NCBI GenBank assembly: GCA_030427885.1 | Contig: JAUICM010000006.1 | Coordinates: forward strand, 248,001 to 312,000 | Source: Rhodothermia bacterium | GTDB taxonomy: Bacteria; Bacteroidota; Rhodothermia; Balneolales; Balneolaceae | Direction of reading: 5' to 3' | DNA length: 64,000 nucleotides | Part shown: positions 1-64,000 of the stretch, piece by piece | How the letters are laid out: every line of letters starts with the position of its first letter | Position numbering within the stretch: the first letter of the stretch is position 1 | The notes under the pieces: generated by a model | Told to the model about the DNA's origin: nothing | Databases searched by the model: none | Seen by the model: the letters and a program-made list of their open reading frames with translations, nothing else | Program-made: the position numbers and the translations under genes

Positions 1-228
1 AAGAGCATGATTACGATAGTCATTATACCTCTTTGTCGGGATACCGTCTGCTGTTAGGAACCCAAGAGCTTTCATTAATGGGATAAAGGGCCGATGGTTA
101 TTTGATTTAAAACCCAGATCTTTTAAAATCTGATGGGTAAATTTATCTGGTGCTTGCGCATCTCTTATTTTTGAGAAAAAATCACTGAGAGCGCCATATG
201 CTTGGGTGTATGTGGTAGGTAATGACAT
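1..228 (-). CDS. DUF5343 family protein, N-terminal part (cut by window edge)
   Basis: Reading leftward from an ATG at 226-228, 76 codons stay open to the window edge, so the C-terminal part is missing. The visible protein begins MSLPTTYTQAYGALSDFF and continues with a segment containing AQAPDKFT, a LKDLGFKS stretch and KALGFLTADGIPTKRYNDYR. From memory this pattern (an AQAPxxFT motif, then LGF, then KALGFLxxxGxPTxRY) is typical of the DUF5343 family, whose biochemical role is unknown to me and which looks like a small winged-helix-like fold. There is no signal peptide, so it should be cytoplasmic. No neighbour inside the window hints at its job; the next gene lies about 280 bp away and also reads leftward. 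Confidence 0.7.
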   Translation of the reverse strand, partial: MSLPTTYTQAYGALSDFFSKIRDAQAPDKFTHQILKDLGFKSNNHRPFIPLMKALGFLTADGIPTKRYNDYRNHAL

Positions 229-411
229 TGGATTTTAAATTAAAAAGATTGAGTAAAGTAAAAGCCGTATAACATATTATTATTCGATCGAGGCATACTT
301 TATCAAAGGTCGAATAAAAACGTAACTCTACCTCAATCAATTTGACAATATAACATCATCCCGCTGTAAATCAAGAGCTTAATAGGAGGGGAGAGAAAAC
401 TAAAGAGAATT

Positions 412-496
412 GTCACTCAGAGCGGAGTGATGAGTCTGCACTATAAGATCTGTGGTGGTAAGCGCTGTGCAGATCCTTCGTTTCGCTCTGGATGAC
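412..496. repeat. Imperfect extragenic palindrome
   Basis: The stretch starts with gtcactcagagcggagtga and ends with cgtttcgctctggatgac. The two outer 29-base arms are roughly complementary, with several mismatches, around a ~27 bp centre. It lies just beyond the stop of the leftward GH43-like gene (506) and may serve as a transcript 3' end. It has the look of the dispersed hairpin repeats common between bacterial genes and is similar in style, not sequence, to those at 37248 and 62660. Confidence 0.5.
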
Positions 497-505
497 CCCA
501 CCACT

Positions 506-1510
506 TTACTTCGTTGGTGGCTTCAAATTGATATACGTTGGCTCATTGCGATCGGCGGTGATCTTTCCATCTTCATATTTAAGTTCAACCACCTGAATGG
601 AGCTTCGCCTTTGCTGATAAGGATCGGTCTCTGATTCCACACGGCCCGGATGCGTAAAATAGAAGAGGTAGGCACGGTCATCATTTACCACAATATCAGG
701 ATGTTGACCGGCTACGCCGTCATCTTCTCCGGTTCCGGGTTCCTGGACGAGGTTACCCGGAATGCGTTCCCAGTCAACCAGGTCCTCTGAACGATATAAT
801 CCCAGTCCGTCCCACACGTCCGTGACCATCCAGTAGTGGCCTTTCCATTCAAAGATATTAGGTCCTTCGCCAGCCTGATCACCCACGGCCTTGCCTTTGT
901 CCTCCCAGGTGTAGAGGTCTTCACTGTCCGCATAATAGATGGATTTGTGGTCCATTTCATTGTTATACCACATCCGCCAGGTTCCGTCCGGCAACTGTAT
1001 CACGTCTGCATCAATCACCTTGTGGTTGGCCAGTTCCAGCGTGGATTGGTATTCCCAGTCTACCAGATTGGTGCTGGTGAGGTGGATGATATCCCTTGGG
1101 TGACTCCAGTTATCGAATATCCCCGGCACGTAGGTTAGATACATATGATACAGTCCCTCATGCTCCAGTACATCCGGTGCCCAATGCGTTTCGGTATAAG
1201 GTTCAGGAATATTACTGATCCCTTTATAGGTCCAGCTCGCTCCGCCATCGATGGATTCTGCAATACCGATCCGGGTCCCGTGAACCCAGGTAACTCCATC
1301 CAGCCCTTCGGTGTTGGCTCTCCGGTTGGTGTACACCATATTCCATGTTTCCGTCTGTCGGTTCCAGATCACCACCGGATCGGCAGCTCCGTCAAAGATC
1401 GGATCCCTGAACAAGGGTTTGTCGGCTATTTTGTTCTTTGTGGCTGTTTCTTTTTGACAGGCTGTGAAGGGTATCAATAAAAGGAAAAAGAGAATTAGAA
1501 AACGAGGCAT
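506..1510 (-). CDS. GH43-like five-bladed propeller glycosidase, lipoprotein
   Basis: Likely an exported glycoside hydrolase of the GH43/GH32-type five-bladed beta-propeller fold, acting on a plant or algal polysaccharide fragment; the substrate cannot be read from sequence. I chose the ATG at 1508-1510 because it gives a lipoprotein signal (MPRFLILFFLLLIPFTAC, lipid-accepting Cys18); an upstream in-frame ATG at 1555 would put 15 polar residues in front. Repeated propeller elements are visible (DGAADPV near residue 40, the GH43 hallmark WAPDV near 111-115, DADVIQLPDGTWRMWY near 167, EGPNIFEW near 215). By family analogy Asp44 could be the base, Asp113 the pKa modulator and Glu215 the acid. 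The length of 334 aa fits a single-domain enzyme. It stands alone with no sugar importer nearby. GH117-like or a non-catalytic relative is possible. Confidence 0.72.
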   Translation of the reverse strand: MPRFLILFFLLLIPFTACQKETATKNKIADKPLFRDPIFDGAADPVVIWNRQTETWNMVYTNRRANTEGLDGVTWVHGTRIGIAESIDGGASWTYKGISNIPEPYTETHWAPDVLEHEGLYHMYLTYVPGIFDNWSHPRDIIHLTSTNLVDWEYQSTLELANHKVIDADVIQLPDGTWRMWYNNEMDHKSIYYADSEDLYTWEDKGKAVGDQAGEGPNIFEWKGHYWMVTDVWDGLGLYRSEDLVDWERIPGNLVQEPGTGEDDGVAGQHPDIVVNDDRAYLFYFTHPGRVESETDPYQQRRSSIQVVELKYEDGKITADRNEPTYINLKPPTK

Positions 1511-1655
1511 AGAATTTCGTTTTTGCTGAAGAAAGGGAATAATAACATTGCCCACAAGCTTTACTATAAAATGGGGTAAGCAAGTTGTAGTTAGTCAGAG
1601 TTGCAAGACACTCCGTAACTACTAACCAATATGAAAACCAGGAACAGCCTGTTCG

Positions 1656-2690
1656 TTAGTATGCTCGCAGAATACTCACAATCCGGTTATACACAATTTC
1701 TGTTTTCGACCAGGAGGTACCACCGGCTGTATTTACAAACTGGATCACAACCGCGTCAATATTTTTATGGTAGCGTGCTATGCTGGAATAGCCGGGAAGC
1801 AGTCCGGTGTGATCGTATCCATAAATAGTGGAATAGATAGCTTGTTCTTCTTCAGTTAATAGTGAACCATCGTTCAAGGCCCGCAAGAATTTTCCCACAT
1901 CTTCAATACGTGCAACCATGGAACCTCCGGGAGAGGAAAACGAAGTGTATTTTAAATCTGGCTCATAGCCCACATAATATCCACTCATTACGTCATCTAT
2001 GTCTACTTCACTGAGTAAACTGTAAGTGTGATTCAGTTCAAGTGGTTTCAGGATCGCCTCCCTGATGTATTGATGATGACTGTAGCCCAGAGTGTTATCA
2101 AGGATTCTGCCTATCAGCAAATAGTTCGTATTGGAATAGCTGTATTTTTCACCCGGTTCAAAATCTGCGGGTTCATCTAATATCAGTTCCAGGGTCTTTT
2201 CATTATTCGGAGGAGCATCCCATGGATAATCGGGATGATCGGTAAAGTTGGGGATGCCGCTGGTGTGATTTACCATCATCCTTAATGTGATTTCATCTGC
2301 GTTCTCAATACGATCTTTAAGATTTGGTAAATATTCTGACAGAGTCTTATCCAGATCCAGACTATCGCCGTTCACCAGCTTTGCAACGGCTACTGCAATG
2401 TACAGTTTGCTGATACTGGCAATTTTGAATAGAGCATTAGGATCGGCTGGGATTTTGAGCTCACGGTTTTCCCATCCGGCAGTGTAGAATGTCGGTGATT
2501 CACCTGTTCGGTCTACATACACAATGATGCCATCTAAACCCATGTCAATGGCTGCATCAACCTGCTCCTGAACGGTATCTGATGTTGGCGTTAACCAGGC
2601 GCTTAGCAGATCCCAGGGTACAAAAAACAGGCTAATCAAGGTCGCTGTAAGTATGAATATTCTTAGATATGGTTTAATGCGATTTTTCAC
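1656..2690 (-). CDS. Serine hydrolase, beta-lactamase (class C/PBP4*) family
   Basis: Exported or membrane-anchored serine hydrolase of the beta-lactamase-related family (PF00144 type), which includes class C lactamases, D-aminopeptidases and esterases. One hydrophobic segment lies at residues 10-30. The three active-site elements are all present: SxxK as Ser92-Ile-Ser-Lys95, YxN as Tyr185-Ser-Asn187, and HTG at 294-296 in place of KTG. The family-typical HTSGIPNF stretch follows at about 142. The length of 344 aa is normal for a single catalytic domain without a C-terminal lipocalin-like part. The substrate is not predictable, and most relatives of this kind are not antibiotic-resistance enzymes. 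It reads leftward between the GH43-like gene and an oxidoreductase, with about 50-150 bp gaps, so it may be transcribed alone. Confidence 0.85.
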   Translation of the reverse strand: MKNRIKPYLRIFILTATLISLFFVPWDLLSAWLTPTSDTVQEQVDAAIDMGLDGIIVYVDRTGESPTFYTAGWENRELKIPADPNALFKIASISKLYIAVAVAKLVNGDSLDLDKTLSEYLPNLKDRIENADEITLRMMVNHTSGIPNFTDHPDYPWDAPPNNEKTLELILDEPADFEPGEKYSYSNTNYLLIGRILDNTLGYSHHQYIREAILKPLELNHTYSLLSEVDIDDVMSGYYVGYEPDLKYTSFSSPGGSMVARIEDVGKFLRALNDGSLLTEEEQAIYSTIYGYDHTGLLPGYSSIARYHKNIDAVVIQFVNTAGGTSWSKTEIVYNRIVSILRAY

Positions 2691-2744
2691 TTTACCTAAT
2701 TGGGAGGCGTTTTGATGTAAATAATGATCGTAAAGATGAAGAGC

Positions 2745-3665
2745 CTATTTATGCATCCTGATCACTACGTTAGCTTTTTTCTTTCCGGTATCTACATAGC
2801 GGTGGGCTTCAACGATCTTGTCTAACATATATGTTCTGTCGATATTTGCATGAAGTTCACCTGCTTCGAATAATTCTTTTAAGAACATCATCTGAGCATT
2901 ACTATTTTTGGCAACATCCATACCTCCAACCGTAACATATTTTCCTTCAGGGGTCAGAAGGTGTGAAATTTGTTTTCTTGAAGCTTTCCCTACAGCATCG
3001 AAAATGATATCAAAACGTTCTTCAAGCTTTGTGATATCCTGAGTTGTGTAGTCGATAATGACATCGCTACCAATTTTGGTGGCCAGCTCTATTCCCTGAG
3101 TACTACAAACCGAAGTTACATGAGCTTTATAGTGCGCAGCTATTTCAACAGCGGCCGATCCAACCGAACCGGTAGCGCCATAGATCAATACCTTTTGTCC
3201 TGGCTTTTGTTTAATTCCGGCTTTTTCGAGAAAATAGTTCCCGCTCAGCCCTCCAAAAAGGAAAGCTGCAGCTTCTTCAAAGGAAGCATTTTCAGGTTTT
3301 GAAAGAATCATGCTATTCTCATTTAGTGCTTTGTACTGCACATAAGCACCCATGTTGATACCCAAACTTGCAAAAACCTCATCTCCGGGACTGAACTTTG
3401 TTACCTCAATACCAACTTCCTCTACAATACCTGATAGAACCACCCCTAAAATGGGTTTTCTTGGTTTCCTGAATCCAAGTATCAATCTCATTAAGATTCT
3501 GAATATCCCATCGACGTTTAAAGATCGGACTCGAACATCCCCGGAATTAACAGCAGTGGCTACAATTTTTACTAATACCTCGTCTTTTTTGGGGATGGGT
3601 TTGGGGATATCTTCAATTCTGAGTACGTCTGGTGGTCCGTAAGATGGGCAGATAACAGCTTTCAT
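2745..3665 (-). CDS. NAD(P)-dependent medium-chain reductase (zinc-independent quinone oxidoreductase-like)
   Basis: Cytoplasmic NAD(P)H-dependent oxidoreductase of the medium-chain dehydrogenase/reductase superfamily. The N-terminal GroES-like catalytic domain covers about residues 1-125 (starting MKAVICPSYGPPDVL, with NSGDVRVRS near 41). A Rossmann domain follows, with the dinucleotide motif IYGATGSVGSAAVEIA at about 162-177. I see no cysteine cluster for structural zinc, so a quinone-oxidoreductase/enoyl-reductase-like enzyme is more likely than a zinc alcohol dehydrogenase. The C-terminal MLDKIVEAHRYVDTGKKKANVVI pattern is typical of this group. Its start codon overlaps the stop of the upstream acyltransferase gene (ATGA), so the two are translationally coupled. 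The substrate is unknown. Confidence 0.85.
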   Translation of the reverse strand: MKAVICPSYGPPDVLRIEDIPKPIPKKDEVLVKIVATAVNSGDVRVRSLNVDGIFRILMRLILGFRKPRKPILGVVLSGIVEEVGIEVTKFSPGDEVFASLGINMGAYVQYKALNENSMILSKPENASFEEAAAFLFGGLSGNYFLEKAGIKQKPGQKVLIYGATGSVGSAAVEIAAHYKAHVTSVCSTQGIELATKIGSDVIIDYTTQDITKLEERFDIIFDAVGKASRKQISHLLTPEGKYVTVGGMDVAKNSNAQMMFLKELFEAGELHANIDRTYMLDKIVEAHRYVDTGKKKANVVIRMHK

Positions 3666-4789
3666 TCTTTAAGGTCATTTTGAGTATTGAGATTTCCGTT
3701 TCCTAGTTTTGAGTCCCTGAGTACCGGCGACGTTTTATTGGTACTCCATTTGAGGCCAAAAAGTGGTCTCAAGAGTATAATTTTTCTGATCATGAATTCA
3801 TATATCAGATAGCAAAGGCTAAATGTAAACCCAACCACCAGGATGAACTTCAGTATCACCGGGATCTGTAATGGAAGTATCAGCATAGCACCTGCATACA
3901 GAACAAACATATGAATGATATAGACCGGGTAGGCAGCCTGACTCAGATAAGTCAAAGTCCGGCCCGGCCGGTTAAGGTATTTATAGCTGAATCCAAATAC
4001 GGAAAAGATCCAAAGATTCGATTCGATAGCGGTGAGATATCCCGGGGCATTGGTATTGAACATTATTAACCGGATCGTAAATAAAACAACCGCTATTAAC
4101 AGATAGGCCCATCTCCATTTCAGAACAGTTTGCCAAAACACCTTTCCTGAATAAACGAGCAGGAAGCCAAAAAAGAAGGCTAATAGTCCAAGGTAAAATC
4201 CATGCCAGGTTTGCGCGTATAATGTGTAGATCTGAGGTTTCAGAATAAGGACTTCGGCCACAAAGAATACAGTGATAGACAATGGCCCGAGGGGATTGCT
4301 CATGAACATAGTCAATCCTTTTGTAAACAGGCTCTCCTCTGTTTTCTTGAGATAGAAGAAGACAGGGGAAAGCAGCAGAACATAGCAGAATATATTTCCC
4401 AGAAACCAGAGATGCCCCGCATGAGGAAAGTAAGACAGAGGCATATCGTAGTATTGCTGAAAGAAAAACATATGAATGGGTACAATAGCCAGGAATCCAA
4501 ACACAAACGGCACTAATATCCTGCGTGTGCGCTCGAGGAGTAAGGTTCGCCAGTTTCGATTTCCAATGGCGAAGTAAACCCCCATCCCGGATACATAAAA
4601 TAAGATGGGTATCCTCCAAACATTCAGCATGCTCATGGGGGCCCACAGGCCCTGAATGAGTTCATTACTTCTTATAAAGCCAACGAGCATAGCCCAGGGC
4701 TGGAAAATGATCGATATATGATAGATCAGCAGGAGCCATATAGCGATAACCCGCAACCAGTCAATATCATGTCTTCTTTCAGTGTTCAT
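3662..4789 (-). CDS. Acyltransferase family 3 membrane protein (OpgC/NolL-like)
   Basis: Integral inner-membrane O-acyltransferase of the acyltransferase 3 family, which transfers acetyl or succinyl groups to sugars or glycans. The family signature opens the protein: an RHDIDWLRVIA stretch followed by a membrane helix with the conserved LLIYH histidine (about residue 22), then a conserved polar loop (GNRNWRTLLLERTRRILVPF region near 75-95). About ten hydrophobic segments follow over 375 aa, the usual size for this family. The C-terminal tail after residue 345 is hydrophilic. It resembles the glucan-modification protein OpgC more than the peptidoglycan OatA type, because no SGNH esterase domain is fused. 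It overlaps the oxidoreductase gene by 4 bp, suggesting a two-gene unit. Confidence 0.85.
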   Translation of the reverse strand: MNTERRHDIDWLRVIAIWLLLIYHISIIFQPWAMLVGFIRSNELIQGLWAPMSMLNVWRIPILFYVSGMGVYFAIGNRNWRTLLLERTRRILVPFVFGFLAIVPIHMFFFQQYYDMPLSYFPHAGHLWFLGNIFCYVLLLSPVFFYLKKTEESLFTKGLTMFMSNPLGPLSITVFFVAEVLILKPQIYTLYAQTWHGFYLGLLAFFFGFLLVYSGKVFWQTVLKWRWAYLLIAVVLFTIRLIMFNTNAPGYLTAIESNLWIFSVFGFSYKYLNRPGRTLTYLSQAAYPVYIIHMFVLYAGAMLILPLQIPVILKFILVVGFTFSLCYLIYEFMIRKIILLRPLFGLKWSTNKTSPVLRDSKLGNGNLNTQNDLKE

Positions 4790-4810
4790 AACAAAAGGGT
4801 AATGTGATTC

Positions 4811-5374
4811 TTACTGTAGCATCATGGCAATAACCGGACGTGTCTTCTCCAGTTCAGCCATGTCGAGTTGCAAGCCAAATGGAGCAAGTTGTTCCTGCAT
4901 CATAGAGTAGATTGGCTTAACCTGAGCGAAAGGGCCCATTACAGATTCACGTGCAGTAGCTCCGAAATTGTTCCGGATGCTTTTATCAACGTTTGCATCG
5001 ATAAGCATTTGCACAATTTCCACCCTGCAGAAAAAGGCGGCAGAGTGAAGAGCTGTTGAGCCATCATTGTTGGTAATGGAAAGGTCTGCACCAGCATCAA
5101 TAAGTGCTTTGGCAATCTCAGGTTTATTGAAAGTGGCTGCTGAGATCAATGGAGTTGACCCACTCATTTGTTCCCTTTGGTTGATATCAGTCCCGGCTTC
5201 TATATGTTGTTTGACCGCTTCAACATCTCCGGTGATCACAGCTGTCTGAAGGTCAATTTCAGGAGCTTGTACCCCGGAGTTAGATTTTGATTTATTGTCT
5301 GATTGACCGCATGCTGCAAATAAAAAAGCAACAAGGCCAAGAGTTAGGATAGTTTTGAAGTATTGTGTTTTCAT
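4811..5374 (-). CDS. Ankyrin-repeat lipoprotein
   Basis: Small exported lipoprotein: MKTQYFKTILTLGLVAFLFAAC places the lipidated cysteine at residue 22, followed by a polar Ser/Asn/Lys linker. Residues ~45-150 hold three ankyrin repeats, recognisable by the phrases DVEAVKQHIEAGTDIN, GSTPLISAATFNKPEIAKA and GSTALHSAAFFCRVEIV. The repeats normally form a protein-binding surface; the partner is unknown, with periplasmic catalase-binding ankyrin proteins being one known role elsewhere. It reads leftward 21 bp after the acyltransferase start, so it lies upstream of that gene and could head the same transcript. It is divergent from the AraC-type regulator gene, with a shared 254 bp intergenic region. 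Confidence 0.85.
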   Translation of the reverse strand: MKTQYFKTILTLGLVAFLFAACGQSDNKSKSNSGVQAPEIDLQTAVITGDVEAVKQHIEAGTDINQREQMSGSTPLISAATFNKPEIAKALIDAGADLSITNNDGSTALHSAAFFCRVEIVQMLIDANVDKSIRNNFGATARESVMGPFAQVKPIYSMMQEQLAPFGLQLDMAELEKTRPVIAMMLQ

Positions 5375-5423
5375 GATCTTTGTTTTGTGTTTGTAAGTTG
5401 TGATTTAACTCACTACAAAGATC
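5375..5423. promoter_or_regulatory. Possible operator: spaced inverted repeat upstream of the ankyrin gene
   Basis: An 8-bp inverted repeat, gatctttg at 5375-5382 and caaagatc at 5416-5423, sits immediately upstream of the ankyrin lipoprotein start and inside the region shared with the divergent AraC-type regulator. A spaced inverted repeat at a divergent promoter is a common arrangement for an operator. The repeat is short, so it could be chance. Confidence 0.22.
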
Positions 5424-5628
5424 AATAAAGAACCGGCGCAAGACCTATGAACTATGGTGCTGATAGTATCAAGTTTGAACTGGCTCTGAAAACTATGCAG
5501 CATGGATATAAATTATGACGCAAAACGTAACTTAATACCTGTCGTGAGTATGAAGAATCGGAGTTTTGGAATTCGTAAAAATTCCTAACTTGATCACTGT
5601 AAATCCAATATGAAAAGATTCGTGTAGA

Positions 5629-7671
5629 ATGCAGGAAGACTTCATAAGTCAAATAACAGCTATCATCGAGCGCAATATTGATGATGAACAATTTGGGGTG
5701 TCTGAATTGGCAGCAGCGGTGAATATGAGCCGCTCAAATTTGTTAAGGAAGATCAAGAAGGGAACAGGTTTGTCAGCCAGTCAGTTTATACGGCAGGTGC
5801 GTCTTGAGATCGCAATGGATCTGTTGAAAGAAGGGGAGTTCACTGTTTCTGAAATATCTTATAAGGTTGGTTTCGGAAGCAATTCCTATTTCATCAAATG
5901 CTTCAGGGAGCATTATGGATATCCGCCCGGCGAAGTGGGGAAAAAGCAGCTGGAGATAAAGAGTGTAAGTGAAGAGATAAAACCAGGTAAAAAGTCCTAC
6001 AGTTTGATCGTGATCTCGGTACTCACCCTTTTAGGGTTATCAGTTATCGCGCTGGCTATATGGACCTCAGAAAATAATACTGTTGGTCTGAATGAGAAAT
6101 CAATCGCAGTGTTGCCGTTTAAAAACGAAAGCAATGATTCCAGTAATGTGTATTTCATCAATGGATTGATGGAATCGACGCTGAATAATCTCCAGAAGAT
6201 CGAAGATCTGAGAGTGCTTAGCAGGACTTCCGTAGAAAAGTACAGAAATGCGAATATGTCCATTCCCGAGATCGCTGATGAACTTAATGTGAAATATTTT
6301 GTGGAAGGCTCGGGGCAGAAGATCGGGGATCAGGTATTACTGCATATACAGCTAATTGAAGCTGCGACTGATAAACATATCTGGTCAGAACAATATAGCC
6401 GAAAGGTTTCGGATGTATTCAACCTGCAAAATGAAGTTGCTACAAAAATAGCTGATGCCATTGAGGTGATCGTTACTCCGGAAGAACTCAAACAAATTGA
6501 GAAAAGACCTACCGATAATTTAGTCGCCTACGATTATTATTTGAGATCACTTGAAAACATTAATGATGGGAGCAAAGAGGGATTGGAAGAATCCATCAGG
6601 TTATTGGATATGGCACTGGAGGAGGATCCTGAGTTCGCACTGGCTTATGCCAATATCGCGATCTCATACTATTTTCTGGATCTGTATCAATCTGAAAAAC
6701 AGTATACCGCCGAGATCAACAGGTATTCTGATAAAGCGCTGTTATATGATCCTGAGTCGGATGTAAGCCTGTTAGCTAAGGCATTCTATTATATGTATAC
6801 CGGAGAGTATAGGCTGGCATTACCACATCTAGAGAAAGCTTTGGAGTATAATCCCAACTCTTCTCCGGTTATCCAGACACTTTCTGATTACTATGCCCGA
6901 ATTATTCCCAATACCGCTAAATATCTGGAATATGCTCTTATGGGGCTCCAGATCAATAGTTCCGGCAATGATTCGGTTTCGAAAAGCTATATTTATTTAC
7001 ACCTGAGTAATGCACTGGCTCAATCGGGTTTTGTAGAAGAATCAGTCGGGTACATTGATAAGTCGTTGGAGTACAACCCGCAAAATTACTACTCACCTTA
7101 TCTTAGAGCGTATATTCTTTATGCCAGGGATCAAAACATTGATCAGACTAAAAGTATACTATTACAGGAATGGCATAAGGATACCACCCGGCTGGATATC
7201 ATGCAGGAAGTAGCCAAGATCTATTACTATCAGTCGAATTACGACAGCGCGTTTTATTACTATGAGCTATTCGCGAGAGCAAGGGAAGAACAAGGACTCG
7301 ATATCTATCCTCAGGAAGATATAAGGATTGCTGCTACCTATAAGAAAGCTGGCAGGCTACAAGAGGCAGATCAATATCTGGCTTCATATACAGCATTTTG
7401 TGAAAGAGATCAGTCCATTTATAAAGGGGCTAGCACCGCGGTACTGCATGCGTATCAAAAGGAGTATGATCTGGCCATTGAACAACTAAAAATCTTTGCA
7501 AAACAGGATAATATCCAATACTGGATAGTACTATTCATGGAGAAAGATCCGGTCCTGGAACCACTATTAAATGATCCTGAGTTTCAGAAAGTGATGCAGG
7601 CGATCAAAGACCGGTTCTGGGAAAATCATGAAAAGCTTCGTTCTTCGCTCGAAGAGAAGGGCTTAATTTAA
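5629..7671 (+). CDS. Membrane-anchored AraC-type regulator with TolB-like and TPR exterior
   Basis: A probable one-component signal transducer. Residues ~10-105 form an AraC-type double helix-turn-helix: first helix-turn-helix near 24-45 (VSELAAAVNMSRSNLLRKI), second near 72-95 (VSEISYKVGFGSNSYFIKCF) and the usual GYPPGE end. A basic linker precedes one membrane helix at ~124-145. The rest should face the periplasm: a TolB N-domain-like segment at ~158-265 (SIAVLPFKNES, then LRVLSRTSVEKYR), followed by TPR repeats to ~640. This is the layout of CadC/ToxR-type regulators, but with an AraC domain instead of a winged helix, and the domain is N-terminal rather than C-terminal as in classical AraC. 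Targets are unknown; the divergent ankyrin gene is the nearest candidate. The ATG at 5629 is the first in frame. Confidence 0.85.
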   Translation: MQEDFISQITAIIERNIDDEQFGVSELAAAVNMSRSNLLRKIKKGTGLSASQFIRQVRLEIAMDLLKEGEFTVSEISYKVGFGSNSYFIKCFREHYGYPPGEVGKKQLEIKSVSEEIKPGKKSYSLIVISVLTLLGLSVIALAIWTSENNTVGLNEKSIAVLPFKNESNDSSNVYFINGLMESTLNNLQKIEDLRVLSRTSVEKYRNANMSIPEIADELNVKYFVEGSGQKIGDQVLLHIQLIEAATDKHIWSEQYSRKVSDVFNLQNEVATKIADAIEVIVTPEELKQIEKRPTDNLVAYDYYLRSLENINDGSKEGLEESIRLLDMALEEDPEFALAYANIAISYYFLDLYQSEKQYTAEINRYSDKALLYDPESDVSLLAKAFYYMYTGEYRLALPHLEKALEYNPNSSPVIQTLSDYYARIIPNTAKYLEYALMGLQINSSGNDSVSKSYIYLHLSNALAQSGFVEESVGYIDKSLEYNPQNYYSPYLRAYILYARDQNIDQTKSILLQEWHKDTTRLDIMQEVAKIYYYQSNYDSAFYYYELFARAREEQGLDIYPQEDIRIAATYKKAGRLQEADQYLASYTAFCERDQSIYKGASTAVLHAYQKEYDLAIEQLKIFAKQDNIQYWIVLFMEKDPVLEPLLNDPEFQKVMQAIKDRFWENHEKLRSSLEEKGLI

Positions 7672-7761
7672 TCAGAAGCCTTTTCTCAGCCCGCACCCAT
7701 TTCGTTTAGAACATTATGGTGAATAGAATTAAGACAGAATACTCTATATCAAACTCTGGTA

Positions 7762-8397
7762 TTAATTCAGGCTTGGATCCGTTTTATAAGATCCGGCAAC
7801 CAGCCATCCGATCCCAAATAGCGTAAGCCCCCAGATCTCAATAATAAGTACGGTATTTTCCCAGGTATAGATCAATTTACCCAGGATAAACAGGATCAGG
7901 ATACCCGCCATCATGAGAATACTGATAGTTCGATAGATATACGCTCTTTTGACTTTACCTTTGCTTTTTGCCCGGTTTGAGAAAAACCACATCATTGCTA
8001 TCAGACATACGAACAGAAGTACAGCTGCGGTGTAGTGAATATTCATCGGCTGCAGATTAAAGAAGCTTGCTACTGAGACAACCCAGGCAGAAGGAATATC
8101 AGTATTGTCATATCCTTTGGTGGGAAAAAGGGCAATGCAGATAGCAAAAACAAAAGCTGCTTTACTCAGATAGAACTCCCAGTCTTTGGAACCACCGGTA
8201 CCATTATAAGCCGACATAAAAAATCCGACCACAATCAATGATCCTACAAAGATATCATGTGCATCGGTCCAGTATGAGATGCTGATAGAATGAAGTGCTT
8301 TTCCCGGTTCAGCAAGTAGATAGACTGTTGGAGCGAGTAAAAGGGCAATGACCCCAATTATTATTCGCATTGTTTTATGGTTGATTTGACGTCCCAT
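7762..8397 (-). CDS. Polytopic membrane protein of unknown function
   Basis: A 211-aa integral membrane protein with about six hydrophobic segments (roughly residues 10-28, 50-66, 78-94, 120-138, 150-172, 178-200). I do not recognise the family with confidence; the spacing and the short loop containing HDIFVG after helix 1 are reminiscent of DUF998-like or general membrane proteins. There is no signal peptide beyond the first helix and no catalytic motif. It reads leftward, converging with the regulator gene at 7671, with 90 bp between stops. Nothing in its surroundings indicates a function. Confidence 0.7.
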   Translation of the reverse strand: MGRQINHKTMRIIIGVIALLLAPTVYLLAEPGKALHSISISYWTDAHDIFVGSLIVVGFFMSAYNGTGGSKDWEFYLSKAAFVFAICIALFPTKGYDNTDIPSAWVVSVASFFNLQPMNIHYTAAVLLFVCLIAMMWFFSNRAKSKGKVKRAYIYRTISILMMAGILILFILGKLIYTWENTVLIIEIWGLTLFGIGWLVAGSYKTDPSLN

Positions 8398-8466
8398 ATT
8401 ATACTCCGTTTTAAAGTTAACCCATTATTAAACAGTGGTATAATTAGTACAAATAATAATCCAAAA

Positions 8467-8498
8467 GCAACCCCTGGAGTGGGAGAGACCAGGAGTTA
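8467..8498 (-). terminator. Weak stem-loop downstream of the SRPBCC gene
   Basis: Read leftward, aactcctgg and ccaggggtt form a stem with one mismatch around a 13-nt loop, followed by a gcttttgg tail. It lies ~25 bp beyond the stop of the SRPBCC gene at 8521. This is a plausible but weak intrinsic terminator, as the T-run is only four. Confidence 0.4.
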
Positions 8499-8520
8499 AG
8501 AAAAGATCTGACGGAAAGTT

Positions 8521-8979
8521 TTATTCTTCGCAGTACTTTTTAAAGTTATTCAGGATGTAATCCCATCCATATTCTGAATTCATCATTTCCCTGTAGTTTT
8601 CAGATCCTTCACCGTGATTTTCAAAATTGAAATGTTCGAAGGAAACAGTCGTTGAGTCCCCATTTTGGATAAAACTCACTTTTAAGTCACTTGCTTTTTC
8701 CGGATTTGGAATTGGTTCCCGGTTTGGACTGATCTGCCACTTCAACCTTATCTTTTCGTTTTCTGTAAATTCAGTAACTGTTCCCCAATCACAGCGGAAT
8801 CCATTGGGACCAATCTCGGTGCAAAGCCCATTCTTTCTGCCGTCAATCTTTATTTTGATCAGTTTATCTTGCGACCAAGTGTACTCTTTTGGCCACCACT
8901 CATTCAATTCCTTCACGAATTTTTGAAAAGCTGAGTCTGATGAAATTCCAATTTTCAGGCTTTTAGTTATTCTCTCCAT
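8521..8979 (-). CDS. SRPBCC (AHSA1-like) domain protein
   Basis: A soluble 152-aa protein of the SRPBCC/START-like fold in the Aha1-C (AHSA1) branch, a ligand-binding or stress-related barrel. Typical elements are an N-terminal strand then SDSAFQKFVKELNEWWP, a central GTVTEFTENEKIRLKW, and the end SENYREMMNSEYGWDYILNNFKKYCEE. I prefer the ATG at 8977-8979. A GTG at 9001-9003 is in frame but overlaps the stop of the remnant upstream (8996-8998) and adds eight residues not needed by the fold. The gene is visibly more AT-rich than its flanks, like the next two features, which suggests it belongs to an accessory patch. The ligand is unknown. Confidence 0.8.
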   Translation of the reverse strand: MERITKSLKIGISSDSAFQKFVKELNEWWPKEYTWSQDKLIKIKIDGRKNGLCTEIGPNGFRCDWGTVTEFTENEKIRLKWQISPNREPIPNPEKASDLKVSFIQNGDSTTVSFEHFNFENHGEGSENYREMMNSEYGWDYILNNFKKYCEE

Positions 8980-8995
8980 GTTGAGTTCATTTATA

Positions 8996-9235
8996 TTAAC
9001 CACGATGTTGTGTGGTATTTTTTATTTCTTCTTGTTCGATAAGGTTCTTTAATACTTTCACAGTTTCTTGCCAGTAAAAATCTAAATGTTTATAAATTGA
9101 TTCTGTTGGAAAATTTTCAATTTGAATTTTCAACAATGACTTTCTTTCCTGATGTTCTATTGTGAAAGTGAATATTGAATGATTTTCTGTAGTGCCAGGT
9201 AAGTGTGAAATTAAACTTAATGGCTGTATTGAATC
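8996..9235 (-). pseudogene. C-terminal remnant of another SRPBCC-type gene
   Basis: Seventy-nine codons are open between in-frame TAA codons at 9236-9238 and 8996-8998, with no good start codon at the 5' end. The translation contains SIFTFTIEHQERKSLL, then ENFPTESIYKHLDFYWQET and VKVLKNLIEQ. This reads like the last two strands and final helix of an SRPBCC/AHSA1-like protein, lacking the N-terminal half. The missing part would lie where the attC-like hairpin at 9261-9322 now sits, so the gene may have been truncated by insertion or recombination there. It ends directly against the next SRPBCC gene. Confidence 0.5.
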
Positions 9236-9260
9236 TTATTATGAGGGTCCAAGTGTAAAA

Positions 9261-9322
9261 CCACACAACGTTCTGTGTATGGTGCGTATCCCGCAGGGTA
9301 TGCACTATACACCTTGTTGGCG
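9261..9322 (-). other. attC-like hairpin at the 3' end of the unknown gene
   Basis: A near-perfect hairpin: the left arm 9275-9292 (gtgtatggtgcgtatccc) pairs with the right arm 9296-9312 (gggtatgcactatacac), with a 3-nt loop. It is framed by short outer sites, cacacaac at 9262-9269 and gttggcg at 9316-9322, which are roughly complementary. A long imperfect hairpin framed by AAC/GTT simple sites immediately after a stop codon is the architecture of integron attC sites. The stop codon of the unknown gene (9305-9307) lies inside one arm. The outer sites do not match the classical GTTRRRY consensus exactly, so this is attC-like only. Confidence 0.45.
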
Positions 9323-10138
9323 TGTCGTGTTTTTTCTATTTAATTCTCCAATTAATTTTGGCAAATAGTAGTAATTCAGTCCATAATGGAAAACCTGAAA
9401 ATAAACTGCAATAATCAAAACCAATGGAAGTAACCATTCTTGTTTCAAGAAGTAAATAGGATAGAACAGGAGTGAAATTCCAAGTTCAAACATTATCTTT
9501 TTCTTGATATTTTTTTTAATGTCTGCGGTCTCTGCAAAACCCTCAAATTCCTTTAAATAACTAGAGACTCTGTATTGATACCACCAAGTTTCATAAAGTT
9601 CAAAAAGAATTATGAAAACTGTTGTTGAGATTAGAAACTCTTTTGTTTTAATAGCAATCAAAATGTAGGCAACCATAATCGCAAATCTTCCAATTGCAGG
9701 TAACACATCCGTTTTGAACCAAACTCTTTCTCGTGTACTCGCAAAGGCTGTTTGATTCCACCATCCGTCAATTCGGCTTGTGTTAAAGTCTGTATTTGCT
9801 AACTCATTAAAAAGTCTTTTAGAATGGTCGTATTTTCTGTTGTGGTGAAGTCCACGTCCGAGTTCGTATTTGACCTCATTTAATTGGTCGGTCTGATTGA
9901 GTTTGTTTTCTATCGGTTGATAGCCCGTTTTGTATAGGTAATAAACAGCAGAATACTTCTCTCTATCGTTAAGTGATTTTGCAAGACGATGAATGACATT
10001 CGTTACCGTATCAAAGTCCGAGTTCGCAGTTTTTAGGTTTTCCAAAATTCTGGACTGTCGGTTTTCCCAATAGCTTAAAACTTGAGCATCGGTTTTCAAG
10101 TTATTTAAGTCAGTCCATATTTTTTCTACTCTGCTCAT
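9305..10138 (-). CDS. Unknown protein: helical N-terminal half, membrane C-terminal half
   Basis: I do not recognise this 277-aa protein. Residues 1-140 are hydrophilic and helical with TPR-like phrases (REKYSAVYYLYKTGY, ELGRGLHHNRKYDHSKRLF). Residues ~150-190 and 210-260 hold about four hydrophobic segments, and the C-terminus is short and basic. The preferred start is the ATG at 10136-10138 (MSRVEKIWTD); a GTG at 10154-10156 is in frame six codons earlier but overlaps the flanking cgccaac site. The gene is strikingly AT-rich for this window and is tightly bracketed by two attC-like hairpins (9261-9322 and 10156-10213), so it looks like a captured cassette. It may sense or transduce something at the membrane, but no function is assigned. 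Confidence 0.65.
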   Translation of the reverse strand: MSRVEKIWTDLNNLKTDAQVLSYWENRQSRILENLKTANSDFDTVTNVIHRLAKSLNDREKYSAVYYLYKTGYQPIENKLNQTDQLNEVKYELGRGLHHNRKYDHSKRLFNELANTDFNTSRIDGWWNQTAFASTRERVWFKTDVLPAIGRFAIMVAYILIAIKTKEFLISTTVFIILFELYETWWYQYRVSSYLKEFEGFAETADIKKNIKKKIMFELGISLLFYPIYFLKQEWLLPLVLIIAVYFQVFHYGLNYYYLPKLIGELNRKNTTRQQGV

Positions 10139-10155
10139 TGTCTGTTTTACATGCA

Positions 10156-10213
10156 CGCCAACAACAGAGTAAAGTGAACTGAGTTCACTTTATCCCAGTT
10201 TCAGGTGTTAGTT
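10156..10213 (-). other. Second attC-like hairpin, upstream of the unknown gene
   Basis: The arms aaagtgaact (10171-10180) and agttcacttt (10182-10191) form a perfect 10-bp palindrome with weaker extension on both sides. The outer sites are cgccaac at 10156-10162 and gtgttagtt at 10205-10213, which align as an imperfect inverted pair sharing the GTT(A/G)G core. The cgccaac site is the exact reverse complement of the gttggcg site at the other end of the gene. The element lies just upstream of the cassette-like gene, where the attC of a preceding cassette would be expected. Confidence 0.4.
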
Positions 10214-10349
10214 TTATTCATTTTATTATTTAAACAGATAGGAGTAAAGTGAATAAAAAAGCATTAACATCAAAGTTTTAGCGTAACCAAACGCTTTAAA
10301 GGATAGTCCCGGAAGAGTGTAGGTTAATTCAGTTTTAGCCAGGGACTAT

Positions 10350-10380
10350 AAAAAAAGCCCGATCAATTGACCGGGCTTTG
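10350..10380 (-). terminator. Intrinsic terminator of the citrate synthase gene
   Basis: Read leftward, aagcccggtc and gatcgggctt form a strong G+C-rich stem around a short AT loop, followed by a run of six or more T. It sits about 27 bp after the citrate synthase stop. Confidence 0.85.
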
Positions 10381-10406
10381 TTCTAACAGATAAACAGGAT
10401 AAAATA

Positions 10407-11576
10407 TTATCGCTCTTCCACCGGAGTCCAGGGCAGGTTTTTCTCACCTACATAAAGTGCTCTTGGTCGGATAAGTCTGTTGTTGGCAGCCTGCTCCATG
10501 AAGTGGCCGGTCCAGCCGGAAATTCGGCTCATGGTGAAGATACAGGTATAGAGGTCTGGCTGAATACCGATGGAGTAGTACACCGAAGCTGAGAAGAAAT
10601 CCACATTAGGATCAATATTCTTTTCAGATTTCATGGTATTAAGCATATCCATAGACCATTTGTACAATTCTTCATGGCCGGTCTCTTTTGAAAGAGCCTC
10701 AGACATTTTCTGAAGATGACGTCCACGTGGGTCAAAGGTTTTATATACACGGTGTCCAAAGCCCATGATCTTTTCTTTCTTCGCCAGTTTTGCTTTGGTG
10801 AATGCAACGGCATCTGCATCCTTGCCTTCGGCTTCAAGCTCAAGCAGGGTATTCATCACAGCAGTGTTAGCTCCGCCATGGAGGGGGCCTTTAAGCGCGC
10901 CGATAGCAGCAGTAACTGATGAATAGATATCAGACATAGTTGCACAAACGGTACGTGCAGTGAAAGTTGAAGCATTCATTCCATGCTCAGCATGCAGGAT
11001 CAGGCACAAATCCATAGTTTTTTCAGCCTGAGTTCCAGGCTCTTCACCATTCAGCATATACAAGAAGTTAAATGCAGTGCTACCTGAAGAAAGAGGAGCT
11101 ACAATATCTTTTCCTTTTCTGGAGCGGTCGAAGGCGGCAATGATGGTTGGGATCTTTGCAGTGATCGAAATAGCCTGATCCATGAACAGTGCCTCATCGA
11201 ATTTGCCTTTGGTCGGATCAGTATCGGCAAGCATTGAAACCGCAGTTCTTAACACCGCCATCGGTTCAGCAGACTTGTCAGTCGACTTGATATAATCAAT
11301 AACAGGAGATGGAAGCTCTCTTTCACTAATAAGTGATTTATTGAGGCTTTCAAGTTCTTCGGCGTTAGGAAGTCGGTCGTTCCAAAGTAAAAAACATACT
11401 TCTTCGAAAGTGGCATTCTCAGCTAGTGTATCAATATTGTAACCAGCATAGATCAGCTCTCCCACAGCTCCGTCAATGAAACTCTTTGTGGTTGAGAATG
11501 CTACGATACCAGCTAATCCCTGATTTATATGCGGGTATTGGGTTTCATCAAAACCTGTATGTAGGTCTTTCGACAT
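10407..11576 (-). CDS. gltA: Citrate synthase
   Basis: Condenses acetyl-CoA and oxaloacetate to citrate, the entry step of the TCA cycle, in the cytoplasm. The three catalytic residues are recognisable: His233 in GPLHGGAN, His275 in GFGHRVYKTFDPR and Asp326 in VDFFSASVYYSIGI. The HAEHGMNAS segment near 195-203 is also family-typical. At 389 aa it is the short form (Bacillus CitZ/archaeal-like), without the N-terminal extension of the NADH-sensitive proteobacterial enzyme. A 2-methylcitrate synthase cannot be excluded, but no prpB/prpD neighbours are present. It is a single gene with its own terminator and a 276 bp upstream gap that should hold its promoter, in which I recognised no clear motif. 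Confidence 0.95.
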   Translation of the reverse strand: MSKDLHTGFDETQYPHINQGLAGIVAFSTTKSFIDGAVGELIYAGYNIDTLAENATFEEVCFLLWNDRLPNAEELESLNKSLISERELPSPVIDYIKSTDKSAEPMAVLRTAVSMLADTDPTKGKFDEALFMDQAISITAKIPTIIAAFDRSRKGKDIVAPLSSGSTAFNFLYMLNGEEPGTQAEKTMDLCLILHAEHGMNASTFTARTVCATMSDIYSSVTAAIGALKGPLHGGANTAVMNTLLELEAEGKDADAVAFTKAKLAKKEKIMGFGHRVYKTFDPRGRHLQKMSEALSKETGHEELYKWSMDMLNTMKSEKNIDPNVDFFSASVYYSIGIQPDLYTCIFTMSRISGWTGHFMEQAANNRLIRPRALYVGEKNLPWTPVEER

Positions 11577-11852
11577 GTGTACTTCCTTTTAAATTTAATC
11601 TTAAAATCGTGCCCTTTTTGTTGACCGAAAAATCTCTTTATCCAACCGGCCTGAATATTACAGACATACTAACAATTATTTCTGGGCAAGCATTCTCCTC
11701 AACTTATCTTGAGAAGGGCATGAAAGGTAATGAAACAGCAGGAATTTTATAAACAGAAAAGTTCAAAATTATATAAAGTGAAAGGGTTTTTACAAGTCGG
11801 CTTAACCGATTACTTTATTTAAGCTTTTAATAGTTTCAGAAAGATATTCTTA

Positions 11853-12620
11853 TTAGCTGAAATTCTTTTTTGATTCTTCCCAGTATTCATCCATTTCTGC
11901 GAGAGTAGAGTCCTTAAGCAGTTTTCCATTCTCTTTAAGTTTCTCTTCTACATAGCGGAACCGGTCTTCAAACTTTTTATTCGTCTTCCGGAGACTGTCC
12001 TCTGCAACCAGATCAAAAAAACGTGCAACGTTAACCATCGAGAAAAGCAGGTCGCCAAATTCATCAGCAGATTTTTCCTTATTTCCCTCATCCAGCGTTT
12101 CTTTGAATTCGTGCAATTCTTCTTCAAGTTTATCCCAGGCCTGCCGCCATTCCGGCCAGTCGAATCCGACATTGGCTGCCTTTTCCTGCATGCGTTGTGC
12201 CCGGATCAAAGCAGGTAAATGAACAGGTAATCCGTCTAGCGTTGATTTCTTTCCCTCTTTTAGTTTGATGTTTTCCCAGTTCTCGGCAACCTCATCTTCA
12301 CCTTTTACTTTAGTTTCGCCAAATACATGTGGATGCCGGGTGATTAGCTTATCCATCAGGGTGTAGATCACATCACCTATATCAAAGAATTCAGTTTCGC
12401 TGGCCATCTTACTATGGAAGAGTACATGCAACAGCAGATCACCCAGTTCCTTTTTAAACTCGTTGAAATCCCCATCATCGATCGCTTCAATAGCTTCGTA
12501 GGCTTCCTCGATCAGGTTGTCTTTGATCGATTCGTGAGTTTGTTTTCGATCCCAGGGACATTCCCTCCTCAGTATGGAAACAAGTTCTACAAGATCATCA
12601 AAACTTCGGCTTGGCTTCAT
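11853..12620 (-). CDS. mazG: Nucleoside triphosphate pyrophosphohydrolase MazG
   Basis: Hydrolyses nucleoside triphosphates to monophosphate and pyrophosphate, cleaning up aberrant nucleotides and influencing the stringent response. Two MazG repeats are visible. The N-terminal one starts FDDLVELVSILRRECPWDRKQTHESI and carries the metal-binding EExxE pattern in LIEEAYEAIEAIDDGD (about 35-50). The second repeat, near 165-215, has LEEELHEFKETLDEG and ADEFGDLLFSMVNVARF. The length of 255 aa equals the standard two-domain bacterial MazG. It is a single gene reading leftward with no operon partner. Confidence 0.93.
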   Translation of the reverse strand: MKPSRSFDDLVELVSILRRECPWDRKQTHESIKDNLIEEAYEAIEAIDDGDFNEFKKELGDLLLHVLFHSKMASETEFFDIGDVIYTLMDKLITRHPHVFGETKVKGEDEVAENWENIKLKEGKKSTLDGLPVHLPALIRAQRMQEKAANVGFDWPEWRQAWDKLEEELHEFKETLDEGNKEKSADEFGDLLFSMVNVARFFDLVAEDSLRKTNKKFEDRFRYVEEKLKENGKLLKDSTLAEMDEYWEESKKNFS

Positions 12621-12645
12621 ACAAATTCTGTATTATAGATTATGA

Positions 12646-12676
12646 ATGTTGAATTGGAAACTAGCCAATTCAACAT
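12646..12676. repeat. Perfect 12-bp inverted repeat carrying a repeated 23-mer
   Basis: atgttgaattgg (12646-12657) and ccaattcaacat (12665-12676) form a hairpin with a 7-nt loop, 26 bp upstream of the mazG start. The right arm begins the 23-base string at 12664-12686, which recurs exactly at 13710-13732 beyond the lipoprotein gene. The role is unknown. Confidence 0.6.
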
Positions 12677-12859
12677 CCAAAATTAAAATGAATAAGTGTT
12701 AAGTTACCTATCATTTTATTTTCAATTATTAGAAATTTCGACCTGAATTTATTAGACTTGTAGCAGAATCCAACCATGCATGTCTTTGATTCAATGTATT
12801 CAGGTTTTAAAAAAGAGAGGCTGGATCGAATAACCCAGGAACTAAATTTATGGTGACTT

Positions 12860-13678
12860 ATGAAATCCCTGAGAAAAGTCAGCTACCTAATTTTAATTTT
12901 TACTATTGGCTGTGATCCTGTATCAAGTATAAAAGGTAAAGAGGAATCAAATTACCCCCGGATTTTGGAAAAAAAGTCCGAAAGCGAACAACAGCAGTTG
13001 TACTCAGAATACATGGAAAATAATTCCGGTTTATGTGCTGAAATTGACGAATATGGACTGAACGGGAGCAAAATCTGTACATCCAGAGAGTTTCTGAGAG
13101 TGGAAATAAAAGATGAAGAGAAAGAGAGAATGAATATGATGGCAAAAGAATTCCTTGTACGAAATCAAAAATTCACCAATGTTTTTGATGAGGAACAATT
13201 GGAAATTGATCGGTCGTATGGCATAAAGGGTTGTATTAAATGTGATGGCTCAGATGGGGATATGAAAAATATTCATTGGAAAGTAAGGTTTAAAAACCAG
13301 GAGCTTGAGGGACTGGAAGTCGAAAATACGGTAATTGATGTGTTTTTGGATTCCGATAGAGTTTACCAGGTTTATGGCCACTGGTATAAGGATGTTATCC
13401 TTCCAGATGAAGATGAAATAAGTATCGAGGAAGCAAGAAGTTCATTAGTAGGAAAGTCGTTTACCTTTAGTAGTTGGACTGGAGAGCAAACGTATACAAT
13501 AACAGAAGATTCATTTGAGGAGTTTGGGAAGGATCGGGGTAAAATTATATTTCCTTATGAAGCAGATCAGAAGTTGGAGATGCGTGTTTGTTGGGTAATT
13601 TCAGCAAACATTTGGAACTTTTATTTAGACTCCAGTACAGGTGAAGTAATTTATAAGGAAATGACAGTTATGTTCTAA
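12860..13678 (+). CDS. Lipoprotein with PepSY/FTP-like C-terminal region
   Basis: A 272-aa protein with an N-terminal signal (KVSYLILIFTIGC) whose cysteine at residue 18 is a likely lipidation site. No family is recognised over the first 80 residues, which are acidic and helical. The C-terminal part has the rhythm of PepSY/FTP propeptide-type domains: WKVRFKNQELEG, an EEARSSLVGK segment and the final ANIWNFYLDSSTGEVIYKE. In relatives such domains inhibit or chaperone proteases, but here no protease is attached, so the role is open. The gene is alone, reading rightward between two hairpin regions that share a 23-bp direct repeat. Confidence 0.6.
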   Translation: MKSLRKVSYLILIFTIGCDPVSSIKGKEESNYPRILEKKSESEQQQLYSEYMENNSGLCAEIDEYGLNGSKICTSREFLRVEIKDEEKERMNMMAKEFLVRNQKFTNVFDEEQLEIDRSYGIKGCIKCDGSDGDMKNIHWKVRFKNQELEGLEVENTVIDVFLDSDRVYQVYGHWYKDVILPDEDEISIEEARSSLVGKSFTFSSWTGEQTYTITEDSFEEFGKDRGKIIFPYEADQKLEMRVCWVISANIWNFYLDSSTGEVIYKEMTVMF

Positions 13679-13724
13679 TCCGTTTTTTGTCAATCTGAAT
13701 TGACAGCCGGCCAATTCAACATCC

Positions 13725-13762
13725 AAAATTAAGAATGATTCAAGATAGCCATTCTTAATTTT
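13725..13762. terminator. Convergent stem-loop, probable bidirectional terminator
   Basis: The arms aaaattaagaatg (13725-13737) and cattcttaatttt (13750-13762) are a perfect 13-bp match with a 12-nt loop, and A/T runs flank both sides. It lies between two convergent genes (stops at 13678 and 13785). The preceding 13710-13732 repeats the 23-mer found at 12664. Confidence 0.6.
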
Positions 13763-13784
13763 TCATTTTGAATTTTAAATCCAG

Positions 13785-15050
13785 TTAGGTCTTCCTTTTT
13801 TTCTTTTTGGCGGCGGGGAAGAGAATGTTGTTAAGGATCAGACGGTAACCCGGACTGTTTGGATGAAGCGCAAGGTCTGTCGGGGGATCATTAACACGAT
13901 GAGTATAATCTTCCGGATCATGGCCAGCATAAAAGGTGAAGGTTCCATTTCCATAATTCCCGTGCAGGTATTTAACCTGATTCCGGCCAGGAGCTTCTGC
14001 CAGTACCACTACCGATGATTTTACTTTCTCAGTTCTGAAAGCAGTGGTCTGGCCATAAAAACCACGGACACTGCTTACATGATTTTGAGTAAGCATGGTT
14101 GGAACGGGATCCCATTTTGCAGAAAATTCGAACAGAGTGAAATAGTCAAGGCTTTCATCCACTTCCTGTATCGCAACCGGCACATCAATATCGGCATGTT
14201 CGTACTGATAAGGGTCGATAATGATATTGAAATTCTGAAAGGCAAAGGTCTTGCTGAAATCAAGTCGTTCCTGTGCGGCTGGGTCAACTGGATCGCCATC
14301 AAACTGAGAAGGGGCGATGTCAATACCTTCAGCTGCTAACGCGATATCAAAAGTGTCGGTTCCGGAGCACATCGCAAACAGGAAACCGCCATTACCAACA
14401 TAGTCGCGTATCTCGCGGGCTACCTGTTTCTTCTGTTCACTAACCTTATCGAATCCAAGTTCTTTGGCCATGGCTTCCATCTGCCGGACCTGAGTGATGT
14501 ACCATGGTGTATTCCGGTAATTTGCCCAGAACTTTCCGTACTGGCCTGTAAAATCTTCGTGGTGAAGGTGCAGCCAGTCATATTCCTGAAGTTTTCCCTG
14601 CAGTACTTCCACATCCCAGATCTTATCGTATTCCACTTCTGCATAGGTGAGAGCCAGTGTCACAGCGTCATCCCAGGGAAGAGCCTGATCGGGGGTATAA
14701 ACAGCGATTCGGGGAGCTTTCTCTAAATTAACCACTGAAGTATTTGACCCTTCTGATTCAACTTCAGACACGATCGAAGCTGCTTCGGAAGATCCCACGA
14801 TCTGGATGGTCACATTACGAAGTCTTGATTTACGTACGATGTCGTTATCTACCACTGCCATGAAAGACCCGCCTCTGTAGTTCAGCAGCCATTTGGCAGG
14901 GTACCCATCTTTGATATGGTTGAATATCACACCATAGGCTTTGAGGTGGTCAGTCTGGCTTGCATCCATCGGGATCAAAACCTGTTGCTGAGCCTGAACG
15001 GACAGAGTTAACAGGATTGTTGAAAATACTAAGTAGATAAATTTCTTCAT
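13785..15050 (-). CDS. Exported protein of the family labelled 'asparagine synthetase B-like'; function unknown
   Basis: A 421-aa protein with a clear signal peptide (MKKFIYLVFSTILLTLSVQAQ). Homologues in Bacteroidota-type genomes are often named asparagine synthetase B, but I see neither an N-terminal-nucleophile glutaminase cysteine nor the PP-loop ATP motif (SGGxDS), and the real enzyme is cytoplasmic, so that name is not supported. Recognisable blocks are WLLNYRGGSF near 54, RIAVYTPDQALPWDDAVTLAL near 115-135, WLHLHHEDFTGQYGKF near 160-175 and GNGGFLFAMCSGTDTFDIAL near 219-238. The last two resemble a class I amidotransferase-like or ThuA-like fold with a Cys in a nucleophile-elbow position. 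It lies 3 bp after the TPR gene, in the maf unit. Confidence 0.6.
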   Translation of the reverse strand: MKKFIYLVFSTILLTLSVQAQQQVLIPMDASQTDHLKAYGVIFNHIKDGYPAKWLLNYRGGSFMAVVDNDIVRKSRLRNVTIQIVGSSEAASIVSEVESEGSNTSVVNLEKAPRIAVYTPDQALPWDDAVTLALTYAEVEYDKIWDVEVLQGKLQEYDWLHLHHEDFTGQYGKFWANYRNTPWYITQVRQMEAMAKELGFDKVSEQKKQVAREIRDYVGNGGFLFAMCSGTDTFDIALAAEGIDIAPSQFDGDPVDPAAQERLDFSKTFAFQNFNIIIDPYQYEHADIDVPVAIQEVDESLDYFTLFEFSAKWDPVPTMLTQNHVSSVRGFYGQTTAFRTEKVKSSVVVLAEAPGRNQVKYLHGNYGNGTFTFYAGHDPEDYTHRVNDPPTDLALHPNSPGYRLILNNILFPAAKKKKRKT

Positions 15051-15053
15051 GAT

Positions 15054-16928
15054 CTAAGAATTTGCTTTGGGCAATTCATTAAGTCGTTTACGTGCGTAAG
15101 GTGCATAGAATCCTTGTGGATACTCCAGAATAAGTTCCTCATAATAATTGATGAGTCGTTCAAGAATGGGTGTTCCGTTAAATAAAATATTTTCTTCATT
15201 TCCAAGACTATAGGCTCCTTCAACAACACGGGTACGTTCCCACATGAGTCTTTCCCGCATGGAAAGATAGGGGGTATTTTCGAGAAACTGGCTAATAGAG
15301 CTTATATACTCCAGAGACTGGTCTTCAGAGTTTTTAGCCATCAGGATGTAAGCATCGTCTTTGAAAGGGGTTGGGGTGGTGGAGTTTGCAATTGCCAACA
15401 GCTGCTGTTCAGCTTTTTTATCATTCCCCACGCTATATTGATAATGCGCTTCTGCGAAAGGCCTGATCACAGCTCCGGTAGTATCTTCGGCCAGGCCATC
15501 CTGTACCCAAAGGCGAAGTTCGAGGGCGTCATTTGCATAATATGAGGTGTTCTGGCGACCGAGTGATTTGAGCTGGATCTGAGCAAATTCGAAGTCACCC
15601 GCATAGAAATCAGTGAGAGCCAGGAAATACCGGGTTTTCTCAGCCATTGGGCCAGACTCCGCTTTCTTATTACTTCGGGTGAATGAGATTCGGGCAGAAG
15701 TGAATTCTTTCTGAGCAAGATAAATTCTTCCGTCCAGATAATTACTCTCCGGAGTGTCATTCATATCAGGAAGTTTCTTGAGTTTGTCGGTGGCCGTTTG
15801 GGCTTCGTCCAGATCGAATATGAAATCAAGCGCGAGTTCAGCACGTTTGATATACACTTCGCTCATCCGGCTGTAGGTGTTGGTTTCAGTTATAAGAGTA
15901 TCCAGTAATGCAACTGCCTGATGATAAAGAGAGTCTTTCTTACCTCTGGCTCCAAGGCTATGATCCCCCAAATACTTTGCCCAGCGGGTTAATGCTTCCG
16001 CTTTTTCTTCAGCAGCCAGCCAGTTTACTTCTCCATAGGTTCGTTCGATATAGAAATCAAAGGCGTCAAGAGCGAGCTCAAATTCATTGTTATTAACCAG
16101 GTCGCGTCCCACATTGAACAGAGAATAATTATAGTTGGAAGTTTTGCTCTCATATTCCAACGCAGTGGCATAAGCGCGTCGGTATAATTTGTTCTCGAGA
16201 AGAAGCCATTCCAGCAGAGTATAAAATTCTTTATAGGATGGGTTTTTAAGATCGGTTTGAGCAAGGATATCCTCTAACTCAATAATTGTGATATCGTACA
16301 GGATCGGATCGTTATAGCGCATGAGTAAACGCTGAACACCGTACATCTGCTGTGGGTTGATCTGGATCAGATTCAACCATTCGGCGATGGCCTCTTCATA
16401 CATTCCACCCTGCAGATAAGTATTTGGAACTTCGGTCATGAAGAGCATTTCATTATTAAAATGAACCCGGCCTTTCTTATATACTTCTATAGCTTTTTTA
16501 TATGCCCTGCGCTCGATCATTGCACTTGCGGTATTCACATAGATCTGAAGCTGATCCGAAAAGTTTGAAAGGTTCTGATCCCATATCGAATATGCAGAAG
16601 ACGTATCACCTTTAAGATGATACAGTTCGCCAAGCAGGATCCGGGAAGGTCCGATACTTCGATTTAGATTAATATTAGACTCAACCATGGTGATGGCTTC
16701 GTCATATTCCTTCATCTGCACTTTGCATTCAATAAGCCGGTCGAAATAAAGGTAGGTATTCGGGTGCTGGTCTGATAATTTCTCAAGTATAGGCAGAGCA
16801 TCTTCATACCTCTGCTGTTGCATAAGCCGGTTAGCGATCTGGAAATCATTATTGATCTGAGCCGGGAGTTCAGCTGCCAACAACGACAAGGCTACTAAAA
16901 AAACGATCCTTAAATTATTATACATCAA
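15054..16928 (-). CDS. Exported TPR-repeat protein
   Basis: A 624-aa protein with a signal peptide (cleavage plausible after the LLAAELPAQ segment, about residue 24). Nearly all of the mature part is tetratricopeptide repeats, from AINNDFQIANRLMQQQRYEDALPIL through KAIEVYKKGRVHF to the final EELILEYPQGFYAPYARKRLNEL, which looks like the outer-membrane-lipoprotein (YbgF/BamD-like) type of TPR. It probably acts as a periplasmic scaffold. It overlaps maf by 4 bp (ATGA) upstream and is followed 3 bp later by the exported unknown protein, so the three are almost certainly one transcript. The pairing of this gene with the downstream one suggests a common envelope process. Confidence 0.85.
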   Translation of the reverse strand: MMYNNLRIVFLVALSLLAAELPAQINNDFQIANRLMQQQRYEDALPILEKLSDQHPNTYLYFDRLIECKVQMKEYDEAITMVESNINLNRSIGPSRILLGELYHLKGDTSSAYSIWDQNLSNFSDQLQIYVNTASAMIERRAYKKAIEVYKKGRVHFNNEMLFMTEVPNTYLQGGMYEEAIAEWLNLIQINPQQMYGVQRLLMRYNDPILYDITIIELEDILAQTDLKNPSYKEFYTLLEWLLLENKLYRRAYATALEYESKTSNYNYSLFNVGRDLVNNNEFELALDAFDFYIERTYGEVNWLAAEEKAEALTRWAKYLGDHSLGARGKKDSLYHQAVALLDTLITETNTYSRMSEVYIKRAELALDFIFDLDEAQTATDKLKKLPDMNDTPESNYLDGRIYLAQKEFTSARISFTRSNKKAESGPMAEKTRYFLALTDFYAGDFEFAQIQLKSLGRQNTSYYANDALELRLWVQDGLAEDTTGAVIRPFAEAHYQYSVGNDKKAEQQLLAIANSTTPTPFKDDAYILMAKNSEDQSLEYISSISQFLENTPYLSMRERLMWERTRVVEGAYSLGNEENILFNGTPILERLINYYEELILEYPQGFYAPYARKRLNELPKANS

Positions 16929-17536
16929 TGTTCCGGTATTCTGATCCCGTTTACGAGAGTCGGTTCAAAACTTTTCATTTCCTGATAAAAACGGTTTAGC
17001 GGAAATCCGACCACGTTATAATAGTCACCTTCAATACGTTCCACAAATACAGCGCCCCAGTCATCCTGAATTCCATAAGCTCCTGCTTTATCCATGGGAC
17101 TGCCAGATTCAATGTATGACCATATTTCCGACTCCGATAACGAGCTGAAACGAACTATAGTTTCTTCATAAAAGCTGTGAGTACCTGTTATTTCCCCGTT
17201 TTTATCAGTTTTAACAAAACCGACTCCGGTAAAAACAGAATGTTGTTTGCCACTAAGCATGCTGAGGATCCGAAAGGCGTCATTTTTATCGACAGGTTTG
17301 CCCAGTATATGGCCATCAAGTACAACAATAGTGTCAGAACCAATAACCAGTGCTTCATTAACTTTAGGAGCAACGTCTGTGGCTTTCTCCAATGCCAGTT
17401 GCTGTACGATTTCTTGCGGTACTTCTGAAGTAAACTCTTCTTCCGTATTGCTGGGTAATATTTCAAATATAAGGCCGAGCTGCTGTAGTAGTTTCTTCCT
17501 TCTGGGGCTCTGGGATGCCAGAACAACTTTTAGCAT
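16925..17536 (-). CDS. maf: Maf family nucleotide pyrophosphatase
   Basis: House-cleaning nucleotide pyrophosphatase (dTTP/UTP or m7GTP type) linked to septum inhibition in Bacillus. The N-terminal signature SQSPRRKKLLQQLGL is at residues 8-22. Other landmarks are VIGSDTIVVLDGHILGKP near 65-82 (catalytic Asp), and the C-terminal KAGAYGIQDDWGAVFVERIEGDYYNVVGFPL. The length of 203 aa is standard. It heads a three-gene leftward unit, with its stop overlapping the start of the TPR gene by 4 bp. Confidence 0.94.
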   Translation of the reverse strand: MLKVVLASQSPRRKKLLQQLGLIFEILPSNTEEEFTSEVPQEIVQQLALEKATDVAPKVNEALVIGSDTIVVLDGHILGKPVDKNDAFRILSMLSGKQHSVFTGVGFVKTDKNGEITGTHSFYEETIVRFSSLSESEIWSYIESGSPMDKAGAYGIQDDWGAVFVERIEGDYYNVVGFPLNRFYQEMKSFEPTLVNGIRIPEH

Positions 17537-17629
17537 AGATTAAGTAGTCTTCTTTTGGAGTTACTGGATAATTAAATAACTTCTTTTCCCGTTTCAACAG
17601 CAATTAATGTAAGTATTTTAACATTCATC

Positions 17630-17881
17630 ATGGCAAAAGCTAATCATAGAAAATCTGATGACCGCCCAATGTTCTTTTCAGCCTTTAATTATAAACTCAT
17701 TGGAGTGGCGATACTGTTAATATTTGCAGGGTTTTCAGCCATGTATCTGGAGAACGAAGTAGATGGTGTTATTTCATTGTATATATCACCACTGGTCATA
17801 TTAGCCGGTTTTATCACGGTCATCTTTGCAATAATGAAACATGATCGTGGAGATGGCACGGAATCGGAAGTAGCATCCTGA
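17630..17881 (+). CDS. DUF3098 small membrane protein
   Basis: An 83-aa protein with two membrane helices (about 23-42 and 49-68) after a basic N-terminus. The motif FSAFNYKLIGVAILLIFAGF and the spacing of the two helices match DUF3098, a small inner-membrane family common in Bacteroidota, where it is often found near cell-division or undecaprenyl-pyrophosphate phosphatase genes. The function is unknown. It is followed after 2 bp by the DUF92 gene, so the two are co-translated. Confidence 0.8.
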   Translation: MAKANHRKSDDRPMFFSAFNYKLIGVAILLIFAGFSAMYLENEVDGVISLYISPLVILAGFITVIFAIMKHDRGDGTESEVAS

Positions 17882-17883
17882 AA

Positions 17884-18711
17884 GTGCTCGACCGGCTCGT
17901 AAATATCTTTTTCTTCTTTGCTCTGGTATTCATATTTCTGCTTTTTGCGAAAGCGGATGATCACACCAGAATATTCATCGCTATTATTCTTTCTGTACTC
18001 TGCGGGTTTATAGCATTCATGCTCAACTGGCTCACTCTTGATGGCGTGGTAGCTGCCATTCTTTTTGGAATTATATCATATGGCTTAGGTGGGATAACCG
18101 GGGCGACCGTAGTACTCACATTTTTTATTTCAAGTTCTTTGTTATCGAAGGATATGATCAGTGAAGAATCACTGTTGGATAAGAAATTCAGAAGAGACGG
18201 ACTGCAGGTTTGGTCAAATGGGTTTTGGTTTACACTATGGACAATCATCTGGTTTTTAACAGAGTTGGACTTTTTCATGACGGCGGCCTTTGCCAGTATC
18301 GCTTTCGCAAATGCCGATACCTGGGCCTCAGAGATTGGCGGACACAGAGTTAAGGGTAAAACTTATCTGATCTCCAGCTTTAGAGAAGTGAGGCCGGGAT
18401 CGGATGGAGGTATAAGTATTGTAGGTACGCTTGCTACCCTTTCAGGTGCAGTGTTGATCGCGCTAATGTTCTGGCTTCTGAATATGGAAACTAACATCTG
18501 GCTGGCAGTAATGATTGCAACAGCCGGATTTACAGGCAGCTTCATTGACTCATGGCTGGGCGCTAAAGTACAGGGCAAGAAACTGAATCCTTTTTTCAGG
18601 AATCTTTTTGCTCGACAAATTTCTTATGTTGACAATAATCTGGTGAACTGGTTAGCTGCAGGCAGTTCTTCGGTGATCGCCTTAATTGCAGTTTTACTAA
18701 TAGAATTTTAG
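17884..18711 (+). CDS. DUF92 (TMEM19/VTE6-like) membrane protein
   Basis: A polytopic membrane protein of the DUF92 family; plant and cyanobacterial relatives (VTE6) act as phytyl-phosphate kinases, and the bacterial role here is unproven. Family landmarks are LNWLTLDGVVAAILFGIISYGLGG near 46-69, ANADTWASEIG near 141-151, REVRPGSDGGIS near 166-177 and GSFIDSWLGA near 217-226. About seven helices are visible. The start is a GTG at 17884, 2 bp after the DUF3098 stop; a later ATG near residue 45 would remove the first helix and begin exactly at the conserved region, so the start is not fully certain. A dicarboxylate symporter gene follows 23 bp later. Confidence 0.85.
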   Translation: MLDRLVNIFFFFALVFIFLLFAKADDHTRIFIAIILSVLCGFIAFMLNWLTLDGVVAAILFGIISYGLGGITGATVVLTFFISSSLLSKDMISEESLLDKKFRRDGLQVWSNGFWFTLWTIIWFLTELDFFMTAAFASIAFANADTWASEIGGHRVKGKTYLISSFREVRPGSDGGISIVGTLATLSGAVLIALMFWLLNMETNIWLAVMIATAGFTGSFIDSWLGAKVQGKKLNPFFRNLFARQISYVDNNLVNWLAAGSSSVIALIAVLLIEF

Positions 18712-18734
18712 ATCAATTAAATCAAAGCATTCAT

Positions 18735-20015
18735 ATGTGGTATAAAAAATTACACTGGCAAATTGTATTAGGAATGGTTCTGGGTGTGGTATTTGCCCTG
18801 GTTATGGTACAATTCAGCTGGGGTCCGGAGTTTGTATCTGATTGGATCAAGCCATTTGGTACTATTTTCATTAATGCTTTAAAACTTATTGCTGTGCCAT
18901 TGATCCTGGCTTCTTTGATTAAAGGAGTTTCTGATCTCAAAGACCTCTCCAGTTTGTCAAAGATGGGAGGAAAGACCATCGCTCTGTATCTTATTACTAC
19001 CACTATTGCAGTTACCATCGGATTAGTGGTGGTAAACACATTAAAACCAGGGGCTAGCATTTCTGAGGAAACCCGTAATGAATTACTGGAAAGCTATAAA
19101 GGGGAAGCTGATGCAAGGATCTCCGATGCCCGCAGACAGATGGAAACCGGTCCTCTTCAGGCATTAGAAGATCTGGTACCGGACAATATTTTTGCAGCAG
19201 CAAGTAATAACCGGAATATGCTTCAGGTGATCTTTTTTGCGATCATCTTCGGAATAGGCCTGATCATGATTCCTGAGGCAAAGGCTAAACCCGTTAAGGA
19301 CTTTTTTGACAGCTTCAATGATGTGATCCTGAAATTGATCGATCTGATCATGAAAACGGCCCCGTATGGTGTGTTCGCCTTGTTAGCAGCATTAATAGTT
19401 GAGGCACCAACAGCAGATCTCTTTGTGGCACTTGGATTTTATGCTTTGTGTGTGGTGATAGGCCTGGCATTAATGGTAGTGATATACGTACTTATTGCAT
19501 CAGTATATGCAAAGAAGTCACCGGCATTTTTTCTGAATGCGATCTCCCCAGCTCAGCTTCTGGCTTTTTCTACAAGTTCAAGTGCAGCAACATTGCCTGT
19601 TACGATGGAAAGGGTAGAAGACCACCTTGGAGTGGATGAGGAAGTAAGCAGTTTTGTACTACCGATAGGTGCAACTATTAATATGGACGGAACCAGTTTG
19701 TATCAGGCAGTTGCAGCCGTGTTTATTGCTCAGGCATTTGGAATGGATCTTACCCTGGGTGCTCAGCTAGGAATAATCCTGACGGCCACTTTAGCTTCAA
19801 TTGGTTCCGCAGCTGTACCCGGTGCCGGGATGGTGATGTTGGTAATAGTACTTGCTCAGGCGGGTATTCCGGAAGCGGGCCTTGCTCTCATATTTGCAGT
19901 CGACCGACCTCTGGATATGTGCCGAACTACTATAAATGTGACAGGTGATGCTACTGTAGCACTTACGGTAGCAGCCAGTGAAGGTAAATTACACGATCCT
20001 GTAGCCGAAGATTAA
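18735..20015 (+). CDS. Dicarboxylate/amino acid:cation symporter (DAACS)
   Basis: Inner-membrane sodium- or proton-coupled symporter of the glutamate transporter (GltP/DctA/Glt-Ph) fold, importing C4-dicarboxylates or acidic amino acids. The re-entrant hairpin and binding motifs are intact: the serine-rich FSTSSSAATLPVT near 276-288, NMDGTSLYQAVAAVFIAQ near 316-333, and DRPLDMCRTTINVTGDATVA near 386-405. The arginine in that last motif is the residue associated with acidic amino acid or dicarboxylate binding. A hydrophilic insertion at about 95-150 lies in the expected variable loop. The length of 426 aa is typical. It follows the DUF92 gene after 23 bp and may be co-transcribed. Confidence 0.92.
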   Translation: MWYKKLHWQIVLGMVLGVVFALVMVQFSWGPEFVSDWIKPFGTIFINALKLIAVPLILASLIKGVSDLKDLSSLSKMGGKTIALYLITTTIAVTIGLVVVNTLKPGASISEETRNELLESYKGEADARISDARRQMETGPLQALEDLVPDNIFAAASNNRNMLQVIFFAIIFGIGLIMIPEAKAKPVKDFFDSFNDVILKLIDLIMKTAPYGVFALLAALIVEAPTADLFVALGFYALCVVIGLALMVVIYVLIASVYAKKSPAFFLNAISPAQLLAFSTSSSAATLPVTMERVEDHLGVDEEVSSFVLPIGATINMDGTSLYQAVAAVFIAQAFGMDLTLGAQLGIILTATLASIGSAAVPGAGMVMLVIVLAQAGIPEAGLALIFAVDRPLDMCRTTINVTGDATVALTVAASEGKLHDPVAED

Positions 20016-20103
20016 AATTCACTTTAAATAGAAGATTAATGTGTCTTTTTGAGTGGAAATCGGTTTATTTAGGCATGGCTCACTCACAAACTCAACAGCG
20101 CCT

Positions 20104-22884
20104 ATGGTCTTAGAGCTACGATCAAGAGCAAACTTACTTAAATCACATATCATCCTGTTCCTGCTCCTTTTGCTTGTTCCTGTAGCAGGATTTTCTCAAT
20201 CAGTACTACTCCCGGGTGATATTGCGGTTGTATCGGTTAATTCTTCCGATAACTCCTACGATTTCATGCCTTTAGTGAACATAGAGAAAGGTACATCTAT
20301 GTGGTTCTCAAATGGCAGATGGAGTGAAGAAGAGCAATTGCTTGAGGCCGGGGATGAGGTGAACATCACTTTTAATGAAGATGTGGCTGCCGGAACAAAT
20401 ATTCATATTAATGAGGTGGTTGACCCACGGTTAACTATTGATGGTAAGCTCAGGTTTTCAGGAGATGGAGATCACCTTTTTGCTTATCAAAAAGAAGAAG
20501 ATATATACAGGTTTCTTTTTGGAATAGCTTGGGGAGACAGGGAAGTATGGAATCCGGAGCATAAAAAAGGATCTGAGATCCCGTTAAGCCTGCAGGGCAA
20601 CCAGGAATATTATCTGACCCTTGGAGAATTGGATAACTACCAGTACCACTTACGCAATGGTGCCAGCGGAACCCCGGCTATGTTATCCTCATTTGTGACA
20701 GACGCAGCTCATTGGCGGGGAAGAGATAAAGATGCATATAGTTCATTCGGTACTTCATTCAGGATATTACGAGCCCCTGTTGTAATGTTTGATGAGAGTG
20801 TGTCCACTACTAAAGAAGGTGAATCAATTATCCTGAACGTTGCAGTATACGAGCATGATGGCTCCAGACTGACTGTGGATGTGAACTTCAATTCTGATTA
20901 TAGTACTGCCGATACCAGCGACATTAAATTCAAAGGCCACACCTTTAATTTTACCGGATTAATCGGTGATGCGGTTTATGCTATCGAAGTTCCGGTGAAT
21001 GACGATAAAGGATATGAAGGATCTGAAACAGCATTCTTCGAGCTTAGAAATATTTCGAAAGGGGTGTATGGGGATTTTGTAAGTCATGCTGCATTTATTC
21101 AGGATAATGAACTTCCCAATGCAAGGATATCGGCCATCAACTACAGAGGTAGCAATACTGATTTTATTGAAATCCAGAATGCGGAAAGAAATGAACTTAA
21201 TCTTGAAGGGTGGACTCTTGAAAGTCGTAATGTGATTTACACATTCAGCACTTCTGAATATATACCGGCACTGGGTTCAATAAAGATCTATCATCCTGAA
21301 ACAAGAAAGAACGATACCAGAAATAAAAAATGGCTTCAACGTTCCGGAACGCTCAGATTAAAAGATGAGAGAGGTAATACAATTTCTGAGTTGTCTTACC
21401 GGCGTGGAGACAATACCAGCACAATGTCGATAAGCAGTAATGCCGGGGTCACCGCTGTTGATGCTTCCATGGCTGATAATGGTAACGGAGCTGCCAGAGC
21501 TGAAAGCGGATTGATAGCGAAAAAAATCACAGAGCCAGGCTGGTACACCCTGACACCTCAGGAAGTTTTAAGTGAAGAGATGCAGGAACTTAAAGTATAT
21601 GGATGGAACGAGGCAGAACAGGAGTTCGAGCTGGCTGATGTATTTAATCCTTCAGAACTGCTTTTTAAAAATTTTATCGCCTATGTTGATGAAGATATCA
21701 CTCAAGTATATCAGTCTTTGAGGGATTCCTTAATAAAGAAAAAAGCTGCGATAATTGATGAGTTGGTTTTCACAGTATCCGGGACTGATTCGGACGAGAA
21801 TAACATCATTAACGGGGCAGAAGGATATAATTTTGTTCAGAACAATACAGGGGAATCAATTCCGGTGAGAACCCTGATCAGTGCAGTTGAAAAAGAACTT
21901 TATAACGGAGCCATATATCCATATTTGTATCTCTGGCAGAATGATGGAAAGAACTGGACTACATCAAGAAGACTTGATCTGAAGGATAATATCCCCGCCG
22001 GTGCTTCATTCTGGCTGAGGGCAGATTCGGTATTCAATGAAACGGAGATCAGTTTTTCGTTAGCGGATGCAACGGAGATAACAGATCTTGATGAAGAAGT
22101 AAAAGACAATTCTGACCAAACTCATTTTACGGTTCGTTTGGGAGCAAATGGACTTTCAGGCAGGGTCTCTATTAATATATTTGATGAAGATCTGAACCTT
22201 GAAAGAGATATCCTGTTACCTCAGCTTGAGCCGGAACTGTTTGTACCACATGACAGATACCTGTATCTGGGTGGAGAACGTATGCAGACCTGGAGAGATC
22301 ACCTTTACTTTGAGAAGATCGAAGACCAGAAGATTATTATTCCGTTGGCATTCAGTACTTCCGAAGAAGGAACCTTCAGTCTTTCTGTTGATGATTGGAA
22401 AAATATTCCGTCAGACTGGAGGATCAGGATCGTGGATCTGGAAGCTGAAAAAGAGTACGAGTTGAGCCAGGGATGGAATATGGAATTCGATTACTTCGGA
22501 AATATCAAACCGGAAGTAGAAAAGGGCACTATTGAAGCAGAAGATGTAACTATTATTGAAAACCGTTTTCAGATACAAATAATACCACCAGGTGTAACTG
22601 AGCAGGAAACTGAGGAGCCAACGGAAGTATCGTTGAATCAAAATTATCCGAATCCATTTAATCCAGTTACCACTTTATCATTTTATCTGCCCGAATCACA
22701 GGAAGTGAAATTATCTGTATTCAATGTGGTGGGGCAACCGGTTGCGGTATTGGCTGAAGGTACGATGAGTGCCGGAGACCATACTTTTGAATGGGATGCA
22801 ACAGGACTTCCAAGTGGGATGTATATCTATCAACTGGAAGTTGCCAACAGAATTATGACCAGAAAAATGACGCTCGTCAAATAA
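20104..22884 (+). CDS. Large secreted protein: Calx-beta-like, lamin-tail and C-terminal sorting domain
   Basis: A 926-aa exported protein. I start it at the ATG at 20104, whose hydrophobic core (HIILFLLLLLVPVAGFSQ) makes a signal peptide; an in-frame GTG at 20053 would add 17 residues. Domains in order: a beta-rich N-region, a Calx-beta-like segment near 230-340 (VMFDESVSTTKEGESI, then GYEGSETAFFELRN), a lamin-tail-like domain near 345-430 (SNTDFIEIQNAE, LNLEGWTLES), a long beta-rich middle, and a sorting domain over the last ~85 residues starting LNQNYPNPFNPVT and ending MTRKMTLVK. The last is the type-A T9SS-style domain directing outer-membrane secretion and surface attachment. Its biological role is probably adhesion or matrix binding. 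Confidence 0.85.
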   Translation: MVLELRSRANLLKSHIILFLLLLLVPVAGFSQSVLLPGDIAVVSVNSSDNSYDFMPLVNIEKGTSMWFSNGRWSEEEQLLEAGDEVNITFNEDVAAGTNIHINEVVDPRLTIDGKLRFSGDGDHLFAYQKEEDIYRFLFGIAWGDREVWNPEHKKGSEIPLSLQGNQEYYLTLGELDNYQYHLRNGASGTPAMLSSFVTDAAHWRGRDKDAYSSFGTSFRILRAPVVMFDESVSTTKEGESIILNVAVYEHDGSRLTVDVNFNSDYSTADTSDIKFKGHTFNFTGLIGDAVYAIEVPVNDDKGYEGSETAFFELRNISKGVYGDFVSHAAFIQDNELPNARISAINYRGSNTDFIEIQNAERNELNLEGWTLESRNVIYTFSTSEYIPALGSIKIYHPETRKNDTRNKKWLQRSGTLRLKDERGNTISELSYRRGDNTSTMSISSNAGVTAVDASMADNGNGAARAESGLIAKKITEPGWYTLTPQEVLSEEMQELKVYGWNEAEQEFELADVFNPSELLFKNFIAYVDEDITQVYQSLRDSLIKKKAAIIDELVFTVSGTDSDENNIINGAEGYNFVQNNTGESIPVRTLISAVEKELYNGAIYPYLYLWQNDGKNWTTSRRLDLKDNIPAGASFWLRADSVFNETEISFSLADATEITDLDEEVKDNSDQTHFTVRLGANGLSGRVSINIFDEDLNLERDILLPQLEPELFVPHDRYLYLGGERMQTWRDHLYFEKIEDQKIIIPLAFSTSEEGTFSLSVDDWKNIPSDWRIRIVDLEAEKEYELSQGWNMEFDYFGNIKPEVEKGTIEAEDVTIIENRFQIQIIPPGVTEQETEEPTEVSLNQNYPNPFNPVTTLSFYLPESQEVKLSVFNVVGQPVAVLAEGTMSAGDHTFEWDATGLPSGMYIYQLEVANRIMTRKMTLVK

Positions 22885-22933
22885 GGTTAACACGTATCAA
22901 CAATTATTAAAAAAGGACTATCACTTCATAACT

Positions 22934-23752
22934 ATGCAATTTAAGACAATACAAGGGATCGATGTACCCGAAATCGGACTTGGAACATTTAAATTGATCG
23001 GGAAAGCCGGGGAACAAACTATTAAGATGGCTCTGGGATTGGGTTATCGGCATATAGATACCGCACAGGATTACAAAAATGAAAGAGAGGTTGGGAATGC
23101 TATAAAGCAGGCTCACATACCCAGAGAGGAATTATTTGTAACCACTAAGGTTGATCGCAATAACCTGGAGCCTGAACGTCTTCTTAAAACAACGGAACAG
23201 TCGTTGCTGGATCTGGACCTTCCCTACGTGGATCTGCTTTTGATACACTGGCCTAATCCGGATGTGGATATTGAAAAAACAATTGAAGCTATGCTATCGC
23301 TTCGGGATCAGGGTAAAGTTCTGAATATTGGGGTCAGCAATTTTCCGACTAAACTCCTGAAGGAAGTAAACGAAGAGCTGGCCGCGCCTATATTTTGTAA
23401 TCAGGTTGAATATCATCCGCTGTTGGGTCAGTTCGATCTGCTGGACTATGCCGCGGATAATGATCTTCTTATAACTGCGTATAGTCCTTTTGGTCAGGGA
23501 ATGTTGATCAATAATTCTCTGCTTAAAGAGCTTGGTGACAAATATGGAAAGACTCCTGCACAGATCGCATTGAGATGGCTGGTGGAACAGGAACAGGTTG
23601 TTACTATCCCAAAAGCCTCGAGCAGGGAGCATCTGGAAGCCAATATCGATATTTATGATTTTGCTCTGGAAGACGATGACTTTTATGCGATCGATGATCT
23701 TGATAAAACACATCGGGTTGTAGATCCTGAATTTGCCCCGGAATGGGATTGA
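22934..23752 (+). CDS. Aldo/keto reductase
   Basis: Cytoplasmic NADPH-dependent aldo/keto reductase, TIM-barrel fold. The catalytic tetrad reads Asp42 and Tyr47 in IDTAQDYKNE, Lys72 in VTTKVDR and His105 in LLIHWPNP. The GVSNF motif occurs near 132-136 and the C-terminal IPKASSREHLEANID cofactor-binding stretch near 226-240. The length of 272 aa matches the 2,5-diketo-gluconate reductase (AKR5) type. It probably detoxifies aldehydes or reduces sugars; the exact substrate is unknown. It is convergent with the thioesterase gene (34 bp between stops), with no operon partner. Confidence 0.92.
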   Translation: MQFKTIQGIDVPEIGLGTFKLIGKAGEQTIKMALGLGYRHIDTAQDYKNEREVGNAIKQAHIPREELFVTTKVDRNNLEPERLLKTTEQSLLDLDLPYVDLLLIHWPNPDVDIEKTIEAMLSLRDQGKVLNIGVSNFPTKLLKEVNEELAAPIFCNQVEYHPLLGQFDLLDYAADNDLLITAYSPFGQGMLINNSLLKELGDKYGKTPAQIALRWLVEQEQVVTIPKASSREHLEANIDIYDFALEDDDFYAIDDLDKTHRVVDPEFAPEWD

Positions 23753-23786
23753 CAATAGAACCTGTAAAGATGCAAATATTGCAAGT

Positions 23787-24530
23787 CTAAAGGTTAATGG
23801 TTGCCTCCGCCAGGGCGATCACATTCCCATCCTGATTCATTAGTCTGAATTTTCTTAATGAATCGCTGGTATTCTCCATCTGTGCAGTGATCACATCACC
23901 GGCGTGGCTTTCATGCATGAAGACAATATCAAAGTTCGATACAGAACGGGCTTCTTCTTCGGGCATACATTCCAGCATCCATTCGATAAACCGGACATTA
24001 TTCACATGGTTATTCATGTCCAGATCTGCGCGGCGTACTTTGATTTTGGTCATAGAATCTTCCTGTTCGGGAGGGGAGATCCTGTTGGATTTAACAGGAG
24101 TAACATGTTCGCGTTCAGTGAGCCTGGTATCGAGTACTTCCTGAGGAATTCTGACCGGTCGGCGCGTTTCGAGGTTGATCATCATCCAGTAACTCAGGCA
24201 GTTACCGAACTCATTACCTTCATTATCAAAGAGCTTGTAATTTCTATATGCTCTGAGAGCATCTCCGGCAGCGGGCCATGTCTCCACTAGAATAGTTTCT
24301 CTCCAGTTGGGCATTTCCTTTAAGTTGATGTCCATCCTGTGCAACACCCAGGTCATATTCTGAGACAGCAGATCGGTAATATCAAAATTTAGCTGAAGGG
24401 CATTGTTTCCAGCCACCTCCTGAAAGAAATTACAGATCGCGGGAAGAGTGAGTTTACCAGAAAGGTCAACTTCATTTGCTCTGATGGTGAAATGTTCTTT
24501 ATGAATAGTGCTATTCCCGGAATTCGACAT
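23787..24530 (-). CDS. Acyl-ACP thioesterase
   Basis: Releases fatty acids from acyl carrier protein: a double hot-dog enzyme of the acyl-ACP thioesterase (FatA/FatB-like) family. The start is the ATG at 24528-24530 (MSNSGNSTIHKEHFTIRANEVD). An open extension to 24671 runs into the efflux operon terminator and is non-coding in character. The first hot-dog domain carries LPAICNFFQEVAGNNA and MTWVLHRMDINLKEMPNWRE. The second has ADLDMNNHVNNVRFIEWMLE, with the expected Asn/His active-site pattern, near 165-185. The length is 247 aa. It follows the RND operon after a terminator and is probably transcribed on its own. Confidence 0.88.
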   Translation of the reverse strand: MSNSGNSTIHKEHFTIRANEVDLSGKLTLPAICNFFQEVAGNNALQLNFDITDLLSQNMTWVLHRMDINLKEMPNWRETILVETWPAAGDALRAYRNYKLFDNEGNEFGNCLSYWMMINLETRRPVRIPQEVLDTRLTEREHVTPVKSNRISPPEQEDSMTKIKVRRADLDMNNHVNNVRFIEWMLECMPEEEARSVSNFDIVFMHESHAGDVITAQMENTSDSLRKFRLMNQDGNVIALAEATINL

Positions 24531-24548
24531 AGTATAAATTGACCTGTA

Positions 24549-24577
24549 TAAAAAATCCTCCCAAGTATAGGAGGATT
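24549..24577 (-). terminator. Terminator of the RND efflux operon
   Basis: Read leftward, aatcctcc and ggaggatt form an 8-bp stem with a 7-nt loop, followed by six T. It lies 9 bp after the stop of the second RND gene. Confidence 0.8.
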
Positions 24578-24585
24578 TGGTCAAA

Positions 24586-27500
24586 TTATGAATTTGGTCT
24601 TGAAAGAATCCCGATTCTGCTCGCCCAGATCTTAATGTCATCCAGGATGATATAGATAGAAGGAAGAACAATCAGGGTCACAACTGTGGAAAAAGTAAGC
24701 CCACCAACGATTGCTCGTGCCATAGGGAAGTAGGGAGGCCCATCTCCCCCAATTTGAGTGGTTCCGATACATAAAGGGACTAAACCCAGCACAGTAGTAC
24801 CAGCTGTCATAAGAATTGGACGCATTCGGTCGCGACCGCCCTGTACCACAGCTTCTCTTCGGCTCAATCCCTCACTTCTCAGGTGAATGATATGATCTAC
24901 CAGAACGATACCATTATTAACCACGATACCCATGAGAATGAGAATCCCGATCATGGCCATGAGATCGAAAGTGGTACCAGTAATGAAGAAAAACCAGAAG
25001 ATCCCGACGATACCATAAAAGATACAGGCAAGAATACTGGTTGGATACATAAGTGATTCGAACAGAGCAGCCATCACCAGGTAGATAAGGAAGAATGCAA
25101 TAGCGATGTTGAATAACATGGCTCCCATAGCTTCATTATCATTATCGAAACTACGGCCGTAACTCCAGCGGTACCCGGCTGGATAAACGATTTGATCCAT
25201 AACCTGTTCAATCCTTCCGCGGGCTTTATCACTGGTAATGCCATCAAGATTGATACTTATTCCCAGGGATGTTTTTCTGTTTTCGCGGAATATTCGTCCG
25301 GGACCCTGACCTTGATCGAAACTGGCGACAGAAGCAAGTTTTACAGAGGCATCATCACCGATCGAGATCGGAAGTTCTTTAAGGTCTTCGAGCGACTGAC
25401 GGTCTGAGTTCTGAAGGGCAAGGGTTACTTCAATTTCTGACTCTGGTCCCCGTATCCGTCTGAGGGTACGTCCGCGTACTGAACTTGAAACCGCCTGAGC
25501 AATGGCATCGGTAGTGAGCCCGAAATTTCTGGCACGATCATGATCGATAGTAAGCCTGACTTCATCTCTGCCTCGTTCAGCATCAGATTTAACATCTGAA
25601 AGTCCTTCGATCTGCTCCATTCGCCATTCAACCTGCTCAGCAAGTTCTTCAAGCACATCCATCGATTCTCCCTGTACATAAACACGGGTAGCTTCATTAC
25701 CGCTACGGCTTCTGAACTCAAAGGCAGGTTCCCCAATTACGACAACAGGTAGGTTATCTTCAATTTCTTTTTTGATGGTCTGAACCGATTTTTCGCCTTC
25801 ATCGTCATCCACAAGAATAATAGTAGATTCAGCATATTCAGATTCATAGTAGGTATACACCGATTCTATCTCGAATTTCTCCTGATTTTCATATAAATAG
25901 GCTTCAACCTTATCCACAGCGTCTTTTACTCTGTCGAGGGTGTAGGAGGCATTCAGGTTATATCTGAGTTGAATCTCGCGTTCTTCTGTATCAGGGAACA
26001 TATCCACATTCATGTTCGATACCGGGATAATAACGCTTGCAAAAAGAGCAAAGATGCCAATGGTTGAAACCCATCTCCGATCAATGAACCAGCCTAGGAA
26101 AGCGGAGTATTTCTCAGATAATGAATCAACAACAGTTCTCCTGGTTTTTTCAGGCGTTTTGATCTTGGAAGTAAGAAGGGGGATCACAGTTAATGAGATC
26201 AGCAGGGAAGCTATCAGGGAAATAATGATCGGCATACCCACATAATACATATGTTGCTTAATGAAGGTCTCATTCACAATGTTTGGAAGAAATACTACCA
26301 CAGAAGTAAGGGTGCCCGCCGTTACAGCGATCCCGACTTCCTTTGCTCCTAATATTGCAGCCTCAAAATGTCCTTTTCCTTTTCGCTGGTGGCGGTGGAT
26401 ATTCTCTGTTACTACAACGGCATTGTCAACCAGCATACCAACCGCGAGCATGAGTCCCATCATTGAAAGAATATTCAACGAGATATTCAGAAAATAGAAA
26501 AAGCCAAGTGTTACAATGAGAGAGAAGGGGACCGCAGTTGCCACGACAAGAGTAGTGCTGAACTGGCGAAGAAAGAAGAAAAGAACCACGATAGAAAGAA
26601 CTGCACCGAGAATACCGGATTTGAACAACTCTGACAATGAACTGATGATACCATCAGCCTGATTATTCATTTCGTAGATCTTGATGCCTTGCATTTCAGG
26701 CAGCTTGTTGATCTCATCGATTTCTTTAAGGACACGGTCTACAGTAGCAACAGTATTGGCAGCACTCTCTTTCTGGATATCCAAACCAATGGCGTATTTC
26801 ATATCCAGATGCCGGGCGTAGGTGCGAACGGGTTCGGTATATTTTACTTCTGCAATGTCTTTGACGCGAAGATTATTATCGCCAATGATCAGATTTGCAA
26901 TGTCATCCACATCCCGAAGTTCTCCCATAGGCCGTACCGTATATCTTAAACCGGCATCCGTGATCTTACCCGCTGAAGTGGAGAAATTAGCACGACTCAG
27001 GGTATTGGTAAGTTGATTCAGGTCGATATTATAAGCCTGGATACGGTCATTTATAAGTTCGATCCGGATCTCTTTTTTTTCGACTCCGTAGAGTGTAACC
27101 TGGCCGACGCCATCTATACGTTCTATACGTTGACGCAGATTCCTGTTGAGTAACTCGTACGCATCAGAAAGATCTCTGTCACTTGAGATACGTAGTTGAA
27201 GGGTGTTTCCGCCACCATCCTGAAATTTGAAGATCTGGTAATATTCAAAATCATCGGGCAGCTGATTCCGGACGCTTTCAATTTTCTCTTTGATCTCAAT
27301 GGCTTTCAGGTTGATATCATTGCCTTGTTTAAACCGAACCTGAACTCCACCACCATTTTCGCCTGCATTAGAGTTGATCTGATCCACACCACTGATAGTT
27401 GCTAAAGCTTCCTCAATTGGTTTGATTACTTCTTCTTCAACTTCTTCAGGAGATGCATTTGGATATGGTACCTGAACAAACGCGCCAGGGAAGGAGATAT

Positions 27501-27615
27501 CCGGAAAGAACTCAAGTGGTACCAAACGGGTTGCGATCAGGCCTACAACCACAAGGCTGACAAAAACCATCATCGTGGTGACCGGGCGTTTAACAGAGAG
27601 TTCGGTTAAACTCAT
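24586..27615 (-). CDS. RND efflux permease, second of tandem pair
   Basis: Inner-membrane proton-driven pump of the RND superfamily (AcrB/MdtC-like HAE branch). At 1009 aa it has the usual plan: helix 1 (RPVTTMMVFVSLVVVGL), a first periplasmic porter/docking block to ~330, helices 2-6 including GMLVDNAVVVTENIHRHQRKGK near 393-414 with the proton-relay Asp in helix 4, a second periplasmic block, and helices 7-12 with a GIVVNNGIVLVDHIIHLR repeat. ASPEEVEEEVIKPIEEAL near the start is a conserved porter motif. It starts 1 bp after the upstream permease gene stops, so both are co-translated and may form a mixed trimer, as MdtB and MdtC do. Substrates are unknown. Confidence 0.93.
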   Translation of the reverse strand: MSLTELSVKRPVTTMMVFVSLVVVGLIATRLVPLEFFPDISFPGAFVQVPYPNASPEEVEEEVIKPIEEALATISGVDQINSNAGENGGGVQVRFKQGNDINLKAIEIKEKIESVRNQLPDDFEYYQIFKFQDGGGNTLQLRISSDRDLSDAYELLNRNLRQRIERIDGVGQVTLYGVEKKEIRIELINDRIQAYNIDLNQLTNTLSRANFSTSAGKITDAGLRYTVRPMGELRDVDDIANLIIGDNNLRVKDIAEVKYTEPVRTYARHLDMKYAIGLDIQKESAANTVATVDRVLKEIDEINKLPEMQGIKIYEMNNQADGIISSLSELFKSGILGAVLSIVVLFFFLRQFSTTLVVATAVPFSLIVTLGFFYFLNISLNILSMMGLMLAVGMLVDNAVVVTENIHRHQRKGKGHFEAAILGAKEVGIAVTAGTLTSVVVFLPNIVNETFIKQHMYYVGMPIIISLIASLLISLTVIPLLTSKIKTPEKTRRTVVDSLSEKYSAFLGWFIDRRWVSTIGIFALFASVIIPVSNMNVDMFPDTEEREIQLRYNLNASYTLDRVKDAVDKVEAYLYENQEKFEIESVYTYYESEYAESTIILVDDDEGEKSVQTIKKEIEDNLPVVVIGEPAFEFRSRSGNEATRVYVQGESMDVLEELAEQVEWRMEQIEGLSDVKSDAERGRDEVRLTIDHDRARNFGLTTDAIAQAVSSSVRGRTLRRIRGPESEIEVTLALQNSDRQSLEDLKELPISIGDDASVKLASVASFDQGQGPGRIFRENRKTSLGISINLDGITSDKARGRIEQVMDQIVYPAGYRWSYGRSFDNDNEAMGAMLFNIAIAFFLIYLVMAALFESLMYPTSILACIFYGIVGIFWFFFITGTTFDLMAMIGILILMGIVVNNGIVLVDHIIHLRSEGLSRREAVVQGGRDRMRPILMTAGTTVLGLVPLCIGTTQIGGDGPPYFPMARAIVGGLTFSTVVTLIVLPSIYIILDDIKIWASRIGILSRPNS

Positions 27616-27616
27616 A

Positions 27617-30600
27617 TCATTCCTCCGAAATCACAGTTTCCGGTTCGGTATGATATACTTTTCTATCCATGACAGTATACATGACCGGTATTACAACCAG
27701 TGTAAGCAGAGTTGAGACCAGCAAACCACCAATTACAGTGATCCCCATCGGAGCTCTTAATTCAGCACCATCACCAAATCCAATAGCCAGCGGTAAAAGA
27801 CCAAGTGTAGTGGTCAATGTGGTCATAAGAATAGGACGAAGGCGTGATTTTCCTCCTTCAATAATAGCCTCGAATTTCTCCATTCCCCGTTCCCGTAACT
27901 GGTTGATCAGGTCGATCAATACGATTGCGTTATTAACCACAATACCGGCAAGCAGAATCAGGCCAATGAAAACAACTACGCTGATGGAAGTACCGGTGAC
28001 GAATAAGGCCAGAATAGCACCTATCAGTGCAAGAGGAATGGTAAAAAGGATTATAAACGGGTGAAGAAGAGATTCAAACTGAGATGCCATCACCAGGTAT
28101 ACCAGAAATACTGCAAGAGCAAGTGCAAAGACCAGCGACTGGAACGAATCGGCCATTTCTTCATTCTGCCCTGCAATCCGGGCATAAATACCTGATGGTT
28201 TCCTTGTTTCATTTATGATCTGCTGAATTTCTGTAGCAGCTTCACCAAGATCGCCATATTTCAGGTTCGCAGAAACAAGTGCTACCCGTTGTTGCGAGGA
28301 ACGTCGGATCTCACTGGGGCCATTTGCCACTTTAACCTGAGCAATAGCACTAAGGGGAATTGGTTTGTCGCTTCCGGGATTAACAACGATCTGCTGGATC
28401 TCATTTACAGAAGAACGATCCTGTTCTCTTGCCCGTACAAGTACATCGATCTTGCGGTCTCTCCAGGAATAACGTGTTGCCACATCACCTCGGACATTAC
28501 TTACAATTCGGTCTGCTACTTCATGAACCTGAAGCCCCAGAGCAGCCGCACGGTCCCGGTCGAACAGGATCTGAATTTCAGGGCTTCCGATCTCCATAGT
28601 ATTTTTGATATCAGCGAAGCGTCCATTTGCTTCCATCTTACGAGCGATCTCATCACTTACATTCTTCAGATTATCCAAGTCAAAACCACTTACTTCTATT
28701 TCAATAGGGGTAGAAAAGCTGAACAAAGCAGGACGTGAGAACTTATATTGTAAACCTGGAACCTGACCCAGTGAGCTTCGCATTGCCTGCATAGTCTGGC
28801 TTTCATCAGAGGAGGAAGTACCTGAAGCGAGCATGACATTTAATTCACCCCAGTTTTCGCCACCTTCATCCGGATTAGCGTCCATTCTGTTACCTGTTCC
28901 GGCCACAGCAAAAGTGGAACGAACATTATCTCTGTTTTTTGTTGCATTTTGAACATTCCTGAGAGCAGAGTCAGTTTCTTCAATAGGGGTACCGGGAGGT
29001 AATTTGAATTCAACCTTGAATTCTCCCTGAGAAAGCTGTGGAATCAGTTCAATACCAATTCTGGGTATCAGGGCCAGGGAACCGGCAAAAGCTCCAATGG
29101 CTACCAGGATAACTATCGCTTTATTGTTAAGCGCTCCTTTCAGAAATCCAACATATAAATTTTCTGTTGTCTGGTATACATGATCGAAAGCAAGGAGAGG
29201 AAAATGAAAGATCATCTTAAACACCCAGGCTATTCCGGATACTACATAGCGGATCATTTTTGTGATGAAGGATGGAATAGAATAAAACAGGAATAGCCGA
29301 ATTGCTCTGAGGCCACGTCCGAAGCCGGTTTTTGGTTCTTTAAGGTCAAGTGGAGCAACTTCTTTTTTGGTGCCTGTTAGAGAAGACATCATCGGTATAA
29401 GCGTTACCGCAACAACTAATGATGCCAAAAGTGAAAATGTTACAGTCAGAGCCTGATCTTTGAATAACTGACCTGCAATACCATCTACAAAAACTAGTGG
29501 GAAGAATACTGCCACAGTGGTCAGGGTTGAGGCAATTACTGCGGTTCCAACCTCACCGGCGCCATCCTGGGCAGCCTTCAACACATTTTTACCCATGGCA
29601 CGGTGCCGGGCTATATTTTCCAATACAACGATGGAGTTGTCAACCAACATACCTATACCAAGAGCGATACCTCCCAGCGACATGATATTCAGAGTGATGT
29701 TATTTCCATACATCAGGTTGAAGGTGGCTATAATAGATACGGGTATTGAAATAGAAATGATTACGGTACTCCAGAAATCTCGGAGGAAGAAGAAGAGTAC
29801 TAATACCGCCAGAATACCTCCGATGATACCGGCGTTCTTAACTTCATTCACCGCTGAGGATATAAATATCGATTGATCATATACCTTTTCAAGTTTCATA
29901 TTTTCAGGCAGAAGTTCCTGTATTCTGTTCAGCCGGTCCTCAACTGATTCGGCAACAGCTACAGTGTTGCCATCACCTTCTTTATAGATCGCTACTTCAA
30001 CGGCTTCCTGACCATCCAGGCGGGTAATGGCTTCTCTCTCTTTATAGGCTTGCTCCACAGAAGCAATATCTTTCAGATAAATAATATTTCCACCTTCCGT
30101 GGATACGATCACGTTTCGGATCTGATCTATATTTTTGAATTCATTCAGTGTTCGTACCAGATACTGCTGGGTTCCCTCTTCAAGTCTGCCTCCGGAAAGA
30201 TTCACATTCTCAGCATTCAGAATAGAAGTGATCCGTTCGATCGGAATATTCAGGTAAGCAAGCCTTTGCTGGTCTATGTTCACTTGTATCTCTTCTTCCA
30301 AACCTCCACTGATCTTAACGGAAGCAACTCCATCTGATGATTCCAGGTTTTTTTTGATCAACTCATCCGCAATGATCCTGAGTTGTTTAAGCCGTGCGAT
30401 CGCATCAGGATTATTAATGTCTACTTCCGCAGAAGCATAGTCGACCTTTACTTCATCGTTATTTTCTTCTTTGCCGGTTCCTTCATCATAATAAAGCGCG
30501 TAGCGCATAACGGGATCGAGGGTAGGGTCGAAGCGAAGGGTAACGGGCTTTTTAGCCTGGAGTGGAAGCTGAAGTGCATCAAGTTTACTGATCACATCCA

Positions 30601-30916
30601 GATTTACGAAGTCCATATTTGTTCCCCAAACAAACTCGAGAACCACATCGGACTGACCTGTTCTGGAAATGGACCGTACTTTTTTTACTCCTTTTACTAC
30701 ACCAACGGCTTCTTCAATCGGTTTGGAGATCAGGTTTTCGACCTCAACAGGAGCGGCTCCTTCAAATTCAGTCCTTACTGTAAGGGTAGGGTAACTCAGA
30801 TCAGGGAGCAGGTTTACCTTTAAGCGTGTTAAGGAAACGATCCCGAAAAGAAGGATCGCTACCGTAAACATGCTTATCGTGACCTTCCTTTTGATGGAAA
30901 AATCTATGAGTTTCAT
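27617..30916 (-). CDS. RND efflux permease, first of tandem pair
   Basis: A second RND pump, 1099 aa, about 90 residues longer than its partner. The extra length is in two places: a low-complexity acidic insertion near 145-185 (EGTGKEENNDEVKVDYASAE region) in the first porter domain, and a cytoplasmic loop near 525-590 between helices 6 and 7 with extra hydrophobic stretches. The pump core is intact, with GMLVDNSIVVLENIARHRAMGK in helix 4 and AGIVVNNAIVLIDLINQLRERG in helix 10. It lies 12 bp after the adaptor gene and 1 bp before the second pump. The cargo may be drugs, bile-like amphiphiles or metabolites; there is no metal-binding Met cluster obvious enough to claim the CusA type. Confidence 0.93.
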   Translation of the reverse strand: MKLIDFSIKRKVTISMFTVAILLFGIVSLTRLKVNLLPDLSYPTLTVRTEFEGAAPVEVENLISKPIEEAVGVVKGVKKVRSISRTGQSDVVLEFVWGTNMDFVNLDVISKLDALQLPLQAKKPVTLRFDPTLDPVMRYALYYDEGTGKEENNDEVKVDYASAEVDINNPDAIARLKQLRIIADELIKKNLESSDGVASVKISGGLEEEIQVNIDQQRLAYLNIPIERITSILNAENVNLSGGRLEEGTQQYLVRTLNEFKNIDQIRNVIVSTEGGNIIYLKDIASVEQAYKEREAITRLDGQEAVEVAIYKEGDGNTVAVAESVEDRLNRIQELLPENMKLEKVYDQSIFISSAVNEVKNAGIIGGILAVLVLFFFLRDFWSTVIISISIPVSIIATFNLMYGNNITLNIMSLGGIALGIGMLVDNSIVVLENIARHRAMGKNVLKAAQDGAGEVGTAVIASTLTTVAVFFPLVFVDGIAGQLFKDQALTVTFSLLASLVVAVTLIPMMSSLTGTKKEVAPLDLKEPKTGFGRGLRAIRLFLFYSIPSFITKMIRYVVSGIAWVFKMIFHFPLLAFDHVYQTTENLYVGFLKGALNNKAIVILVAIGAFAGSLALIPRIGIELIPQLSQGEFKVEFKLPPGTPIEETDSALRNVQNATKNRDNVRSTFAVAGTGNRMDANPDEGGENWGELNVMLASGTSSSDESQTMQAMRSSLGQVPGLQYKFSRPALFSFSTPIEIEVSGFDLDNLKNVSDEIARKMEANGRFADIKNTMEIGSPEIQILFDRDRAAALGLQVHEVADRIVSNVRGDVATRYSWRDRKIDVLVRAREQDRSSVNEIQQIVVNPGSDKPIPLSAIAQVKVANGPSEIRRSSQQRVALVSANLKYGDLGEAATEIQQIINETRKPSGIYARIAGQNEEMADSFQSLVFALALAVFLVYLVMASQFESLLHPFIILFTIPLALIGAILALFVTGTSISVVVFIGLILLAGIVVNNAIVLIDLINQLRERGMEKFEAIIEGGKSRLRPILMTTLTTTLGLLPLAIGFGDGAELRAPMGITVIGGLLVSTLLTLVVIPVMYTVMDRKVYHTEPETVISEE

Positions 30917-30928
30917 ATCCGTACCTGA

Positions 30929-31990
30929 TTAAATCTTAACGATATTAACGCGGGTACTATCAGTCAGGCTTCCTTGCCCGGTGGTAACAACAATCTCTCC
31001 GTCGTCGAGACCGTCGATGACCTCAATATTCTTACCATTCACATAACCAGTTCTGATGATCTTTTTATAGGCTACAGAATCTTTTACTACGAAAACAGAT
31101 TGTGTTTCATCCACAGAGATGACAGCAGATTTAGGGATCATTTTGGTATTCATGCGGGTATCATAAACAATCTTGATACGTCCGAACATCCCTGGCCTTA
31201 ATAAATCACTTTCATCGTTCAGGTAAACTGTTACTTTAAAAGTTCCTGTTTGTGGATCTATTATGGGGCTGATTCGTTCTATACTGCCAGTGAATGTTTG
31301 GCCCGGAAGAGCATCAGCAGATAGTTCTGCTTTCTGACCCTTTCGGATCTTTGAACGCTCGTGTTCAGGAATATGAATGATCGCCTGAATAGGATCGAAA
31401 TCAGATACATGAAAAACCTGCTGGTCCGTTCCTATCATGTTGCCAACTTTTATGAACCGCTGGGAAATAACTCCGGAAATAGGAGACCGAATCGACGAAT
31501 ACTCAAGATTTAATTCTGCAAGTTCATAGGCTGATTTCTGTGATTCATATTCATAACGGGAGTTTTCATACACTTCTGCACTGATCAGCTCTTTTTCGAA
31601 TAGCTCCTTGTTTCTCTGGTATTCATTATAGAGACGATCCATTGTGGCTTTAGCTCTCTCTGATTCAATCCGATACTGGTCGTCTTCGATCTGTGCTAAA
31701 ACCTGACCCTTTTTAACCTGATCTCCTTCTTCAACTTTGATCTCTTGCACAATTCCTCTGATCTTAGAAACAATAGTAGCTTCTTCCACAGCTTCAAGGG
31801 TTGCTGTATTAGAGTAGTAGGCAGAAATATCACCACGGGTTACGTCCATAGCTTCAACCGGGATCACCAATGTGGAGTCATTATCGCCGGTATTGTCATT
31901 ATTTTCAGATTCGCCATTATTGCAGGCACTTAGTGAAGTTAGTGTGAGGGCGGCTGCAACTATATAATAACCTACGCTCTTTGTTTTCAT
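30929..31990 (-). CDS. RND periplasmic adaptor (membrane fusion protein), lipoprotein
   Basis: Adaptor linking the RND pumps to an outer-membrane channel. The lipoprotein signal ends TLTSLSAC, with the lipidated Cys at residue 23. The domains follow the AcrA/MexA order: a biotinyl-lipoyl-like hairpin half (VRGDISAYYSNTATLEAVEEAT, VEEGDQVKKGQVLAQIED), an alpha-hairpin near 110-160 (ERAKATMDRLYNEYQRNKELF), the second lipoyl half (IRSPISGVISQRFIKVGN) and beta-barrel and membrane-proximal parts to 353. One adaptor appears to serve both pumps encoded downstream. No TolC-like channel gene is in this window, so an unlinked one must be used. It is the first gene of the leftward operon. Confidence 0.93.
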   Translation of the reverse strand: MKTKSVGYYIVAAALTLTSLSACNNGESENNDNTGDNDSTLVIPVEAMDVTRGDISAYYSNTATLEAVEEATIVSKIRGIVQEIKVEEGDQVKKGQVLAQIEDDQYRIESERAKATMDRLYNEYQRNKELFEKELISAEVYENSRYEYESQKSAYELAELNLEYSSIRSPISGVISQRFIKVGNMIGTDQQVFHVSDFDPIQAIIHIPEHERSKIRKGQKAELSADALPGQTFTGSIERISPIIDPQTGTFKVTVYLNDESDLLRPGMFGRIKIVYDTRMNTKMIPKSAVISVDETQSVFVVKDSVAYKKIIRTGYVNGKNIEVIDGLDDGEIVVTTGQGSLTDSTRVNIVKI

Positions 31991-32104
31991 TCGTAATACA
32001 TGTAATTAGTGTTTCTAAACAGACGTCCGGTACGCTGCCATAGTTACAATGTTACGGGAGAAATCTTCTTTGTGACGAAATGCTTTCAGGTAGTTAGACA
32101 GGCA

Positions 32105-32788
32105 CTAGTGTAAAGATGCGTATGAGTTAGATCGATCAGATCCGGTACCAGGGATCTGGTTTACAATGTATATTCCGTTCTTTAATATGATCCTGTGTTC
32201 CTTAATCCCGATTCCAAGAGTTGCTTCGTAGAAATATTGATAATTGGTGATCGTATCAGTACTCCCTTTTTCAAAATGGTCGAGCTGACCATCAGCTTGT
32301 GTATCCATTAAAATGAGTTCAGTACTCAGCGAGTCATTTCTGACAATGAACAGGTTGCTGACATTTGTATCACTGATAATGTATGACCGGATCACAAAAT
32401 GGTAACCTGAGGCAAAGTACTCAAATGTACGTTCCGGAATACGTTCCCTGTAATTGCCTTTTTCCTGAGCTGATGTGATTCCTGCCTGGTAGATAATATT
32501 GACTTCTTCCAGTGAATAGTTTCCTGAAAGGATCTGGTCAATGGTTCCATTTTGATCTGCATCTTTACCATTTATCACCTCAGATCCGGTTGAATCGATT
32601 AGTACCAGGAAATTACTCCCTTCTCCGGATGTAGTGGTAATACTAATGATCTGGAATTCCTGGTCTTCGTAATTGAAGGTGAATACATTTCTGGTTGTTC
32701 CGGGAGAGATGCTCGCACAAGAGGTGAACACTAAAAGTGTTGAAGTAAGCACATAAATGAAAGAAATGGATGATCTCATAACTACCAT
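32105..32788 (-). CDS. Hypothetical lipoprotein with EF-hand-like Asp-rich loops
   Basis: A 227-aa exported protein whose signal (IYVLTSTLLVFTSC) offers a lipidation cysteine near residue 24. No family is recognised. Two short calcium-loop-like runs occur, DADQNGTID near 76-84 and DTQADGQLD near 163-171, both followed by hydrophobic residues. They resemble single EF-hand or dockerin loops rather than paired EF-hands. Two ATGs three codons apart (32788 and 32779) could start it. It is the gene adjoining the long AT-rich intergenic region and is separated by ~115 bp from the efflux operon, so probably a separate unit. Confidence 0.65.
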   Translation of the reverse strand: MVVMRSSISFIYVLTSTLLVFTSCASISPGTTRNVFTFNYEDQEFQIISITTTSGEGSNFLVLIDSTGSEVINGKDADQNGTIDQILSGNYSLEEVNIIYQAGITSAQEKGNYRERIPERTFEYFASGYHFVIRSYIISDTNVSNLFIVRNDSLSTELILMDTQADGQLDHFEKGSTDTITNYQYFYEATLGIGIKEHRIILKNGIYIVNQIPGTGSDRSNSYASLH

Positions 32789-33070
32789 AATGGTTGAAGA
32801 CCTGCTAAATCTTAGCTAATAGCGGAGACAATGTAAAGTTAGAATAATAGAGGATTAGCCCCATTTAAATTCACTGAAAAACTGTAGTGATAGTGAGATG
32901 GGTTAAGTGAAAGAAGAGGGGATTAGGTTTGTTCATCATATGTGGGAAGATTATTACCAGCATTCCTTCCAACGTATAAATTTATAATCTAGTAACGTAT
33001 GATTTTTGTTTTAGATAGAGTTCAAAACCTGTTCGTTTTTATTTGAGAAGCAAAATTTAAGATGCAAATA

Positions 33071-33488
33071 TTTGGATAAGTATCCGGATGTGAGTAATAA
33101 ATCTGAACTATTTAAAATAAGTTCGAATAAAGAAAATATTTAATGATAATTATGTAGAATAAGTGTATCAATATATAATGATTTTAAAAAAATAAAAGGC
33201 CTTATTCATGTTAAATTCATAAAACTAAAATCATAATAAATTATTATAAAATATAATTTCAAATAAAAGGTATGTGGATAACTATTGAGTATTCCTGTAA
33301 TCAGAGTGGGGTAGTTAAATTCCTCATTATAGTGGCTAAAAAAGCATATTTTGTAATAAATAAGAACTGAATGTTTGAATTTAATTATTCATTAAATACA
33401 CAAATAAATATAGTTAAATTAATGTTAACTCAAGTTAACGAAATTCAATAATTCCCTAATGTGGATAAGTGTGGATATTTGTGGAAAA
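33071..33488 (+). promoter_or_regulatory. AT-rich region with a cluster of DnaA-box-like sites
   Basis: The 839-bp gap 32789-33627 holds no gene. Its middle is extremely AT-rich (9 G/C in 33181-33240). On the + strand it contains TGTGGATAA, the exact complement of the DnaA box TTATCCACA, at 33273-33281 and 33460-33468. It also has TGTGGATAT at 33470-33478 (one mismatch), TGTGGAAAA at 33480-33488 (two mismatches) and TTTGGATAA at 33071-33079 (one mismatch). The last three of the cluster start every 10 bp, so they fall on one face of the helix. All share one orientation. This could be DnaA-controlled transcription of nrdJ or a replication origin with its unwinding element. Confidence 0.5.
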
Positions 33489-33503
33489 GAAATTCAGATT
33501 TAA

Positions 33504-33535
33504 TTTGTGAGCATACTTCACTGCGTATATATTTG
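33504..33535 (+). promoter_or_regulatory. Bacteroidota-type promoter for nrdJ
   Basis: TTTG at 33504-33507 and TATATTTG at 33528-33535 match the Bacteroidota primary-sigma consensus (TTTG, 19-21 bp, TAnnTTTG) with a 20-bp spacer. It lies 93 bp before the nrdJ start and 15 bp after the last DnaA-box-like site, so a DnaA filament would sit directly behind RNA polymerase. Confidence 0.6.
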
Positions 33536-33627
33536 CACCTACTTCTTTAGGAGAATCGGCTAGATACTTGAGGGTTTATGACGGTATCTCATCTACGAAG
33601 GTTAACAGACAAAACAGAAGTACGCCC

Positions 33628-36600
33628 ATGAAATTTACTCGCTTTTATACCAAGTCGGAATGGAAAACACCATATGATGGAATCAAATTTGTAACACGCA
33701 CGTCAGAAATCAAGAACCCGGACGGGTCTCAGGTATTTCATATGGCGGATGTGTCGGTACCAGACAGCTGGTCTCAGGTATCCACTGATATTATTGCTCA
33801 AAAATATTTTAGAAAAGCAGGAGTTCCGGCTGCTCTCAAAAAGGTAAGTGAGAAGGGAGTGCCAAAATGGCTCCAAAGATCTGAAGCAGACTCAAAGAAA
33901 CTAAAAGAGCTTCCGGAAAAAGAACGCTTTTCACATGAGGTGGACAGCCGCCAGGTGTTCAACCGTCTTGCTGGTTGCTGGACTTATTGGGGATGGAAAC
34001 ATGACTATTTCGACAGCGAGGGTGACGCTAAAGTATTTTATGATGAGCTCTGTTTTATGCTGGCTTCGCAGATGGCGGCTCCAAACAGTCCACAGTGGTT
34101 CAATACCGGATTGAACTGGGCTTACGGAATTAACGGCCCTGCACAGGGTCATTATTATGTTGATCCAAAAACAGGAAAGTTAACCCGTTCTAAAGATTCT
34201 TATACCCATCCACAGCCACACGCATGCTTTATCCAGAGTGTGGATGATGATCTGGTTAACGAAGGGGGTATCATGGATCTGTGGGTTCGTGAAGCACGTT
34301 TATTCAAATACGGATCAGGAACAGGAAGTAACTTCTCATCTATCCGTGGATCAAATGAACCATTGAGTGGAGGAGGAAAATCTTCTGGTCTGATGAGCTT
34401 CCTTAAGATCGGTGACCGCGCTGCAGGTGCTATCAAGTCAGGTGGAACAACCCGACGTGCAGCGAAAATGGTTACCCTTGATCTGGATCATCCGGATATA
34501 GAAGAGTATATCAACTGGAAAGTGAAGGAAGAGCAAAAGGTGGCTGCTCTGGTATCTGGTTCTAAGATCACCCAAAAGCACCTTAAAGAAATTATCAAGC
34601 TATGCCATACACCGGTAGAGATCGAAGGACGCACGTTCAATGGTGCGATGAGCAGAGATCCGCTGAAGAATAAAGCGCTGGGTAATGCCATCCGGCAGGC
34701 TAAAAGAGATCAGGTACCTCTAAATTATATAGAGCGTGTGATCCAGCTTGCAGCTCAGGGATTCAAAGATCTTGAGTTCGCTACATACGATACTGACTGG
34801 AATTCTGAAGCTTATGCTACCGTTGCAGGTCAGAATTCAAACAACTCAGTTCGGGTTCCCAACTCTTTCATGCAGGCTGTAAAAGACAATTCAGAGTGGA
34901 ACTTATACTGGAGGGTAGAAAAGGAAAAAGCAGCCGAAGAAGGCCGTGATCCAAAACCTTGCAAGACAATGCCCGCCTTGGAGATGTGGGATCAGATCGC
35001 TTATGCAGCCTGGGCATGTGCCGATCCTGGTACTCAGTATCACGACACAATCAATGAATGGCATACTTGTCCTGAAGACGGTCCTATCCGTGCAAGTAAT
35101 CCTTGTTCAGAATACATGTTCCTGGATAACACCGCATGTAATCTGGCATCGCTGAACCTGATGAAGTATTTCACAGATGAAGACTGCACTACCTTCGACG
35201 TAGAGTCATTGCGATATGCATCAAGGATCTGGACTACGGTTCTGGAGATTTCTGTTCTTATGGCTCAGTTCCCGTCTAAAGAAATTGCTGAACTGTCATA
35301 TGTATTCAGAACTCTGGGATTAGGCTACGCTAACATTGGTGCCGCTCTTATGGTTCAGGGAATTCCATACGACAGCCCGGAAGGTGTTGCGATTGCGGGT
35401 GCACTTACTTCTGTAATGCATATGAAATCATACGAAACCAGTGCAGAGATGGCTGGTGAGCTGGGCACCTTTGAAGGTTACGAACGAAATAAAGAGCACA
35501 TGCTTCGTGTGCTTCGTAATCACAAGCGTGCAGCTTATAATGTTGAGCCGGAAGAATATGAAGGACTCACAGTTAAACCTCTGGGAATCGATGCTTCAGT
35601 TTGCCCTGACTATCTGCTGAAAGCAGCCAAAGAAACCTCTGATGCAGCTGTTGAACTTGGCGAAAAGAACGGTTACCGCAATGCACAGGTAACGGTGATT
35701 GCACCAACAGGAACCATCGGACTTGTGATGGATTGTGATACTACTGGTATTGAGCCTGATTTTGCATTGGTGAAGTTCAAGAAACTTGCTGGTGGCGGTT
35801 ACTTCAAGATCATCAACCAGAGTGTGCCAAAAGCATTGAAGAAACTTGGTTACACTGCTAAGGAATCAGAAGAGATCATCAATTACGCAAAAGGCTACGG
35901 TAGCCTTGAAGGATGTCCTCACATTAATCCGGAGGCGCTTAAAGCAAAAGGATTTACCGATGAGAAACTTGAATCTATTGAAGCTGCACTTCCAAGCAGT
36001 TTTGACATCAAGTTTGCATTCAACCAGTTTACTCTTGGCGAAGATTTCTGCAAGGAAGTGCTAGGTATTACTGAAGAACAGCTTTCTGACTTCACGTTCG
36101 ATATGCTGAGGCATCTTGGGTTCAGCAGAGATCAGATCCAGGAAGCAAACGATTATGTTTGTGGAACCATGACTGTTGAAGGAGCTCCACACCTTAAAGA
36201 TGAGCATCTTGCTGTGTTCGACTGTGCCAACAAATGCGGACGTACCGGAACTCGTTATATCTCTGCTGGTGGTCATATCAGAATGATGGCTGCTGCTCAG
36301 CCGTTCCTTTCAGGTGCTATTTCAAAAACCATCAACCTGCCAAATGAAGCAACCGTTGATGATATGAAAGATGCATACATGCTTTCATGGGAAATGATGC
36401 TTAAAGCAAACGCACTTTATCGTGATGGTTCTAAATTGAGCCAGCCGCTTAACAGTATGGCGGATGTATTTGAAGAACTGGAAGACGAAGAAGAAACCAT
36501 TGATGAGGAAACAACCGTTGCACAGGATAAAGTGGTTGAGATCGCCGAGCGTATCATTCACAAATATGTGGCCCGACGTCAGCGCCTTCCATTCCGTCGC

Positions 36601-37239
36601 GAAGGGTATACTCAGAAAGTTAAGATCGGCGGACAAAGTGTATACCTGAGAACAGGGGAATATGAAAACGGGCAGCTTGGTGAGATCTTCATTGATATGC
36701 ACCGTGAGGGCGCAGCGTTCAGAAGTTTACTGAACTGTTTTGCGATCTCCATCTCCCTGGGTCTGCAGCATGGTGTGCCTCTGGAAGAATTTGTGGATGC
36801 ATTTGTTTTCACCAAGTTCGAGCCAAGTGGTATGGTTAATGGCAACCCACATGTGAAGATGAGTACTTCTGTAATAGATTACATCTTCCGTGAACTGGCT
36901 GTTACTTACTTAGGCCGTGAAGATCTGGCTCATGTACCTGTTGATCAGATCCATACACGTGACTTGCGACCAATTGATGATGCAGAAGTGGAGGCTAAAG
37001 CAGCTCCGGCTCCTGTACCAGCAGTTGCGAAAGCACCTGTGCCAGAAACTGTTACCGTGGAATCAACTTCTGCGGCACCGGCCAAAGCAAAAGCAAGCAG
37101 CTACGAAAGCGACTATGAGAAAGCCAAACAACTTGGTTATACCGGTGATGCATGCCCAGAGTGCGGTAGCATGACCATGGTTCGCAATGGTACTTGCATG
37201 AAATGTATCACCTGCGGTTCAACCTCAGGTTGTAGTTAA
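33628..37239 (+). CDS. nrdJ: Vitamin B12-dependent (class II) ribonucleotide reductase
   Basis: Reduces ribonucleotides to deoxyribonucleotides using adenosylcobalamin, needing neither oxygen nor a separate radical subunit. The start is the ATG at 33628 ([18 protein letters not shown]); an in-frame TTG at 33568 would run through the promoter-proximal leader. Landmarks are [18 protein letters not shown] near 150, [14 protein letters not shown] near 198 and [14 protein letters not shown] near 227. Also visible are the catalytic-site run [23 protein letters not shown] near 491 and [20 protein letters not shown] near 690. The C-terminus has an Ala/Pro/Val linker and a Cys tail (CPEC, then [13 protein letters not shown]) that binds zinc and shuttles electrons from thioredoxin. 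At 1203 aa it is the long NrdJ form. No cobalamin riboswitch was seen. Confidence 0.95.
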
Positions 37240-37247
37240 GAATTAAC

Positions 37248-37314
37248 ATTGCGAGGGTATCCCCGAAGCAATCGCGATATATAAACTGAGATTGCTTCGC
37301 TCCACTCGCAAATG
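37248..37314. repeat. Extragenic palindromic repeat
   Basis: cattgcgag at the left pairs imperfectly with ctcgcaaatg at the right, and inside them cgaagcaatc (37264-37273) pairs perfectly with gattgcttcg (37290-37299). This gcgaagcaatc-type nested palindrome is a widespread intergenic repeat style. It lies just after the nrdJ stop. Confidence 0.6.
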
Positions 37315-37344
37315 AAAAGAATTTCTTTCATGGAGAAACAGGAT

Positions 37345-37381
37345 AAACCCTGACTGGTGGAAAGCTGGTCGGGGTTTTTTA
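37345..37381 (+). terminator. nrdJ terminator
   Basis: aaaccctgac (37345-37354) and gtcggggttt (37368-37377) form a stem with a G:T-type mismatch, followed by a T-run, about 105 bp after the nrdJ stop. It ends 2 bp before the stop of the convergent TonB receptor gene. Confidence 0.8.
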
Positions 37382-37382
37382 T

Positions 37383-39746
37383 TTAGAAGTTCACTACCAA
37401 TCCAATCGAAGGAAGGACATTCGCTGAATTTTCAAGATTCACCTGTACCAGTTCTCTCGGCGTTATCACTGTTCCATCTTCCGTCCGGTTTAAGCCATAA
37501 CGGGGAGTTTGAGGATTTTCCTGAGCAAGGATGTTCTGGATCTCCAGAAAAGTATCAATACTGAAGTTTTTAAGATTCCATTTCTTGTCAATCCTTATGT
37601 CGAGCTGGCTGTAAGGGTCAAGCCGGACTTCACCGAGACGATCATAATCGAAGATCTCAGCAGGATAAATATTCAGAGTAGCATCCAGATCGAGTGGGGC
37701 ATAAGGTGTTTTACCCAGATACCGGTACCGGCCACTGATCTCCCAGTTTCGGGGGAGTTTATATCCGGCCAGCAGGGAAATCAGAATATTGTTATCCCAG
37801 GCTGATGGCTTGAAATCACCGTTCAGGTCAGAAAATTCACTGCTATAGAAAGTAAATGCAGCAACCCCATAGATCTTACCATTGAATTTCTGCTGAAAGA
37901 GTAGTTCCAGTCCATAAGTTCTTCCTTTGCCATCACTGGTGATCGGTTCACTGCCAAGTACTTCAAAGCCGCCGCCTTTATTGGCAAGAGAAACGCTATC
38001 CCTCAGACTGAGGGGATAATTGCTGTACCATTTGAAGAAGCCCTCTACTGTTATTCTGGATCGGTCAGAAACCAGGTATTCAATTCCTGTTACAGCATGA
38101 TCACTGCGAATATAAGAGCTGTTTTTATTCACATTAACGCCGGTATTATCCTGATATCCCAGTATTGTGTAAGGCGGGATCTTATAGTATCGGCCGAGAG
38201 ATGAATTCAGCGTCCATTTTCTATCCTCTGTCAAGGCGTAAGAAACTGACACACGTGGACTCAGTGTTCTGTACAACTCATTTCCTGAATCCATAAAAGT
38301 ATTTCCATCGGAGCGCAAGCCAAACGCGAGATCCAATCTGTCATTTAACAATTTACCTGAGGTTTGGGCAAAGATACCATATCGGTAGAAATTCAGATCA
38401 CTGTTGAAACTCACATTATTGATCACATCAGTGGTTTCGTTGTTATAGATGGCGTTCTGAATGCTAATACCAAAACTATGCGTCCAGGTATCTCTGAAAA
38501 AAGAAAATTGAGATCTGAACTTGGTTTCGATCTCACGTGAATCATTCCGGAAGTATAAGCCTGTTTGATTCACATTGTCATCATAACGGAAGAAACGGTT
38601 ATTCAGCAGGTTATTACTGAGGGTAGTTTGGACAAGTCCGTTTGCATCATCAAAACGATGCTTCCAGCTGATACCTACGGTATTGGTTTCCTGTTCGATA
38701 ACCGGAACCTGTTCCTGGGTAGCCTTTTGTTCAGGATCATACTCGTCCAGCTCGTTCACTTTATAGGTGTCTATCGAACCTAATCCGGTGATAAGGATCT
38801 CGTTATTAGCATTGATCTTGTGATTCAGCTTGTATTGGTAATCCCAGTAATTGGGTAAAATTGGTAATCCTATCAAGCCGAAAATGAATTGGAGGTATGA
38901 TCTCCGGACGGAAGCGATGACCGTGGTATTACTTTCTTCTTTATCTCCCTTAAACAAAGGCCCCTCTATGGTAAGGGCAGATTCGCTTGAACCGAGACGA
39001 AAGTTCCCTTGGAATTCTCTTGCATTACCATTGCGTTGATCGAATTGAAGGACCCCAGAGAGCACATTGTCATATTTGGCATCGAAGGAACTGGCTGTGA
39101 GAGTCACACCTTCGAAAAAAGAAACATTCAACAATCCAACCGGGCCACCCGCACTACCCTGAGTAGAAAAATGATTGATATTCGGGATCTCGATCCCATC
39201 CAGATAATACACATTTTCATTGGGTGCACCCCCGCGAATGATCACATCATTTCTGAACCCGCCAACGGAGCCAGAAACCCCCGGCAGGGTCTGAACTACT
39301 TTTGCGATATCATTATTACCACCCGGATACGCCACGATCTCTTCCTGGCTTAATTTTTGGATAGAAAGGGGAGTGGTACTTTCTTTGATAAATGGGTTGG
39401 GACGTACAACTACTTCATCCAGTTCATTTCTATCTGGCTGGAGTTTAATATTGATATCAATATTTCCTTCCGATCGGATGACAATATTATACCGGGTCAG
39501 TGTTTGATAGCCTATGTAAGATGCCCGCACGTTATAAGTTTTGGGCTGGATATTATCGATCAAATACCGGCCTTCAGCATTTGTAGCATCTCCCTGAGTA
39601 GTTCCTTCCAGAATTACAGTGGCCCCGATGAGCGGTTCACCAGTTTGAGCATCAGTGATGGTACCCGAGAGAGTACCAGTCTGAGCGTTTACGGAAAAAC
39701 TGAGCATGATCAGAGCTAATAGGGTACTTAAAGATCTTAACTTCAT
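37383..39746 (-). CDS. TonB-dependent receptor with carboxypeptidase-like N-domain
   Basis: Outer-membrane active importer. The start is the ATG at 39744-39746, which gives a signal peptide (MKLRSLSTLLALIMLSFSVNAQ); an in-frame ATG at 39791 adds 15 residues ahead of it. Residues ~23-110 form a carboxypeptidase regulatory-like domain (GTLSGTITDAQTGEPLIGA). Residues ~130-230 form the plug (DIAKVVQTLPGVSGSVGGF, RNDVIIRGGAPNENVYYLDG), and the rest is a 22-stranded barrel ending with an aromatic residue (VLPSIGLVVNF). There is no SusD partner next to it, so it is not a classical SusCD pair. The ligand is unknown, with siderophore, vitamin B12 or peptide all possible; its position next to B12-dependent nrdJ is suggestive only. 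Confidence 0.9.
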   Translation of the reverse strand: MKLRSLSTLLALIMLSFSVNAQTGTLSGTITDAQTGEPLIGATVILEGTTQGDATNAEGRYLIDNIQPKTYNVRASYIGYQTLTRYNIVIRSEGNIDINIKLQPDRNELDEVVVRPNPFIKESTTPLSIQKLSQEEIVAYPGGNNDIAKVVQTLPGVSGSVGGFRNDVIIRGGAPNENVYYLDGIEIPNINHFSTQGSAGGPVGLLNVSFFEGVTLTASSFDAKYDNVLSGVLQFDQRNGNAREFQGNFRLGSSESALTIEGPLFKGDKEESNTTVIASVRRSYLQFIFGLIGLPILPNYWDYQYKLNHKINANNEILITGLGSIDTYKVNELDEYDPEQKATQEQVPVIEQETNTVGISWKHRFDDANGLVQTTLSNNLLNNRFFRYDDNVNQTGLYFRNDSREIETKFRSQFSFFRDTWTHSFGISIQNAIYNNETTDVINNVSFNSDLNFYRYGIFAQTSGKLLNDRLDLAFGLRSDGNTFMDSGNELYRTLSPRVSVSYALTEDRKWTLNSSLGRYYKIPPYTILGYQDNTGVNVNKNSSYIRSDHAVTGIEYLVSDRSRITVEGFFKWYSNYPLSLRDSVSLANKGGGFEVLGSEPITSDGKGRTYGLELLFQQKFNGKIYGVAAFTFYSSEFSDLNGDFKPSAWDNNILISLLAGYKLPRNWEISGRYRYLGKTPYAPLDLDATLNIYPAEIFDYDRLGEVRLDPYSQLDIRIDKKWNLKNFSIDTFLEIQNILAQENPQTPRYGLNRTEDGTVITPRELVQVNLENSANVLPSIGLVVNF

Positions 39747-39925
39747 TAATTGCAGATGTTCGATGTAATTATTGATACCACTCAACATCAAGGAAGGTCA
39801 GATAAGTTCCCGTAATATTTCTGCAAAAGTTTGCTCTGCAAGGATTTTAGCAATACGAGATATTAAGAAGTAAGTTCAAAAATGTTTGAAATGCAGGTAA
39901 GTGAATCAATAATTAACAATTGAAT

Positions 39926-40333
39926 TTATGCTGCCCTGAGTTCATCAATGATCTGATCAAGTTTATATTGATCGATGGGTTTGACTACATATTTTTTAAC
40001 AGCTGAAATTTCCTTAGCCCTGTTTATATCTTCCCTGTTAAGTGAACTACTAACTATGTAAACAGTGATTGTTTTAGCAAGTTCACTTCTCATCGGTAAA
40101 TAGTTTTCAATAAAAGACCAGCCATCCATAACAGGCATGTTCAGATCTAATAATAATATATCAGGAAGAAATTCAGCGTTGTCTTTATACTCCAGTAAGT
40201 ATTCTATAGCTTCTTTACCGTTTCTGAAGAGCAAAATTTTATTATGAACCTGTCTTCTTTCAATAAGGGTTTGTGTGGTAAGATGAAATATTAGATCATC
40301 ATCAACTATAGCCCAATTCTTTTTTTCCATCAT
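39926..40333 (-). CDS. Single-domain response regulator (CheY-like)
   Basis: A 135-aa receiver domain with no output domain. The acidic pocket is AIVDDD at 9-13, the phosphoacceptor is Asp63 in ILLLDLNMPVMDGW, the switch Ser95-97 is in YIVSSSLN and Lys118 is in YVVKPI. It overlaps the 3' end of the upstream histidine kinase gene by 32 bp in a different frame, so the two are tightly coupled and it is almost certainly that kinase's partner. With no DNA-binding domain it may act through protein-protein contact or a further phosphorelay step. Confidence 0.92.
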   Translation of the reverse strand: MMEKKNWAIVDDDLIFHLTTQTLIERRQVHNKILLFRNGKEAIEYLLEYKDNAEFLPDILLLDLNMPVMDGWSFIENYLPMRSELAKTITVYIVSSSLNREDINRAKEISAVKKYVVKPIDQYKLDQIIDELRAA

Positions 40334-41873
40334 GATTCAGCTTAATTACAAATTGAGTATACATTCCTTCTTCACTTTCAACATCAATAGTATCACCTAA
40401 TCTCGCCAACTGGTTCTTAACTATAAATAAACCAATACCTTTGGAATTTGCAAAATTGTGGTAAGAACGTCCGAAGTGGAATATATTCTTTCCGAATGTT
40501 TTAAGATCCATACCTAATCCGTTATCACGGAAGGTTAATACAGTTTCATTTTTTTCACCGAGTTGGGTGGAAACATAGATTTTAAGGGGGATGCCTTTCC
40601 TTCGGTACTTAATAGAATTAGAAACCAGATTATAGAAAATATTCTTAAGGTATACATCCGGATAATCAACGTTTGGTCTCTCTAAATTCAATTCGGTAAT
40701 AATTTTAATCTTATCACTTTCATAATCACTTCTGCAGATTGAAAGAGCTTCTTCAAAATAATCTTTAACTTTGCAGCTTTTATACTCTATTTCTCCATTT
40801 TGAATCATATTATGGAATTCGGCCAGACTATCAATAGTACTGACAAGAGAGGGTAATTTTTGCTTGATCAGTGAAAAGGTTCGGTTTTTGTACTCAATTG
40901 TCGATTCATCATCTGTTGCCATATCAATCAGGTTAGAAAGGCCGACAACAGGGCCCCGAAGGTTATGCGAAGTAATACGTGCAAACTCCTGTAACAATTC
41001 ATTTTGAAAATGAATGTCTTTTTCCCGAAAAAAAAGCTTTCTGTTTTTTTCAAAAATCATCACACTCCAGTCTACCGTTTCTCTGTAGATAAAATATGTA
41101 ATCGGAAATGGCAGAAGACAAGCAAAAAAGAGCCCCATAGCCATTCCTGATTTAGTGGAAACCAAATCAAAAAAATAAAGAAGGCTTATCAGAAGAATTA
41201 TGATTATCGGGACATGAAAGCTTATTGTAAACCAAAAATCGACAAACTTTTTATTTAAAAAAGTAAAGTTTTCAGGTAAATCTTTTTTTTCAATTAGCGC
41301 ACCATAATAGTTGGATAATAAAGTACTTGAGTATAACAGGAATCCTACAGCTGAATTCCAGCTTACTGATTCAAAACCAGGAAATTGATAAATCCTGAAC
41401 GGCTCAATAAAATATAAAATAAGGACTAAGTTGCTTGTTACATACACTATGAACTTGAGCATGAAACGAATATAAAGATGCTCCTTTCTTACAAAAAAGT
41501 AGCCATGAATGCTCAGTAGAATAAAAAGCAAACTGGTAGCCAGGGAGCTAAGGTAGGTCCTGTCATCAGAAAATAGACCAAGTAGGAAAGTTAATACAGC
41601 ACCAGTTCCTAGTACACCGAAAAGCAGGATTTTAATTTCCGATTTAATATTAAACCGGGTTGAAAAGAGCAGGATAAAAAAGGAAGCAGTGATTATAGTC
41701 ATAGAGGCCCATTTTTCATTAATGAAACTGAGCCCGAGTTGATCCCCTAATAACTGATCAATTATAACAGATATACTCCAAAGTATTGCTACTACAGGTA
41801 TTACTAATTTTTGTAACCTATTCATTCTAAAAACCCAGATAATACGAAGGAAGTACTTACTAATAGGAGCCAA
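40302..41873 (-). CDS. Membrane histidine kinase
   Basis: Sensor kinase with about seven or eight membrane helices in residues ~20-265, then a coiled segment and the kinase core. The phosphorylated His is at ~303 in FARITSHNLRGPVVGLSNL. The HATPase part has an N-box-like YNLVSNSIKYRRK near 415-427 and G boxes DNGLGMD and SKGIGLFIVKNQLARLGDTI near 450 and 483-502. The membrane input part resembles a 7TM sensor, with no recognised ligand domain. Two starts are possible: ATG at 41871-41873 or at 41823-41825 (MNRLQKLVIP), the second giving a cleaner membrane entry. It is followed by its overlapping receiver gene. The stimulus is unknown. Confidence 0.9.
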   Translation of the reverse strand: MAPISKYFLRIIWVFRMNRLQKLVIPVVAILWSISVIIDQLLGDQLGLSFINEKWASMTIITASFFILLFSTRFNIKSEIKILLFGVLGTGAVLTFLLGLFSDDRTYLSSLATSLLFILLSIHGYFFVRKEHLYIRFMLKFIVYVTSNLVLILYFIEPFRIYQFPGFESVSWNSAVGFLLYSSTLLSNYYGALIEKKDLPENFTFLNKKFVDFWFTISFHVPIIIILLISLLYFFDLVSTKSGMAMGLFFACLLPFPITYFIYRETVDWSVMIFEKNRKLFFREKDIHFQNELLQEFARITSHNLRGPVVGLSNLIDMATDDESTIEYKNRTFSLIKQKLPSLVSTIDSLAEFHNMIQNGEIEYKSCKVKDYFEEALSICRSDYESDKIKIITELNLERPNVDYPDVYLKNIFYNLVSNSIKYRRKGIPLKIYVSTQLGEKNETVLTFRDNGLGMDLKTFGKNIFHFGRSYHNFANSKGIGLFIVKNQLARLGDTIDVESEEGMYTQFVIKLNHDGKKELGYS

Positions 41874-41955
41874 CCTAAGTAGTTACTTAACAGATGTTAG
41901 ACCAAATAAGGATTTAATCCAAGTCAGGACAGGAATTCTAATAAACAGGTGTATA

Positions 41956-42000
41956 AGAAAAAGAACCCGTTTCCTGATGGTTATTGGCAGGAAACGGGTT
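41956..42000 (-). terminator. Strong intrinsic terminator after the DUF5916 gene
   Basis: The arms aacccgtttcctg (41964-41976) and caggaaacgggtt (41988-42000) are a perfect 13-bp match with an 11-nt loop. On the leftward strand they are followed by a C then five T. It ends the leftward DUF5916 transcript 8 bp after its stop codon. Confidence 0.88.
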
Positions 42001-42007
42001 TGTTGGT

Positions 42008-44221
42008 CTATAGTAAGATCAGGTAAGTTAATTTAACGATGGCAACCTGGTTGTTCATGATCAGGTTACGATTTGGATCGAACAGGTCTTCTCCATCCTG
42101 AGTAAGGTGATAAGAGGTGTTATACACGAAGAACAGATCACTACCAGGAGTATGGATCCAGTCGACACGAATATTGGCGTTGATGTTTCTGGAGAAGTTA
42201 TCGTATTGAATGAGGGAGCGCGCAAAAAGTTTTTTGTTTAAGGCCCCGAGGATTGAAAGCGAAACAGTGGTTGCTTCGAATTCTCCATTGGCTATCGGAA
42301 GATCTATGATAGAATGATTCAGGAATGCTTCAGTGGTAAGATGCTGTGACTGACGGAATCCAATCCCACCGCCGAAGTCTGTTCTGTTACCATTAAAAAA
42401 TTCGCCATAGGTAGTATAAGCATGTCCGAAAAGACGCCGGCTTGAATCAGTTTCACCACTAAGCTGGATGGTAGAAAAAGTATAATCTCCTGTAGCAATG
42501 GTAGCATTTGGGCGAATATTAAACGGAACAACCAAGCGTTCGAAAGTCTGATCCCATTCAATTGCTATACGATCACGGCTTGCAAATTCAATGGCTCCGG
42601 AAAATTCGATCTCCGAAGTTTGTTTATTGCCGTCCTGCCCCTCTATGTAGTCATACATTCCTTCAAAGGCAAAACGGTTAATGGAAGGGATAGCCTTAAT
42701 ATCCACTTTTGGGGTGTAACCCATTCTGACTAAATATTCTCTCATATCAGTACGGCGAACAAAACCAAGTCCCGGATTATAATTTCTGCCGACATTGGTA
42801 TAAGAAAGCTGCCCAAGATAGGTATCGTTTCTCAGAAGCAGAGAAGCGTGGCCGGCAGCATCATCAAACTGAGGATCACTGTCCCATACATTGGTATACC
42901 AGGTTTTGAAGGAACTGGAACTTCCAAAGCGATACTGGGCGTCTAACCCCAGGGTTCTGTTAAATCCAGTACTTTCCTCAAGATTGGTAAAGATAGCGCC
43001 AACAGTACCTCGTTCGAGTACATCGGTACGGATACGGGCTACGGTATTGTTTGCTGAATTATCTCCGAAGATTTGTTTCATTTCGTCTCCGGTTTCGATA
43101 TTGAGGGCACCCACGGAAAACCGACCGATCTGTCCCGTCATGCGTGCACCGGCAAGAATCTGATTTGTGAGTCCAATTCTACGAGAGAAGAAAGTTTGAG
43201 TACTTCTCAGGTTACCATGCTCAAAAAGTCCGGAGCGCTCCAAAAAGAATTCTCTTTTCTCCGGAAAGAAGAGATTAAAACGTGTAAGGTTCAGCTGAAC
43301 ATTATCGGCTTCAACCTGAGCAAAATCAGTATTTACAGTCAGATCCATAGTGAGGTTTGAAGTGATCCCATATTTCACGTCTAGCCCCAGCTCACGTTCA
43401 TAGTCAAAATCTGTATCCTCAACAGAAAGTGAATCCCGGTTTTCCTGAACACCACCAATCACATAGGGTTTGATCTCAATATTTCTCCCGCGGTTTATAT
43501 CCCGAATACCTTTGAGTTTACCATACTGAGAAACGGCTGCAAGAGCGGTGAAGTTACCGAATTCAAGCCCGATAGGGGGCCACATCACACGCTCATTTTT
43601 TCTGTTGATAGTTCTGGAAAGCATCAGGCCGAATTCAAGTTCCTCGGTATCAGGAAAACGGAGCTGACGGAAAGGGATCGAGACCTCCATCGACCAACCT
43701 TCGTCATCAATAATGGTTTCACTTCGGAATACGGCATCCCAGGAAAAACTGGTAATGGTCAGTGTTTCATCAGTAATAGTGGCATCGTCCTGAGTTCCAA
43801 GAGCATTCATTTCGAACAGGTAGGCATTCCTTCCATCTCCAAAAGTATCAAGACCGATATAGGCGTGGTCATCACGATCATTACGTCCGCCACGTTCCAG
43901 GTTCTTGGCCCGGATCAATTCAGGGTTCTTGTCATAAAACTTAAAAGCGAAGTACAGATTGTCTTTATCATAGGCGATCCTAACTTCTGTATCTTCTGTG
44001 GCAGGACTTCCATCACTTGGCCAGACCTGTGTAAAGGTTGTGATCGGAGGGATGTCTTTCCAAACCGGATCACTAAGGTCACCATCTATTTTTGGAGCAG
44101 TTTCGATAAAGGTGGCAAATACCTCATCTTGAGTGGGGGATGAATTCTGTGCTATTGCATCAGCGGATAGTGTAATTCCAAGGCCTGCAATGATCAGGCA
44201 TAGTTTAATCTGTGATCGCAT
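42008..44221 (-). CDS. DUF5916 outer-membrane protein with CBM9-like N-domain
   Basis: Exported 737-aa protein with a signal peptide ending ADAIAQ (about residue 25). The N-terminal ~200 residues form a carbohydrate-binding family 9-like fold (APKIDGDLSDPVWKDIPP, then TEVRIAYDKDNLYFAFKFYD), and the remainder is a beta-barrel-like DUF5916 region (FPEKREFFLERSGLFEHGN, LGFVRRTDMREYLVRMGY) ending in a run of alternating hydrophobic residues (VAIVKLTYLILL). These proteins are outer-membrane located; their precise function is unestablished, though a link to surface hydrolase or envelope processes is often assumed. It is transcribed alone with its own strong terminator. Confidence 0.88.
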   Translation of the reverse strand: MRSQIKLCLIIAGLGITLSADAIAQNSSPTQDEVFATFIETAPKIDGDLSDPVWKDIPPITTFTQVWPSDGSPATEDTEVRIAYDKDNLYFAFKFYDKNPELIRAKNLERGGRNDRDDHAYIGLDTFGDGRNAYLFEMNALGTQDDATITDETLTITSFSWDAVFRSETIIDDEGWSMEVSIPFRQLRFPDTEELEFGLMLSRTINRKNERVMWPPIGLEFGNFTALAAVSQYGKLKGIRDINRGRNIEIKPYVIGGVQENRDSLSVEDTDFDYERELGLDVKYGITSNLTMDLTVNTDFAQVEADNVQLNLTRFNLFFPEKREFFLERSGLFEHGNLRSTQTFFSRRIGLTNQILAGARMTGQIGRFSVGALNIETGDEMKQIFGDNSANNTVARIRTDVLERGTVGAIFTNLEESTGFNRTLGLDAQYRFGSSSSFKTWYTNVWDSDPQFDDAAGHASLLLRNDTYLGQLSYTNVGRNYNPGLGFVRRTDMREYLVRMGYTPKVDIKAIPSINRFAFEGMYDYIEGQDGNKQTSEIEFSGAIEFASRDRIAIEWDQTFERLVVPFNIRPNATIATGDYTFSTIQLSGETDSSRRLFGHAYTTYGEFFNGNRTDFGGGIGFRQSQHLTTEAFLNHSIIDLPIANGEFEATTVSLSILGALNKKLFARSLIQYDNFSRNINANIRVDWIHTPGSDLFFVYNTSYHLTQDGEDLFDPNRNLIMNNQVAIVKLTYLILL

Positions 44222-44388
44222 CTGTAATAATTGGTTAGAAAATGGGGCTCAGGAATAATACCCACAAAAGCCCTTAGTAGTGTTTGAAAGAATATAGTAA
44301 AAAACGGGTCAGCTACGGGGTGGTTTACAACTTGTTTCAAAAAAAAGAGGATGAGAGTATAATTGTAAAAAAGGCTAAAAGGAGGCTG

Positions 44389-44795
44389 CTAAGAACCAGA
44401 AAACACTGTTTTTGTGGTTCTACTGAACTTCCAGTCCCTAAACTGAGGAGGAGTCAGTTCATTCATTAATTTCGGTCCACCATCTGTTTGAATTTGCCTG
44501 ATCAAGCCTTGAAACCGCTCTTCAGCTTTCTCATAGGCTTCTTGATTTTTATAGCGGGTGATAAGAAGGATATCGAAATCCCCGGTGGAATCAGCTTCAG
44601 TCTCCAGGAGTTCGTAGGATATGATGTATTCCCGTTCCAGTGCCATATCCCGTAATACCTTCCAGTTATTTTCATAATAGTAGATGAGTTCATCCCGGTT
44701 ACCGTCTACTACTTTCATAAAATCTATGGTTGAAACTTGTGGTCTAATAAGGGGGGTGAACAAAAGAAAAGTGTGATCAGCAGAATGTTCTTCAT
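44389..44795 (-). pseudogene. Small exported protein gene with apparent frameshift in a six-base homopolymer
   Basis: From the ATG at 44793-44795 the protein starts MKNILLITLFFCSPP, a signal-peptide-like segment. Reading then shifts at the run of six G at 44751-44756 (six C on the coding strand), after which the same frame hits a stop. The second frame, open from about 44763 to 44389, gives IDFMKVVDGNRDELIYYYENN and ends TTKTVFSGS. It belongs to the exported family that begins FMKVxxG and ends near RDWKFSRT. One extra base in the homopolymer would join the two parts exactly. It may therefore be a sequencing error, a true pseudogene, or a phase-variable tract. A start at an internal ATG (44718) would yield a cytoplasmic version. 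Confidence 0.55.
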
Positions 44796-44979
44796 GATAG
44801 TATTTAATGATTGTTTATTGAAATGGGAATAATGTTGTTAAAATTGTCTCTATATGAAAACAATAAGAGATGAAACCATGATTTTGTTATTCAGATCGAC
44901 ACTTTCGATCAACGACCAGTTAGTATTTGAGTGATAGAAACATTCATTGATCGAATTTATCAGGATTTCATTTTGGCTT

Positions 44980-45969
44980 CTAATTCTTTACCAATCTAAA
45001 GCCAGTATGTAAAAGTCCGGTATCAGGACTGGATTTCATTCGGGCTGAAACTCTGAATCCTGCACAATAACTTTCATGACATAGAAAGGAACCCCCACGA
45101 ACGACTTTTTTAGGAACGGAAGGTTCTAAGGGATCATAACTATCAGTTGGTCCCTTGGGGTTGTCAGAATCGACAGATAAAGAGTAGTAGTCAGGACGGT
45201 ACCAATCTGAAACCCATTCCCATACATTCCCGGACATATCATATAACCCATTGGCATTAGGTTCGAATGACATTACGGGGGAGGAATAAAAAAAACCATC
45301 TTCTTCTGTATTACGGTAAGGGAAAGTTCCCTGCCATATATTTGCTTTAGTGGTAGCAAATTCTCTGGTAAGTTGAGGATAAGTATCTTGTTGTCCCGCT
45401 CTGGCGGCGTATTCCCATTCAGCTTCCGTGGGAAGTCGTTTCCCTGCCCACTCAGCATAGACAACAGCATCTTCCCATGAAATATGTACTACAGGAAAAT
45501 CTTCTTTCCCGTTAATGTTACTTTCAGGTCCCATAGGATGTTTCCAGTCAGCACCTTTAACCCAAGTCCATATAGGAGTTCCATTTTTCTCAAATTCCTT
45601 CTGGAAGACTATTGAACCAGCGACTAATAGTGAATCATGTGGTTTTGGAGTTCCTGGTGGTGCCTGTTTTTTAAGTTCTTCCCAGTCAGGTTTTTTTTCG
45701 GCGGTTGTGATGTAGCCGGTAGCATCAACAAATTTCTGAAACTGTTGATTTGTAACTTCATGTATATCCATCCAGAATCCATTCACAGAGACATTATGTA
45801 CCGGAAGTTCATCAGCTCTGGTGAGAGCGTCATTTCCACCCATCATAAAAGAACCTCCAGATATCCATACCATTCCCTCAGGAGCCTGATCTTTTGCAGG
45901 TTCAGGGACCTCCGAACAATGAATACATAGAATTAAAAGAAGAGTAAGAGCGGTTAAATGTTTTTGCAT
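44980..45969 (-). CDS. Formylglycine-generating-enzyme family lipoprotein
   Basis: A 329-aa exported SUMF1/FGE-fold protein. The signal segment ends LILCIHC (lipidation possible at Cys18). The FGE fold is seen in EGMVWISGGSFMMGGND, DELPVHNVSVNGFWMDIHEVTNQQFQKFV, PTEAEWEYAARAGQQ and NVWEWVSDWY. Importantly, Cys297 and Cys302 in SFLCHESYCAGFRVSAR occupy the positions of the two copper-binding cysteines of true formylglycine-generating enzymes, where most bacterial FGE-fold proteins have lost them. It could therefore convert a target cysteine to formylglycine to activate a sulfatase. However, no sulfatase gene is in the window and the location is outside the cytoplasm. The start is the ATG at 45967-45969. 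Confidence 0.88.
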   Translation of the reverse strand: MQKHLTALTLLLILCIHCSEVPEPAKDQAPEGMVWISGGSFMMGGNDALTRADELPVHNVSVNGFWMDIHEVTNQQFQKFVDATGYITTAEKKPDWEELKKQAPPGTPKPHDSLLVAGSIVFQKEFEKNGTPIWTWVKGADWKHPMGPESNINGKEDFPVVHISWEDAVVYAEWAGKRLPTEAEWEYAARAGQQDTYPQLTREFATTKANIWQGTFPYRNTEEDGFFYSSPVMSFEPNANGLYDMSGNVWEWVSDWYRPDYYSLSVDSDNPKGPTDSYDPLEPSVPKKVVRGGSFLCHESYCAGFRVSARMKSSPDTGLLHTGFRLVKN

Positions 45970-46054
45970 GATCCAAGAAAATGTCTTTTGAAATTAAATC
46001 CAAAAAACCACCCAATCAGGGTATTGAGTTAAGGTGACTGATTTACTTAATTGA

Positions 46055-46513
46055 ATGAAAAACAGGTGTATGGATATACTCAGGAAATTGTACTGGAATC
46101 AGTATGTGGAGCTTAGAGAGAAAGGAAAGGAGTCGGTAGCCAGAAAACAAGGAACCGTTTTGGTAACAATTGCATTGGCTCTGTATTTACTTGGGACGGT
46201 ATTTTTGATCGTTACGATTCTACCAGATGCGATGGATTGGATGGAAGATCTTGTGAAAGATATCTTTGGAAGGCGAGGAGGGAGAACCGCTGGAAAGATC
46301 ATAGCGGTGATCCCATTTATACTTTTTTATGGGATAATTAAACTTACTCTCGACAGGGAAACCGCTTATAATAAGGTCATTTACGATCACGGATTATTAA
46401 CTGAGGAAGAGCAGCTCAAAGCTTCAGAACAAGGCAAGATATTCTTTTTTATTAGTGTGGGTTATTTCGTGATCACAATGCTAATATTCATGATCGTTGT
46501 TTCATTTCGTTAG
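46055..46513 (+). CDS. Small membrane protein of unknown function
   Basis: A 152-aa protein with hydrophobic segments near 35-54, 80-98 and 128-149 and a basic, hydrophilic N-terminus (RKLYWNQYVELREKGKESVARKQ). A GRRGGRTAGKIIA run near 71-83 is glycine-rich. I do not recognise a family. It lies 88 bp upstream of the sodium/solute symporter pair, reads the same way and could be co-transcribed with it. A second in-frame ATG at codon 6 is an alternative start. Confidence 0.55.
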   Translation: MKNRCMDILRKLYWNQYVELREKGKESVARKQGTVLVTIALALYLLGTVFLIVTILPDAMDWMEDLVKDIFGRRGGRTAGKIIAVIPFILFYGIIKLTLDRETAYNKVIYDHGLLTEEEQLKASEQGKIFFFISVGYFVITMLIFMIVVSFR

Positions 46514-46601
46514 CCCACAGTCAGTTATCACTATTATTCCCTTGATTTACTTCTCCAAAACAGGCATACTCAGCCGTTAAAATATATTGGAGGATATGTA
46601 T

Positions 46602-46865
46602 ATGTCGGAACGCGACCTGAAAGGGTATTGGAGGAAAAATCTGAGGTATTTGAGCATTCTGCTCACCATCTGGTTTATAGTCTCTTACGGATTTGGAATA
46701 TTACTCGCCCCGGAGCTGAATCACATCAGAATGGGAGGGTTTAAATTAGGATTTTGGTTTGCTCAACAGGGATCGATCTATGTGTTTGTGATTCTGATCT
46801 TTGTGTATGTATACCTCATGAATAAGCTGGACAGGGAATTTGGTGTAAATGAGGAGGACGCGTAA
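46602..46865 (+). CDS. DUF4212 small subunit of a sodium/solute symporter
   Basis: An 87-aa protein with two membrane helices (about 17-36 and 52-74). The motif SERDLKGYWRKNLRYL at the start and LIFVYVYLMNKLDREFGV near the end match DUF4212, the small partner always encoded beside a large sodium:solute symporter of this type. A GGAGG ribosome-binding site at 46589-46593 is spaced 8 nt from the ATG at 46602, which decides the start against in-frame TTG (46587) and ATG (46596). The stop overlaps the next start by one base (TAATG), so translation is coupled. Confidence 0.85.
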   Translation: MSERDLKGYWRKNLRYLSILLTIWFIVSYGFGILLAPELNHIRMGGFKLGFWFAQQGSIYVFVILIFVYVYLMNKLDREFGVNEEDA

Positions 46866-48628
46866 TGGATGTGCAAACCTGGACCTATATTCTTGTAGGA
46901 ATTACTTTTGCGATTTATATAGGCATTGCAATTTGGAGCAGAGCTGGATCTACCAGTGAATTTTATGTAGCTGAAGGCGCTGTAAAGCCTTTAACCAATG
47001 GAATGGCCACTGCAGCAGACTGGATGTCGGCCGCATCGTTCCTATCCATGGCCGGACTGATCTCTTTTATGGGCTACGACGGTGCTGTGTACCTTATGGG
47101 CTGGACAGGAGGTTATGTGCTGCTTGCTTTGCTGCTGGCACCTTACCTTAGAAAATTCGGCAAATTTACTGTTCCCGATTTTATCGGGGATCGATATTAC
47201 TCACAGATCGCCCGAACAGTGGCGGTGGTTTGTGCGCTTATTGTGTCTTTCACTTATGTGGCAGGGCAGATGCGCGGTGTTGGACTAGTGTTCTCCAAAT
47301 TCCTGGAGGTAGATATCTTCTGGGGGGTTATCATCGGGATGGCAATTGTGTTTTTCTATGCCGTTCTGGGTGGTATGAAAGGAATCACGTATACCCAGGT
47401 AGCTCAGTATTGTGTTTTGATTTTTGCATTCATGGTGCCGGCATTCTTTATCTCCATACAAATGACGGGGAATATTCTTCCACAGGTAGGGTTTGGATCT
47501 ACACTGAGTGATGGCTCAGGTACTTTTTTGCTCGATAAGTTAGATCAACTGCATACAGAGCTTGGGTTTGCGGAGTACACATCGGGCACAAAGAGCATGC
47601 AGGATATGTTTTTCATTACTGTTGCACTGATGGTTGGAACCGCGGGATTACCGCATGTGATCGTTCGCTTCTTTACTGTTCCTAAAGTAAAAGATGCCAG
47701 GATCTCAGTGGGATATGCACTGGTTTTTATTGCAATTCTATATACAACAGCTCCTGCAATTGCAGTGTTTGCCAGAACAAATCTGATTGAAACAGTTAGT
47801 GAGAAACCCTATGAAGAAATGCCTGCCTGGTTTAATACCTGGGAAGAAACGGCCCTTCTGAACTGGGTAGATAAAAATCACGATGGGATCATTAATTATG
47901 GACCTGGTTCGGCCATTACAGGCTCTCCGGATATCAAAAGAGATGGACTTGAGATCATGAGAGGAGAGTACAACGAGGTTTTGGTTAATAATGAACCGAC
48001 TTCGAATTCCAATGAGCTTTATGTGGACCGGGACATCATGGTGCTGGCAAATCCTGAGATAGCAGGATTGCCTAACTGGGTAGCGGCACTTGTGGCCGCT
48101 GGTGGATTGGCAGCAGCTCTGTCTACTGCAGCCGGACTGCTGTTGGTGATCTCCACTTCAGTATCTCATGATCTTATCAAGAAGCAGATCAATCCTGATA
48201 TTTCTGATAAAGCCGAATTACGTTATGCACGAATAGCTGCTGCAGTGGCTGTGGTCGTGGCGGGTTATTTCGGGATCAATCCTCCTGGCTTTGTGGCTCA
48301 GGTAGTTGCAATTGCCTTTGGATTGGCAGCTGCATCATTCTTCCCGGCTATCATATTGGGGATATTCTACAAGAAAATGAACAGGGAAGGTGCGGTAGCC
48401 GGAATGGTTGCAGGTCTGTTGTTCACCCTGGCTTATATCATCTTCTTTAAGATTGCCTATCCTGAGTTGAACACACCAGAGAATTGGTGGTTTGGAATTT
48501 CTCCGGAGGGAATCGGAACACTCGGAATGTTAGTGAACCTGGTTGTATCACTGGCGATCGGTATGATCTACCCGGATCCACCGGAAGAGGTTCAGGAAAT
48601 GGTGGAGAGTATCCGCTATCCTAAATAG
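46865..48628 (+). CDS. Sodium:solute symporter, large subunit (acetate/organic-acid type)
   Basis: A 587-aa inner-membrane symporter of the SSS family, LeuT fold, with about 13 helices. Family landmarks are AEGAVKPLTNGMATAADWMSAASFLSMAGLI near 37-67, RTVAVVCALIVSFTYVAGQMRGVGLVF near 118-144, and AALVAAGGLAAALSTAAGLLLVISTSVSHDLI near 410-440 with the sodium-site serines. A hydrophilic insertion at ~310-395 contains the calcium-loop-like DKNHDGIIN, unusual in position and probably extracytoplasmic. Together with the DUF4212 subunit this is the two-part transporter type assigned to acetate or other small carboxylates; the substrate is inferred. Confidence 0.9.
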   Translation: MDVQTWTYILVGITFAIYIGIAIWSRAGSTSEFYVAEGAVKPLTNGMATAADWMSAASFLSMAGLISFMGYDGAVYLMGWTGGYVLLALLLAPYLRKFGKFTVPDFIGDRYYSQIARTVAVVCALIVSFTYVAGQMRGVGLVFSKFLEVDIFWGVIIGMAIVFFYAVLGGMKGITYTQVAQYCVLIFAFMVPAFFISIQMTGNILPQVGFGSTLSDGSGTFLLDKLDQLHTELGFAEYTSGTKSMQDMFFITVALMVGTAGLPHVIVRFFTVPKVKDARISVGYALVFIAILYTTAPAIAVFARTNLIETVSEKPYEEMPAWFNTWEETALLNWVDKNHDGIINYGPGSAITGSPDIKRDGLEIMRGEYNEVLVNNEPTSNSNELYVDRDIMVLANPEIAGLPNWVAALVAAGGLAAALSTAAGLLLVISTSVSHDLIKKQINPDISDKAELRYARIAAAVAVVVAGYFGINPPGFVAQVVAIAFGLAAASFFPAIILGIFYKKMNREGAVAGMVAGLLFTLAYIIFFKIAYPELNTPENWWFGISPEGIGTLGMLVNLVVSLAIGMIYPDPPEEVQEMVESIRYPK

Positions 48629-48701
48629 AGTTGAAAGTTGATGAGTGATCGTTGATAGTTGCCTTAATAGAACCATCAACTTTCAACTCTCAACGATCAC
48701 T
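48628..48701. terminator. Convergent stem-loops with interleaved arms
   Basis: Arm A (gagttgaaagttgatg, 48628-48643) matches its complement at 48674-48689 perfectly, 16 bp. Arm B (agtgatcgttga, 48644-48655) matches its complement at 48690-48701 perfectly, 12 bp. The order is A, B, A', B', so the two hairpins cannot both form fully and are mutually exclusive. The block begins at the last base of the symporter stop and its right end overlaps the thioredoxin 3' end, so it probably ends both convergent transcripts. Confidence 0.6.
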
Positions 48702-49061
48702 TTCAACAACACCGAATTTATCTTCAATAACCTGCTTGAAGGTATGTTTTGGTAAAGCTCCCTGTGCCATCTGCGGTTGATCGTCAACAGGTACAAAAAG
48801 AATAGAAGGAATACTTCTGATGCCAAATACTGCGGCAAGTTCCTGCTCTGCTTCGGTATCAATTTTATAGATATCTACTTTGCCATCATATTCTTCCGAT
48901 AATTCTTCCATGATAGGAGCAATCATCTTACATGGTCCGCACCAGTCGGCATAGAAATCGATGATGCATGGCCGCTCTCCGCTGAAGTTCCACTCCTGAT
49001 TGGTCTCGTAATTAAAAACCTTGTCTAAAAAGGTCTGTTTAGTTAAATGCTCAACAGCCAT
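48690..49061 (-). CDS. trxA: Thioredoxin
   Basis: Small redox protein that reduces disulfides with electrons from thioredoxin reductase; it could serve NrdJ and others. The active site is WCGPC with Cys41 and Cys44 (YADWCGPCKMIAPI) and the cis-Pro segment IRSIPSILFV occurs near 77-86. At 123 aa it is slightly longer than classical Trx because of a C-terminal tail (KHTFKQVIEDKFGVVESDR), part of which is encoded by the hairpin repeat. No signal peptide, so cytoplasmic. It is transcribed alone. Confidence 0.88.
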   Translation of the reverse strand: MAVEHLTKQTFLDKVFNYETNQEWNFSGERPCIIDFYADWCGPCKMIAPIMEELSEEYDGKVDIYKIDTEAEQELAAVFGIRSIPSILFVPVDDQPQMAQGALPKHTFKQVIEDKFGVVESDR

Positions 49062-49143
49062 AACGCTTATATTTTGTTATTTGAATACACCAAAGATACG
49101 GACTTATGGTTCAATGTTATGACTTGTTATAACAAGCGTGACC

Positions 49144-50505
49144 TTAATCCGAATAGGAAGCAGCCGTATTATTTCTGGTTTGAATAAAGTTTATCAGACT
49201 ACTCACATTGGAACTCAAAGCTGAACCTCCATATTCACTTAGCAGTTCCTGATATGAAGTTATAAGGGTATTCATCTTGGAAGATTCAAAGGCACCGTTA
49301 TTAAACTCTTTGACATAAGTTTTGTATTGGGTCTCATAATCATCCACATCCATGATATAGCGAATGATTGGCCAACTGGAGCTTACTTCAGTCATTCCCA
49401 GGCTTAATGCACCACCCATTTTACCATTCTGGAAAGACTCGTTGTTATCCCATGGGATCCAGGTTAGCAGCCCTTCATCATTATAGAGAAAGTAATTGTG
49501 GGTCATCACTCCATAGGTATCCCAGTTTTGAATCACATTATTCACAGCAAGGTATTTGAGGAAGGTATCTACATTGAACATATTTTCGAGGTCAGTTTTC
49601 CATTGTATTGGATCTGAGGTTCTTGAACTGCTATGAAGCAGATCATAAAATGCTTTGGCGTCGCTGTAATCGGCTTCATCTTCATTGGTTTTCAGATCCA
49701 TTTCCTCTTCGTCCCAGGTGCCGGAAGCAAAAGAAGCTGCATCACCATCAGGTTTATAAAGGTTACCATCATTATCCGGGAACTGGGAGTCAGGTACGGA
49801 ATCATCAACTTCTTCGACAAGTGTATATAAGCCTATAAATTCAGATCCATTTCCACGATCAAGATATACAGCGTAGAAAGCGGTACGGGGAGCAGCGACA
49901 CCAAATTCACGGAACAGATCAGAGGCAAGTTTTTCACGCATAAATGATCCGTCAGAGTCATTATTACTCAGGTTCAGCTGTTTGAAACCATAGAAGCGCT
50001 GGTTGTTAATAACCGGGAAATCATCTTCAAACTCGTCGAAATCGAGCTTAAATGGATATTTATCAGTATTGCTTTGGTACGCATTTCTCAGCGTGGAATT
50101 TCCTTTATACCGGATTCCAACTTTATACCAATCCTTTCCTTCAAAGCTTAAGGTAGCCGGAACCCAAACAGGAGTAAAATCTACATCTGCTACACCACCC
50201 CCGGGACCTCCGAATCCACCTGAACTAAGATTTTCATCCAGATCAGATTGCATCGCTGTCCAGTTTTCTGCGCTAATGGTAAGGTCGAGTCGTTTTACTG
50301 TTCCTTCTTCGAATACAACATCATAATCGGGATCAACATCGTTGCTGTGTGTTTCACTAGTCCAGTCAGGAGTTTCGAGTGCGGTTTCGTCTCCAAGGTC
50401 AATTCCGGAAGAAGCTGAGCTACCCGAGGGATTTGCGCAATTGACACCGGATAATATGATCAGAGCCAGAAGAAGAATCAGTAGGATGAGAGTGTGTTGT
50501 TTCAT
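49144..50505 (-). CDS. CotH-kinase-like exported protein
   Basis: A 453-aa exported protein of the CotH family, whose spore-coat member is a protein kinase with an atypical fold; relatives occur widely in non-spore-formers. The N-terminal hydrophobic segment ends ILSGVNC, with a possible but not canonical lipidation site at Cys23. The CotH core is seen in KVGIRYKGNSTLRNAYQ near 128-144, YPFKLDFDEF near 149-158, FYGFKQLNLSNNDSDGSFMREKLASDLFREFGV near 167-199 and YFLYNDEGLLTWIPWDNNESF near 339-359. A Gly-rich run (GGFGGPGGG) near 95-103 looks like a flexible loop. A secreted kinase or a non-catalytic structural protein are both possible. It is a single gene. Confidence 0.85.
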   Translation of the reverse strand: MKQHTLILLILLLALIILSGVNCANPSGSSASSGIDLGDETALETPDWTSETHSNDVDPDYDVVFEEGTVKRLDLTISAENWTAMQSDLDENLSSGGFGGPGGGVADVDFTPVWVPATLSFEGKDWYKVGIRYKGNSTLRNAYQSNTDKYPFKLDFDEFEDDFPVINNQRFYGFKQLNLSNNDSDGSFMREKLASDLFREFGVAAPRTAFYAVYLDRGNGSEFIGLYTLVEEVDDSVPDSQFPDNDGNLYKPDGDAASFASGTWDEEEMDLKTNEDEADYSDAKAFYDLLHSSSRTSDPIQWKTDLENMFNVDTFLKYLAVNNVIQNWDTYGVMTHNYFLYNDEGLLTWIPWDNNESFQNGKMGGALSLGMTEVSSSWPIIRYIMDVDDYETQYKTYVKEFNNGAFESSKMNTLITSYQELLSEYGGSALSSNVSSLINFIQTRNNTAASYSD

Positions 50506-50577
50506 GAGATTGTACTAAAGTGTTGGTTTCAACTTTAGTACACTCATAAAAGCAAGTACCCCTAATTACAGTCAGGC

Positions 50578-51942
50578 TTATTTAAAAAAGGCTCCTTTCT
50601 TAACAACAAGGCTGATATCCTCAATATTCCGAATATCCTGAAGCGGATTTGAGTTGAGGATCAGCAGGTCAGCTGCTTTTCCGATCTCCACAGTTCCGGT
50701 ATTTTCTTCCTGGCCAATCGTCTGAGCAGCATTGATAGTTGCCGTTTGAAGAGCTTCAGCAGGCGAAAACCCATATTCATCGACAAAAGTATAAATCTCT
50801 TCCTGAATAAAGATCTCCTGATCCGTATCTGTACCAGCGGCTATTTTGATCCCACGTTTGTGAGCTTCAGGGATAAAACGTTTGCTTACTTCCAGAACGA
50901 TCTCGCCATATGCCAGCGCAAATACTGATGGTTCTTTCTTATCCAGCTGCGCATCTTTTCGGCGCTGATAAACCAAGGTTGTTGGCTCCAGAATCGTGTC
51001 TGAATCTTCAAGTATATCCAGGTAGTTGTCAGCATCTAAAGAAGCATAGTATTCGTCCCAGAAGATGTTGTCTTTATTCAGATAATCACTCCAGGAGTTC
51101 TTTTCCCGGATATCAGAGAAGTCGATGATCATGCCAATATGAGAGACTACATCCGCACCTGCTTTAATCACATCTTCTTTAGATGCATCACCAAGATTGA
51201 TATGCGACCAAACTAACATTCCCTGTTTATGTGCTTCAGCGACAATAGCGGCTTCCAGTTCGCCGGATATCATTGCATAGGTCTTTATGCCGGTAGCTCC
51301 GGTTCCTTTGGCTTCAGCAACTGCCAATGGAAGATTAGTTTTTTCAGTGACAGCTTTCATGAATGGAGCCTGTCCGGAGTTCAATCCTTTAGCACTGGAG
51401 ATGGTTCTTGGGTCCTCGAAAAATTTAGGGCCAGCCATAAGTGAGGAGTAGTAGATAAAAGGAGAGGGAATGTCCCCAACTAATGCATCCCGACTGAGAT
51501 CTGCCATTGCACGAGCATCACCTGCCATATCGCGGACGGAAGTAATCCCGGAAAGTAACATGTTTTTTAAGACCTTCTCGGTGGTTTCACGATTATCTAT
51601 CTCAGTGGGATCTGTTCCAAAATGGACATGGGTATCAATTAATCCTGGTATCACATATTTGCCCGACATTTTGATCTGAACGATTGAATCCGGAATAACC
51701 GCCATTGTGGAATGTTCGATATCGCTTATATATCCATCACTGATCATCAGGGTTTGATCTTCAAAAATCTGATCATTGATGAGGTCCACTACATTTACAT
51801 GAGTGATTGCATATTCCTGGTACTGTACCTGAGCAAAAGCATTGGTAATGAACGTGAGTAAAATGAGCAGAGGGAAGAGTGATCTTTTCAAAGCAAAGGA
51901 CTTAATGATGTTTTCAGAAGAAAGGTTATTTGAAAGCTTCAT
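50578..51942 (-). CDS. Exported amidohydrolase (imidazolonepropionase/dipeptidase-like)
   Basis: Metal-dependent hydrolase of the amidohydrolase superfamily with an N-terminal signal peptide (LFPLLILLTFITNAFAQ, residues ~22-38). The metal site is marked by VIPGLIDTHVHFG near 96-108, a His in LVWSHINLGDA near 243 and the Asp in IKIAAGTDTDQE near 376. The C-terminal end has the family-typical ALQTATINAAQTIG and ADLLILNSNPLQDI. Related exported enzymes cleave dipeptides or N-acyl amino acids; the real substrate is unknown. It reads leftward, is divergent from the tricorn-like protease gene at 52042 and could share its control region. Confidence 0.85.
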   Translation of the reverse strand: MKLSNNLSSENIIKSFALKRSLFPLLILLTFITNAFAQVQYQEYAITHVNVVDLINDQIFEDQTLMISDGYISDIEHSTMAVIPDSIVQIKMSGKYVIPGLIDTHVHFGTDPTEIDNRETTEKVLKNMLLSGITSVRDMAGDARAMADLSRDALVGDIPSPFIYYSSLMAGPKFFEDPRTISSAKGLNSGQAPFMKAVTEKTNLPLAVAEAKGTGATGIKTYAMISGELEAAIVAEAHKQGMLVWSHINLGDASKEDVIKAGADVVSHIGMIIDFSDIREKNSWSDYLNKDNIFWDEYYASLDADNYLDILEDSDTILEPTTLVYQRRKDAQLDKKEPSVFALAYGEIVLEVSKRFIPEAHKRGIKIAAGTDTDQEIFIQEEIYTFVDEYGFSPAEALQTATINAAQTIGQEENTGTVEIGKAADLLILNSNPLQDIRNIEDISLVVKKGAFFK

Positions 51943-52041
51943 TCAATAGAGAATATGTAAAGAGTGGAAATATTTAGTTCAGCTCTCTCTTCTTTTTTCA
52001 ATACATTCACCGGTCAATATTAAAAATTTAGAGGGGTTTTC

Positions 52042-55000
52042 ATGAAGTTTATCGTATCAATACTATTCTCGATACTGCTATTTGCAAGTTCATCAGCACA
52101 GGTATCACCGGAATGGGTTCGATACCCGGCCATTTCACCAGATGGGAAAACAATTGCCTTTACCTACAAAGGTGATCTGTACACTGTACCAACATCGGGA
52201 GGGGAAGCCACAAGGTTAACTTTTCATACGGCCCATGATTATAGTGCGGTTTGGAGTAAAGATGGTTCAAAGCTTGCATTTGCATCCAATCGCTATGGTA
52301 ATTTTGATATTTTTGTAATGGATGCAAAAGGAGGAGCCGCAACAAGACTCACTTTTCACTCCAATGATGAGCAACCATATACTTTTTCTGCAGATAATTC
52401 AGAGATTTATTTTAAAGCTCAGCGACAGGATCTCGTAACTCATCGTCAGTATCCCAGCAGCCGGCAGGCAGAATTATATTCGGTGCCGGTATCAGGTGGA
52501 AGGGTTGATCAGATATTAACCGTTCCGGCAGAAGATGTAGTGGTTAATAAAGACGGTAGTCAACTTCTGTATCATGATATGAAGGGCTATGAAGATCCGT
52601 TTCGTAAGCATCATGTTTCATCGATTGCACGGGATGTGTGGTCATATGATGTAGAGTCAGGTAAGCACACTCAATTGACAACATTTGCAGGAGAGGATCG
52701 AAATCCAGTGTATTCCGCGGACGAAAAGACCGTGTATTATCTGAGTGAGGAAAGCGGAAGCTTTAATGTTCATAAATTTGATCTGGAAAACACGGATTCT
52801 AATACACAGGTCACTCGTTTTGATACACACCCGGTTCGCAGCCTCAGCATAGGTTCTGGAATAATGACGTTTAACGTTCATGGAATTCTATACACGCTGA
52901 GGGATGGCTCAGAGCCTGTTAAAGTTCCCGTTACTATTAGAACTCAGGATGTTACCAATAACGATGAGATCGTGGGCATAAACGGTGGTGTTTCAGAGAT
53001 GGCCATTTCACCGGATGGGGATGAGATCGCTTTTATTTCCAGAGGGGAAGTGTTTGTAACATCAGCAGAAGGTTCATTGACAAAAAGAATAACCCGGACA
53101 GCGGAATCAGAACAGTATGTGTCATTCAGTCCTGATGGTGAGTCGCTTATCTATGCCTCTGAAAGGGATGGAAAATGGAGCATCTATCAAACTGAGAAAG
53201 TAAGAGAGCAAGAGCCGTTTTTCTATGCTTCCACACTTTTAAATGAGAAAGTCCTGATCAGCAATGAGCTTGACAATTATATGCCGAAGATCTCTCCGGA
53301 TGGCAAGAAGCTGGCCTTTGTTGAGGATCGCAGGACCTTGAAAGTAATGAATCTTGAATCGAAAGAATCGGTAACACTGCTCACTCCTGACCAGCTATTT
53401 CACATGTGGGATTCCGAAAAGGAAATGAGCTGGAGTTCGGATAGTAAATGGCTTCTTATGCGGTATGATAAGTTGCTTAACAATAGCGATATCGCGCTTT
53501 TGGATGTTTCGGGTAAGCAGGATATGAAGATACTCGTATCCAGTGGTTTCTATGATATGAGCCCGAAATGGGTAAATGATGAGAAGCAAATCATCTGGTT
53601 CTCAAACCGCTATGGCAAGAAAAGTTATGCTACAAGTGGTAGTTCAGAACTGGATGTCCTTTCAATGTTCCTCACTCAGGAAGCCTGGGATGAATATAAA
53701 ATGAGTGAAGAGGACTTTAAACTGAAAGAAGCGATTGAAAAGGCAGAAAAAGAATCCAAAGAGAAAGAAAAGAACGAGGATAAAAAGGACGAGGATAAGA
53801 AAGAAGTGAAGGCCTTGAAGATAGACTGGAAAGGCTTGGAAGACCGAACTGCGAGACTGACTATCCATTCTTCGAATCTGGGTGATGCGGTACTTTCTAA
53901 AGATGGTTCGAAGCTATATTACCTTGCCAGATTTGAAAAAGGTATGAATCTGTGGAGCACTGATCTGAGAACTAAAGAAACAAAAGAGGCAATTAAACTA
54001 AATGCAAGCGGTGGCAGCCTGATGTGGGATGCTGAAATGGAGAATCTGTATCTGCTGAGCAGTGGCAGGATTTCAAAGATCGATCCTGAGGGAGGATCTC
54101 AAAAACCGGTATCAATTAGTTCAGAGATAGAGCTCAACTCAGATTCAGAACGTGAATATATGTTCGGGCATATCGCCTTGAGAACCGAGAAATATTTTTA
54201 TGAACCATCTTTCCATGGGGTTGACTGGGAATTCATGGTTTCAGAATATGACCCAAAGGTGAAACATACAGGGAACGGTTATGAATTTTCAGAACTTATT
54301 AGTGAACTTCTTGGAGAACTCAATGTATCCCATTCAGGAGCACGGTTCTCAGATAATATTGAAAACGGAGATGCAACTGCTTCGCTGGGTATTTTTATGG
54401 ACTACAGTTATAAAGCGGATGGAATAAAGATCGCTGAAGTAATAGAGGGCGGATCACTTGATAAGGCTGCTTTCAATATTGAACCGGGAATGATCATTCA
54501 ATCAATTGATGGTGAGACAGTTTCTGCAAATCAGGATGTGGCCAGCTACCTTAACAGGAAAACCGGAAAATTTACATTACTCGAGATAACGGACAGTAAT
54601 GGGAAGAACTCTTTCCAGGCTACAGTAAAACCGATAAGCTTAGGAGCAGAGAATTCTTTGTTATATGATCGCTTTGTAAAGATCAATGAAGCTGAGGTTG
54701 AGAAACTGAGTGGAGGTCGTCTCGGATATGTTCACATTCCGGGAATGAGTGATGGTCCGTATCGTAGTATTTATGATGATATGATGGGTAAATTTTATGA
54801 TAAAGAGGCCGTAGTAGTTGATACCCGTTTTAATGGCGGAGGTGATCTGGTTGCTGACCTGGCTATGTTTTTTACAGGCGTTCCGTTCCTGACCTATGCC
54901 ACTGAAGATAAAGTAGTGGGAGGGGAGCCTACTTCCCGTTGGACAAAACCTGTTATTGGGTTGTTCAATGAATCGATGTACAGCGACGGACATTGTTATG

Positions 55001-55272
55001 CCAGCGGTTTCCAGGATCTTGATCTGGGCACTTCTGTAGGTATGCCGGTTCCGGGGACTTGCAGCTTTGCCGGTTGGGAAGGATTGCCTAATGGCGGGGT
55101 TTGGGGCGTGGTTCCTGTGAGTGCTAAAAACAAAGCAGGTGAATGGCTGGAAAACAATCAGATGGATCCGGATATAATAGTGAAGAATACCCCCGGGGTG
55201 ATCGATTTTGGCAAGGATGAGCAGCTTGAAAGAGCCGTAAAAGAGATGCTCGATGAATTAGATAATAAATAA
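52042..55272 (+). CDS. Tricorn-like S41 protease with beta-propeller
   Basis: Exported 1076-aa peptidase. The signal peptide ends LFASSSAQ. Residues ~25-640 contain two beta-propeller blocks of TolB/PD40 repeats (YPAISPDGKTIAF, VWSKDGSKLAFASN, FSPDGESLIYASE), interrupted near 550-600 by a Lys/Glu-rich coil (EKAEKESKEKEKNEDKKDED). A PDZ-like domain follows near 790-860, then the S41 catalytic domain. Its motifs are VVVDTRFNGGGDLVADLAMFF near 930 and NESMYSDGHCYASGFQ near 975 with the nucleophile Ser-Asp-Gly. These enzymes degrade peptides in the periplasm. The start is the ATG at 52042. Confidence 0.9.
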   Translation: MKFIVSILFSILLFASSSAQVSPEWVRYPAISPDGKTIAFTYKGDLYTVPTSGGEATRLTFHTAHDYSAVWSKDGSKLAFASNRYGNFDIFVMDAKGGAATRLTFHSNDEQPYTFSADNSEIYFKAQRQDLVTHRQYPSSRQAELYSVPVSGGRVDQILTVPAEDVVVNKDGSQLLYHDMKGYEDPFRKHHVSSIARDVWSYDVESGKHTQLTTFAGEDRNPVYSADEKTVYYLSEESGSFNVHKFDLENTDSNTQVTRFDTHPVRSLSIGSGIMTFNVHGILYTLRDGSEPVKVPVTIRTQDVTNNDEIVGINGGVSEMAISPDGDEIAFISRGEVFVTSAEGSLTKRITRTAESEQYVSFSPDGESLIYASERDGKWSIYQTEKVREQEPFFYASTLLNEKVLISNELDNYMPKISPDGKKLAFVEDRRTLKVMNLESKESVTLLTPDQLFHMWDSEKEMSWSSDSKWLLMRYDKLLNNSDIALLDVSGKQDMKILVSSGFYDMSPKWVNDEKQIIWFSNRYGKKSYATSGSSELDVLSMFLTQEAWDEYKMSEEDFKLKEAIEKAEKESKEKEKNEDKKDEDKKEVKALKIDWKGLEDRTARLTIHSSNLGDAVLSKDGSKLYYLARFEKGMNLWSTDLRTKETKEAIKLNASGGSLMWDAEMENLYLLSSGRISKIDPEGGSQKPVSISSEIELNSDSEREYMFGHIALRTEKYFYEPSFHGVDWEFMVSEYDPKVKHTGNGYEFSELISELLGELNVSHSGARFSDNIENGDATASLGIFMDYSYKADGIKIAEVIEGGSLDKAAFNIEPGMIIQSIDGETVSANQDVASYLNRKTGKFTLLEITDSNGKNSFQATVKPISLGAENSLLYDRFVKINEAEVEKLSGGRLGYVHIPGMSDGPYRSIYDDMMGKFYDKEAVVVDTRFNGGGDLVADLAMFFTGVPFLTYATEDKVVGGEPTSRWTKPVIGLFNESMYSDGHCYASGFQDLDLGTSVGMPVPGTCSFAGWEGLPNGGVWGVVPVSAKNKAGEWLENNQMDPDIIVKNTPGVIDFGKDEQLERAVKEMLDELDNK

Positions 55273-55278
55273 AACAAT

Positions 55279-55309
55279 AAACCCGGTGAGTGATCATCGG
55301 GCTTTTTTT
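55279..55309 (+). terminator. Terminator of the tricorn-like protease gene
   Basis: acccggtga and tcatcgggc form a stem with one internal mismatch around gtga, followed by seven T, directly after the protease stop codon. It lies against the stop of the convergent lamin-tail gene. Confidence 0.85.
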
Positions 55310-55312
55310 GAT

Positions 55313-56152
55313 CTATTTGATCAATGTCATTCTTCGGGTTAGTGAGATATTCTCTGTTTCCAGTTTATAGATATAAATACCGGATGGAATATTGGTAGCA
55401 TTAAACTCAACGGTATGAGTACCGGCGCTTTTTAACCCATTAATCAGAACAGCTACTTCCCGGCCAAGCATATCATATACAGCTAATTGAACTTTACTGT
55501 TCACCGCCAACTGATAGCTGATAACTGTTGAAGGGTTGAATGGGTTTGGATAATTTTGGCTTAATATAAATTCATCAGGGAATATGGTTTCGTCTTCTGA
55601 AGAACTGATCAATCTGGAATTTGCTTCTCCCGGAGTTCCGTTTCCAGTGGAAGCGGCCCAGTTTGAAGCATCGTCATTGTTTTCATCAGGATCAATGAGT
55701 TCCAGAGTCGGGCCATCACCATCTGCCTCAGTTGGCCAGTCTCCTTCATCATCATATTCTACCTGATCTACCAGTGTGGCAGAATCATCATAAAGCCGCA
55801 GTAGTTCACCACCATTGCTGAAATTGAAATCTACTGTACCAATGAACTGGACAACATTAGGGTGATTTCCGCGGAATGCAGAAGAATCTGTAACTAATAC
55901 CAGATAAGCGCCTGCAGCAAGAGTGGTGGAAGAAGGGATAATGAATTCATTGTCATCATTGGAGTCTTTAAGAACCCAGCCGGAAATATTAATATCAGAG
56001 TCAGTTCTGTTGAAGATCTCCAGCCAGTCTTCAGCGTCAGCATCAGGAGGTGAGTTAAAATTAATCTCGTTTATGACTACGTCAGGTAACTGAGCGTATG
56101 CTGCTGTGCTGATCACACACAGAACCAGCATGGTTCTGATCAATATTTTCAT
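55313..56152 (-). CDS. Lamin-tail-domain surface protein with C-terminal sorting domain
   Basis: A 279-aa exported protein. The start is the ATG at 56150-56152, giving a signal peptide (MKILIRTMLVLCVISTAAYAQ). An open extension up to 56218 is non-coding in character. Residues ~24-150 form a lamin-tail domain (VVINEINFNSPPDADAEDWLE, INISGWVLKDSNDDNEF, GTVDFNFSNGGELLRLYD). The last ~80 residues are a sorting domain starting LSQNYPNPFNPST and ending LTRRMTLIK, closely related to that at the end of the 20104-22884 protein. It should be surface-exposed through the type IX-like route; the ligand is unknown. Confidence 0.9.
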   Translation of the reverse strand: MKILIRTMLVLCVISTAAYAQLPDVVINEINFNSPPDADAEDWLEIFNRTDSDINISGWVLKDSNDDNEFIIPSSTTLAAGAYLVLVTDSSAFRGNHPNVVQFIGTVDFNFSNGGELLRLYDDSATLVDQVEYDDEGDWPTEADGDGPTLELIDPDENNDDASNWAASTGNGTPGEANSRLISSSEDETIFPDEFILSQNYPNPFNPSTVISYQLAVNSKVQLAVYDMLGREVAVLINGLKSAGTHTVEFNATNIPSGIYIYKLETENISLTRRMTLIK

Positions 56153-56262
56153 GATGATACTAATTGAATGAGGTAGAATTCTGTTTTTGATGATCCTAAT
56201 ATAAGAATTGATAACCAATCAGAAACCGGAACTTCTTCATGTTCATTTATTTACCGGGAAAT

Positions 56263-56296
56263 AAAAAAGCCCGAACATCATTGATGAACGGGCTTT
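56263..56296 (-). terminator. Terminator downstream of the C-terminal processing protease
   Basis: aaagcccg and cgggcttt form the stem with an inner second complementarity (catca/tgatg). Read leftward it is followed by six T. It lies 22 bp after the protease stop. Confidence 0.85.
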
Positions 56297-56317
56297 GGGT
56301 AAAATAGTGTTCGAATT

Positions 56318-58219
56318 CTAACCGTCTTCTTTAAGATTGGTTACTTCATTCACTGAAGCCTGTCCTTTAGCAAGGGCTTCAAGCCGGCCAACAGCATCCC
56401 AGAGATTCATTGCCTCAAGCAGGGTTGTGTCAAAAGCATCATTTACTATGGGATAGAAATATTTCATTCCCCAAACCTGACGGGCTAATTCAGCCTTCAT
56501 TCGGGCTTCGATCATCCATTCATTTTCTTCGAAATATCCTTGGGGTATGAACAGGGAATCTTTTTTAAATTTTGGTTCAGTCAGATCTGATTGAACAACC
56601 ATTCCTTCTTTTTCGAGTTTTTCCCTTACTTTTTCAATGTCTGCAGCTGACCACTTAAAGTTATTCCGGTAGTCTTCAAAATCTTCCCATTTATCACGGA
56701 ATTCGTCATTCTTGCTATCCAGGAAGTCGCGTACATATTCAAAAGAAGCTCGTTTTCTTAGCGAAAAATTAATCAGATAACCAGAACGGGTGGTATCAGA
56801 CTGAATTATATAATCTGGTACAATTCCACCACCACCATACACAATACGTCCGGCATCGGTTTTATACTGAAGTGAATCAGGAACGTGATTTACAAATTCT
56901 ATAGCATCACTCATGGCGTCATCATCCCTGCGATACAATTCATATGCATATTCCTCACCGCCACCTTCAACAAAAGGTTTCTGAATGAGACGACCTGAAG
57001 GAGTGAGGTACCTGGAGATAGTCACGCGGATCATACTTTTATCCTGGAGCTCATATTGTTGCTGAACCAGGCCTTTTCCAAAGGATCTTCTTCCAACAAT
57101 TAGTGCACGGTCATGATCCTGAAGTGCTCCGGACACAATCTCACTGGCTGATGCAGAGCCTTCGTCCACTAACAGGATAACAGGCTTGTCTTTGAATACA
57201 CCGTCTTTTCGTGAGCGGTAATCGGCGTTAAAGCGATTGTGTTTACTTGTGGTTGAAACAAGCTCAGTTCCTCTTGGGAAAAACTCCTCTGCTATAGCCA
57301 CTGCCTGTCCAAGATACCCACCAGGATTACCTCTGAGATCCAGAACAAGTCGTTTCATTCCTTCACCCTGGAGTTCGTCCATAGCAGTCATGAACTCATC
57401 ATGTGTGGTTGCTGCAAAACGGTTGATCTTGATATATCCTGTTTCTCCATCGAGCATGTACGAAGAATCAACGGTGTATAATGGAATATCATCACGGGTG
57501 ATTGTGAAATTCAGTAACTCTGAAAATCCCGGACGGTAGATAGTAACTTTTACCTTCGTTCCTTTTTCACCTTTCAGCCCCTTCATCACCTGTTCATTAG
57601 TGTAGGCGATAGCAGAAGTATCATCAATAGCGATTATCCTGTCACCTGAGCGAATACCAAGCTGATCGGAAGGCCCACCCGCAATAGGGGTGATCACAGT
57701 AATAGTGTCTTCAATTACCTGGAATTGGATTCCAATACCCTGAAATTTACCGGCGAAGTTTTCCTGGTCTTCTTCGCTGTCATCTGCTTCGATATAGATC
57801 GAATGAGGATCCAACAAAGAGAACATACCACGAATGGCATGCTCAGTGAGTTTATCCATGTTCTCATCAGGACTATTATTATTTATATAAAAATAAGCTG
57901 ACTCGAAGTTGGTGTATGATTCTCTGAGAGAAGAAATGGTAATACCAGGAAAGGTAGTGTCAACCGGAGAACCGGCGATCTCAAGCGTTGAGTCCTTAAC
58001 TCCTTTAACCATAAATTTGATACTGGCTTTATAAAGCTCATCAAGATTGGTATCACCAAAGTAATTCTGGACGATACTTCGCTGGGCCTGCAAGTATTTG
58101 GTAAGGTTAGTAGTATCATCGTTTTGTCTTTTTATGACATCATCCACACCTGCGAAATTCAAAGTCGCAAGGATGAGTACGATGAAGATGTTGGGGATCA
58201 GGAATTTTTTCAACGTCAT
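56318..58219 (-). CDS. C-terminal processing protease (S41, CtpA/Prc-like)
   Basis: Exported or membrane-anchored serine protease that trims periplasmic proteins at their C-termini. The N-terminal hydrophobic segment is residues ~5-24. A PDZ domain lies near 155-230 (FQGIGIQFQVIEDTITVIT, LGIRSGDRIIAIDD). The S41 catalytic core has LVLDLRGNPGGYLGQAVAIAEEF near 291-313 and, at the active site, VDEGSASASEIVSGALQ followed by GRRSFGKGLVQQQ, which supply the Ser and Lys of the dyad. The C-terminal ~130 residues are an extra helical domain usual for this subfamily. It precedes the HslUV genes without overlap (88 bp). Confidence 0.92.
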   Translation of the reverse strand: MTLKKFLIPNIFIVLILATLNFAGVDDVIKRQNDDTTNLTKYLQAQRSIVQNYFGDTNLDELYKASIKFMVKGVKDSTLEIAGSPVDTTFPGITISSLRESYTNFESAYFYINNNSPDENMDKLTEHAIRGMFSLLDPHSIYIEADDSEEDQENFAGKFQGIGIQFQVIEDTITVITPIAGGPSDQLGIRSGDRIIAIDDTSAIAYTNEQVMKGLKGEKGTKVKVTIYRPGFSELLNFTITRDDIPLYTVDSSYMLDGETGYIKINRFAATTHDEFMTAMDELQGEGMKRLVLDLRGNPGGYLGQAVAIAEEFFPRGTELVSTTSKHNRFNADYRSRKDGVFKDKPVILLVDEGSASASEIVSGALQDHDRALIVGRRSFGKGLVQQQYELQDKSMIRVTISRYLTPSGRLIQKPFVEGGGEEYAYELYRRDDDAMSDAIEFVNHVPDSLQYKTDAGRIVYGGGGIVPDYIIQSDTTRSGYLINFSLRKRASFEYVRDFLDSKNDEFRDKWEDFEDYRNNFKWSAADIEKVREKLEKEGMVVQSDLTEPKFKKDSLFIPQGYFEENEWMIEARMKAELARQVWGMKYFYPIVNDAFDTTLLEAMNLWDAVGRLEALAKGQASVNEVTNLKEDG

Positions 58220-58307
58220 ATTTCTGTATCTATCTAATTGTTACTACTACTAACCAATTCCCGGTTATTTAGTTTCATTGTACTAAATAATCAGCACTGA
58301 ACCAACG

Positions 58308-59708
58308 TTAAAGGATGTAATGACTAAGGTCTTTATCCTTAACGAGTCCGGCAAGTTGCTTCTCTACATATTTCGGATCAATTGTGATCTTACCTGAATT
58401 GATATCGTCAGGTACTGCAAAGAGTAACTCATCGAATAACGAAGACATGATGGTGTGTAGTCTGCGGGCTCCGATATTTTCTACCTGAGCATTTACCTCG
58501 GCAGCTATTCTGGCCAGCTCTCTGATCGCATCTTCCGTAAAGTCAATCTCAACACCTTCAGTTTCCAGCATTGCAATGTACTGTTTGGTCAGTGCATTTT
58601 TAGGCTGAGTGAGGATATCAAAGAAATCTCCTTCGGTTAGCGAGTTAAGTTCCACACGGATTGGGAATCTACCCTGGAGTTCAGGGATCAGATCAGAGGG
58701 TTTGGACACATGAAATGCACCAGAGCCAATAAAAAGAATATGGTCGGTTTTAACGATCCCGTGCTTGGTATTAACTGTGCTGCCTTCCACAATAGGGAGG
58801 AGGTCACGTTGTACCCCTTGCCGGCTCACATCAGGCCCGCTTTTACCGGCACCTGTTGAAGGTTCAGCTATTTTATCAATTTCATCAATGAAAACGATGC
58901 CTTGTTTCTGGACTCGTTCAAGTGCTTCCTGAACCGCTGATTCATGATCGATCAGTTTTTCAGCTTCTTCTTCCAGTAAGATCTCGCGTGCTTCGGAGAT
59001 AGAGACCTTTCTTTTAGATTTTTTATTGGCCTTGCCAATGTTACCAAGCATATCCTGGAGGTTAATTCCCATCTCATCCATACCCTGAGGTCCGAATACC
59101 TGCATCATTGGGGTCTTACTGCTTTTAACCTCGATCTCAATCTCACGCTCGTCCAGATCTCCGTTTTTGAGCTTTTCTCTGAATCGTTCGCGGGTGCGTT
59201 CGTTTAACTCAGCATCACTCGCTTTATCAGCAGAAACAGTAGTGCTGTTATTATCACTTGAAAAGCCGACGCCGGTTTTTTTAACAGGAGGGATCAGGAT
59301 ATCAAGAATACGCTCATCAACCCGTTCAGCTGCTTTTTCTTTAACCCGTTCCTGCATTTCATCTTTCACCATGGTTACAGCCAGGTCGGTAAGGTCACGT
59401 ATCATGGATTCCACATCGCGGCCAACATATCCAACCTCAGTGAACTTTGAGGCTTCTACTTTTACAAAAGGAGCCATGGCAAGGCGGGCCAGTCTTCGTG
59501 CGATCTCGGTTTTACCGACACCTGTAGGCCCGATCAAAAGTATGTTATTGGGAACGATCTCTTCACGGATCTCATCGCTGGCATTCATTCGTCTCCAGCG
59601 GTTTCTAAGTGCTATTGCAACAGAGCGTTTCGCTTCTTTTTGCCCGATGATGTATTTATCGAGCTCTTTTACGATCTGTTGCGGGGTCAGATTTTTTTGT
59701 TCTTTCAT
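58308..59708 (-). CDS. hslU: HslU, ATPase subunit of the HslUV protease
   Basis: AAA+ unfoldase that feeds substrates to HslV. The start is the ATG at 59706-59708 ([27 protein letters not shown]); an open run of 28 codons upstream overlaps hslV and is not coding. Walker A is [17 protein letters not shown] near 60, Walker [13 protein letters not shown] near 275, and sensor regions follow ([20 protein letters not shown]). The intermediate I-domain lies near 130-240 and is the expected size. The C-terminal end (DKDLSHYIL) is the tail that activates HslV. It starts 4 bp after the hslV stop, in one transcript. Confidence 0.96.
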
Positions 59709-59712
59709 CTCT

Positions 59713-60261
59713 TTAGTCCTCAATTTCCAACAGAGTACGATTGTGATTGGTATAGATATCGATATCGGCGGCAATTCTAAGTGCTTCCTCAACGATTTCC
59801 CTGGCTTTCATATCAGGGGAATGTTTAACCATCGCCCGGGCTGCTGCCAGTGCGTAGCTTCCTCCACTTCCTATCGTCACAATATCATCATCAGGTTCAA
59901 TAACATCTCCCTGGCCTGAAATGACCAGTGCATGTTCATTATCCATCACAACCAGCAGGGCTTCAAGTTTTTGAAGGTATTTATCTTTCCTCCAGTCCTT
60001 GGCCAGTTCTACAGCAGCGCGCTGCATGTTTCCGTTGTACTCATTTAATTTTTCTTCGTAGCGTTCAAAAAGTGTAAATGCATCAGCTGTGGAGCCGGCG
60101 AACCCGGCAAGGATTTTACCTTCGTGCAGTTTACGTACTTTTTTTACGGTTGATTTCATTACGGTCTTATCCATGGTAGCCTGACCGTCACTTCCAATGG
60201 CAGCTTCGCCATTATGTATAATACCCACCACAGTGGTGGCGTGTAGGTTAAATAAACTCAT
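59713..60261 (-). CDS. hslV: HslV, threonine peptidase subunit
   Basis: Proteasome-like N-terminal threonine protease forming double hexamers capped by HslU. The catalytic threonine is exposed after removal of the short propeptide MSLFNLHA: the mature protein begins [21 protein letters not shown], with Lys and Gly/Ser active-site partners in [20 protein letters not shown]. The length of 182 aa is typical. It lies upstream of hslU in the same transcript. Confidence 0.96.
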
Positions 60262-60304
60262 ATTTCCGTTTTTTTAACCTCCTTTACCTTCTTTTTAGAT
60301 GAAA

Positions 60305-60348
60305 GGGAGGATCCTTATATAACTAAGAAATAGTAAAGGATTCCTCCC
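60305..60348. other. Stem-loop between RNase G and hslV genes
   Basis: gggaggatcctt (60305-60316) and aaggattcctccc (60336-60348) pair with one bulge around a ~19-nt loop. The element lies between the leftward RNase G stop (60425) and hslV start (60261). There is only a short T tract after it, so it could be a terminator, an mRNA-stabilising element or an RNase target. Confidence 0.45.
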
Positions 60349-60424
60349 GCTTACAAAGGAAGAGACAGAGGAGGTCTGAATTTCAGTAAAGTGAAAAGAT
60401 TATGGCAATAACCAGACCAACTCA

Positions 60425-62206
60425 CTAATTATGTGAATGAGAGTGTCTCTGATTTCTGTTTCCATTCGAATTGGCAGAACGCCCTGACGAATTGTTATTT
60501 CGATTCGAATAGTTGTTGCGATTGCCTGAATTACCCCGGTTATTCTGCTCTTTCTTGGAGATATCGAGATTATCGCGGCTTGGTTTCCCACTGTTAATTT
60601 CTTCAAGCTCGTGGCTGTTTAGCATCTCATCCAGTGAATCACCTCTCAATACAGCATCGGTTATATCAATATCAGAGCCTGCCAGGGTAACATGAAATTC
60701 GTTCATGGAAACATTTTCGTCGCCTATGATAGATACTTTAACATGGTACTTACTCATCCATTTCCAACGGGTGCTGAACATGCCTTTAGTGAGGAAAGAA
60801 CGAAGATAAGGATTTACATAAAGGTCAATTGCTCTGTAGCTGGTGTTATGCTTGAATTTGCTGATCCAGCTTTCGATATCGGTAACGATGGTATCCTGAC
60901 TCACTACACTACCAGATCCACCACACATTGGGCATACTTTGGAAACGGAGTTAACCACGCTTGGACGTATACGCTGACGGGTGATCTGAACCAGTCCGAA
61001 ATCACTCATACCAATAATATTGGTCTTGGCAGGATCCTTACGGAATTCTTTCTTGAGTTCGTCGTAGATCTTCTTTCTGTTCTTATCATCTTTAAGATCA
61101 ATGAAATCCACAACGATGATACCACCGATATCACGAAGTCTTAATTGCTTCGCGATCTCACGTGCTGCTTCCAGGTTTGTTTTCAGGGAGTTGTCTTCCT
61201 GACGTTCTTTTGCGGCATATGGGCCTGAGTTCACATCTACCACATACATGGCTTCTGTTTGCTCAAAGATCAGGTAACCACCCATTTTCATCCGGACCCG
61301 TGGACTGAAGATCGAGTTCACATCTTCAGATATCTTCATGAAATCGAAAATGTGTTCCTTTCTCTTGTATAGTTCAACATTGGGAACCATCTGCGGAGCG
61401 ATCTGGCCCACATAAGATTTGATCGATCGGTACATCTTCGGATCATCGATCAATACACGATCATAATTCTTGGCAAAAAGATCACGGATCAGACTCTCTG
61501 TCATATCAAGATCCTTGTAAAGCAGAGATGGGGGTTTGGCCTTTTCAAGCTTATCTACCAGTTTTTCCCATTTCTTGAGTACGTTTCTCAGATCGTCTTC
61601 AATGGCCTGTTCTTCCTGATTCTGAGCCACCGTTCTCACGATCACACCAAAACCATCAGGGAGCATATTATTGAGTATGCCTTTCAAACGGCGACGCTCT
61701 TTGTAGTTGCCGATCTTTTTGGAAACAGCGATATAATCGCCCATCGGGATCAAAACGAGGAAACGTCCGGCTACGGTGATATCAGTTGATACTCTTGGGC
61801 CTTTGGAGCCGATTGGTTCTTTTACGATCTGAACCAGAAGCTTTTGGCCATTTTTGAGCACCTTCCCGGCCAGCATCTGCTTTTGAACATTAGAGAGATT
61901 CTCTTTGTTCTCAATATCTTTTTTGGCATGGTTAGGTATCGCATTGCGGCCGTTAAGCATAGCCACATATTCATCGAGGTGGTCACCTGCATCAGAAAAG
62001 TGAAGGAAGGCGTCCTTCGGAGTACCCATGTCAATAAATGCGGCCCTGATGCCGCTCATCACTTTGTGAACCCGGGCTACATAAATATTACCAACTGTAC
62101 GCTGGTTTTCTTCCGATTCGATAAAGAGTTGCGCTAATTCTCCATTTTCTATAAGCGCGATCCGGGTCTGATTCCCGGAAGAATGAATTATAATTTGATT
62201 CTTCAT
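60425..62206 (-). CDS. rng: Ribonuclease G/E family endoribonuclease
   Basis: Single-strand-specific endoribonuclease for rRNA maturation and mRNA decay. The N-terminal S1-like domain covers ~30-115 (GNIYVARVHKVMSGIRAAFIDMG). The catalytic DNase I-like region carries EQTEAMYVVDVNSGPYAAK near 313-331 and IGGIIVVDFIDLKDD near 353-367, with the metal-binding Asp residues. The zinc-link cysteines are CPMCGGSG near 426-433. A 90-residue C-terminal tail is rich in Asn, Ser, Gly and Arg (e.g. NRNNYSNRNNNSSGRSANS), likely disordered. The length of 593 aa suits RNase G plus a short tail, not full RNase E. Confidence 0.94.
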   Translation of the reverse strand: MKNQIIIHSSGNQTRIALIENGELAQLFIESEENQRTVGNIYVARVHKVMSGIRAAFIDMGTPKDAFLHFSDAGDHLDEYVAMLNGRNAIPNHAKKDIENKENLSNVQKQMLAGKVLKNGQKLLVQIVKEPIGSKGPRVSTDITVAGRFLVLIPMGDYIAVSKKIGNYKERRRLKGILNNMLPDGFGVIVRTVAQNQEEQAIEDDLRNVLKKWEKLVDKLEKAKPPSLLYKDLDMTESLIRDLFAKNYDRVLIDDPKMYRSIKSYVGQIAPQMVPNVELYKRKEHIFDFMKISEDVNSIFSPRVRMKMGGYLIFEQTEAMYVVDVNSGPYAAKERQEDNSLKTNLEAAREIAKQLRLRDIGGIIVVDFIDLKDDKNRKKIYDELKKEFRKDPAKTNIIGMSDFGLVQITRQRIRPSVVNSVSKVCPMCGGSGSVVSQDTIVTDIESWISKFKHNTSYRAIDLYVNPYLRSFLTKGMFSTRWKWMSKYHVKVSIIGDENVSMNEFHVTLAGSDIDITDAVLRGDSLDEMLNSHELEEINSGKPSRDNLDISKKEQNNRGNSGNRNNYSNRNNNSSGRSANSNGNRNQRHSHSHN

Positions 62207-62640
62207 TAATTTTCTTTTTTACACGGCGACCACTGCTCATGCAAACCATCCATTTTCTGATTTTGGTAATGGTTCCGGTTGTGCTGACATCTGAATAAAT
62301 TGATTGCTCAACACCGGGTGCTGCGATCGCGTTGGTATAAATACCTGTTGAATTTGGTTTATTTAAAGATGATCCCTCATTGGAATCTGAAAAGAGTTCC
62401 TGCCGGATTAGTTTTTTAATAAGTAGGCAAAAACATAGTAAATCGATGCAGAAACCCTCTAAATAGATTTTTATGGGTTGATCTGCGTTTGTTTTTTGAT
62501 ATGTATTCTGTGCGTAAAGCAAATAGAAATAGTTTATAAAAAGCTCTTGTGGCTGATTTTATTCCACCTCTCAATATAGCAGGGGAAAAGGACTAAAGTA
62601 AATGCTTTTATTTTGAAGGGTTAAAAAGATTTGGGATGCC
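62207..62640. other. Long leader/intergenic region upstream of RNase G
   Basis: About 430 bp with no credible gene: open frames here have no family-like sequence and one overlaps the RNase G gene in another frame. Being directly upstream of RNase G, it probably contains that gene's promoter and a long 5' leader; RNase E genes in other bacteria are self-regulated through such leaders. No consensus promoter was identified. Confidence 0.4.
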
Positions 62641-62659
62641 GTATTTCCTTAATTACTCA

Positions 62660-62742
62660 GTCATGCCGGATTTGATCTGGCTTCTCGAGGGATGGGTTTG
62701 GGAGGCCGTTTAGGGAGACCCCGCATCGGAGTGCGGGGTGAC
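62660..62742 (+). repeat. Double-hairpin extragenic repeat, copy 1
   Basis: An 83-bp unit that starts gtcatgccgga and ends gtgcggggtgac. It has a first hairpin around gccggatttgatctggc and a second around accccgcatcggagtgcggggt. The unit is the same as copies 2 and 3 (62810 and 63257), in the same orientation, with more change in the linker than in the stems. Confidence 0.85.
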
Positions 62743-62809
62743 GGGTGAATGAAGGGAGTACGGAGTTTATTTCACATATTATTAAGTACAGCCATGCAGT
62801 TAAAGAATA

Positions 62810-62892
62810 GTCATACCGGACTTGATCCGGTATCTCAGGGACTCGGTTTGGGAGCCAGATCAATAAGAGCTCGCATCAGGGTGCGAGGTGAC
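62810..62892 (+). repeat. Double-hairpin extragenic repeat, copy 2
   Basis: An 83-bp unit from gtcataccgga to gtgcgaggtgac. The stems have compensating changes relative to the other copies: taccgga pairs with tccggta, and the second stem agctcgca pairs imperfectly with tgcgaggt. It ends 8 bp before the stop codon of the GIY-YIG gene. Confidence 0.85.
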
Positions 62893-62900
62893 GGTATATT

Positions 62901-63191
62901 TCAGCAATAAATATCATTCCAAAGATCGTCGAATTCAGGATTTATGCTTTTAATCAGATCAATTTTCCATTCCCTTTTCCATTTCTTTACTTTCTTTTCA
63001 GCAGAGATGGCTTCATACATAGTTGGAAATTCTTCATAGTAAAGAAGTTCATGTACATTATACTTCTTGGTGAATTTCGATCCGTTTTCAAATTTATGCT
63101 GATAGATTCTCTGTTGCAGATCTGAGGTTACTCCTGTGTAAAACACAGTTCTTCTTTTGTTTGACAAAATATAGATCCAACCCGATTTCAT
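62901..63191 (-). CDS. Small GIY-YIG nuclease domain protein
   Basis: A 96-aa single-domain protein of the GIY-YIG superfamily (YhbQ/UPF0213 branch, COG2827 type). The start is the ATG at 63189-63191 (MKSGWIYILSNKRRTVFYTG); an in-frame upstream ATG adds 15 residues of no conservation. Active-site elements are complete: Tyr7 (GWIYIL), Tyr18-Thr-Gly20, Arg28 and His32 in QQRIYQHK, Glu65 in ISAEKKVKKW and Asn84 in INPEFDDLW. It should nick or cut DNA, probably structured or single-stranded substrates. It sits snugly between repeat copies 2 and 3 (8 and 65 bp away). Such a pairing may be functional. Confidence 0.88.
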   Translation of the reverse strand: MKSGWIYILSNKRRTVFYTGVTSDLQQRIYQHKFENGSKFTKKYNVHELLYYEEFPTMYEAISAEKKVKKWKREWKIDLIKSINPEFDDLWNDIYC

Positions 63192-63256
63192 ATTATTAAG
63201 ACCGTTTAGAGATGAAATCCTTACAACCTGATTCAAATTTACCTTAATACAAGAAT

Positions 63257-63338
63257 GTCATGCCGGACCTGATCCGGCATCTCAGGGAATATGCCTTGAG
63301 ACAGGTCACGGAGACCCCGCATCGGGGTGCGGGGTGAC
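63257..63338 (+). repeat. Double-hairpin extragenic repeat, copy 3
   Basis: An 82-bp unit from gtcatgccgga to gtgcggggtgac. The first stem is tgccgga/tccggca and the second accccgca/tgcggggt, both perfect. It lies upstream of the GIY-YIG start. The following 63339-63501 has no recognised element; the next gene begins at 63502. Confidence 0.85.
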
Positions 63339-63501
63339 TGGTAGGTAAAGGACTCGAGTTACTGATGAGTCCAAACATCCCTCGCAAAATCCCCTGAACA
63401 GTGATTTTGATCTCCCTTCAAAGGGAGACTTTTTCGCTTAACTCATAGTTATAGCTTTAACACGCTAATTTCTTTATATATGGTTGAATAAATTTCAGTC
63501 A

Positions 63502-64000
63502 ATGCAAAGATACCTATTATATAATACAGCTCTACTCTTCGCGGTACTTCCGTTGCTGGTCATTGGTTGTAAAGATGAAACCAGTACGCCAGAGGTTGAG
63601 ATCCTTGAGGTCAGGGTTTCTCCCGAAGAAGTACAAGCCGGATATATTTCCGAATTGGTCTGTGTATTCAGTGATAGCCAGTCGGATGGATATGAGTTCA
63701 GGTGGGAAATAAGTGGTGTAAGCGTGGAACGTTTAGATACTACAACTTCAATAAACACTCTTTTTGTCAAGTCACCCAGTGAAGTGGGGGTATATAATAA
63801 TTCTGTTCAGGTATTCAGGGAGGAAGAGGAAATAACTCCAAAATTTGATTTCACACTTTCAGTTGTTGAGAGAAACTGGAAACCTGAAGACCCATTTTAT
63901 GAAGAGGCTGATTTACTTTATAGTACAGATGATGGGTTATATCTTATGAATTCTGGGACGAAAGAAGTAAGAAAACTATCTGAAGGAGGTCCGGGAGTGT
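63502..64000 (+). CDS. Lipoprotein with PKD-like N-region, cut by window edge
   Basis: The 5' part of an exported protein, open for 166 codons from the ATG at 63502 to the window end. The signal MQRYLLYNTALLFAVLPLLV ends at IGC, with the lipidated cysteine at residue 23. The next 100 residues are beta-rich with a PKD/Ig-like rhythm (VEILEVRVSPEEVQAGY, FRWEISGVSVERLD, SEVGVYNNSVQVF). From ~145 a propeller-like blade begins (DLLYSTDDGLYLMNSGTKEV), so a TolB-like or Kelch-like propeller may follow beyond the window. No function is assigned. Confidence 0.75.
   Translation, partial: MQRYLLYNTALLFAVLPLLVIGCKDETSTPEVEILEVRVSPEEVQAGYISELVCVFSDSQSDGYEFRWEISGVSVERLDTTTSINTLFVKSPSEVGVYNNSVQVFREEEEITPKFDFTLSVVERNWKPEDPFYEEADLLYSTDDGLYLMNSGTKEVRKLSEGGPGV

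Follow-up and report, generated by a model that had tools for sequence, protein, structure and literature searches.

A small GIY-YIG nuclease gene lies packed between copies of a double-hairpin repeat in this stretch of Balneolaceae DNA, and the question raised by the locus is whether the nuclease is the partner enzyme of the repeat. RAYT enzymes are thought to multiply and disperse GTAG REPs, and an analogous role had been proposed in the earlier note for the GIY-YIG protein. The window here means the whole stretch of 64,000 nucleotides that was analysed.

Repeats and nuclease gene in the window

The features of the locus, with positions counted from the first letter of the window, are as follows.

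62660 to 62745, no strand assigned: double hairpin, copy 1, with a REP hairpin at 62660-62686 (plus strand, stem partly decayed) and an opposed REP hairpin at 62715-62742 (minus strand)
62810 to 62895, no strand assigned: double hairpin, copy 2, with a REP hairpin at 62810-62836 (plus strand, GTCATACCGGACTTGATCCGGTATC) and an opposed hairpin at 62866-62892 (minus strand)
62901 to 63191, minus strand: GIY-YIG nuclease gene, 96 amino acids from ATG, with the catalytic Y, Y, R, H, E and N conserved
63196 to 63225, minus strand: upstream box TGTAAGGATTTCATCTCTAAACGGTCTTAA, one mismatch from TGTAAGG-N17-TCTTAC
63257 to 63341, no strand assigned: double hairpin, copy 3, with a REP hairpin at 63257-63283 (plus strand, GTCATGCCGGACCTGATCCGGCATC) and an opposed hairpin at 63311-63338 (minus strand)

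The three same-orientation units of about 83 bp with two hairpins each, as first described, were found again on re-analysis. As single-stranded DNA every copy forms two hairpins (z = -2.9, -3.4 and -3.5 for copies 1, 2 and 3), and shuffled sequences folded equally well in 3/200, 0/200 and 0/200 cases, respectively. Differences between the copies keep the stems paired (GCCGGA/TCCGGC versus ACCGGA/TCCGGT), again in agreement with the first reading, the first hairpin of copy 1 being the partly decayed one. The hint of selection for structure drawn from these stems was matched by covariation in alphaproteobacterial REPs lying upstream of related genes, where seven of nine stem pairs covary in a set chosen mostly by position and not by pairing. 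A fourth copy of the double unit lies just outside the window (contig position 312779, equivalent to about 64779), and a pattern search of the home genome returned only these four full double units. The double unit is clustered near the GIY-YIG gene and not dispersed, a point against the mobile unit proposed below. Single related hairpins are dispersed in the home genome: 12 have up to three mismatches and a wider pattern picks up 23, where each control gave 0. A search of Rfam gave nothing above threshold.

Each double hairpin consists of two CGTC-type REPs that face opposite ways, GTCATnCCGGA.. on the plus strand and GTCACCCCGCAC.. on the minus strand. CGTC REPs are short, often paired palindromes with a CGTC/TGTC tag, a stem of 8-9 bp starting from AT and a loop of 4-5 nt; they have been reported from Alphaproteobacteria, Bacteroidetes and other phyla and include RPE-4/RPE-6 of Rickettsia and dRS3 of Neisseria (Di Nocera et al. 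2013, PMC3733652). The tag at one end may be CGTC, TGTC or CCTC, and most of the unpaired tails fit CCA (PMC3733652). Every palindrome in the window is built as GTCA[TC]-stem-loop-stem-TC, in agreement with this CGTC-tagged superfamily. Hairpin 1, ATACCGGA-CTTGA-TCCGGTAT, has a TGTC or AGTC tag together with the stem and loop lengths typical of CGTC REPs; hairpin 2 has a CGTC or AGTC tag and a stem beginning with AC.

The gene was confirmed to lie between copies 2 and 3 with its stop 8 bp from copy 2, and its product matches the GIY-YIG domain PF01541 (E 1.9e-18). Translation probably starts at the ATG at 63191, with the conserved box just upstream, and less likely at an upstream TTG giving 111 amino acids. 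Residues Y7, Y18, R28, H32, E65 and N84 are invariant in A2, and their catalytic role is presumably that of the equivalent residues of I-TevI. The nearest solved relatives by sequence are the UPF0213 / COG2827 proteins of PDB entries 1ZG2 and 1YWL (E 7e-12 and 9e-8), which together with the Pfam match make the predicted fold clear. No match at E <= 1e-3 was found among the PADLOC models of anti-phage defence.

Association of REPs with one clade of GIY-YIG genes

The home genome encodes 16 GIY-YIG domains, and several of the small ones are bracketed by short repeats of different families; relatives were collected because of this bracketing. The main set consisted of 108 GIY-YIG relatives, eight from the home genome and 100 from other genomes within its family, order and class, most of the latter including 6 kb of sequence to either side, and these loci are not fully independent. 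A palindrome was taken to be the tag GTCA[TC] followed by a 5-bp arm, a spacer of at most about 35 nt, the complement of that arm and C[TC]. Within 300 bp, such palindromes occur on both sides of 69/108 genes and on one side of 17/108, that is, at 86/108 loci, and the remaining 22/108 have no REP by this tag-based definition. Over the 50 bp nearest the gene the palindromes number 7.2 per kb, against 0.15 per kb at 1.6-6 kb. Under a strict palindrome definition 33 genes are bracketed, and the nearest two palindromes are opposed in 29 of the 33. Several clades of the main set have REPs with longer, imperfect loops.

A second set was obtained with a Sinorhizobium protein as query and comprised 80 loci from named genomes, mostly of alphaproteobacteria, of which 79 were usable. 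REPs lie on both sides in 44/79 and one REP is present in 20/79 of these loci; the bracketed loci show the opposed (+/-) arrangement in 38 of 44 cases, and REP density is 10.3 versus 0.035 per kb. The tags are mostly CGTC/TGTC in both the relatives and the alphaproteobacteria, and the tail is CCA in alphaproteobacteria and CTC or CTT in the host family, Balneolaceae. Homologues usually located without repeats nearby, an outcome set against the proposal when it was made, were not what was found: repeats adjoin 86/108 genes (<=300 bp) in one set and 64/79 (<=250 bp) in the other.

A joint gathering of REPs and small genes in gene-poor stretches would be in keeping with the intergenic position of both REPs and cassettes. 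This explanation is refuted, however, by control ORFs of the same loci, of which only 1/386 has palindromes on both sides, and by reversed sequences, in which almost none occur; fixed gene-to-REP distances and opposed REP orientation also stand against it, and we regard it as extremely improbable.

Other small GIY-YIG families of related genomes, REP-rich ones included (UPF0213-like and others), had a REP nearby in 0/20 cases, and UvrC genes of related genomes in 0/5. Since none of the 20 other small genes has REPs, the association is confined to one clade and is not a property of GIY-YIG domains or of small genes generally. A different small GIY-YIG group in one genome (L011, L012, L013 and L020 of G000) adjoins tRNA-like sequences, and some of its genes are flanked by direct repeats that correspond to a tRNA 3' end, an association unlike that with REPs.

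The expectation that genomes with the gene would be enriched in repeats held overall (Fisher p = 6.6e-10 among 146 genomes) and within one family (p = 1.2e-5), and the number of REPs rises with the nuclease across genomes. It did not hold everywhere, as nine genomes have at least five REPs but not this clade; one of them, G077, has 96 hits and is 97% complete. The REPs are therefore not strictly dependent on the gene. Such REP-rich genomes still carry other GIY-YIG proteins (UPF0213-like, other small types, UvrC and fusions).

Nuclease clades and their repeat families

Protein identity and repeat similarity were compared over 86 loci after removal of syntenic pairs and were correlated (Mantel r 0.50). 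When repeats were shuffled among loci within each genome, the observed correlation was reached in 0/2000 shuffles, the maximum being 0.32. Paralogues of the same genome with less than 50% identity have unlike repeats (mean similarity 0.47) and similar nucleases from different genomes have like ones (0.76); the clade of the nuclease is a better guide to the repeat family than the genome in which it lies. On the tree the clades have the repeat types TTTCGA.., CTGAGGATACC.., CTCCGAGG.., CTGAACTTG.. (in either orientation) and CCCTGCGAAGGC.., and the type around the place of the window protein is CCGGxC... A cassette moving as one piece would by itself give part of this coupling, which therefore marks the pair as a unit and leaves the reading of the repeat by the enzyme as a separate matter.

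These results bear on the reading closest to the RAYT analogy, in which the GIY-YIG enzyme acts in trans and itself multiplies and disperses CGTC REPs. Clade-specific repeats, the rise in REP number with the nuclease and opposed REP pairs, as in REPINs, all speak for it. On the other side, some REP-rich genomes are without the clade, GIY-YIG domains are not known to perform strand transfer, and a single new REP insertion was not directly seen. We consider this reading possible but doubtful.

Mobility of the REP-gene-REP unit

Copies at unrelated loci have the cassette in common and nothing outside it. In three alphaproteobacterial genomes, copies duplicated within the genome have 375-449 bp in common beginning at a CGTC tag, and the homology runs from the tag of one REP to the other REP or shortly beyond. 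Two copies in Rhizobium leguminosarum Norway are 100% identical over 392 bp, and their upstream REPs differ in one base of the loop, in the tail and in one stem pair, where the change is compensated. The simplest reading of this case is that the gene and one REP were placed beside a different resident REP.

Occupied and empty sites were also seen between relatives. At one locus the cassette is present in four related genomes, and in a fifth the flanks are joined around a short decayed hairpin. For the bare cassette, gain and loss are not polarised, and its one clean absence (G027) could be a loss.

A derived version of the unit was found within other REPs.

L136 (G057:C17) and L189-L197: E1 element of about 525 bp with 26-bp imperfect terminal inverted repeats (TIRs; TGTAGATGT..), its sole gene a GIY-YIG nuclease

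E1 lies inside other REPs exactly 5 nt past GTC, with a 5-bp target duplication (ATTTC), and the uninterrupted REP is present at empty sites in G036, G016 and G052. TIRs, target duplication and a clean empty site, the marks of a TIR transposon, were thus found together in the E1 version only. Gene-less derivatives of 147 bp are joined within the REP hairpin, and several contig ends fall within E1. A pure TIR transposon was considered as the general case and rejected, since most cassettes end at REPs and not at TIRs.

Because E1 has its own TIRs and 5-bp duplications, another transposase may move this version. More generally, the nuclease could be cargo or an unrelated host gene trapped among the repeats that does nothing to REPs, and the cassettes would then owe their movement to a different enzyme or to recombination among REPs. 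The TIRs and 5-bp duplications of E1, which are typical of a transposase acting in trans, and the integron-like and IS200-type enzymes of the same genome would suit this explanation. We nevertheless judge it unlikely, as only this GIY-YIG clade is embedded and not other small genes, the pairing of clade and repeat persists across phyla and diverse repeat types, and purifying selection acts on the protein, also where non-orthologous copies are compared (dN/dS mostly 0.02-0.4, with a few low-count pairs higher).

Several of the REPs concerned (L194-L197 and L136) contain a perfect palindrome, TCCGCCAGCTGGCGGA, in the loop, as if a second small palindrome had been inserted. An unrelated repeat family of about 95 bp has dozens of copies in the same genus (L136:5300-7100, query positions 1116-1214). 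In G023 two near-identical GIY-YIG cassettes (L097 and L098) have flanks resembling integron attC sites (TAACGACCCGGCGTTTAAGCGGCGC and GTTAGGTGC), and REP-nuclease units may travel in integron cassettes in this case.

Upstream box and putative regulon

The box TGTAAGG-N17-TCTTAC has 19 exact matches in the home genome against 0 in the control, and its spacing is strict, a one-base shift reducing the matches to chance level. It is common to other GIY-YIG genes of Balneolaceae. Exact copies in the home genome also stand upstream of ssb, recQ, an integron integrase, an IS200-family transposase, a WYL regulator and 23S-IVP genes; copies with one mismatch stand upstream of comEC, comM/yifB, radC and a DUF559 nuclease-like gene, and in related genomes the box precedes recA, ssb and radC (loci besides the window: L316, L306, L309, L314, L345, L347 and L348; L366 and L375). 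L305, the gene for the WYL-domain protein, is itself preceded by the box.

An RNA hairpin in the gene leader was considered and rejected: the 3' half of the box varies (TCTTAC, TCATAC, TCTAAC) without a matching change, and the box precedes unrelated genes. With that candidate gone, the box reads as a promoter or operator. Because it precedes comEC, comM/yifB, radC, recA, ssb, recQ and the integron integrase, it probably marks a regulon of DNA uptake and recombination, the link to competence being drawn from the common box and the gene names. IS200-type transposases and integron integrases both act on folded single strands, and co-regulation with them is a further point for an enzyme that disperses REPs itself.

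The regulon also admits a host function, in which the nuclease trims or resolves REP hairpins and cruciforms during DNA uptake or repair and the repeats are regulatory or guard sites and not mobile ends. The box common to recA, ssb, recQ, radC, comEC and comM and the purifying selection on the protein agree with such a role. The clade is, however, patchy between close relatives, with up to 12 copies per genome, some copies are pseudogenised, and copies lie at unrelated sites, so a host function is decidedly unlikely as the explanation.

Proposed mechanism and relation to known systems

The locus is probably one copy of a widespread mobile REP-gene-REP unit whose nuclease gains entry to further REPs through cuts made in or beside them, perhaps while DNA is being taken up. 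The nuclease would recognise its own REP family, probably as the folded hairpin or the adjoining tag, and would nick or cut there. Repair from a REP-flanked copy as template would then leave the gene beside another REP, in the manner of a free-standing homing endonuclease. In Balneolaceae the gene would probably be switched on together with ComEC, ComM, RecA, SSB and RadC, when hairpin-folding single-stranded DNA enters. The embedding in REPs and the mobility of this selfish unit are shown; cutting at REPs is suggested by the domain, the conserved catalytic residues, the pairing of clade and repeat and the exact ends of the unit. Two points make us prefer this homing-like route to one in which the enzyme disperses REPs: genomes without the gene still have REPs, and at a new site the resident REP is apparently retained.

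The proposal of the earlier note is supported, with two adjustments: the partner is the single CGTC REP and not the double unit as such, and the anatomy points more to a gene inserting itself at REPs than to an enzyme dispersing them.

Like REP/RAYT systems (REPtrons, REPINs), the unit consists of a small enzyme gene bracketed by palindromes, with enzyme clade and repeat family evolving together. Unlike them, it has an unrelated GIY-YIG enzyme (PF01541) in place of a Y1 HUH protein (Y1_Tnp) and the tag GTCA[TC]/CGTC throughout in place of GTAG, and dispersal of REPs by the enzyme is here only a candidate role. With free-standing GIY-YIG homing endonucleases (phage Seg, I-TevI, I-BmoI) it shares the catalytic domain and residues and the habit of a selfish gene apparently inserting at a defined target; there is, however, no intron or intein, and the presumed target is a dispersed and diverse palindrome flanking the gene on both sides and not one conserved site. 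The unit is therefore neither a REPtron, having the wrong enzyme and the wrong tag, nor a classical homing endonuclease, yet it resembles both. The UPF0213 / COG2827 proteins are its nearest solved relatives, but UPF0213-like genes of related genomes have no adjoining REPs. E1 and its 147-bp derivatives share TIRs, 5-bp target duplications and location in REPs with MITEs and REP-targeting insertion sequences, but E1 has no DDE or HUH transposase, the GIY-YIG nuclease being its only gene.

CGTC REPs apparently have no dedicated transposase, a question that was left open in their description, where GIY-YIG proteins are not mentioned (Di Nocera et al. 2013, PMC3733652). The repeats studied here have the same tag, stem, loop and pairing, and differ in being paired with a clade of nuclease genes and, in the host family, in also including longer-loop types and in mostly ending with CTC or CTT instead of CCA. 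In the open-access literature, to which the search was confined (subscription journals lay outside it), no paper was found that links GIY-YIG genes to CGTC REPs or to any REPs, and papers on COG2827 and RIME elements gave no such link either. CGTC REPs thus gain a first candidate enzyme, and a clade sitting at the core of CGTC REPs, with its own repeat family for each subfamily, makes the question of a dedicated enzyme testable. The role proposed would provide a function for a gene that is very common and whose annotation says no more than "GIY-YIG nuclease family protein", and in Balneolaceae it would tie the expression of DNA-uptake genes to mobile elements that depend on hairpins (REPs, integron cassettes and IS200-type elements).

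The larger claim is of an undescribed class of element, in which GIY-YIG nucleases use folded single-stranded CGTC REPs as target and as ends, are made together with the DNA-uptake machinery and spread CGTC REPs across several phyla. We put this somewhat short of an even chance; if true, GIY-YIG nucleases, with their origin in an unrelated enzyme, would be the equivalent of RAYTs that has long been looked for.

Relatives of the gene with related flanks are also carried by plasmid records from Azospirillum, Shinella, Neorhizobium, Sphingobium, Aeromonas, Photobacterium, Planktothrix and Spirosoma, which span alpha- and gammaproteobacteria, a cyanobacterium and Spirosoma. A cassette lies between sufB and sufC in Azospirillum (L165) and in one Shinella record (L175), the latter placement being read from the flanking sequence of an unannotated record, and the REPs of the two differ.
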